The translations under genes were made by a program, and so were the position numbers. The notes below the pieces were generated by a model, which made no database searches, had not been told where the DNA came from, and saw only the letters and a program-made list of their open reading frames with translations. Of a stretch of DNA of 20,749 nt, positions 1 to 20,749 are shown one piece after another. Each line of letters opens with the position of its first letter. The stretch's first letter is position 1. This stretch comes from a virus, in the IMG/VR virus record IMGVR_UViG_3300048839_001415, positions 1-20,749 of that record; one strand, written 5' to 3'.

Positions 1-45
1 GACGAGGAAGCCGCCGGGGTGTTTGCCTTCGACCAGCGTGGTCAT
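1..45 (-). CDS. Phage head decoration protein (gpD-like), N-terminal fragment
   Basis: Only the first 15 codons lie in the window, reading MTTLVEGKHPGGFLV; the gene runs off the left edge. The opening resembles lambda gpD-type head decoration (stabilisation) proteins, which begin with a short M-T-T-x-x-E-G-K-H stretch and bind as trimers to the expanded capsid. An AAGGA ribosome-binding site lies 7 bases before the ATG. It follows the protease gene by 4 bases, and in lambda-like phages the protease/scaffold gene is followed by gpD and then the major capsid protein. The family call rests on a very short peptide plus gene order. Confidence 0.6.
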   Translation of the reverse strand, partial: MTTLVEGKHPGGFLV

Positions 46-49
46 GGTG

Positions 50-1057
50 TCATCCTTTCAGCTTGAAGGTGCGGGCGACGATCTCGCCCCAGGGGCGCGC
101 GGCCGAGGAGCGGCCGGGCTGCGGGTGATGGGGCGCGATCTCGGGCTCGGCCTCGGCCTTCGCGGCGAGGAGCGCGGCGCGCACCTCGTCGAGGCTCGTG
201 TCCTCTTCGAGGAAGCGGCCGGCCATCTGCGGCTGGCCTGCGAGACGGCAGAGATCGACGACAGCCCGGGCGTGGCCTATGGCCTCCGCCCGGATCGCGG
301 CAAGATCGGGCGGCGCGCCGCTGGGCGGTGGGGTTTGGGCGGACGGCTCCGGGGTGTCGGGAGCGGCGACCTCGTCGTCCTCGGCGTCCTCGACCTGATC
401 CGTTTCGTCGGTGGCCTCGGTGCTGGCGCCGTCGGTCTCGTCGTCGGACTCGGGCTCGGCTTCGATGGCCTCGACCAGCACCGGCGGCGCATTGCGGAAA
501 CGACCGATGTCGAAGGCTGCTGCGATGCGGACGGGCTCGACCAGCCGGTCGGCAAAGCCCTGAGCAACGGCGTCGCCTGCGTCGAACCAGGTCTCGGCAG
601 CCATCAGCGCGGAGACCTCCTCTGGCGTCCGGCCGGATTTTGCGGCGTAGCCAGAGACGAGGCTGCCCTTCACCTTGTCGAGCGCCTCGCCCATGGCGCG
701 CATGTCCTCGGCCGTGCCCATCACGAGGCCGGCCGGGTCGTGGATCATCAGGAAGGCGTTCTCGGGCATGACGATCTCGTCGCCCGCCATGGCGATGTAG
801 GAGGCCGCCGAGGCGGCAATGCCGTCGATCCAGACCGTGACCGGGCCCGCGTGCCGTTTCAGCGCGTTGTGGATTGCGACCGCGTCGAAGACCGAGCCGC
901 CGGGGCTGTTGAGCCGCAGATCGACGGGCGTGCCCTCGGGCAGTGCGCCCAGTTCGGCGAGGAACCCCTTCGCCGAGACCCCGTAGGCGCCGATCTCGTC
1001 ATAGATCGCCACTTCCGCACCGGTCCCCCGGGCGCGGATCGCATACCAGTTTGCCAT
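50..1057 (-). CDS. ClpP/S49-like head maturation protease (gpC-like)
   Basis: A 335-aa serine protease predicted to process portal and scaffold during prohead maturation in the host cytoplasm. Residues 15-175 form a ClpP/crotonase-type fold: a glycine-rich NSPGGS loop (50-55), a GIAAS motif with probable nucleophile Ser83, and MIHDP with probable catalytic His106. From about 195 to 275 the chain is acidic, Thr/Glu/Asp/Pro-rich and low complexity, followed by a helical, basic C-terminus. This layout fits a protease with an appended scaffold-like tail, as in lambda gpC, whose scaffold portion is gpNu3. The start was chosen at the ATG preceded by AGGAG and placed 4 bases after the portal stop; an upstream in-frame extension into the portal gene is rejected. 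Confidence 0.88.
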   Translation of the reverse strand: MANWYAIRARGTGAEVAIYDEIGAYGVSAKGFLAELGALPEGTPVDLRLNSPGGSVFDAVAIHNALKRHAGPVTVWIDGIAASAASYIAMAGDEIVMPENAFLMIHDPAGLVMGTAEDMRAMGEALDKVKGSLVSGYAAKSGRTPEEVSALMAAETWFDAGDAVAQGFADRLVEPVRIAAAFDIGRFRNAPPVLVEAIEAEPESDDETDGASTEATDETDQVEDAEDDEVAAPDTPEPSAQTPPPSGAPPDLAAIRAEAIGHARAVVDLCRLAGQPQMAGRFLEEDTSLDEVRAALLAAKAEAEPEIAPHHPQPGRSSAARPWGEIVARTFKLKG

Positions 1058-1061
1058 GTCG

Positions 1062-2582
1062 TCACTCCTGTTCGGTGGCCGGATCGGTTGCCGCGGCGCC
1101 GTCGTCCGTATCGTTGCTGGCGCCATCGCCGGGTTCGGCCCGTGTCGCCGGCGTCGCGCGGGCCCCTTGCGTCTCGCCGGGGCTCGTGCGGTAGCGCAGG
1201 CCGAGACCCGTCGCGCGCGCGGCGTCGGCGGCGTTCTCGCGGTCGACTTCCTCGATGTCGTAGCCGGTGGCCTCGACCACCTTGCGTCGCGAGGTGATGC
1301 CGGCCTCCATCGCCAGCACCTGCGCCTGGACGTCCTTCAGCGGATCGACCCAGTCCCAGCGCGGCGGGATCCATTGCACCGGTCGCACCGTCGCGGGATC
1401 GGCATCGAGCGCGCCCGAGAGCACCGCCGTCTCCAGCCAGCGCCGCCAGACCGCCCGGCAGAGCTGATGCACGATCACGCCGTGCTGCAACTGGCCGATG
1501 CGGCGGCGGAACTCGACGAGCTCCGCCCTGAGGCTCGAGTAATTCGCCTGCCGGACGTCGCCGGTGACAAGGTGATAGGGCAGTCCCAGCGAGGCCGAGA
1601 CCGCCAGCAGCGTTCGGTACTGGAATGCCTCGTAGCCGCCGCCGACATCCGCCGGGGACGAGAACTTCACGTCCTCGCCCGGCAGCAGCACCTGCATCGT
1701 GCCAGGCTCGAGGCTCGCAATGGCGGCGCCGTCGAGATCCGCCTCGGCCTCTCCCATCATGGGCTCTTCGGGCGCGGTCTTGGTGATGAAGCCCGCGAAC
1801 ATCGCCGCGGTCTTCTTCCGGTCGAGCTCGGCGTCGTCGTACTGGTCGAGCAGGAACAGCCGCACCATCGCCGGCGCGATATGCGGCAGGCCCCGGATCT
1901 GGCCCGCGTCTATGGGGCGATAGATGTGCAGCACATCGGCTGCCGGCACGCGCACCGTCTCCGGAATGACCGCCCCCTGGTCGGTGCTGTCGCCCGGATG
2001 GCGGCGGCGGAAGTGGTAGGCCACGCGCCGGCCGATCCCGTCGAACTCGATCCCGCATCGGATGCGGTTGCCGTTGGCCGCTGTCTCCATCTTCTCGAAG
2101 GGCAGCATCTCGGACTGGAGAAGCTGCAGCTGCAGCGGGACGAGCAGTCCGTCCTCGGTTCGGCGCGGGCGCAGCCGGACGAAGCACTCGCCGGCGACGA
2201 ACATCTCGCGCGCGACCATGGCCTGCAGGCCGTAGAAGTCGGTCAGCCCGTCCGCATCGGCCTCGTCGGTCCAAGCGAGCCAGAGCCGTTGCACCTGGTC
2301 GCGCAGATCGGCGTCTCCGATCAGCGAGGACGGCTTGATCCCGTCGCCGACGAGGTTCGCGGCGAAGGCCTCGCAGGCATTGGCGGCATAGCCGTTGGTC
2401 ACCACCAGCTCGCGGGACCGCGCCAGGAGCCGCGGGCCTCCCGAGGCGACCAGCGCGTTGATGTTCTCGAGCGGCGGGTTCCAGCCGCGCAGCCGGCGCT
2501 TCGCCATGGCCCCTTCGAGACGGGCGCGCACGGCAGCGGGGCCGCCGGTGGATCGGCGGCGGAAGCGGTCGAAGAAGCTCAT
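1062..2582 (-). CDS. Phage portal protein (lambda gpB family)
   Basis: A 506-aa portal subunit, the usual size for the lambda family. It would assemble into the dodecameric ring through which DNA is packaged and ejected. The N-terminus is basic (FFDRFRRRS). It is followed by a typical portal stretch around residues 55-75 (SRELVVTNGYAANACEAF) and NLVGDGIKP near residue 80. The mid-region carries FVAGECFVRLRPR and VLHIYRPIDAGQIRGLPH, both characteristic of this family. A QANYSSLRAELVEFRRRI block follows in the second half. The tail after residue 450 is Ala/Thr/Asp-rich and probably disordered. The gene lies between gpW-like and protease genes with 4-base gaps, so it belongs to one packaging/head operon. 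Confidence 0.93.
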   Translation of the reverse strand: MSFFDRFRRRSTGGPAAVRARLEGAMAKRRLRGWNPPLENINALVASGGPRLLARSRELVVTNGYAANACEAFAANLVGDGIKPSSLIGDADLRDQVQRLWLAWTDEADADGLTDFYGLQAMVAREMFVAGECFVRLRPRRTEDGLLVPLQLQLLQSEMLPFEKMETAANGNRIRCGIEFDGIGRRVAYHFRRRHPGDSTDQGAVIPETVRVPAADVLHIYRPIDAGQIRGLPHIAPAMVRLFLLDQYDDAELDRKKTAAMFAGFITKTAPEEPMMGEAEADLDGAAIASLEPGTMQVLLPGEDVKFSSPADVGGGYEAFQYRTLLAVSASLGLPYHLVTGDVRQANYSSLRAELVEFRRRIGQLQHGVIVHQLCRAVWRRWLETAVLSGALDADPATVRPVQWIPPRWDWVDPLKDVQAQVLAMEAGITSRRKVVEATGYDIEEVDRENAADAARATGLGLRYRTSPGETQGARATPATRAEPGDGASNDTDDGAAATDPATEQE

Positions 2583-2586
2583 GGGT

Positions 2587-2802
2587 TCAGAGCCCCTTCG
2601 CCGTCGTCACGCGCACCTGCCGAACGATCCGACGCCCCTCGGCTGCGGCGATCTTGCGGTCCAGCGCTTCGATGGCCCGGTCGATCTCGGCCACGCTCCG
2701 ATAGTCCACGGTCTTGCCGTCATAGCTCACCCGAGCCACCCCCGAGGACCGCTGCGCGGTCAGCGCGTCGCGGCGGGCGCGGAGCTCTGCGGCCGTGGCC
2801 AT
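2587..2802 (-). CDS. gpW-like head-tail joining protein
   Basis: A 71-aa protein in the position and size class of lambda gpW, which plugs into the portal vertex after packaging. It starts with a helical segment (ATAAELRARRDALTAQRSSG). A short beta-type stretch follows (VARVSYDGKTVDYRS), then a second helix (EIDRAIEALDRKIAAAEG) and a basic tail. The helix-hairpin-helix layout and the V-x-Y-D-G-K/R-x-V-x-Y-R-S motif are characteristic of phage gpW/head-tail joining proteins. A GAGG motif 6 bases before the ATG overlaps the end of the terminase gene, and the gap is 3 bases. Confidence 0.85.
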   Translation of the reverse strand: MATAAELRARRDALTAQRSSGVARVSYDGKTVDYRSVAEIDRAIEALDRKIAAAEGRRIVRQVRVTTAKGL

Positions 2803-2805
2803 GGA

Positions 2806-4878
2806 TCACCTCATGTAGCTTGAGCGCACCGTGCGCCGGCGCGGCGAGGTTCGTCTCTCAACGTGCACCGGCGTTCCCGGTCCGGCCTCGGGTCCGTCCT
2901 GCTTCGCCACCCCGAGCTGCGCTTCCAGATCGGCCCACCGCGCCTCGGGCCAGCGGTCCGCGCCCGCGATCCACGCCGCCGCACGGGCATAGACACGTGT
3001 GTCCAGCGCCTCGTTGCGCTCGCGCAGCTTCTGCCATTCGAGCCGCGCGAAGCCGCGTTTCGTGCGCACCGTCACGAGCTGCTCGGCGGTCAGCTGTTTC
3101 AGCCATTCGCCGTCCGCCCAGTCCGGCAGATGGATCGTGCCGGGCGGGCAAAGCGCGCCCGCCGCCTGTTCTTCCCTTGTCGGCCGGTCCTGCCGCAGGA
3201 AGCGATAGGTCTCGGCCTTGAAGGTCGAGGTCGCCACGGTCCAGAGCCTCGCCCCGCGCCGCAGCCGCTTGCCGGCGATGGTGGCATCGACATAGGTCGG
3301 CCCAGTCACCGGGCTCGTCCGGGTGAACCCCTCGACGCCCTTCATCGGCGCAACCTGCGCGAACCCCACCTGCCGCGACCAGGCATAGACCGCGCTGGTC
3401 TCGTAGCCCGTGTCGATCGCGAGCCGGGCCAGCGTCATCCGCTGACCCGAAGCATGCGTCCATGTCCGCCCGAGCAAATCGGTCAGCTGCTGCCAGCAGG
3501 CCGGATCGCCGGGCCCGCCTTCGAGCACGAGATGATCGACGAGCCAGCTTTCCAGGCCTCGGCCCCAGGCCCATACATCGACCTCGATCCGGTCCTTCTG
3601 AACGTCGGCGCCCGCGGTCAGGAACAGCCCCCGCTCCGGGACCGTGCCCGGGGACCACGCTTCACGCCGGTCCGCCAGCCGCTGCCAGTCCGGCGCCTCA
3701 CCGGTCTCCATCCAGGTCTCGCCGAGGATGGTGTTCCGGAACGCCCGCATCGCCTCGTCGCTGCCCCGTGCCGCCTCATGCGCCCGCGCGATCCGCTGCC
3801 AGCTGAGCCAGCCTACCGGCGAATAGAGCGCCGAGAGGTGATAGCCGACCGTCGCCGGATCGGCGGCCGTGGCGGTCGACCGCCATTCGCCGCGCTCCAG
3901 CATCCGCGTCTTGTGGTGCTCGGCGATGGGCCGCTCGCAGCCCTCGCAGAGATACTCGGCCGTCTCCGGGCGCCCCTTCTCCCAGCGCAGCCGCTCGAAG
4001 CGCAGCCATTGCATCGCGGCGCAATGCGGGCACGGCACGAAGAACCGGCGCTGGTCGGAGGCCTCGAACTCTCGCTCGATCCGGGAGAGCCCCCGGATCG
4101 TGGGCGTCGAGACCAGGAAGACCTTGCGCCGATGGGCGAAGGTCAACGACCGGGCCTCGGCCAGCGTGATCGGGTCGCCTTCCTCGTCGGCCGAGGCCGG
4201 ATAGGCGTCGACCTCGTCGAGGAAGATGTACCGCGCCGGAGTGGACCTCAGTCCGACCGCCGAGTTCGCGCCCGTCATGATCAGGATGCCGCCCGCGAAC
4301 TCCTTGGACAGCATCGTGTTGCCCGCGTCGCGCGAGCGCGCCGGCTTGACCCGGTCCCGAAGTTCCGGGCTTTCCTCGATCAGCGGATCGATCCGCTGGC
4401 GCGAGTTCCGCTTGGCCAGCTCCACCGTCGGCTGGACCGCGAGCATCGGCCCCGGCGCTTGATGGATCACGAAGCCGATCCAATTGTTGCCGGCCTCGGT
4501 CGCGCCGACCTGCGCGGCCTTCATGAACACAACCCGCTGGGTCGGATCGCCCGGCGACAGCCGGTCCATGATCTCGCGCATGTAGGGCGTGCGCGCAGTC
4601 CGGTACTGCCCCGGCTCGGCCGAGGCCCGCGAGGCGAGTTTCCGGTGGCGGTCGGCCCAGCTCGAGACCGTCAGATCCGGGTCGGGGCGCAGGCCCCGCG
4701 ACCAGGCGCGGATCAGCGCGGCGGCGCCGTCGAAATCGAACGCCTCCAGCCCTTCGCTTGCGCTCCGGGCGTTCGTCCCTTGCGACGGTCCACCGGACCC
4801 TCGCATCCGCTTCGCGGACCGGTTCTCACCCAAGCCCGGGTCGGATCTCAGCGAGGCTGTCGAGCTGGGCGCGGACAT
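2806..4878 (-). CDS. Terminase large subunit, GpA family
   Basis: A 690-aa packaging motor: an ATPase that translocates DNA and an endonuclease that cuts concatemers at cos. It has a Walker-A-like segment VFMKAAQVGATE (117-128), an acidic Walker B with FLDEVD (219-224), and a coupling motif LVSTPT shortly after. A zinc-ribbon-like CPHC...CEGC pair lies near 280-320. The C-terminal nuclease half begins with GADVQKDRIEVDVWAWG near residue 425. Family similarity seems to start only around residue 45 (FDFDGAAALIRAW). The start is uncertain: ATG at 4878 has a close GGAGG but overlaps the small terminase by 53 bases, while ATG at 4806 would begin 19 bases after the small terminase stop. Confidence 0.95.
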   Translation of the reverse strand: MSAPSSTASLRSDPGLGENRSAKRMRGSGGPSQGTNARSASEGLEAFDFDGAAALIRAWSRGLRPDPDLTVSSWADRHRKLASRASAEPGQYRTARTPYMREIMDRLSPGDPTQRVVFMKAAQVGATEAGNNWIGFVIHQAPGPMLAVQPTVELAKRNSRQRIDPLIEESPELRDRVKPARSRDAGNTMLSKEFAGGILIMTGANSAVGLRSTPARYIFLDEVDAYPASADEEGDPITLAEARSLTFAHRRKVFLVSTPTIRGLSRIEREFEASDQRRFFVPCPHCAAMQWLRFERLRWEKGRPETAEYLCEGCERPIAEHHKTRMLERGEWRSTATAADPATVGYHLSALYSPVGWLSWQRIARAHEAARGSDEAMRAFRNTILGETWMETGEAPDWQRLADRREAWSPGTVPERGLFLTAGADVQKDRIEVDVWAWGRGLESWLVDHLVLEGGPGDPACWQQLTDLLGRTWTHASGQRMTLARLAIDTGYETSAVYAWSRQVGFAQVAPMKGVEGFTRTSPVTGPTYVDATIAGKRLRRGARLWTVATSTFKAETYRFLRQDRPTREEQAAGALCPPGTIHLPDWADGEWLKQLTAEQLVTVRTKRGFARLEWQKLRERNEALDTRVYARAAAWIAGADRWPEARWADLEAQLGVAKQDGPEAGPGTPVHVERRTSPRRRTVRSSYMR

Positions 4879-5410
4879 GGGCCTCCAGAACCTTCTGCAT
4901 CAGCGCCGCCTCCACCTCGCACGCATCCCCCAGCGCCGCGGTGAGTTCCGAGGCGATCAGCGCGGCGACCCGCGCCGGCCAGGTCACCCACGCATCGCGC
5001 TCGTCGCGCGCGAGCCGGAACATCAGCGTCTCCGCACGGGCGCGGTCGACCAGTTCCCCCTTCAGCTTCTGGAGCCGGATGCGCCGCTCCTGCGCCTTCA
5101 GCACCTCGTTCGCGGTCTTCGCCTGAAGGAACGTCGTGCCGCCGCCGACGGCCGGGGCGGACAGCCCCTGTTCCCGTAGCGTGTCGCCGACGGCGGCGAC
5201 GGCGGCCTCGGGCACGGGTTTCAGCTTCGGCGCGGGCGGCTTGCGGGTCTTCGACGGGTCCGTCGTCTCGGCCCGCCGCTGGTCGGACGCCGTGGCGTCG
5301 ATGCTGCCATCCTCATACAGGACGAGCCGGCCGGCGGCCTTCGCCTTCTGGATCGCGCCGCGCGACAGCCCGACATGGGCGGCATACTGGCGCTCGCTCA
5401 TGCCCTGCAT
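4826..5410 (-). CDS. Small terminase-like DNA-binding protein
   Basis: A 194-aa protein beginning with a helix-turn-helix (SERQYAAHVGLSRGAIQKAKAAGRL, about residues 5-29), which is the way Nu1-type small terminases recognise cos DNA. A Thr/Pro/Lys-rich linker follows (about 45-70), then a long helical region (FLQAKTANEVLKAQERRIRLQKLKGELVDRARAE) suited to oligomerisation or large-subunit contact. A second possible ATG lies 3 codons in. It is the first gene of the leftward packaging operon and overlaps the longest reading of the large terminase. Position and HTH support the small-subunit role; the sequence itself is divergent. Confidence 0.78.
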   Translation of the reverse strand: MQGMSERQYAAHVGLSRGAIQKAKAAGRLVLYEDGSIDATASDQRRAETTDPSKTRKPPAPKLKPVPEAAVAAVGDTLREQGLSAPAVGGGTTFLQAKTANEVLKAQERRIRLQKLKGELVDRARAETLMFRLARDERDAWVTWPARVAALIASELTAALGDACEVEAALMQKVLEAHVRAQLDSLAEIRPGLG

Positions 5411-5521
5411 CGCCAGCCCCGATTATCATTCAAAGTCAGTCGCTTATGTCGTTGATAAGCCTCGCGGACAGAGCGAACGTCCATCCCACGAGGACGATGC
5501 AACTCACCCGGAGCCACAACG
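5411..5521. promoter_or_regulatory. Divergent intergenic region with a 6-bp inverted repeat and possible minus-strand -10
   Basis: This gap separates the leftward packaging operon from the rightward 90-aa gene, so it should hold promoters for both. An inverted repeat, GCTTAT (5442-5447) and ATAAGC (5455-5460) around a 7-base loop, is a candidate operator. On the minus strand a GATAAT hexamer (plus-strand 5422-5427) sits 11 bases before the small terminase ATG and could be a -10; I see only a poor -35 (ACGACA-like). On the plus strand a GGAG lies 8 bases before the ATG at 5522. The region is AT-richer than its flanks. Promoter positions are inference. Confidence 0.3.
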
Positions 5522-5794
5522 ATGACCACGCGCCTGAACCCGATCACCACCCCGCGCTTTGAGGCCCGCGCCGACAAGGCCCGGCGCAACAAGGAAGCTG
5601 CGCTCGCCGCCTTCATCGGCAAGAAGGCCGAGATCGACGAGATGCTCGCCCGCCTGCAGGCGCTCAGCGACGACCATTTCAACTGCCACCCCGACGAGGC
5701 GGGCTGGGCCATGGTCGGCACCCTCGAACACTACGCCAGCCTCCTGAAGCGCATCACCGACAGCGCCTTCGGCGAGGGCGAACACGCCCGCTGA
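5522..5794 (+). CDS. Hypothetical 90-aa phage protein
   Basis: I do not recognise a family. The protein is mostly helical and charged. The first half has a basic helix (FEARADKARRNKEAALAAF) running into a likely coiled-coil segment (KKAEIDEMLARLQALSDDH). The second half (WAMVGTLEHYASLLKRITDSAF) looks like a compact helical hairpin. The start is supported by GGAG 8 bases upstream. It is transcribed opposite to the packaging genes and is probably co-transcribed with the DUF3489 gene 96 bases downstream, but no function can be assigned. Confidence 0.7.
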   Translation: MTTRLNPITTPRFEARADKARRNKEAALAAFIGKKAEIDEMLARLQALSDDHFNCHPDEAGWAMVGTLEHYASLLKRITDSAFGEGEHAR

Positions 5795-5796
5795 TC

Positions 5797-5811
5797 TCCG
5801 GCACCGCCGGA
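5797..5811 (+). other. Short GC hairpin after the 90-aa gene
   Basis: TCCGGC, a 3-base loop and GCCGGA form a perfect 6-bp stem beginning 2 bases after the stop codon. No T-tract follows, so it is not a classical intrinsic terminator; it could stabilise the mRNA 3' end or attenuate read-through into the DUF3489 gene. Confidence 0.3.
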
Positions 5812-5890
5812 ACTCCCGCCGCGCGCCCTGCGCGGCTTGGGGTCGTAGGAGGGTCGCGACGGTCGCGGCCCCAAACACGGAGACGACCCC

Positions 5891-6478
5891 ATGACCAAGC
5901 TTTCCGATACCCAAGCCATCATCCTCAGCGCCGCCGCGCAACGCGAGGACCGCAACGTCCTGCCGCTCCCCGGCTCGCTCCGCGGCGGCGCCGCCGCCAA
6001 GGTGGTCGGCGCGCTCCTCTCCCGCGGGTTGATCGCCGAGACCACGACCGACAGCCATACCAAGGCGGACGCCGCGCCCAACCGCATCTGGCGCAACGAC
6101 GAGGACGGCCGCGCCATCCTCCTGCACATCACCGATGCAGGCCTCGCCGCCATCGGCGTCGAACCTAAAGGCGGCGCCAGTGCGCCCACGGGCGTCGACG
6201 CAGCGCCGAGCGCGGAGAACCCGCAGGACGCTCCTGCCGAGGCCGATCCCGCGCCCAAGGCGCGCACACCGCGCACGGGCACGAAACAGGCGAAGCTGAT
6301 CGAGATGCTCCGCGCCGACGGCGGCGCGACCATCGACGAGATCGTCACCGAAACCGGATGGCAGACGCACACGGTCCGAGGCGCCTTCGCCGGCGCGCTC
6401 AAAAGGAAACTCGGGCTCGAAGTGACCTTCGAGAAAATCGACGGCCGCGGCCGGGTCTACAGCCTGCCGCGCGACTGA
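5891..6478 (+). CDS. DUF3489 domain-containing protein
   Basis: A 195-aa protein with two likely winged-helix halves joined by an Ala/Pro-rich linker (about residues 95-130). The N-terminal half (KLSDTQAIILSAAAQREDRNVLPLP...GLIAE, then ITDAGLAAIGVE) has the pattern recalled for DUF3489 proteins of alphaproteobacteria and their phages. The C-terminal half (KQAKLIEMLRADGGATIDEI, then TGWQTHTVRGAFAGALKRKLG and GRVYSLP) is the typical DUF3489 helix-turn-helix ending. A DNA-binding or regulatory role is inferred from the fold. A GGAG lies 8 bases before the ATG. Confidence 0.85.
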   Translation: MTKLSDTQAIILSAAAQREDRNVLPLPGSLRGGAAAKVVGALLSRGLIAETTTDSHTKADAAPNRIWRNDEDGRAILLHITDAGLAAIGVEPKGGASAPTGVDAAPSAENPQDAPAEADPAPKARTPRTGTKQAKLIEMLRADGGATIDEIVTETGWQTHTVRGAFAGALKRKLGLEVTFEKIDGRGRVYSLPRD

Positions 6479-6481
6479 CGT

Positions 6482-6527
6482 CCGCCCTCGGCCGCTTTTT
6501 GAAAGCCGTCGTTCCTTTAGAGGGCGG
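6482..6527. terminator. Possible bidirectional terminator between convergent genes
   Basis: The DUF3489 gene (plus) and the cupin gene (minus) converge here. A 7-bp inverted repeat, CCGCCCT (6482-6488) and AGGGCGG (6521-6527), encloses a smaller GCTTT/AAAGC hairpin (6494-6506). The outer arms are far apart and there is no clean run of T after the stem, so terminator function is tentative. Confidence 0.3.
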
Positions 6528-6572
6528 CGTGAAGGCTACGTGCCTTTGTGAGGGACTGACAAAGCAAAGAAA

Positions 6573-6929
6573 TCAAATGACATCGCGCGCGGCTGCGGTA
6601 GCGGGATCCCCCGTGTTCGGCGTTCCCGTGGGTTCGATAAGCAGCAGATGTGCTTCCTTTCGTGCAATCGGTCGATGCTCCACGCCGGCTGGAACGATAA
6701 ACATCTCACCTTCTCGCAGGATGATCGTTCGTTCACGAAGCTCGATCTCGATCTCTCCCTTGAGAACAAGGAAAAAATCGTCCGTATTTGGATGCGAGTG
6801 CCATTTGAATTCACCCTCCACCTTCACGACCATCACGTCGTGACCGTTGAAGAGGGCGACGGTCTTTGGAGACCAGTGATCCGAAAACTCTGATAGCTTT
6901 TCGGAGAGGTTTATTGCCTCTGACATCAT
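6573..6929 (-). CDS. Small cupin-domain protein
   Basis: A 118-aa single-domain cupin beta-barrel. The first cupin motif is WHSHPNTDDFFLVLKG (43-58), with metal ligands His44 and His46 and Asp50 or Asp51 in place of the usual Glu. The second motif is EGEMFIVPAGVEHRP (73-87), with His85 as the last ligand. The substrate is unknown; such small cupins can be isomerases, dioxygenases or ligand-binding proteins. The start is one of two adjacent ATGs (6929 or 6926), with AAGGG 4 or 7 bases upstream. The gene is visibly less GC-rich than its neighbours and has its own ribosome-binding site, which suggests a recently acquired moron in the phage. Confidence 0.9.
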   Translation of the reverse strand: MMSEAINLSEKLSEFSDHWSPKTVALFNGHDVMVVKVEGEFKWHSHPNTDDFFLVLKGEIEIELRERTIILREGEMFIVPAGVEHRPIARKEAHLLLIEPTGTPNTGDPATAAARDVI

Positions 6930-6979
6930 GAGACCCTTTTGGTGATCCGCTTTCGTGGTACGCACTGTCCAAATGGTTT

Positions 6980-7198
6980 TCAAGCACGCACCCGGATCGC
7001 CTCGAACAGCCGCCTCAGGGCGAAGGACCGCACGATGCTCACCACCGTGAACACCGCCCCCATCTTCAGGTTCTGCGCGAGCGTCGTGTGCAGCCCGAAG
7101 ACCGGGAAGATCAGGATCTGCGTCACGACGGCGACGCCATACCCGACCGCCACGTTGGCGACGGCCTCGACCAGCGACATGGCCCGGCTCTGCTTCAT
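6980..7198 (-). CDS. DUF7220-like small membrane protein
   Basis: A 72-aa protein with a short polar N-terminus (KQSRAMSLVEAVANV) and two hydrophobic segments, roughly residues 17-36 and 46-60, separated by FGLHTTLAQNLKMG. The C-terminus is basic (RSFALRRLFEAIRVRA), suggesting two transmembrane helices with a cytoplasmic positive tail. I recall this pattern as DUF7220, frequent in alphaproteobacterial prophages and of unknown function. Its ATG overlaps by 4 bases (ATGA) the stop of the alternative frame across the methyltransferase gene, whereas the methyltransferase stop itself lies 9 bases upstream. Confidence 0.8.
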   Translation of the reverse strand: MKQSRAMSLVEAVANVAVGYGVAVVTQILIFPVFGLHTTLAQNLKMGAVFTVVSIVRSFALRRLFEAIRVRA

Positions 7199-8226
7199 GC
7201 CACCCCCTCATCCATCGGCCAGCAATTGAGCTGCGAGAGTTCGGAGCGCATGCGCTGCGACCAGCGGGACCACTCCGTTGCCGCAGAGCCGAAGCCTGTC
7301 CACCCGGTGGGCCAGCCCATCAGCGCCTCGACGAACAGCGGGTTCAAGGTCCGGGGCGTGTCGCAGGAATTCCCGCCAGCCATCGGCGTCGCCAGGACCT
7401 GGCGGCCAAGCAGCCCGTTCACCGGCGTGTTCGCGAGGCTCGTCGCCCCGTCCTTGTGATCCCGCGCCGTCGGCGTCATCCAGAGACGCGTCGCATCGCA
7501 GAGCGTCGTCCCGTCGTTGCGCGGGCGCGCCGTCTCGCTGCGATTGCTCGTCCGGTTTCGCGTGCCCTTGCTGTCGCCCGCCAGCGGCGTCGGCCAGAGC
7601 CGCAGCAGTTCCGTCCGGTTCCCGCCACTCGACCGGGTCCCAGAGCAGGCGCGCGGGGTCGGCCAGCTCGTCCCCCTCGCGGATTGCGAGGATGAAGAGC
7701 CGTTCGCGTTTGTGGGGCGCGCCGACTTCCGCCGCCGTGAAGAGGCCTGCCGCAAGGCGGTAGCCCATGCCGACCAGTCCTGCGGCGACCTCGGGGAAGC
7801 CGAGGCGGAGATGATGGGCGACATTCTCGAGGAAGACGAAGGGCGGCTCGACCTCGCCGATGATGCGGGCGACATGCGGCCAGAGGTGGCGCGGGTCGTC
7901 CGCGCCCCGGCGCTTGCCAGCCACCGAGAACGGCTGGCACGGATAGCCCGCAGTGACGATGTCCACCGCGCCGCGCCAAGGGCGGCCGTCGAAGGTGGCA
8001 ACATCGTCCCAGACAACAGCCTGATCCAGGGACGCGTCTTCCATCCGCGCCACGAGAGTGGCTGCGGCGAAGGTTTCCCGTTCGACATGGCCCACAGCAC
8101 GATATCCGGGGATGGCGATGGCGAGCCCGAGATCGAGCCCGCCTGCGCCGGAGCAGAGGGAGAGGCCGAAGAGGCATGCGTCTCCGGCTCCGGAAGCGCG
8201 TCCGGAGGAAGGTAGAGCCAGGTCAT
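7195..8226 (-). CDS. Alternative open frame overlapping the cytosine methyltransferase (possible dual coding)
   Basis: A 343-codon frame, shifted by one base from the methyltransferase, is open across almost its entire length. It begins at the second ATG of an ATGCATG motif whose first ATG starts the methyltransferase, and its stop overlaps the DUF7220 start by the ATGA arrangement common in this phage. The predicted protein starts MTWLYLPPDALPEPETH. It is Ser/Arg/Thr-rich in the middle and carries WPTP-type repeats (LWPTPLAGD, WMTPTARDHKDG). It ends with LNPLFVEALMGWPTGWTGF and a SRWSQRMRSEL tail. I recall similar products from other phage genomes next to cytosine methylases. It may still be a shadow of the real gene, because high GC keeps alternative frames open. 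Confidence 0.35.
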   Translation of the reverse strand: MTWLYLPPDALPEPETHASSASPSAPAQAGSISGSPSPSPDIVLWAMSNGKPSPQPLSWRGWKTRPWIRLLSGTMLPPSTAALGAARWTSSLRAIRASRSRWLASAGARTTRATSGRMSPASSARSSRPSSSSRMSPIISASASPRSPQDWSAWATALRQASSRRRKSARPTNANGSSSSQSARGTSWPTPRACSGTRSSGGNRTELLRLWPTPLAGDSKGTRNRTSNRSETARPRNDGTTLCDATRLWMTPTARDHKDGATSLANTPVNGLLGRQVLATPMAGGNSCDTPRTLNPLFVEALMGWPTGWTGFGSAATEWSRWSQRMRSELSQLNCWPMDEGVA

Positions 8227-8230
8227 GCAT
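7208..8230 (-). CDS. DNA (cytosine-5) methyltransferase
   Basis: A 340-aa C5-cytosine methyltransferase that transfers a methyl group from S-adenosylmethionine to cytosine. Motif I is FGLSLCSGAGGLDLGL (21-36). Motif IV is AGYPCQPFS (94-102) with catalytic Cys98. Motif VI is FLENV (133-137) and motif VIII is HKRERLF (173-179). A low-complexity target-recognition region with repeated ADA/DADG elements (about 185-300) leads to motif X with LCGNGVVPLVAA (315-326). The start is the ATG 1 base before the upstream methyltransferase's stop; an earlier in-frame ATG at 8275 would overlap more. No restriction endonuclease gene is adjacent, so it acts as an orphan phage methylase, probably for protection from host restriction. 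Confidence 0.92.
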   Translation of the reverse strand: MHDLALPSSGRASGAGDACLFGLSLCSGAGGLDLGLAIAIPGYRAVGHVERETFAAATLVARMEDASLDQAVVWDDVATFDGRPWRGAVDIVTAGYPCQPFSVAGKRRGADDPRHLWPHVARIIGEVEPPFVFLENVAHHLRLGFPEVAAGLVGMGYRLAAGLFTAAEVGAPHKRERLFILAIREGDELADPARLLWDPVEWREPDGTAAALADAAGGRQQGHAKPDEQSQRDGAPAQRRDDALRCDASLDDADGAGSQGRGDEPREHAGERAAWPPGPGDADGWREFLRHAPDLEPAVRRGADGLAHRVDRLRLCGNGVVPLVAAHALRTLAAQLLADG

Positions 8231-8231
8231 G

Positions 8232-9608
8232 TCACGCGGCGGTCTTGCGCTTTCGCGCGGGTTCGGAGGCGGCACCGGTATTGGTCGTTGCCGTGGGCAC
8301 GGTATCGTCGTCGCCCAGTCGCTCCGTCCTCACCTGCGCGAAGGTCCGGCCATCGCCGTCGAGGATCGCCTCGCGCCCCGTCTCGGCCTGCCAGCGCTCC
8401 ACGGCGACATCGACATAGGCCGGGCTGATCTCCATTGCGAAGACGCGGCGACCGTTGGCCTCGCCCGCCATGATCTGCGAGCCGGAGCCGGAGAACGGCT
8501 CGTAGCAGAGCCCGCCGCGCGTGACATGCTGGCGCATCGGGATGCCGAAGGCGTCGAGCGGTTTCGGCGTCGGATGGTCGGGCCGGTCGTCCTTGGCGAA
8601 GCTGGGCAGCGCCCATGTGGATGGCAGGGTTTCTTCCGCCACCTTGGGTGGGCGGTTCGGCCGACGCCAGCCCATGAAACAGGGTTCGTGCTTCCACAGG
8701 TAATGCGACCGGGTCAGAACCCCGCGGTCCTTCACCCAGATGATCTGCTGATGGACGAAGGCGCCGGCCTTTTCCCAGCAAGCCTCAAGCATCGCCTGTC
8801 GGCGCGAGGCGTGCCAGCAATACCAGGCGGCATTTTCAGCGATGGCCTCCGCCACGGCCGCTGCGATGAAACCGTCGTAGAGCTCGGCCCCCTGCGAACT
8901 GTCGTCCCAGGTCGTGCCATAGGACGCAGACCAATCCTTGTTTCGTGTCGGGTGGTTCGAGCCGTCGTAGTCGACGAGATACGGCGGGTCGGTCGAGAAC
9001 AAGATCGCCCGCTCGCCGTTCATCAGGCGGCGCACGTCGGCCGCGCTGGTGCTGTCGCCGCAGAGCAGCCGGTGATCGCCGAGGATCCAGAGATCGCCGG
9101 TACGCGACGCCGGATTGCGCGGCGGCTCGGGGATGGTCACCGGCGGCACGGAGCCCCCGGCGCCACCTTCTTCACCGTCCCCCTCCGGCACGAAGGCCAG
9201 CAGCTTGTCCAACTCGCCATCCGAGAACCCGACCAGCGACAGGTCGAATTCCTCGGCAAGCAGGTCGTTCAGTTCCGTCGAGAGCAGCGCCTCGTCCCAG
9301 GTGCCAAGCTCCGTCAGCTTGTTGTCGGCGATCCGGTAGGCCCGGCGCTGCGCCTCGGTCAGATGCCCGAGCACGATGACCGGCGCTTCGGTCAGCCCGA
9401 GCTGCGTCGCGGCCAGCACGCGCCCGTGGCCCGCGATCAGCTCGCCGTCTTCGCCGACGAGGCAGGGCACGGTCCAGCCGAACTCGGCCATGCTGGCAGC
9501 GATCTTTGCGACCTGGTCGGGCCCGTGCACCTTCGCGTTCTTCGCGTAGCGTTGGAGGCGCGCAAGCGGCCACATCTCGATCCGCTCGGGGGCGAAGGCG
9601 AGGTTCAT
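8232..9608 (-). CDS. ParB-like domain fused to N4/N6 DNA methyltransferase
   Basis: A 458-aa two-domain protein. Residues 1-120 are a ParB/Srx-like nuclease fold with the signature ELIAGHGRVLAA (56-67) and RAYRIADNKLTEL (89-101). Residues 170-425 are a beta-group amino-methyltransferase: DPPY (207-210) comes before the AdoMet-binding FSGSG motif (372-376), and HPTPKPLD (345-352) is typical of the class. It should methylate adenine N6 or cytosine N4 at an unknown site. An AGGA lies upstream of the ATG at 9608; a longer in-frame reading from 9710 was rejected because its extra residues come from the repeat-bearing intergenic region. This fusion is common in alphaproteobacterial prophages. Confidence 0.93.
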   Translation of the reverse strand: MNLAFAPERIEMWPLARLQRYAKNAKVHGPDQVAKIAASMAEFGWTVPCLVGEDGELIAGHGRVLAATQLGLTEAPVIVLGHLTEAQRRAYRIADNKLTELGTWDEALLSTELNDLLAEEFDLSLVGFSDGELDKLLAFVPEGDGEEGGAGGSVPPVTIPEPPRNPASRTGDLWILGDHRLLCGDSTSAADVRRLMNGERAILFSTDPPYLVDYDGSNHPTRNKDWSASYGTTWDDSSQGAELYDGFIAAAVAEAIAENAAWYCWHASRRQAMLEACWEKAGAFVHQQIIWVKDRGVLTRSHYLWKHEPCFMGWRRPNRPPKVAEETLPSTWALPSFAKDDRPDHPTPKPLDAFGIPMRQHVTRGGLCYEPFSGSGSQIMAGEANGRRVFAMEISPAYVDVAVERWQAETGREAILDGDGRTFAQVRTERLGDDDTVPTATTNTGAASEPARKRKTAA

Positions 9609-10060
9609 GCAGGTTCCTGTCGATGATAGGTCGGCATCCGCCGGGCTGGACTCCGGCGCGATGGGGTCCGCCGGCTTCCGGCTGGACTCCGGCATCCGCG
9701 GGGTATCCACCCCGAGCGGCCGGTCAGATGCTTGAATTCACGAGGATTTCTTGGCGTTGCAGCTGAACGCTGGACTCCGGTGGCTTCCCAAAAATCCGGC
9801 CCGGTCGCTGGCGAAATGCCGAGCCAAGCCCGCCAGCATACGTTTCGGCCCGGAAAGGAACCGGAAAACAAGGGCTTGGCGGCTTGGACCCCGGCTGGAC
9901 CCCGGAAGCCAGCCCCGGTGTCCACCTCGGTATCAGCTTGGGTTCACCCGAGCGCACGACCCCGAGTATATCGCCATGGATACCGTCAGAAGGGTGATCC
10001 GTCTCGCCGTCCGGTGTCTCGCCGAAAATTGTCTCACGAGCCCGTCGAGCCTTGACAAGC
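9609..10060. other. 452-bp intergenic region with no convincing gene
   Basis: This gap lies between the DUF6362 gene and the ParB-methyltransferase gene, both on the minus strand. A 116-codon minus-strand frame (9724-10074) starts inside the end of the DUF6362 gene. Its product shows no recognisable domain and other frames are equally open, so I leave it uncalled. The left half contains several copies of a GCTGGACTCCGG-type repeat, listed separately. The far end reads as ordinary mixed sequence with no clear promoter or hairpin. Confidence 0.5.
9645..9905. repeat. Five dispersed GCTGGAC(T/C)CCGG repeats
   Basis: The 12-mer GCTGGACTCCGG occurs at 9645-9656, 9681-9692 and 9769-9780. The C variant GCTGGACCCCGG is at 9894-9905, with a one-base-longer neighbour (GCTTGGACCCCGG) directly before it at about 9882-9894. 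All lie in the same orientation. Spacing is irregular (36, 88, about 113, 12), so this is neither a simple tandem repeat nor a CRISPR. The repeats could be binding sites or traces of a degenerate coding repeat (W-T-P/S-G in one frame). Confidence 0.6.
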
Positions 10061-10486
10061 TCATTGTGCCGCATGCGCCACTACGAACTCCATTGACCGC
10101 TTCTGCGGCACGCGCCTCCCGTTCAAGCGCCAGACGATGACCGCGATCCCGTACTGCCAGCGCCGGTTTGCGGTGGCACGGCTGATACCCAGCTCCCAGC
10201 AGATCGGTTTCCACGGCTTCCGGTTCGCCCGGAGCCAGAGCAGGCGCGCATCGGCGGGCTCGAGCCAGCGCAGCCAGAGCAGAGCATCCTCGGCCTGCGT
10301 GATGTCACGCGGCCCGGGCTTGGGTCGGCGCATCTGCGGCTCCTGGCCGACCTGGTCGGCGAAGCTGTGGAAGTACTCAGGCCAGGCGTTGAAATAGCCC
10401 TGCGGCTTCACCTCGGGCAGCGTCCGGAACACGTCGGCGGCGCTCTCGAGCCGGTCCTCAACCATGGTAGGCGTCCACTCAGCCAT
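10061..10486 (-). CDS. DUF6362 family protein (helix-turn-helix)
   Basis: A 141-aa protein whose start MAEWTPTMVEDRLESAADVFRTLP and central AWPEYFHSFADQ block match what I recall of DUF6362, a family found mainly in alphaproteobacterial prophages. A helix-turn-helix is visible at about 93-113 (KPICWELGISRATANRRWQYG), preceded by DALLWLRWLEPADARLLWLRA. It may be a small DNA-binding regulator or a terminase-like accessory factor; neither is shown. Its ATG overlaps the stop of the 66-aa gene by 8 bases, so it lies in the resolvase operon. Confidence 0.85.
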   Translation of the reverse strand: MAEWTPTMVEDRLESAADVFRTLPEVKPQGYFNAWPEYFHSFADQVGQEPQMRRPKPGPRDITQAEDALLWLRWLEPADARLLWLRANRKPWKPICWELGISRATANRRWQYGIAVIVWRLNGRRVPQKRSMEFVVAHAAQ

Positions 10487-10679
10487 TGGCGGCCTCCCGG
10501 TCATCCGTCCGTGGCCCATACAGCCTCTCGCCGAGTTGACGGACCAGCTCGCGCTCCGGCCACGTCAGGCGACGGTCGTCGACAGAGACGGCAAGCAGAC
10601 CCTCGTCATGCCAGCCATCGCGCTTCACCTGGTCGGGATCCCGACGCGTGCCGCCGTAGCCTTTCGGATACCACCTCAT
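10479..10679 (-). CDS. Hypothetical 66-aa protein in the resolvase operon
   Basis: The protein starts MRWYPKGYGGTRRDPDQVKR, is strongly basic in its first third, and ends with a helix (TWPERELVRQLGERLYG). No family is recognised. Its ATG overlaps the RuvC-like gene stop in a 4-base ATGA junction, and its stop overlaps the DUF6362 start by 8 bases, which argues for real translation in the same operon. A longer in-frame extension to 10877 was rejected because the added Arg/Gly-rich stretch is antisense-like shadow of the resolvase gene. Confidence 0.7.
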   Translation of the reverse strand: MRWYPKGYGGTRRDPDQVKRDGWHDEGLLAVSVDDRRLTWPERELVRQLGERLYGPRTDDREAANG

Positions 10680-11197
10680 GCCAGGCCTCCGTTCGTCTCG
10701 AGCGCCCAATGGAGGATCGCGATGGCGTCGGCCTCGTTGTCGTCGGCGGGTGAGAAGCCTCTGGCTCGGGCCGCGGCGATCATCGCCTCCTTCGGCGCGT
10801 TGCCCTTGCCGGTCGCGTGGCGTTTGATCGTGCCGACCGGAACGCCCTCGTAGGGAACGCCGCGCAGTTCGGCCCACGAGGTCAGGGTAGCCATCAGCCC
10901 GCCGTAGACGTGGGCCGCGTCGGTGCCGGCGTGCCGGCGGACCTCTTCGAACCAGATGGCGGCGATGGGCCCGGACAGTCGATCAAGTTCGGTCAGCCAG
11001 TTCGTGAAGCGGAGGTAGCGCATGCCGCCGCCGTCGAAGCGTCCGGGCCGGAAGCTGACCGTGCCGCTGGTGATCAGTCCGTCATGGCTGCGGAGCGCCC
11101 AGCCGGTCGTCGTGCCGAGATCAAGGGCGAGGATGCAGGACCGGGAGATAGCGCCCGTTTCGGGGCGGAGTTCCTGCGCGGGGATCGGTGTGTTCAT
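10676..11197 (-). CDS. RuvC-like Holliday-junction resolvase
   Basis: A 173-aa nuclease of the RuvC/RNase H fold. The first catalytic Asp is in CILALDLGTTTGWAL (Asp26), the Glu in IAAIWFEEV (about residue 85), and the final acidic pair in DNEADAIAIL near the C-terminus. The lysine-rich VGTIKRHATGKGNAPKEAM segment is typical of phage RuvC-like proteins. It is expected to resolve branched recombination or replication intermediates before packaging. It is the first gene of a leftward unit (resolvase, 66-aa gene, DUF6362) and lies directly beside the repeat field and the defence cassette. Only a weak GAG precedes the ATG. Confidence 0.88.
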   Translation of the reverse strand: MNTPIPAQELRPETGAISRSCILALDLGTTTGWALRSHDGLITSGTVSFRPGRFDGGGMRYLRFTNWLTELDRLSGPIAAIWFEEVRRHAGTDAAHVYGGLMATLTSWAELRGVPYEGVPVGTIKRHATGKGNAPKEAMIAAARARGFSPADDNEADAIAILHWALETNGGLA

Positions 11198-11325
11198 CGT
11201 GAAGGCTCACAAGCTGTGGGCCTTCGGCTTCGGTCACCGCAAGATGTAGCATTCGGCGGTCCTCGGCCAAAGCGAAAACGACCAGGGACGACCCGGCCAG
11301 CGACGATCGACGCGCTGCCCGTCCC

Positions 11326-11626
11326 GGTCCCAACCTCCGAACGCGTGGTCCCAACCTTCGAGGGGGTTGGGACAACCCTTTATTGTTTTACTCCAATGGC
11401 TTGAACGGATGTGGTCCCAACCTCGGTGTCCCCAACGGGGGTCCTTCTCTTTTCGTATAGAAAAACATGGTCCCGACCTTTTCCGTTCTCCCACATGAAT
11501 GTGTAGCAAAAGGTTGGGACCACAGGGCGAGGTTGGGGACACCATTGTTTTTGAACGACTTTTCGTGTCCCCAACCCCCTCTGGAGGTTGGGACAGGGTT
11601 GGGACCACCGGGGAGGTTGGGACACC
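11326..11626. repeat. Field of about twelve GGTTGGGAC/GTCCCAACC repeats in both orientations
   Basis: Copies of a 9-10-bp core are seen near 11326, 11347, 11413, 11427 and 11469 reading GTCCCAACC (some with an extra C or a C-to-G change). Others near 11365, 11511, 11531, 11585, 11597 and 11614 read GGTTGGGAC, and 11567 is inverted again. Two larger units look like imperfect copies of each other: 11365-11422 and 11531-11576. Each runs from GGTTGGGAC through an ATTGTTTT element and a TTGAACG element to GTCCCAACC, so each unit is also a potential stem-loop. Iteron-like or protein-binding roles are possible, but function is unknown. Confidence 0.8.
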
Positions 11627-11760
11627 GAGGGTTGACTTGAGCGAGGCGCGCTGCCGACTGCCTGCACAACCCTCAGCCAGCCGTGCAGCTCGAAGCTGCC
11701 GAGTGGGGTCACTCCCGGTTGCTCCCATCGGTAGCGGCAGATAGTACAATACGAATGCAA

Positions 11761-11783
11761 AAATTCCTGTTTATCGGGAATTT
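11761..11783. promoter_or_regulatory. Inverted repeat IR1, candidate AbiEi operator
   Basis: A 23-bp inverted repeat with arms AAATTCC (11761-11767) and GGAATTT (11777-11783) around a 9-base centre; the arms extend one more pair outward to 11760 and 11784. It shares AAATTC and GAATTT ends, and total length, with IR2 located 57 bp downstream. AbiEi antitoxins are known to repress their own operon by binding two inverted repeats in the promoter, so this is a strong candidate site. Confidence 0.7.
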
Positions 11784-11809
11784 TCGCGCTTATGGACCAT
11801 GTGTATGCT
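11781..11809 (+). promoter_or_regulatory. Possible abiE promoter between the two inverted repeats
   Basis: TTTTCG (11781-11786) and TATGCT (11804-11809) are spaced by 17 bases and could form -35 and -10 elements. IR1 would then overlap the -35 and IR2 the start region, a sensible arrangement for repression. Both hexamers are poor matches, and a TACAAT at 11745-11750 upstream of IR1 is an alternative -10. Confidence 0.3.
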
Positions 11810-11817
11810 ATTCGTAT

Positions 11818-11840
11818 AAATTCGCTTCATCCGCGAATTT
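11818..11840. promoter_or_regulatory. Inverted repeat IR2, candidate AbiEi operator
   Basis: A second 23-bp inverted repeat with perfect 8-bp arms, AAATTCGC (11818-11825) and GCGAATTT (11833-11840), around a 7-base centre. It ends 8 bases before the upstream ATG option of abiEi (11849) and 17 bases before the preferred one (11858). Centre-to-centre distance to IR1 is 57 bp, about 5.5 helical turns. The pair fits the two-site operator described for AbiE systems. Confidence 0.72.
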
Positions 11841-11857
11841 GTGCCAACATGATATAT

Positions 11858-12664
11858 ATGACTAAGGCATCGCACATCCCCGCTGGCCGAGCCAAACTTG
11901 CTGCCGTCCTGAAGTCGGCAGGCGATGTCGTGCTAATCGACGACGTCGTGCAGGCGCTTGGGACTGATCGAACACGCGCCGCCAAACTGCTCTCGCGCTG
12001 GACGTCGCAGGGCTGGATGCGCCGCATCGGGCCGGGCGCTTATGTGCCGGTGCAACTCGACCTGCTGGACTCGGCGCAGGTGGTCGAAGACCCGTGGATA
12101 CTTGTCCCGACGCTGTTCGCCCCCGGCTATATCGGCGGCCGGACGGCGGCAGAACACTGGGACCTGACCGAGCAACTCTTTCGGGACATCCTCGTCTTCA
12201 CAGCCGATCCTGTGCGCGCTCGCACTGTAGAGCGGCAGGGCGCGATCTTCACGCTCAAGCATATCCGGCAGGAACTGCTGTTCGGGGCGAAAACAGTCTG
12301 GCGCGCCCATACCCGTGTTCTCGTCTCGGACATTCATCGGACGATCATCGATATGCTCGACGATCCAGCCACTGGCGGCGGCATTCAGCACGTTGATGAC
12401 TGTTTTCGCCAGTATCTGGCGCGTTCCGACGCTGATCCCGCGCGGCTGATCGCCTATGCTGATCAGCATGGCAACGGCGCGATCTTCAAGCGGCTCGGAT
12501 TTTTGGCCGAGCGTCATGGTGCCGATAAGCTCGCCCGCGAGGCAGGCGGCCGGCTGACCGCTGGTAACGCCAAACTCGATCCTGACCTCGACTGCAGACG
12601 GCTTGTGTCGCGGTGGCGTCTGTTCGTTCCGGCTTCCTGGAAACCGGAGGCGGCTAATGATTGA
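11858..12664 (+). CDS. abiEi: AbiEi-family antitoxin / transcriptional regulator
   Basis: A 268-aa protein (from ATG 11858; 11849 and 11792 are alternative in-frame ATGs, the last overlapping the operator region). The N-terminal winged helix-turn-helix (about 10-65) includes VVLIDDVVQALGTDRTRAAKLLSRW followed by GWMRRIGPGAYVPV, the standard AbiEi pattern. The C-terminal domain carries PGYIGGRTAAEHWDLTEQ, then FTLKHIRQELLFG and VLVSDIHRTIIDMLDDP, typical of the AbiEi antitoxin C-terminal domain. In type IV systems AbiEi neutralises AbiEii without stable binding and represses the operon. It overlaps the toxin start by 8 bases, indicating translational coupling. The gene is less GC-rich than the phage core and on the opposite strand. 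Confidence 0.9.
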   Translation: MTKASHIPAGRAKLAAVLKSAGDVVLIDDVVQALGTDRTRAAKLLSRWTSQGWMRRIGPGAYVPVQLDLLDSAQVVEDPWILVPTLFAPGYIGGRTAAEHWDLTEQLFRDILVFTADPVRARTVERQGAIFTLKHIRQELLFGAKTVWRAHTRVLVSDIHRTIIDMLDDPATGGGIQHVDDCFRQYLARSDADPARLIAYADQHGNGAIFKRLGFLAERHGADKLAREAGGRLTAGNAKLDPDLDCRRLVSRWRLFVPASWKPEAAND

Positions 12665-14099
12665 TCGCCGCGAAATCCTCGATGCCGCCTCACGCTTCAG
12701 CCTTAACCCTCACGTCGTCGAAAAGGACTATGCCCTCGGCTGGGCGCTTGCCGGGATCTATGCGCATCCCGAACTTGCGTCGTCATGGGTGTTCAAGGGC
12801 GGCACGTGCCTGAAGAAATGCTACTTCGAAACCTACCGGTTCTCCGAAGACCTAGACTTTACTCTCAGAGACGTAGCCCACATCGACGAAGCCTTCCTGC
12901 GCCGTGTCTTCGGCGAAATCTCCGAATGGATTTATGAGCAGAGCGGCCTCACATTCCCCGCCGACCAGCAACGGTTCGAAATCCTCACCAACCCGCGCGG
13001 CAATCCGAGTTGCCAGGGCCGTCTGAGCTATCGCGGACCGGTTTCGCCCACTTCGGGCGGCCTGCCGCGCATCAAACTCGATCTCACCGCCGACGAGCGG
13101 CTGGTGCTCGATCCGGTATCAGTGCCCATTTTCCATCCGTACAGCGATGCGCCCGATGGCGGCATCACAGTGCTGTCCTACGCCTACGAGGAAGCATTCG
13201 GGGAAAAAGTCAGGGCGCTGGCCGAGCGGACGCGGCCACGCGACCTCTATGACGTCGTCAACCTTTTCCGCAACGAAGATGCGCGGCCTGAGCCGGGCGT
13301 TCTGCTCGACGTGCTGCGCCAGAAATGTGAATTCAAGGGCATCCCGGTTCCCCGCGACGGCGACTTCGACGATCACCGGCGCGATCTTGAAGCTGCATGG
13401 CAGGGAATGCTCGCCCATCAGCTCCCGGCGTTGCCGCCGGTCGATGCCTTTTGGAACGCTTTGCCGGAATTTTTCCGCTGGCTCGCCACCGGCGAAGCGC
13501 CGGCGCGGCCTGCGGCCTACGCGCTTGGCGGCGGCGAGACTGTCCTGCGCCAGCGTAGCCTTCCCGTCGGTATCCGGCAGAGCGCAGGTGCCGCTCTCGA
13601 AGTCATCCGCTTCGCTGCCGCCAACAGGCTTTGCGTCGATCTTGTCTATCAGGGGCGGACCCGCCGCATCGAGCCCTATTCGCTCCGGAGGACGCAAGAC
13701 GGCAATATCATCCTTCACGCCTGGAGCCGTGAAGCTAACGAACACCGCAGCTATCGTGTCGATCGCATCGAAGGTGCCCATACCACTAGCGAGACGTTCA
13801 CGCCCCGCTACGCTATCGAACTTACGCCGAGCGGCCCGATGACCATTCCGCCGACGGAACGGTCTCCGGGCCCGCGCACTTCGATTGGGGGCTTCAGCTC
13901 CCGCCCGACACGCCCTTCAAAGCCGCGATCCACATCACGAGGCTTTGGATCGAGCGGATCTACTTACGTCTATCAATGTCTTGTTTGCTCGAAGAAATTC
14001 AGCCGCAAGACCATGTCCGGAGCGCTGAACCCGCACAAGGCGCCGGAGGGCTACCCGTGCATGGGGCGCATGGGATACCTCGTCGATACGAAGTATTGA
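12657..14099 (+). CDS. abiEii: AbiEii-family nucleotidyltransferase toxin with WYL-like and zinc-finger C-terminus
   Basis: A 480-aa protein. Residues 1-225 are an AbiEii/DUF1814 nucleotidyltransferase: WVFKGGTCLKKC (44-55), SEDLDF (63-68) with metal-binding Asp65 and Asp67, PRIKLDLT with Asp142, and GEKVRALAERTRPRDLYD (182-199). AbiEii toxins use GTP or another NTP and cause reversible growth arrest; some relatives modify tRNA. Residues about 305-390 (ALEVIRFAAANRLCVDLVYQG, IEPYSL, HAWSREANEHRSYRVDRI) look like a WYL-type ligand-sensing domain. A Ser/Arg/Pro linker (395-435) leads to a C441-x2-C444...H460-x7-C468 finger and a GYLVDTKY end. Start: GGAGG 6 bases before ATG 12657. Classical AbiEii is shorter, near 300 aa, so the C-terminus is an added module. 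Confidence 0.9.
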   Translation: MIDRREILDAASRFSLNPHVVEKDYALGWALAGIYAHPELASSWVFKGGTCLKKCYFETYRFSEDLDFTLRDVAHIDEAFLRRVFGEISEWIYEQSGLTFPADQQRFEILTNPRGNPSCQGRLSYRGPVSPTSGGLPRIKLDLTADERLVLDPVSVPIFHPYSDAPDGGITVLSYAYEEAFGEKVRALAERTRPRDLYDVVNLFRNEDARPEPGVLLDVLRQKCEFKGIPVPRDGDFDDHRRDLEAAWQGMLAHQLPALPPVDAFWNALPEFFRWLATGEAPARPAAYALGGGETVLRQRSLPVGIRQSAGAALEVIRFAAANRLCVDLVYQGRTRRIEPYSLRRTQDGNIILHAWSREANEHRSYRVDRIEGAHTTSETFTPRYAIELTPSGPMTIPPTERSPGPRTSIGGFSSRPTRPSKPRSTSRGFGSSGSTYVYQCLVCSKKFSRKTMSGALNPHKAPEGYPCMGRMGYLVDTKY

Positions 14100-14127
14100 G
14101 CTGAAGCATTCTCCAAGGAACCTGCCA

Positions 14128-15015
14128 TTGCCGCCGCTATCTGAAATCCTCGACCGTCCTGAAAAACCGGCTCTGTTCATCGGCAACGGGATCAATAGGC
14201 ATAACAATGATGCGCGCTCCAGTTGGGACGACCTGCTGCGCGGGCTCATGCGCGACTATGGCGTTGACTTCACCGATGACGAAATTCGCGAGATGTCCAA
14301 CACTGAACTGTTCGACATTCTCGATCTTGCGCGACCGGCCGAAGATCGCAGCAGTCTTCAGGCAAAATTCTGTGAGACGATGAAGGACTGGAGGCCTGCA
14401 CAGCATCATCAGTCAATCGTCGGCTGGGCGCAACGTCATCGCCGTCCGGTCATCACCGTCAACTTCGATGAGAATTTGTCGCTCGCTGTGAAGGCGCGAC
14501 GGCAATGGTTGGGCAAGCCGTCTACGGACTACTATCCGTGGAACTGCTATTTCTCGGATACGTCGATCTCTGATCCGAAGACGGAATTCGCGATCTGGCA
14601 CGCCCACGGCATGATGCACTACAAGCGTAGCATCCGCCTTGGTCTCACCCATTACATGGGCTCGGTTCAGCGCGCGCGGCAATGGGTGTACGGTGACCGG
14701 GGTCTTCGTGCGTCGGCCAAGAACGCCGAAGCCAATTGGCGCGGCGCAAATGGCTGGCTGGAAGTCCTGTTCTTCTGTCCGCTCGTGATCTTTGGGTTCA
14801 GTTTCAACAAGGACGAGAACTTTCTTCGCTGGCTTTTTCTCGAACGCGCGCGCCTCCACAAGATCATCCCTGCGTGGAAAACGCCGACCTGGTTTGTTGA
14901 TACGCCCAGAAACGGCAGTCTTCACCGCAAGCCCTTCTTCGAGGGGCTTCAGATGCAGTATGTTGTCGCTGAAAACTATCAGGATATCTACGAGCACCCG
15001 GCGTGGAACTCCTAG
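14128..15015 (+). CDS. SIR2-family (NAD-binding) protein, candidate defence effector
   Basis: A 295-aa protein in a SIR2-like Rossmann fold. The NAD-binding loop is ALFIGNGINRHN (15-26), followed by SSWDDLLRGL. TVNFDENL (110-117), with candidate catalytic Asn112, resembles the T-x-N-Y/F-D motif of bacterial SIR2 effectors. WHAHG (157-161) gives the conserved His160-Gly161, and CPLVIFGFSFNKDENFLRWL (217-236) is the distal nucleotide-binding strand. Bacterial SIR2 effectors in Thoeris, DSR and related systems degrade NAD+ when a phage is sensed. The gene has no other recognised domain. It starts at TTG with AAGGA 8 bases upstream; no suitable ATG exists before the conserved motif. It begins 28 bases after the AbiEii stop, on the same strand. 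Confidence 0.82.
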   Translation: MPPLSEILDRPEKPALFIGNGINRHNNDARSSWDDLLRGLMRDYGVDFTDDEIREMSNTELFDILDLARPAEDRSSLQAKFCETMKDWRPAQHHQSIVGWAQRHRRPVITVNFDENLSLAVKARRQWLGKPSTDYYPWNCYFSDTSISDPKTEFAIWHAHGMMHYKRSIRLGLTHYMGSVQRARQWVYGDRGLRASAKNAEANWRGANGWLEVLFFCPLVIFGFSFNKDENFLRWLFLERARLHKIIPAWKTPTWFVDTPRNGSLHRKPFFEGLQMQYVVAENYQDIYEHPAWNS

Positions 15016-15119
15016 TCTTGCGAAAGCGGGGCCGCCTGCTTTAGGCCGGGTTGAACCAGCGCGCGAACACCACTCTTCACGCAGCGCGATTAAGGGCCGT
15101 AAGTTACCCGAAGGCAGGC

Positions 15120-17708
15120 TTATCCTGAACCCCTTCGATACCTCCACTCCCGCGGCGCCTCGCGCCCGCCCTCGTCGCGACGCCGGTACCGCTCCCAGCC
15201 GTTCGCCTTGAGGTAAGCCGAGACGCGCATCTGGTCGCCGCGGGTCCAGCGTGCGGGTTCTAGCCCGATGGCCTCATCGAGTATCTCGCCGACAGACACG
15301 TCCCGCAGCGGCTCGGGACGCGGCACGCTCTCGGTGCGGGAATTGCCGTAGTCGGGGAAACCGTCCGAGACGGTCCGGATCTCGTGCGTCAGCCAGTGTT
15401 CGATCAGGTCGTCCCACGCGTCGGACTGGTAGCGGCGGTCCTGTTCCTCGCGGGCTTCCGCCAGCAGCGCCGGGTCGTCGATCCACCAGATCGCGCCGGC
15501 GCGGAAACGGTGAACGGCTTCGGCCCAGAGCTGGTCCCGGTCCCGGGCGAGTGCCGCGATGTCGATCGTCCCGCAGCGGAGCGGCCAGAAACGACGGTTG
15601 CCGGTCTCGTCGCGGAGGTAAGTGTCGGGGTTAACGGTGCCGGCGAACACGCACTGGCGCGGCACCTCGACGGTGTAGCGACCATAGGGCGGGCGGAAGC
15701 GGTCGGTGGTTCGGGTCAGGAACGCCTTGATGCGCGAGACCTCGGCGCGGCCGATGGCGTCGAGTTCGGCGATCTCCACGATCCAGACACCCTGCATGTG
15801 CAGTGCGGCGTCCTTCGAGCCGAGCTCGGGCAGCTCGTCGGTGAACCATTCCTCGCCCGCGAGCACCTTGATCGCGGTGGATTTGCGTGCGCCCTGCGGC
15901 CCCTCCAGGATCAGCATGTGGTCGGCTTTCACGCCGGGGCGGTAGATGCGGGCGACGGCCGAGATCAGCCAGAGCGCGCCGATGGTGTGATTGAACGCGG
16001 TGGGCTCGGCGCCGAGATACGTGCTGGTCCAGGTCTCGATCCGGGGCGTACCGTCCCATGTCAGGGTGTCGAGCCAGTCACGGACGGGATGGATGCGCAG
16101 TTCTCGGGCGACGGCACCGACGGCGCGGCTCACGACTACCGGCGCCACGTTGATGCCGCGCAGCTGCAGCCACTCGGCCGTGCGGATGTCGTCGGCGTCC
16201 TCCCACGGACGCGGGAGGGACGCGACGCTGTCCCATGGCAGCGGCTGGCGCACCACGATCTCCTGCCCGAACTCGTCGAAGGCGAGAACGCCCGCGAAGG
16301 CGGGATCGGAGGTCAGGGCGACGATAACGTTGGCCTCGTTACGCTCGGGCGCGCCGGCCAGATCGAGCCGCAGGCGTCTGAACCAGGCGGGCTTCGGGAT
16401 CGGCGCGTGCGGATCGCCGGTGGCGTTCACGCGGCGGCGAAGCTCGGCCAGCTGCTGGGTCAGGACCGACATGCCGATGCCGGTCGCGGACTTGATCCGC
16501 GCGATGACCTGCCGTTCGGGCAGAGGATCGAGCTTTGCCAGCGTGATGCGCCCGAGCAGCGTGGACAGGGCTTCGAACTCGGGCGGATTGGTCAGCGCCT
16601 CGGCCGCGGCGATCAGGGTGGCGGGGTCGTCGGTGGAGGCAACTATGGGCGTGGCCGTCTCTGGCTCAACTGGATCCCCGGTCTGCGGGTCGGCAGTGGT
16701 GTCTGCCGCGAGCGCGTAATCCTCCGCGCGCGCCCCGCGCAGCAGATCGTCGTTGAAGTCGTCGCCATGCAGCGGCGCGACGATTTCGTTCGGTATGTCG
16801 GCCCGGTTCAGGCGGTCCGACAACGTCGCGGCCGCCTGGCGACCTGTGTCCCCGGCATCGGCATAGATGGTGACGCGCCGGGTGCCCTCGGGCCACTGGA
16901 ACCGCGCCAGACCGTCGGCCGACAGCGCCGCGCAGACCGGTGTGCCGAAGAGGGCGTGGGCGGCAAGCGCGGTCTCGATCCCCTCGGCGATGCCGATGTG
17001 TCCGTTCTCCGGCATCGGAAACAGGCGCACCACGGCATCCTTCACGCTGCCGAGCATCTTCTTGCCCGGAGGTGCCTTGGCGCTGCCGTCGTCGAGCAGG
17101 AAGGTGCGGTGGATGCCCGGTGCGCGCTCCCCGTCCGGCAGCCGCAGGATCGCGATCAGGCCGGGCCAGCCGCGGCGGCTGTCGAAGTCCGGAAGATCGG
17201 GATGGAACAGCAGGTCGGGCGATCCGGGATCCGAGACCTCGCGGGCGCGCAGATAGGTCTCGCCAGGCGTACCCGCGAGCGGTACCGCCCCGCCGACCAG
17301 ACGCGCGATCTCGGCCGAGTGGTCGGGGCGTGCGCGCATGGGCGACTTCGGCGCAGGTTGCGGCGCAGGGTGATCCATCCTCGCGAGCCGCGCTGCCTCG
17401 TCGAAGAGCGCCCCGTCGCAGAGACCGGTCGCCTGCGCGATCAGGTCGATGGGACCGGCCCGCTCGCCGGTGGCGTAGTCGAAGCCCCAGCCGGCATAGG
17501 GCCCGTCGAGATGGATGGTGCAGGAACCCTCCTTGCGCGGTGGGCGCCCGGAGAGGTCTGCGCAGCGCAAGGATCGACGGTCCCGTGCGAGCCGGGCCTC
17601 GGGAAAGAGCCCCGGCAGCCAGTCGGCGGCCGTGCAGGCAAGCCGCTCCTTCACCGCCGTCAGATCGTGCCGGGTCTTCGGGACCGCGATGTCGTTGAGG
17701 TCGATCAT
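15120..17708 (-). CDS. Toprim-VapE (virulence-associated E) primase-helicase
   Basis: An 862-aa replication protein. Residues 20-110 are a primase-type N-terminal region without an obvious full zinc finger. A Toprim domain spans about 235-330, with EGIETALAAH (242-251) and YADAGDTGR (282-290) as acidic metal-binding motifs. The C-terminal half is a VapE/DUF5906 helicase: Walker A EGPQGARKST (602-611), Walker B VWIVEIAELD (641-650), and FAGTVNPDTYLRDETGNRRF (688-707) as sensor region. It probably primes and unwinds phage DNA at the origin. The start was set at ATG 17708, before MIDLNDIAVPKTRHDL; the 41 residues of a longer reading lie in the helicase gene. It lies 8 bases downstream of the helicase gene. 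Confidence 0.93.
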   Translation of the reverse strand: MIDLNDIAVPKTRHDLTAVKERLACTAADWLPGLFPEARLARDRRSLRCADLSGRPPRKEGSCTIHLDGPYAGWGFDYATGERAGPIDLIAQATGLCDGALFDEAARLARMDHPAPQPAPKSPMRARPDHSAEIARLVGGAVPLAGTPGETYLRAREVSDPGSPDLLFHPDLPDFDSRRGWPGLIAILRLPDGERAPGIHRTFLLDDGSAKAPPGKKMLGSVKDAVVRLFPMPENGHIGIAEGIETALAAHALFGTPVCAALSADGLARFQWPEGTRRVTIYADAGDTGRQAAATLSDRLNRADIPNEIVAPLHGDDFNDDLLRGARAEDYALAADTTADPQTGDPVEPETATPIVASTDDPATLIAAAEALTNPPEFEALSTLLGRITLAKLDPLPERQVIARIKSATGIGMSVLTQQLAELRRRVNATGDPHAPIPKPAWFRRLRLDLAGAPERNEANVIVALTSDPAFAGVLAFDEFGQEIVVRQPLPWDSVASLPRPWEDADDIRTAEWLQLRGINVAPVVVSRAVGAVARELRIHPVRDWLDTLTWDGTPRIETWTSTYLGAEPTAFNHTIGALWLISAVARIYRPGVKADHMLILEGPQGARKSTAIKVLAGEEWFTDELPELGSKDAALHMQGVWIVEIAELDAIGRAEVSRIKAFLTRTTDRFRPPYGRYTVEVPRQCVFAGTVNPDTYLRDETGNRRFWPLRCGTIDIAALARDRDQLWAEAVHRFRAGAIWWIDDPALLAEAREEQDRRYQSDAWDDLIEHWLTHEIRTVSDGFPDYGNSRTESVPRPEPLRDVSVGEILDEAIGLEPARWTRGDQMRVSAYLKANGWERYRRRDEGGREAPREWRYRRGSG

Positions 17709-17716
17709 CGCGCCCC

Positions 17717-19036
17717 TCAGGCCAGTAGGACGAGCCCGCGCTCGGCCCGGGTGATCGCGGTGTAGAGCCAGCGGCGCCGGTCGATCTCGCTGCGGCCCAG
17801 CCCGTCGTCCCAGACGACCACGTTCTCCCACTGCGACCCCTGTGCCTTGTGGGCGGTGATCGCCCAGCCGAAGGTCGCCTCCGTCAGCAGGCGCTTCTCC
17901 TTGTAGTCGCGGTCGTGGCGCTTGTCGTCGTAGGCGACATGGTCCTCGAAATGCCCCTTGTAGATGCGCAGCCGGCCCGGGCGCCCGTCCTCATAGGGCT
18001 CGCCGATGCGGCGGCCGTCCTCGTCATGGACGACGGCCGAGAAGTAGAGGCTGCCCTCGTCGACGATGTCCTCAAGCGTCACGAACATCCCGTTGATCAG
18101 CCCCAGATTGTTCTGGTTCTTCAGGCAGATGATCTTCTCGGCCGGTCCGGTGGGTAGCCAGTTCCCGCCGAGACCGGCCGCCGCGCGCATGGCGTTGTTG
18201 ATCTGCAGCCGCGTGGCGTTCAGCCCGCAGATCAGCTGACCGCCGCGCAGCGCCTGTTCCGGCGTGATGTCGCCCTTGCGGAGCTTGGCGACATGATCGT
18301 CGTAGACGCCGAAGCCGATGGGCCGGCCCTCGCGCGCCATGGTGGCGAGGCGGATGATCGCGCTCTCGGCCGCCTGGCGATGGATCTCGGTCAGCATCAC
18401 GTCCGGCTCGTCGCGGGTGAAGGCGCCTTCGCCGCGGATCGGCGGCAACTGGCCGGGATCGCCGAGCACGAGGATTGGCTTGCCGAAGCTCATCAGGTCG
18501 CGCGCCATCTCCTCGCCGACCATCGACACCTCGTCGAGCACGATGAGCCGGGCGTCCGCGGCGTCGCTCTGCGGATTCAGCGCGAAGCGCGGATGCTTCA
18601 TCGCCGAGAGCCCCTGGCGCATCGCCTCGATCGCGGCATCGGCCGTGGTGCGCGCAAACCCGGTCAGCCGGCGGGCGTCGCGTTCGGCGACCGCGATCTT
18701 GCGGGCAGCCTTTTCGATTTCCTCCTCGGTCGACTCGATCACCGAGTAGATCAGGCTGTGAATGGTGCGCGCCGGCGTTCCCTTGCGGGTCAGCACCAGC
18801 GCGGCCTTGCCTGTGAAGGTGGCGGTGACAACGCCGGGCACACAGCGGCCGTCCTTCGCGCTGCGGTGGGGCGAGAGGCCGAGTTCGTCGAGCGCGAACT
18901 TCAGCACGGTGCTCTTGCCGGACCCGGCATAGCCGAACAGGCGGAATACCTGCTGCTGCTCGGTCCGGGTCTCGAACCATTCCCTGATCTCGCGGATCGC
19001 GGCGGCCTGCGTGGCGGATGGGGTGAACTCGGTCAT
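17717..19036 (-). CDS. RecD-like superfamily 1 DNA helicase
   Basis: A 439-aa ATP-dependent helicase. It has a Q-like N-terminus (TEFTPSATQAAAIREI), Walker A LFGYAGSGKST (33-43), Walker B LIVLDEVSMVG near residue 165, and a LVLGDPGQLPPI motif III. TEIHRQ follows. The C-terminal UvrD_C_2-type region has FGWAITAHKAQGSQW and YTAITRAERGL. This is the RecD/TraA-like architecture of phage-encoded helicases, most likely acting in replication or recombination with the neighbouring VapE protein and Cas4-like nuclease. Its ATG overlaps the stop of the upstream gene in an ATGA junction; a much longer frame reaching 19477 is rejected as out-of-frame reading of that gene. Confidence 0.93.
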   Translation of the reverse strand: MTEFTPSATQAAAIREIREWFETRTEQQQVFRLFGYAGSGKSTVLKFALDELGLSPHRSAKDGRCVPGVVTATFTGKAALVLTRKGTPARTIHSLIYSVIESTEEEIEKAARKIAVAERDARRLTGFARTTADAAIEAMRQGLSAMKHPRFALNPQSDAADARLIVLDEVSMVGEEMARDLMSFGKPILVLGDPGQLPPIRGEGAFTRDEPDVMLTEIHRQAAESAIIRLATMAREGRPIGFGVYDDHVAKLRKGDITPEQALRGGQLICGLNATRLQINNAMRAAAGLGGNWLPTGPAEKIICLKNQNNLGLINGMFVTLEDIVDEGSLYFSAVVHDEDGRRIGEPYEDGRPGRLRIYKGHFEDHVAYDDKRHDRDYKEKRLLTEATFGWAITAHKAQGSQWENVVVWDDGLGRSEIDRRRWLYTAITRAERGLVLLA

Positions 19037-19782
19037 GAATGGGGCGCCTCCACTGCGTAATCCTTCACGATCCCGCCGCGGGTCGGATCGCCGACCTCGC
19101 ACGGGCGCACGAAGACCCGGCGCCCGTGGGCCAGTTGCCGCCAGTGACCGCGGCGGATGTGCCAGCGCGGGCTGGCGTGACTGCCGCCCTGCGGCGGCGT
19201 CGCGGCGCGCAGGCGCGCCGGATCGATGGCGACCTGCCGCCAGACCCATCCGCGTACGCCCTCGCGGGACAGGCGGGACCGTTTCGCGAGCGACACCTTG
19301 CGGTCGCGGATGTCCGGGGACGCGCCGAGGATGGTCAGCGCGCGCCAGACGATGCCGGCGGCGACTTCGCCGTGACCGCGGACCGTCTCGTCGCTCCGCT
19401 CGGCCGGGTTGCCCTCGATCTCCGCCTTGCCGTCCGGATGCATCCAGATCCGCACGAGGCAATCCGTCCAGCCGCACGGCGCCCGCTTGCGCATGAGGAA
19501 CGTGGCCTCGACGATGTCGCCTTCGGCGCGAGCGCAGACGATCAGGCCCGAGGGAGACGCGCGCTGCTCGCGAACCTCGAAGATCACGGACGGGTGCGGC
19601 AGCCGAAGCGGACCGGAAAAAACCCGGGTCATCGCGCGGTCAACAATATCGCCATCGAAGGTGGCCTGGTCGTCGAAGAAATAGATCGGCGCGAACTCCG
19701 CCGCTCCGAGCAGGTCGGAGCACCAGAACCGCTCGCGATGCGCGCTCACGATCCGCTTGAGCTCATAGGCGTCGGGGATCAT
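19033..19782 (-). CDS. Unknown 249-aa protein in the recombination operon
   Basis: No enzyme family is recognised. The N-terminal half has IVSAHRERFWCSDLLGAAEFAPIYFFDDQ, then an alternating beta pattern (VIFEVREQ, GLIVCARAEGDIVEATFLMRKR, CLVRIWMHPDGKAE). The C-terminal part (RGWVWRQVAIDPARLRAA, HASPRWHIRRGHWRQLAHGRRVFVRPCEVGD, GGIVKDYAVEA) has a repeated His/Arg/Trp pattern that I recall from many uncharacterised phage proteins near replication genes. It is joined by 4-base ATGA overlaps to both the nuclease gene upstream and the helicase gene downstream, so it should be made in step with them. A DNA-binding accessory role is only inference. Confidence 0.75.
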   Translation of the reverse strand: MIPDAYELKRIVSAHRERFWCSDLLGAAEFAPIYFFDDQATFDGDIVDRAMTRVFSGPLRLPHPSVIFEVREQRASPSGLIVCARAEGDIVEATFLMRKRAPCGWTDCLVRIWMHPDGKAEIEGNPAERSDETVRGHGEVAAGIVWRALTILGASPDIRDRKVSLAKRSRLSREGVRGWVWRQVAIDPARLRAATPPQGGSHASPRWHIRRGHWRQLAHGRRVFVRPCEVGDPTRGGIVKDYAVEAPHS

Positions 19783-20576
19783 CGCCGCTCTCCCCAGCAC
19801 CGTTTCGCCCATGCACAAGGAGCGTGCCACTTGCCGGCCGCCATGCCGCCGCGGCAGAGGACTGCGGTGGGTTCGGCCGCCACCCGCGGCAGCCATTCCC
19901 CGGCCTCGGAGGCTCGCACCACGGCGACGGCGCGGTCCGACATTTCCTGCGCGAGGTGCGCGTCGAACGGCACAAGCTCGGCGTGCAACTCCATCGTGTC
20001 GCGGTTCAGCGCGGTGAAGAGCGCCGGGGCCGGAAGCTCCATGTAGGCCTGATAGAGGGCGATCTGTGCAGCATAGACCGGCCGCGCGAGGCTGACGCCG
20101 CGCTTGACCACGTCCTTCCAGCTGGCCGTGCCGAGCGCCTTGTTCTCCCAGAGCGCGGGATAGTCCATCGCGACGGGACCCGAGACGAGGCAGCCGTCGA
20201 TATGTCCCTTGAAGCGCCCACCGAGAGCTTCGAAGCCGAACTGGCGACCATCGGGGCGCTCGGTCCGTAGGTCGAACCCGGCGATCCGGAACCAGCCCGC
20301 GACGATGTCCTCGGCCCGGTGGCCCGCCTCGAAGATGCGCAGCGTGCGCGGCGCGAACTCCTGGCCCTCGTCCTTCGGCACCGCGAGGAAGTCGTACTGG
20401 ATCTGGCGCAGGCAGTCGCGGCCGAGACCCGAGGAACTGACATAGGTGCGCGGACGCTCGGCGCGGTGGCGTGCGGACAGCGCCGTGTCGATGGCGGCGG
20501 ACACGGCCTCCGCGATGGGCGGTCGTGGCGCGTCGGCGCCGTAGAGGAAGCCCGAGCCATGGTTGAGGTTGATCAT
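19779..20576 (-). CDS. Cas4/RecB-like PD-(D/E)XK nuclease with Fe-S cysteines
   Basis: A 265-aa nuclease with the full Cas4/AddB-like motif set: FEAGHRAED (82-90) with His86, GHIDGCL (124-130) with Asp127, LWENKALG (142-149) with Glu144 and Lys146, and YAAQIALYQAYM (168-179) with Gln171. Cys55 (GRDCLRQIQYDFL) together with Cys241, Cys254 and Cys260 at the C-terminus has the one-plus-three arrangement of a 4Fe-4S cluster in this family. It is expected to be a 5'-3' exonuclease for phage recombination or DNA processing. It is not linked to any CRISPR genes here, and its position beside the helicase supports a recombination role. Confidence 0.9.
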   Translation of the reverse strand: MINLNHGSGFLYGADAPRPPIAEAVSAAIDTALSARHRAERPRTYVSSSGLGRDCLRQIQYDFLAVPKDEGQEFAPRTLRIFEAGHRAEDIVAGWFRIAGFDLRTERPDGRQFGFEALGGRFKGHIDGCLVSGPVAMDYPALWENKALGTASWKDVVKRGVSLARPVYAAQIALYQAYMELPAPALFTALNRDTMELHAELVPFDAHLAQEMSDRAVAVVRASEAGEWLPRVAAEPTAVLCRGGMAAGKWHAPCAWAKRCWGERR

Positions 20577-20749
20577 CGCTCGCGCTCCCAGAACCCGCCG
20601 GCCTGCGCGATGCAGGTCAGCTTGTGGAACTGCGCGTCCGTCAGCCGGGCGCTGTCGCCGAACCGCGCCAGCTTCTCGCGGAGGCTGTCGCAGAACTCGA
20701 TCTCGAACTCGGTGACGGCGTTCTCGGTGGCCGCCTCGAGCAGAGGTTT
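20573..20749 (-). CDS. Hypothetical phage protein, C-terminal fragment
   Basis: The last 58 codons of a gene entering from the right edge. They read KPLLEAATENAVTEFEIEF at the left and end with FHKLTCIAQAGGFWERER. It has two predicted helices (EFCDSLREKLARFG and DAQFHKLTCIAQ). The stop overlaps the nuclease ATG by 4 bases (ATGA), so it is the next gene of the same coupled operon. No family is recognised from this fragment. Confidence 0.65.
   Translation of the reverse strand, partial: KPLLEAATENAVTEFEIEFCDSLREKLARFGDSARLTDAQFHKLTCIAQAGGFWERER

Follow-up and report, generated by a model that had tools for sequence, protein, structure and literature searches.

The described systems closest to the locus analysed here are the AbiE type IV toxin-antitoxin pairs, the defence effectors with a SIR2 domain (ThsA, KomC, DSR1/DSR2, Avs5 and SIR2-HerA/Nezha) and the defence hotspots of P2 and P4 prophages. 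A stabilising effect of AbiE on mobile elements, plasmids among them, has been reported (in the part of PMC3985639 drawn on here), and AbiEi of S. agalactiae binds two 23-bp inverted repeats set 3 bp apart (from an excerpt of PMC7319586). P2 and P4 hotspots, as described in sections of PMC9122126, are small loci of 1-5 kb with high turnover that lie between two conserved phage genes and hold diverse anti-phage systems, and those of P2-like phages often hold more than one. Human FAM118B, one of the vertebrate filament-forming sirtuins, has very weak activity by itself and works far better with FAM118A (partial text of PMC12700824).

The DNA analysed is an IMG/VR virus record, and features were numbered on its whole length of 20,749 nucleotides, referred to as the window (Table 1). 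As the sequence-only reading had described, abiEi, abiEii and a SIR2-family gene form a single rightward block within a leftward phage operon, with an 8-base overlap between the first two genes and a 28-base gap before the third. Genes packed this closely in one direction could equally be expected of an operon whose members act together. The lower GC content ascribed to the block was confirmed (0.56-0.65 in 500-base windows, vs 0.67-0.73 in most others); the repeat region to the left of the cargo is likewise low in GC (0.60-0.62 in 500-base windows), and a separate low-GC stretch, down to 0.53, lies near 6.5-7 kb. The locus is probably an occupied defence-gene hotspot of a Rhodobacterales prophage family that holds two separate modules side by side.

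Table 1. Features of the cargo block and its borders, numbered on the whole window.
Feature	Position	Strand	Basis
RuvC-like Holliday junction resolvase, phage gene, left border	10676..11197	-	phrog_159 E 3.5e-31
Conserved phage non-coding region, next to the cargo and rich in GGTTGGGAC repeats of both orientations	11237..11624	.	repeat search
Hotspot insert with variable cargo, about 3.5 kb	11625..15115	.	DNA similarity with many related phages breaks at both ends
Inverted repeat, 25 bp, candidate AbiEi operator 1	11760..11784	.	inverted-repeat search; analogy with S. agalactiae AbiEi
Inverted repeat, 23 bp, candidate AbiEi operator 2	11818..11840	.	inverted-repeat search; similar repeat in L068
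abiEi antitoxin / autorepressor	11849..12664	+	PADLOC PDLC02271 E 5.7e-123; start 11849 or 11858 inferred
abiEii nucleotidyltransferase toxin, WYL domain, Cys-containing C-terminal tail	12657..14099	+	PADLOC PDLC02317, Pfam, motifs I-IV
AbiEii tail + SIR2 block, 96.6% DNA identity to Defluviimonas chromosome (L007)	14047..15092	+	DNA comparison
SIR2-fold protein, 295 aa, TTG start	14128..15015	+	structure model, fold search, 52-row family alignment
Phage primase-helicase (Toprim + VapE-like domains), right border	15120..17831	-	domain and phage-family profile matches

DNA similarity to many related phages ends on the left at 11623-11628 and returns at 15116-15136. In 80 relatives, collected with a primase query (15120-17744), the gap between primase and resolvase was short in 34 (428-881 bp), carried cargo in 32 (1,587-6,797 bp) and was not resolved in 14, so that 32 of the 66 resolved relatives are occupied between the same two phage genes with common borders, as in a hotspot. 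The GGTTGGGAC repeat region was found in 28 of these 66, 26 of them with cargo. Clustering of cargo proteins of at least 120 aa gave 53 clusters; PADLOC was run on 40 representatives and labels were extended within blastp clusters. Clear PADLOC matches placed recognised defence systems in 17 of 37 cargo-bearing contigs (a raw count), among them IetAS, Rmr, CBASS, Lamassu, Dsr1 and PD-Lambda-2, and the cargo of the other 20 had genes without a clear defence label or with partial matches only. Some cargo is not defence-like (a short-chain dehydrogenase in L089, a Glyoxalase_8 domain in L135), and that of L114 also holds a transposase. AbiE plus SIR2 occupies the site in the window only, among the 80 relatives: HMMs of AbiEi, AbiEii and SIR2 gave no match in loci L083-L185 and recover their own known loci. 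Related phages were found as prophages in sampled genomes, the primase being present in 13 of 394 genomes sampled from the Defluviimonas family. Shared insert borders and the defence systems at the same site in relatives together give good support to the proposal that the block is prophage-borne defence cargo. The site resembles the P2 and P4 hotspots in the features given above; compared with what that partial source describes, it differs in belonging to another phage family, in Rhodobacterales, and in lying between primase and resolvase beside the GGTTGGGAC repeat region.

The first two cargo genes are a bicistronic, overlapping pair of AbiEi and AbiEii (DUF1814) in which both proteins match PADLOC models, which makes them an AbiE system. 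AbiEii matched its model at E 1.2e-204 and scored 129 bits (AbiEii) and 33 bits (WYL) in Pfam, while AbiEi had Pfam matches below the cut-off only (AbiEi_4, 22.1 bits; AbiEi_1, 15.2 bits). No matches were returned by an NCBIfam search with the AbiEi, AbiEii and SIR2 proteins. All four nucleotidyltransferase motifs, as defined in the part of PMC3985639 used, are present in AbiEii (including KGG-x15-DLD at 47, KVRALAER at 184 and RDLYD at 195); in motif I a Lys rather than a hydrophobic residue precedes GG, and motif III is a loose fit to the KLxAaxxR form. The pair is like described AbiE systems in its arrangement, its motifs and its very low PADLOC E-values, and it has inverted repeats upstream as a candidate operator. 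It differs in the added WYL domain and Cys-containing tail, which are common to four full-length plasmid homologues, and in that, among the loci examined, a SIR2 gene of this family follows the pair only in the window. Since the full-length homologues carry the tail, it is native to AbiEii, and the idea that it is part of a SIR2 cassette, raised by L007 sharing only the tail, was ruled out.

The abiEi open frame spans 11792-12664, with candidate ATG starts at 11849 or 11858; these are favoured because a longer start would place an operator-like repeat inside the gene. When 11625-11860 was shuffled with its dinucleotides preserved, 6 of 2000 shuffles had at least two such inverted repeats. The two repeats of the window are 33 bp apart, compared with 3 bp in the S. 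agalactiae operator (PMC7319586, excerpt). Among nine other AbiE loci, a repeat much like the 23-bp one occurs in L068 and a less similar one in L081, and the remaining seven have no inverted repeat with arms of at least 7 in the stretch examined; as window-type repeats occur in only one or two of the nine, the operator reading is weak. A scan of 11200-15250 for sigma-70 consensus promoters found none. The control region of its own that had been attributed to the cassette is plausible from the repeats that precede abiEi.

The SIR2 protein scored 19.5 bits against Pfam SIR2_2, below the cut-off of 24.5, so its assignment rests on a structure model (mean pLDDT 89.5) with a sirtuin fold. Its best matches among solved structures were ThsA, KomC, DSR2 and SPARSA, with VIA Z of 20.0 to ThsA (3.0 A over 237) and 19.3 to KomC (3.2 A over 246). 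FAM118B was fifth in Foldseek (VIA Z 15.3) and was the sole sirtuin among PDB chains matched by the SIR2 sequence profile (E 0.0022), the other matches looking like chance; it is very distant from the window protein. On the model, the predicted closest kin of the single-domain protein are ThsA, KomC and FAM118B. In the family alignment, catalytic Asn112 is present in 52 of 52 members and His158 in 40, the window included, both residues being assigned by sequence motif rather than by residue-level structural superposition; the other 12 have Tyr or Phe at the His position, for which reason the family may not consist of NADases throughout. An NAD-binding fold, on which the sequence-only reading had made its proposal depend, is what the model predicts, with Asn112 and His158 in place, and defence would act through depletion of NAD+.

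The defence SIR2 effectors share this fold and the Asn and His with the window protein, which differs in being a single domain of 295 aa with about 10-17% identity to the matched chains. In ThsA of Thoeris, SIR2 is followed by a SLOG or macro domain, whereas the window protein ends with the SIR2 fold. The cargo is filled by three sense genes, and KomA and KomB of Kongming (KomABC) and the HerA gene of Nezha (SIR2-HerA) were not found beside SIR2; likewise, no TIR (ThsB-type) or pAgo gene was identified in the cargo.

Relatives of the SIR2 protein were gathered by scanning for two short peptide patterns, which makes the sample of loci non-exhaustive. Viral contigs scanned with the single sequence gave nothing, and a three-sequence alignment query succeeded; no match was found in the E. 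coli genomes searched, and a phage collection gave one match, H2, at 27% identity. Alignment A3 omits L001-L006 and 10 of the 61 loci L007-L067 (L020, L023, L047, L048, L056, L057, L059, L061, L062 and L067, which were fused, duplicate, truncated, broken or partial). The family extends over proteobacterial and Bacteroidota genomes, and at most 3 of 52 members match any model of the 2023 PADLOC-DB at E 0.001. Clustering of frames within 4 kb for a conserved partner gave clusters of at least three loci made up mostly of syntenic close relatives, along with some clusters of mixed membership.

The three genes had been proposed to form one coupled locus. On such a reading, AbiEi would control and restrain both AbiEii and the NADase, and infection would release them jointly. 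Tight co-directional packing, the short gap and the single candidate control region would agree with this, and the AbiEii-SIR2 junction persists as a remnant in L007; because that chromosome keeps the junction, AbiEii and SIR2 have been neighbours in two contexts or more. The proposal is nevertheless improbable, as none of 66 other SIR2-family loci adjoins a complete AbiE pair and none of 12 AbiE loci carries a SIR2 of this family. The pairing is absent even though some AbiEii was found in 27 of 65 searched SIR2-carrier records by a general Pfam search, and none of 44 AbiEii stretches from carrier records lies inside the SIR2 flanks examined; in L002, a different AbiEii is about 5 kb away. L064, L065 and L067 have SIR2 without AbiE at another place, L064 and L067 with the head genes of this phage (L065 was left out of the close relatives for having only short stretches in common with the window). 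Of the three findings that the sequence-only reading had named as counting against it, two were therefore made, namely the rarity of SIR2 next to AbiEii and its independent carriage by related phages. In L007 itself, all that is left of AbiEii is a tail of 17 codons, joined to a methyltransferase-like start. The SIR2 gene there is intact; among codons with a single change from the window, 16 are synonymous and 6 non-synonymous (dN/dS 0.10, a count that omits one codon changed twice). In L071, a gene labelled 'SIR2 family protein' lies 1.4 kb from AbiEii but was rejected as the same pairing, since it is encoded on the opposite strand next to nif genes and is negative with the SIR2-family HMM. 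With AbiEii, viral contigs gave nothing for a single sequence and three for an alignment query; AbiEii was found in 0 of 398 genomes of a phylum sample and 5 of 385 of a class sample. SIR2 was found in 1 of those 385 and in 1 of 101, in each case only the centre genome, picked for its SIR2; these numbers are too low for statistics.

That the junction is an assembly chimera is scarcely credible. The source is a virus contig and the complete combination is absent elsewhere in the searches made; against this, the junction recurs in a separate Defluviimonas assembly, which has the final 17 codons of AbiEii, the gap and SIR2, and both outer insert borders coincide with those of relatives. About as improbable as coupling is a reading in which AbiE serves mainly as a prophage-stabilising addiction module with SIR2 as a passenger of little effect. 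The reported stabilisation of plasmids (PMC3985639, in part) and the occurrence of related phages as prophages would suit it. Retention of Asn112 and His158, the mostly silent differences from L007 and the many defence systems at the same site in relatives argue against a passenger SIR2. Each module occurs without the other elsewhere, and from these comparisons AbiE and SIR2 appear to be two defences that work independently and share a storage site, not the parts of a single new system.

Under the favoured reading of a hotspot with two modules, AbiEi would repress its own promoter through the inverted repeats and neutralise AbiEii, which would act as a nucleotidyltransferase toxin. The stand-alone SIR2-fold protein would most likely cleave NAD+ on sensing infection and so halt growth, and probably shares the AbiE transcript through position, not partnership. 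With its own promoter, opposite in direction to the phage genes, the cargo could be on in the lysogen when lytic genes are off, and would shield host and prophage from other phages. It is improbable that SIR2 is expressed only from an AbiEi-repressed promoter, with loss of AbiEi on infection freeing both effectors and SIR2 representing an uncatalogued one-gene defence family that needs no partner gene for its activation and is bacterial kin of vertebrate FAM118; if that were true, AbiE and SIR2, accidental neighbours, would have turned into one unit in this phage lineage.

The proposed three-gene system resolves into two known kinds of module, by which a false new system is avoided. The hotspot can be mined, as this Rhodobacterales prophage family exchanges short cassettes at one site. 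The SIR2 family, nearly invisible to PADLOC-DB, is a candidate for one-gene NADase defence because of its broad occurrence, that near-absence and the lack of a conserved partner among the loci clustered.

Between its leftward resolvase and primase-helicase genes, the window (from an IMG/VR virus record of 20,749 bases) carries three rightward genes, abiEi, abiEii and SIR2, with an overlap of 8 bases between the first two and a gap of 28 bases from abiEii to SIR2. GC content is 56-65% in this block and 67-73% in most other stretches of the window, and the description of a rightward, closely spaced, low-GC unit at this place in the sequence-only reading was correct. AbiEi and AbiEii match the PADLOC AbiE models (E 5.7e-123 and 1.2e-204). 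AbiEii has motifs I to IV (KGG-x15-DLD, KVRALAER and RDLYD; motifs as described in PMC3985639) and a WYL domain, and its Cys-containing tail is also found in full-length homologues. Two inverted repeats, 25 and 23 bp long, lie upstream of abiEi as possible operators (two such in 6 of 2000 shuffles); binding of Streptococcus agalactiae AbiEi to two 23-bp inverted repeats is described in PMC7319586. Among nine other AbiE loci, a closely similar inverted repeat was found in L068 and a related one in L081, and no repeat with arms of at least 7 was found in the stretch examined at the other seven. Judged by sequence, the AbiE pair looks intact.

The SIR2 protein is nearly invisible to sequence families, since Pfam SIR2_2 scores 19.5 bits, under its cut-off, and no PADLOC family matches at E 0.001 (PDC-S25 at E 0.0079). 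FAM118B is the only sirtuin among PDB sequences matched by the family profile (E 0.0022). A structure model built from 52 sequences (mean pLDDT 89.5) gave KomC/HAM-SIR2, human FAM118B and DSR2 as top Foldseek matches, and aligned by VIA-align to ThsA (Z 20.0; 3.0 Å, 237 residues) and KomC (Z 19.3; 3.2 Å, 246 residues); the gene's assignment to SIR2 was thus upheld by a predicted sirtuin fold. Asn112 is conserved in 52/52 family members, and at position 158 40/52 (the window included) have His, ten have Tyr and two have Phe. The 12 members with Tyr or Phe, which by the genera in their record titles would be Bacteroidota except L050 (a MAG titled Mollicutes), may differ in chemistry. Changing either matching residue in Vibrio cholerae SIR2-HerA is described as abolishing immunity (PMC11559045). 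Given the model matches, Asn112 and His158, the window protein shares its predicted fold and its two catalytic residues with defence sirtuins that cleave NAD+, and would itself be expected to do this. Going by the named families, AbiEi would repress the operon and counteract AbiEii, AbiEii once freed would block growth, SIR2 would sense infection and deplete NAD+, and the block would be expressed in the lysogen.

AbiE and SIR2 occur separately in other genomes, and the proposal that the three genes form one coupled locus was not borne out. Besides the window, 66 SIR2 loci were assembled (57 genome loci, 4 viral contigs and 5 plasmid or phage-collection records), with at least 2 kb of upstream sequence examined at 64; tblastn and HMMs from the window's AbiE subfamily found a complete AbiE pair beside SIR2 at none of the 66. 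A general Pfam search of 65 of these records found AbiEii in 15/32 and 12/33, with AbiEii about 5 kb from SIR2 on plasmid L002; none of the 44 AbiEii stretches retrieved from the other records lay inside the examined SIR2 flanks (usually 8 kb per side). Conversely, SIR2 of the window's family was absent from 12 AbiE loci, nine on plasmids and genomes (L068-L071 and L078-L082; just 212 bases downstream of AbiE examined in L081) and three on viral contigs (L186-L188). Clustering of frames near SIR2 gave no clear conserved partner. A tie of SIR2 to AbiE in related phages likewise failed: L064 and L067, whose head genes are common with the window phage at about 77-82% DNA identity, carry SIR2 without AbiE, on the strand opposite to a phrog_6367 gene. 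L065 has SIR2 by itself, flanked by a ParB-methyltransferase gene and a connector gene, and the SIR2 gene of L066 comes after a portal gene (phrog_68).

The closest SIR2 (97.6% identical) lies on a Defluviimonas chromosome (L007), which shares DNA with the window from 14047, inside the AbiEii tail, to 15092 at 96.6% identity. Upstream of it in L007, 35 codons fused to the AbiEii tail match the starts of site-specific DNA methyltransferases from Yoonia, Phaeobacter and Nitrosomonas plasmids (E 0.001-0.006, weak matches owing to the shortness of the stretch), and no AbiEii match was found in the L007 genome. Single-change codons between the two SIR2 genes comprise 16 synonymous and 6 non-synonymous (dN/dS 0.10). 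The simplest reading is that AbiEii and SIR2 were once adjacent there too, and that AbiE was deleted while SIR2 was kept intact; the fusion is probably a trace of deletion in a degraded defence island. This evidence is two-sided: the AbiEii-SIR2 junction is real and shared, yet SIR2 was retained without AbiE.

Relatives were taken as the best 80 of 218 viral contigs matched by a primase search, 25 of them listed with at least 94% identity. In many, DNA similarity ends at 11623-11628 and restarts at 15116-15136. Primase-resolvase spacing, determined in 66 of the 80, was 428-881 bp in 34 and 1,587-6,797 bp in 32. Cargo was present in 26/28 relatives with the GGTTGGGAC repeat region (all except L108 and L145, which have no large insert) versus 6/38 without it; the region could be a replication origin or recombination site. 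Among 394 genomes sampled from the family of the Defluviimonas genome (NCBI taxonomy puts Defluviimonas under Albidovulum, Paracoccaceae, Rhodobacterales), 13 had a primase match with an E-value of at most 1e-200, and the gap was occupied in 10/12 measured, mostly by the same cargo as in viral contigs (L176 = L150, L178 = L099), so that the two sets overlap.

Cargo contigs numbered 37 (32 with spacing determined and 5 in which cargo reaches the contig end), and the longest cargo frame opposes the primase in 29. HMMs for AbiEi, AbiEii and SIR2 matched none of the loci L083-L185. Cargo at this position varies among the relatives. PADLOC, run on 40 of 53 cargo cluster representatives, labelled 17/37 contigs, leaving out partial matches in L092, L101, L110, L115 and L119; L111 and L112 appear near-duplicate. 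Pfam found thymine-hypermodification genes in L115 and L119, and DNA hypermodification appears from sequence to be one kind of cargo. Non-defence-like cargo included a short-chain dehydrogenase (L089) and a Glyoxalase_8 domain (L135). The four large cargo proteins in the table are candidate new defence genes.

Features of the window, of the cargo site in its relatives, and of other SIR2 loci
Feature	Record	Coordinates	Strand	Remark
RuvC-like resolvase	window	10676-11197	leftward	left neighbour of three-gene block
GGTTGGGAC repeats, dense	window	11237-11624	both orientations	between resolvase and cargo, beside the primase
Primase-helicase	window	15120-17831	leftward	right neighbour of three-gene block
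Second low-GC stretch	window	6501-7211		53% GC in 6501-7000; cupin-domain protein; possibly another cargo site
IetAS	L085, L098 (part), L100, L111, L112, L162			PADLOC
Rmr	L090, L106, L109, L118			PADLOC
CBASS with phospholipase	L094, L113, L114			PADLOC
Lamassu	L088 (part), L150			PADLOC
Dsr1	L093			PADLOC
PD-Lambda-2	L105			PADLOC
Alpha-glutamyl/putrescinyl thymine pyrophosphorylase and thymidylate synthase genes	L115, L119, L177			L177 by similarity
1352 aa cargo protein	L099	11734-15792		no clear PADLOC defence label
1198 aa cargo protein	L116	11658-15254		no clear PADLOC defence label
572 aa cargo protein	L091	11695-13413		no clear PADLOC defence label
671 aa cargo protein	L086	11692-13707		GHKL-type ATPase domain; weak PADLOC match, 22.5 bits
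Fusion	L007	7826-7969		35 methyltransferase-like codons joined to last 17 AbiEii codons
Second SIR2-like N-terminus	L066	10496-11557		IIGAGAS, by eye; about 1.6 kb downstream of SIR2 gene
SIR2 gene split by an insertion	L067	5099-8486		insertion frames IS66-like, by eye

Among the open-licence PMC matches listed, no paper dealt with this AbiE-SIR2 pair or this primase-resolvase hotspot. The site resembles the prophage hotspots that Rousset et al. (2022) describe as 1-5 kb loci of high turnover flanked by two conserved phage genes, and those of P2-like phages are said there often to hold more than one system (PMC9122126). As the site matches the pattern so described, a hotspot with two modules is nothing unusual.

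Follow-up and report, generated by a model that had tools for sequence, protein, structure and literature searches.

The AbiE pair and its predicted operators

The stretch of DNA analysed here (the window), 20,749 bases long, is a virus record whose minus strand bears genes for a portal protein, a terminase, a ParB-methyltransferase, a RuvC-like protein, a primase/helicase and a Cas4-type exonuclease. An AbiE toxin-antitoxin pair and a SIR2-like gene occupy the plus strand, with the RuvC-like gene on one side and the primase gene on the other, and this opposite-strand placement between phage genes makes them look like cargo. The following features were assigned.

11762-11782, no strand: operator-like palindrome 1, AATTC-N11-GAATT (match to AWTTC-N10/11-GAAWT)
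11819-11839, no strand: operator-like palindrome 2, AATTC-N11-GAATT (match to AWTTC-N10/11-GAAWT)
11858-12664, plus strand: AbiEi antitoxin of 268 aa, read from its likely start, 11858 (PADLOC PDLC02271; upstream homologues)
12657-14099, plus strand: AbiEii toxin, nucleotidyltransferase (NTase)-WYL-finger (480-aa ORF; Pfam, PADLOC)
12657-13499, plus strand: nucleotidyltransferase domain, residues 1-281 (MenT3/TglT fold, Z about 20; near-invariant active-site residues)
13563-13826, plus strand: WYL domain, residues about 303-390 (Pfam WYL, fold matches, conserved R336/R364/R367/R370)
13836-13949, plus strand: disordered Ser/Arg/Pro linker, residues 394-431 (pLDDT <50; poorly conserved, gapped)
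13962-14093, plus strand: Cys2-His-Cys finger, residues 436-479, with C441, C444, H460 and C468 (pLDDT about 95; conserved ligands)

The toxin gene is one half of an ordinary AbiE pair. The product of the gene upstream of it was identified as AbiEi by PADLOC model PDLC02271 (E 5.7e-123, residues 26-284 of the antitoxin ORF). Its longest ORF begins at 11792, and the likely start at 11858 was placed from the ORF lengths in the family and from the operator. The two genes overlap by 8 nt.

Conservation was assessed in a set composed of the window and the best 80 of 250 matches, all from bacterial genomes and at 50-73% identity. This sample of relatives is biased: of the six search peptides one falls within the finger, and the matches ranking below the best 80 of 250 were dropped. 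The relatives come from Pseudomonadota, Acidobacteriota, Nitrospirota, Planctomycetota, Latescibacterota and other groups, and their toxin tree does not track phyla. Viral contigs scanned with the toxin protein alone returned nothing; scanning with the alignment instead yielded L095, a full-length relative at 42%, and a second relative that is NTase-only. An AbiEi homologue was found directly upstream of the toxin gene in all 81 loci of the set, at spacings from an 8 nt overlap to a 15 nt gap.

The two palindromes upstream of abiEi are the only AWTTC-N10/11-GAAWT matches in the whole window. In 732 kb of loci, 39 of 47 matches to this motif fell within the 320-bp zone just upstream of abiEi, and the sites were paired there in 12 loci, the window included. 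Of 77 loci, 22 had a looser form, AWTTC-(3-15 bases)-GAAWT, within the 75 bp immediately preceding abiEi; shuffles gave 0.95 (maximum 4 of 200). AbiE has been described as autoregulating through inverted repeats (PMC7319586), and the paired palindromes fit such autoregulation; they thus constitute a concrete predicted operator for AbiEi. The upstream AbiEi, overlapping genes, inverted-repeat operators and NTase motifs I-IV are all shared with the AbiE system of Streptococcus agalactiae (PMC3985639). Since AbiEi is always upstream and the paired predicted operator is conserved, antitoxin control appears to persist. On these sequence grounds it is clearly still there, and the extension of the toxin described below would add to it rather than replace it.

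Domain structure of the toxin

The preliminary description had presented the protein as an AbiEii nucleotidyltransferase extended by a WYL-like segment, a disordered linker and a finger. This layout was confirmed by Pfam, AlphaFold2 and fold matches, and the support is stronger than had been stated. The toxin of classical AbiE is about 300 aa long (PMC3985639), whereas the present one, with its WYL domain and finger, reaches 480 aa. Residues 30-267 match Pfam AbiEii (E 3.1e-37, above the gathering score), and the PADLOC AbiEii model PDLC02317 (396 aa) covers residues 1-397 (E 1.2e-204), so that toxin and antitoxin both give near whole-model matches in PADLOC. However, PDLC02317 stops before the finger and its name is silent on the WYL domain. 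NCBIfam gave no match. The AlphaFold2 model, built from a 68-sequence alignment, has a mean pLDDT of 87.

When this model was compared with the PDB by VIA-align, residues 1-281 matched MenT3/TglT at Z about 20, indicating that the helical C-terminal part of the transferase stops before the WYL segment. NTase motifs I-IV of AbiEii/DUF1814 are present and invariant across 68-81 sequences; little or no variation is seen in these sequences at G48, G49, R61, S63, D65, D67, D142, K184, R195, D196 and D199. The stretch R61-F-S63-x-D65-x-D67 is equivalent to R76-x-S78-x-D80-x-D82 of MenT3, in which S78 is the phosphoacceptor (PMC7205606). T50 of the GGT motif, which is N or S in the divergent branch described below, had been considered as the phosphoacceptor; this idea was dropped because S78 aligns with S63, a residue invariant here and kept in that branch also. 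Judged by these residues, AbiEii is an active-site-intact nucleotidyltransferase of MenT/TglT type. With MenT3/TglT and MenT4 of Mycobacterium tuberculosis it shares the NTase fold over residues 1-281 and a serine at the S78 position, but those proteins are only about 14-18% identical to it and have neither WYL domain nor finger. MenT toxins act on tRNA (PMC11375011), and the fold and active-site residues suggest that the activity of AbiEii is probably likewise nucleotide addition to RNA, for instance at the tRNA 3' end.

Residues 313-374 match Pfam WYL with E 5.2e-8 (33.2 bits, gathering cut-off 21.8). A chance or compositional origin of this match was considered and rejected, as the WYL segment matches the same family in all 45 relatives tested and the fold matches in the PDB agree. 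AlphaFold2, from the 68 sequences, places a helix and a five-strand barrel at residues 308-380, and residues 293/303-386 match PafBC, CapW-ssDNA, BrxR and DriD at Z 9-11. As the NTase match ends at 281, residues 300-390 lie outside the transferase: the segment is a separate Sm-like barrel and not a part of the NTase helical domain. It is therefore a true WYL domain, and its extent, given previously as 305-390, is corrected to about 303-390. When the fragment 298-480 was folded alone, the first 14 matches were WYL proteins of the PafBC/CapW/BrxR/DriD type (Z 8.3-11.6); among the matches listed, all cover the WYL part and none the finger.

The tripeptide that gave the family its name is absent, I351-I352-L353 standing in its place with only L353 invariant; it is not needed by the Pfam model, whose cut-off was passed without it. 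Alignment of a profile of the WYL part with PafB gave the equivalences R336=R181, R364=R208, R367=R211, R370=R214, A360=R204 and I352=Y196, and all six PafB residues, singly or combined, are needed for binding of single-stranded DNA (PMC11804915). Four of the five arginines are thus kept and R204 is replaced by A360. Among the 81 sequences (the window and the best 80 of 250 matches) R336 is conserved in 71, R364 in 79, and R367 and R370 in 76 each, while position 352 is V, L or I in 80. The phosphate-binding arginines would thus have been retained and the WYL tyrosine not. This alignment supports the nucleic-acid-binding role that had been suggested for the segment. The toxin shares the WYL fold, the RxxR pair and other arginines contacting ssDNA with PafBC, DriD, CapW and BrxR; those proteins, however, are transcription factors that combine an HTH with a WCX domain, whereas the WYL domain of the toxin is attached to an enzyme. 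The toxin has no N-terminal HTH, the NTase being N-terminal, and no C-terminal WCX, the WYL domain being followed by disorder and the finger.

Behind the WYL domain, residues 394-431 are disordered in the model (pLDDT <50) and the alignment there is poorly conserved and gapped; the finger, residues 436-479, is folded with pLDDT about 95. The four proposed ligands are kept wherever the finger occurs (70-72 sequences): among those of the 81 that have the column, C441 is found in 72 of 72, C444 and H460 in 71 of 71, and C468 in 70 of 71. No Pfam family scored above its cut-off with the finger of the window, the best being zf-C2H2 (14.4 bits, cut-off 25.2); the fingers of relatives match many Zn families, weakly. 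Taken together, sequence and model make it likely that the toxin possesses a nucleic-acid-binding tail.

The main rival to the proposal set out below is that the WYL domain and finger form a docking module which would hold the RNA substrate, for example tRNA, while control is exerted by AbiEi alone. The MenT-like NTase, with the tRNA activity of MenT toxins, would agree with this, as would the Sm-like (SH3 barrel) fold of the WYL domain, to which RNA-binding Hfq also came close in the 298-480 fold search, and the retention of AbiEi in 81 of 81 loci (the window and the best 80 of 250 matches), often with the operator. On the other hand, NTase-only relatives and MenT toxins work without a tail, and structurally the top matches belong to regulators that sense ssDNA and not to RNA-binding enzymes. 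We consider substrate docking somewhat unlikely.

Loss of the finger and a branch without AbiEi

About 10 of the 81 sequences (window and best 80 of 250) lack the finger or have a broken one, which indicates that it is not always needed. L037, L040, L045, L049, L056 and L057 have no finger or clear remnant of one; in L046, L048, L051, L053 and L060 an early end or frameshift occurs in or before it. Finger-less relatives are scattered on the tree and fingers occur on both sides of its midpoint, so the finger looks ancestral in this sample and lost more than once. In even genome samples, the chosen centre being counted in each, the genomes with a finger-profile match (E 1e-10 or better) amounted to 4 of 289 in Alphaproteobacteria, 6 of 297 in Acidobacteriota and 6 of 273 in Gammaproteobacteria. 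Most of the matches lay in open frames of 475-527 aa. The proteins that were read through proved to be AbiEii-WYL, with exceptions that look like broken or orphan remnants, and the finger thus seems almost private to the AbiEii-WYL protein in these samples.

A divergent branch lacks a detectable antitoxin. Its members L097:2501-3895 (Sinorhizobium mexicanum plasmid) and L121:4001-5398 (Sphingomonas parapaucimobilis plasmid) encode AbiEii-WYL-finger proteins of 464-465 aa, 26-28% identical to the toxin of the window over the NTase and WYL parts and provided with the same finger. L098:2501-3739 (Streptomyces plasmid) and L122:1501-2694 (alphaproteobacterial genome) consist of NTase and WYL, with no finger. 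The WYL segment of the L097 and L121 type was recognized by hhalign with probability 97.4 and E 1.5e-11. With a profile of 78 AbiEi proteins, nothing at E <1 was found at any of the four loci; the same profile detected AbiEi next to all other relatives tested, NTase-only ones included, at E 2e-21 or better. The L121 toxin stands alone, flanked by opposite-strand genes. As side observations, a SMODS-type nucleotidyltransferase gene lies 350 bp upstream of the L098 toxin, and a DUF3800-like gene directly downstream of that of L097. The branch keeps S63, D65 and D67, and the R367/R370 pair is missing. The lack of AbiEi makes antitoxin-independent control plausible there, yet the arginine pair is lost. 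It is this branch that would reveal whether an AbiEii-type enzyme can be safe without an antitoxin.

The branch also bears on the possibility that the tail is a docking site for AbiEi or another partner protein, nucleic-acid binding not being its main job. The strict linkage of AbiEi, which falls in a PADLOC subfamily of its own (PDLC02271), would suit such a role. However, the conserved arginines bind ssDNA in WYL relatives (PMC11804915), tail-less NTase-only AbiEii also pairs with AbiEi (L096, L124, L125, L129), and the divergent branch has the tail but no detectable AbiEi. Partner docking is accordingly regarded as quite improbable.

Proposed role of the tail and neighbouring genes

From the domain order, predicted folds, residue conservation, AbiEi coupling and operator established in this analysis, we tentatively propose, at less than even confidence, the following mechanism. 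The AbiE pair would be carried as cargo in the phage genome, where AbiEi would repress the operon through the two palindromic operators and hold the toxin off, and AbiEii would extend an RNA, perhaps tRNA at its 3' end, with nucleotides. The WYL domain would bind single-stranded nucleic acid accumulating in infection; the analogy of CapW, DriD and PafBC makes ssDNA the most likely ligand. The finger would supply a second nucleic-acid contact. Binding by the tail would then gate or direct the transferase in addition to antitoxin control. In this scheme we infer the transfer target, the binding of the ligand and its effect on activity.

This proposal is favoured by the invariant catalytic motifs, the WYL fold, the four of five PafB arginines, the conserved finger ligands, AbiEi in 81 of 81 loci (window and best 80 of 250), the paired operator, the known defence genes in the downstream sample and the flanking phage genes. 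Against it speak the replacements of Y196 by I352 and of R204 by A360, the lack of WCX, which closes the ssDNA tunnel in PafBC, the loss or breakage of the finger in about 10 of 81 sequences and the AbiEi-less branch without R367/R370.

Direct switching of the toxin by a sensed nucleic acid, as had been suggested in the preliminary description, is possible. Its strongest form, a built-in sensor in which an infecting phage's single-stranded nucleic acid on the WYL-finger tail turns the transferase on, AbiEi sets only the threshold and the tail is the sole control in the AbiEi-less branch, appears unlikely. Alternatively, the toxin might be an effector that its tail guides to phage DNA or RNA, whose ends would receive nucleotides with no switch involved. 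A nucleotidyltransferase joined to two likely nucleic-acid-binding units would suit this role, but the studied MenT toxins act on host tRNA and no AbiEii acting on phage DNA was found in the literature examined; this we hold to be most improbable.

The fusion itself is already on record, which limits its novelty: Makarova et al. 2014 (PMC4012209) name an 'AbiGII-like nucleotidyltransferase (DUF1814)' among the fusion partners of WYL, which in their proposal senses nucleotides or pieces of nucleic acid, and the PADLOC AbiEii model spans residues 1-397. The WYL-DUF1814 entry, however, is a single list line, and the text examined gives no finger, residues or partner survey. Our literature search, outside which most subscription papers fell, returned only that article for DUF1814 with WYL and no paper for AbiE, WYL and zinc finger together. 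No WYL domain or finger is described for the AbiE and MenT toxins tested in PMC3985639, PMC7205606 and PMC11375011, and AbiE of Mesorhizobium huakuii was ruled out as an earlier test of such a toxin, its toxin being only 0.7 kb. For the finger, residue mapping, operator and AbiEi-less branch we found no earlier description. The trigger of AbiE-type systems during infection is an unsettled question in the literature examined, and a toxin fused to a domain of this ssDNA-sensing kind allows a direct trigger to be tested by point mutants of the few residues named above.

The SIR2-like gene (14128-15015, plus strand) begins 28 nt after the toxin gene, matches Pfam SIR2_2 at E 0.0011, below the cut-off, and has relatives of about 41% identity on plasmids of Agrobacterium and Sphingomonas. 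It was rejected as a third AbiE component, since it was found beside none of the best 80 of 250 relatives, and is treated as separate cargo, possibly an NAD-depleting defence. No constant third gene was found among the toxin neighbours in the relatives' loci. Downstream genes sampled there encode HsdM-type methylases, a TOTE primase-helicase, a NACHT-C-terminal-domain protein, AbiU, PD-Lambda-3_A and an HNH nuclease. In L064, L069, L072 and L074 the toxin gene is followed within 7-74 nt by a type I restriction methylase gene of HsdM type, an arrangement that makes the AbiE pair look like a guard of the restriction locus; the methylase gene lies further downstream in L071 (with a Fic gene between) and L061 (with a HipA-like gene between). 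In the window, short G/C-rich words of the GGTTGGGAC / GTCCCAACC type were seen by eye to recur at 11300-11660, between the RuvC-like gene and the AbiE operon.
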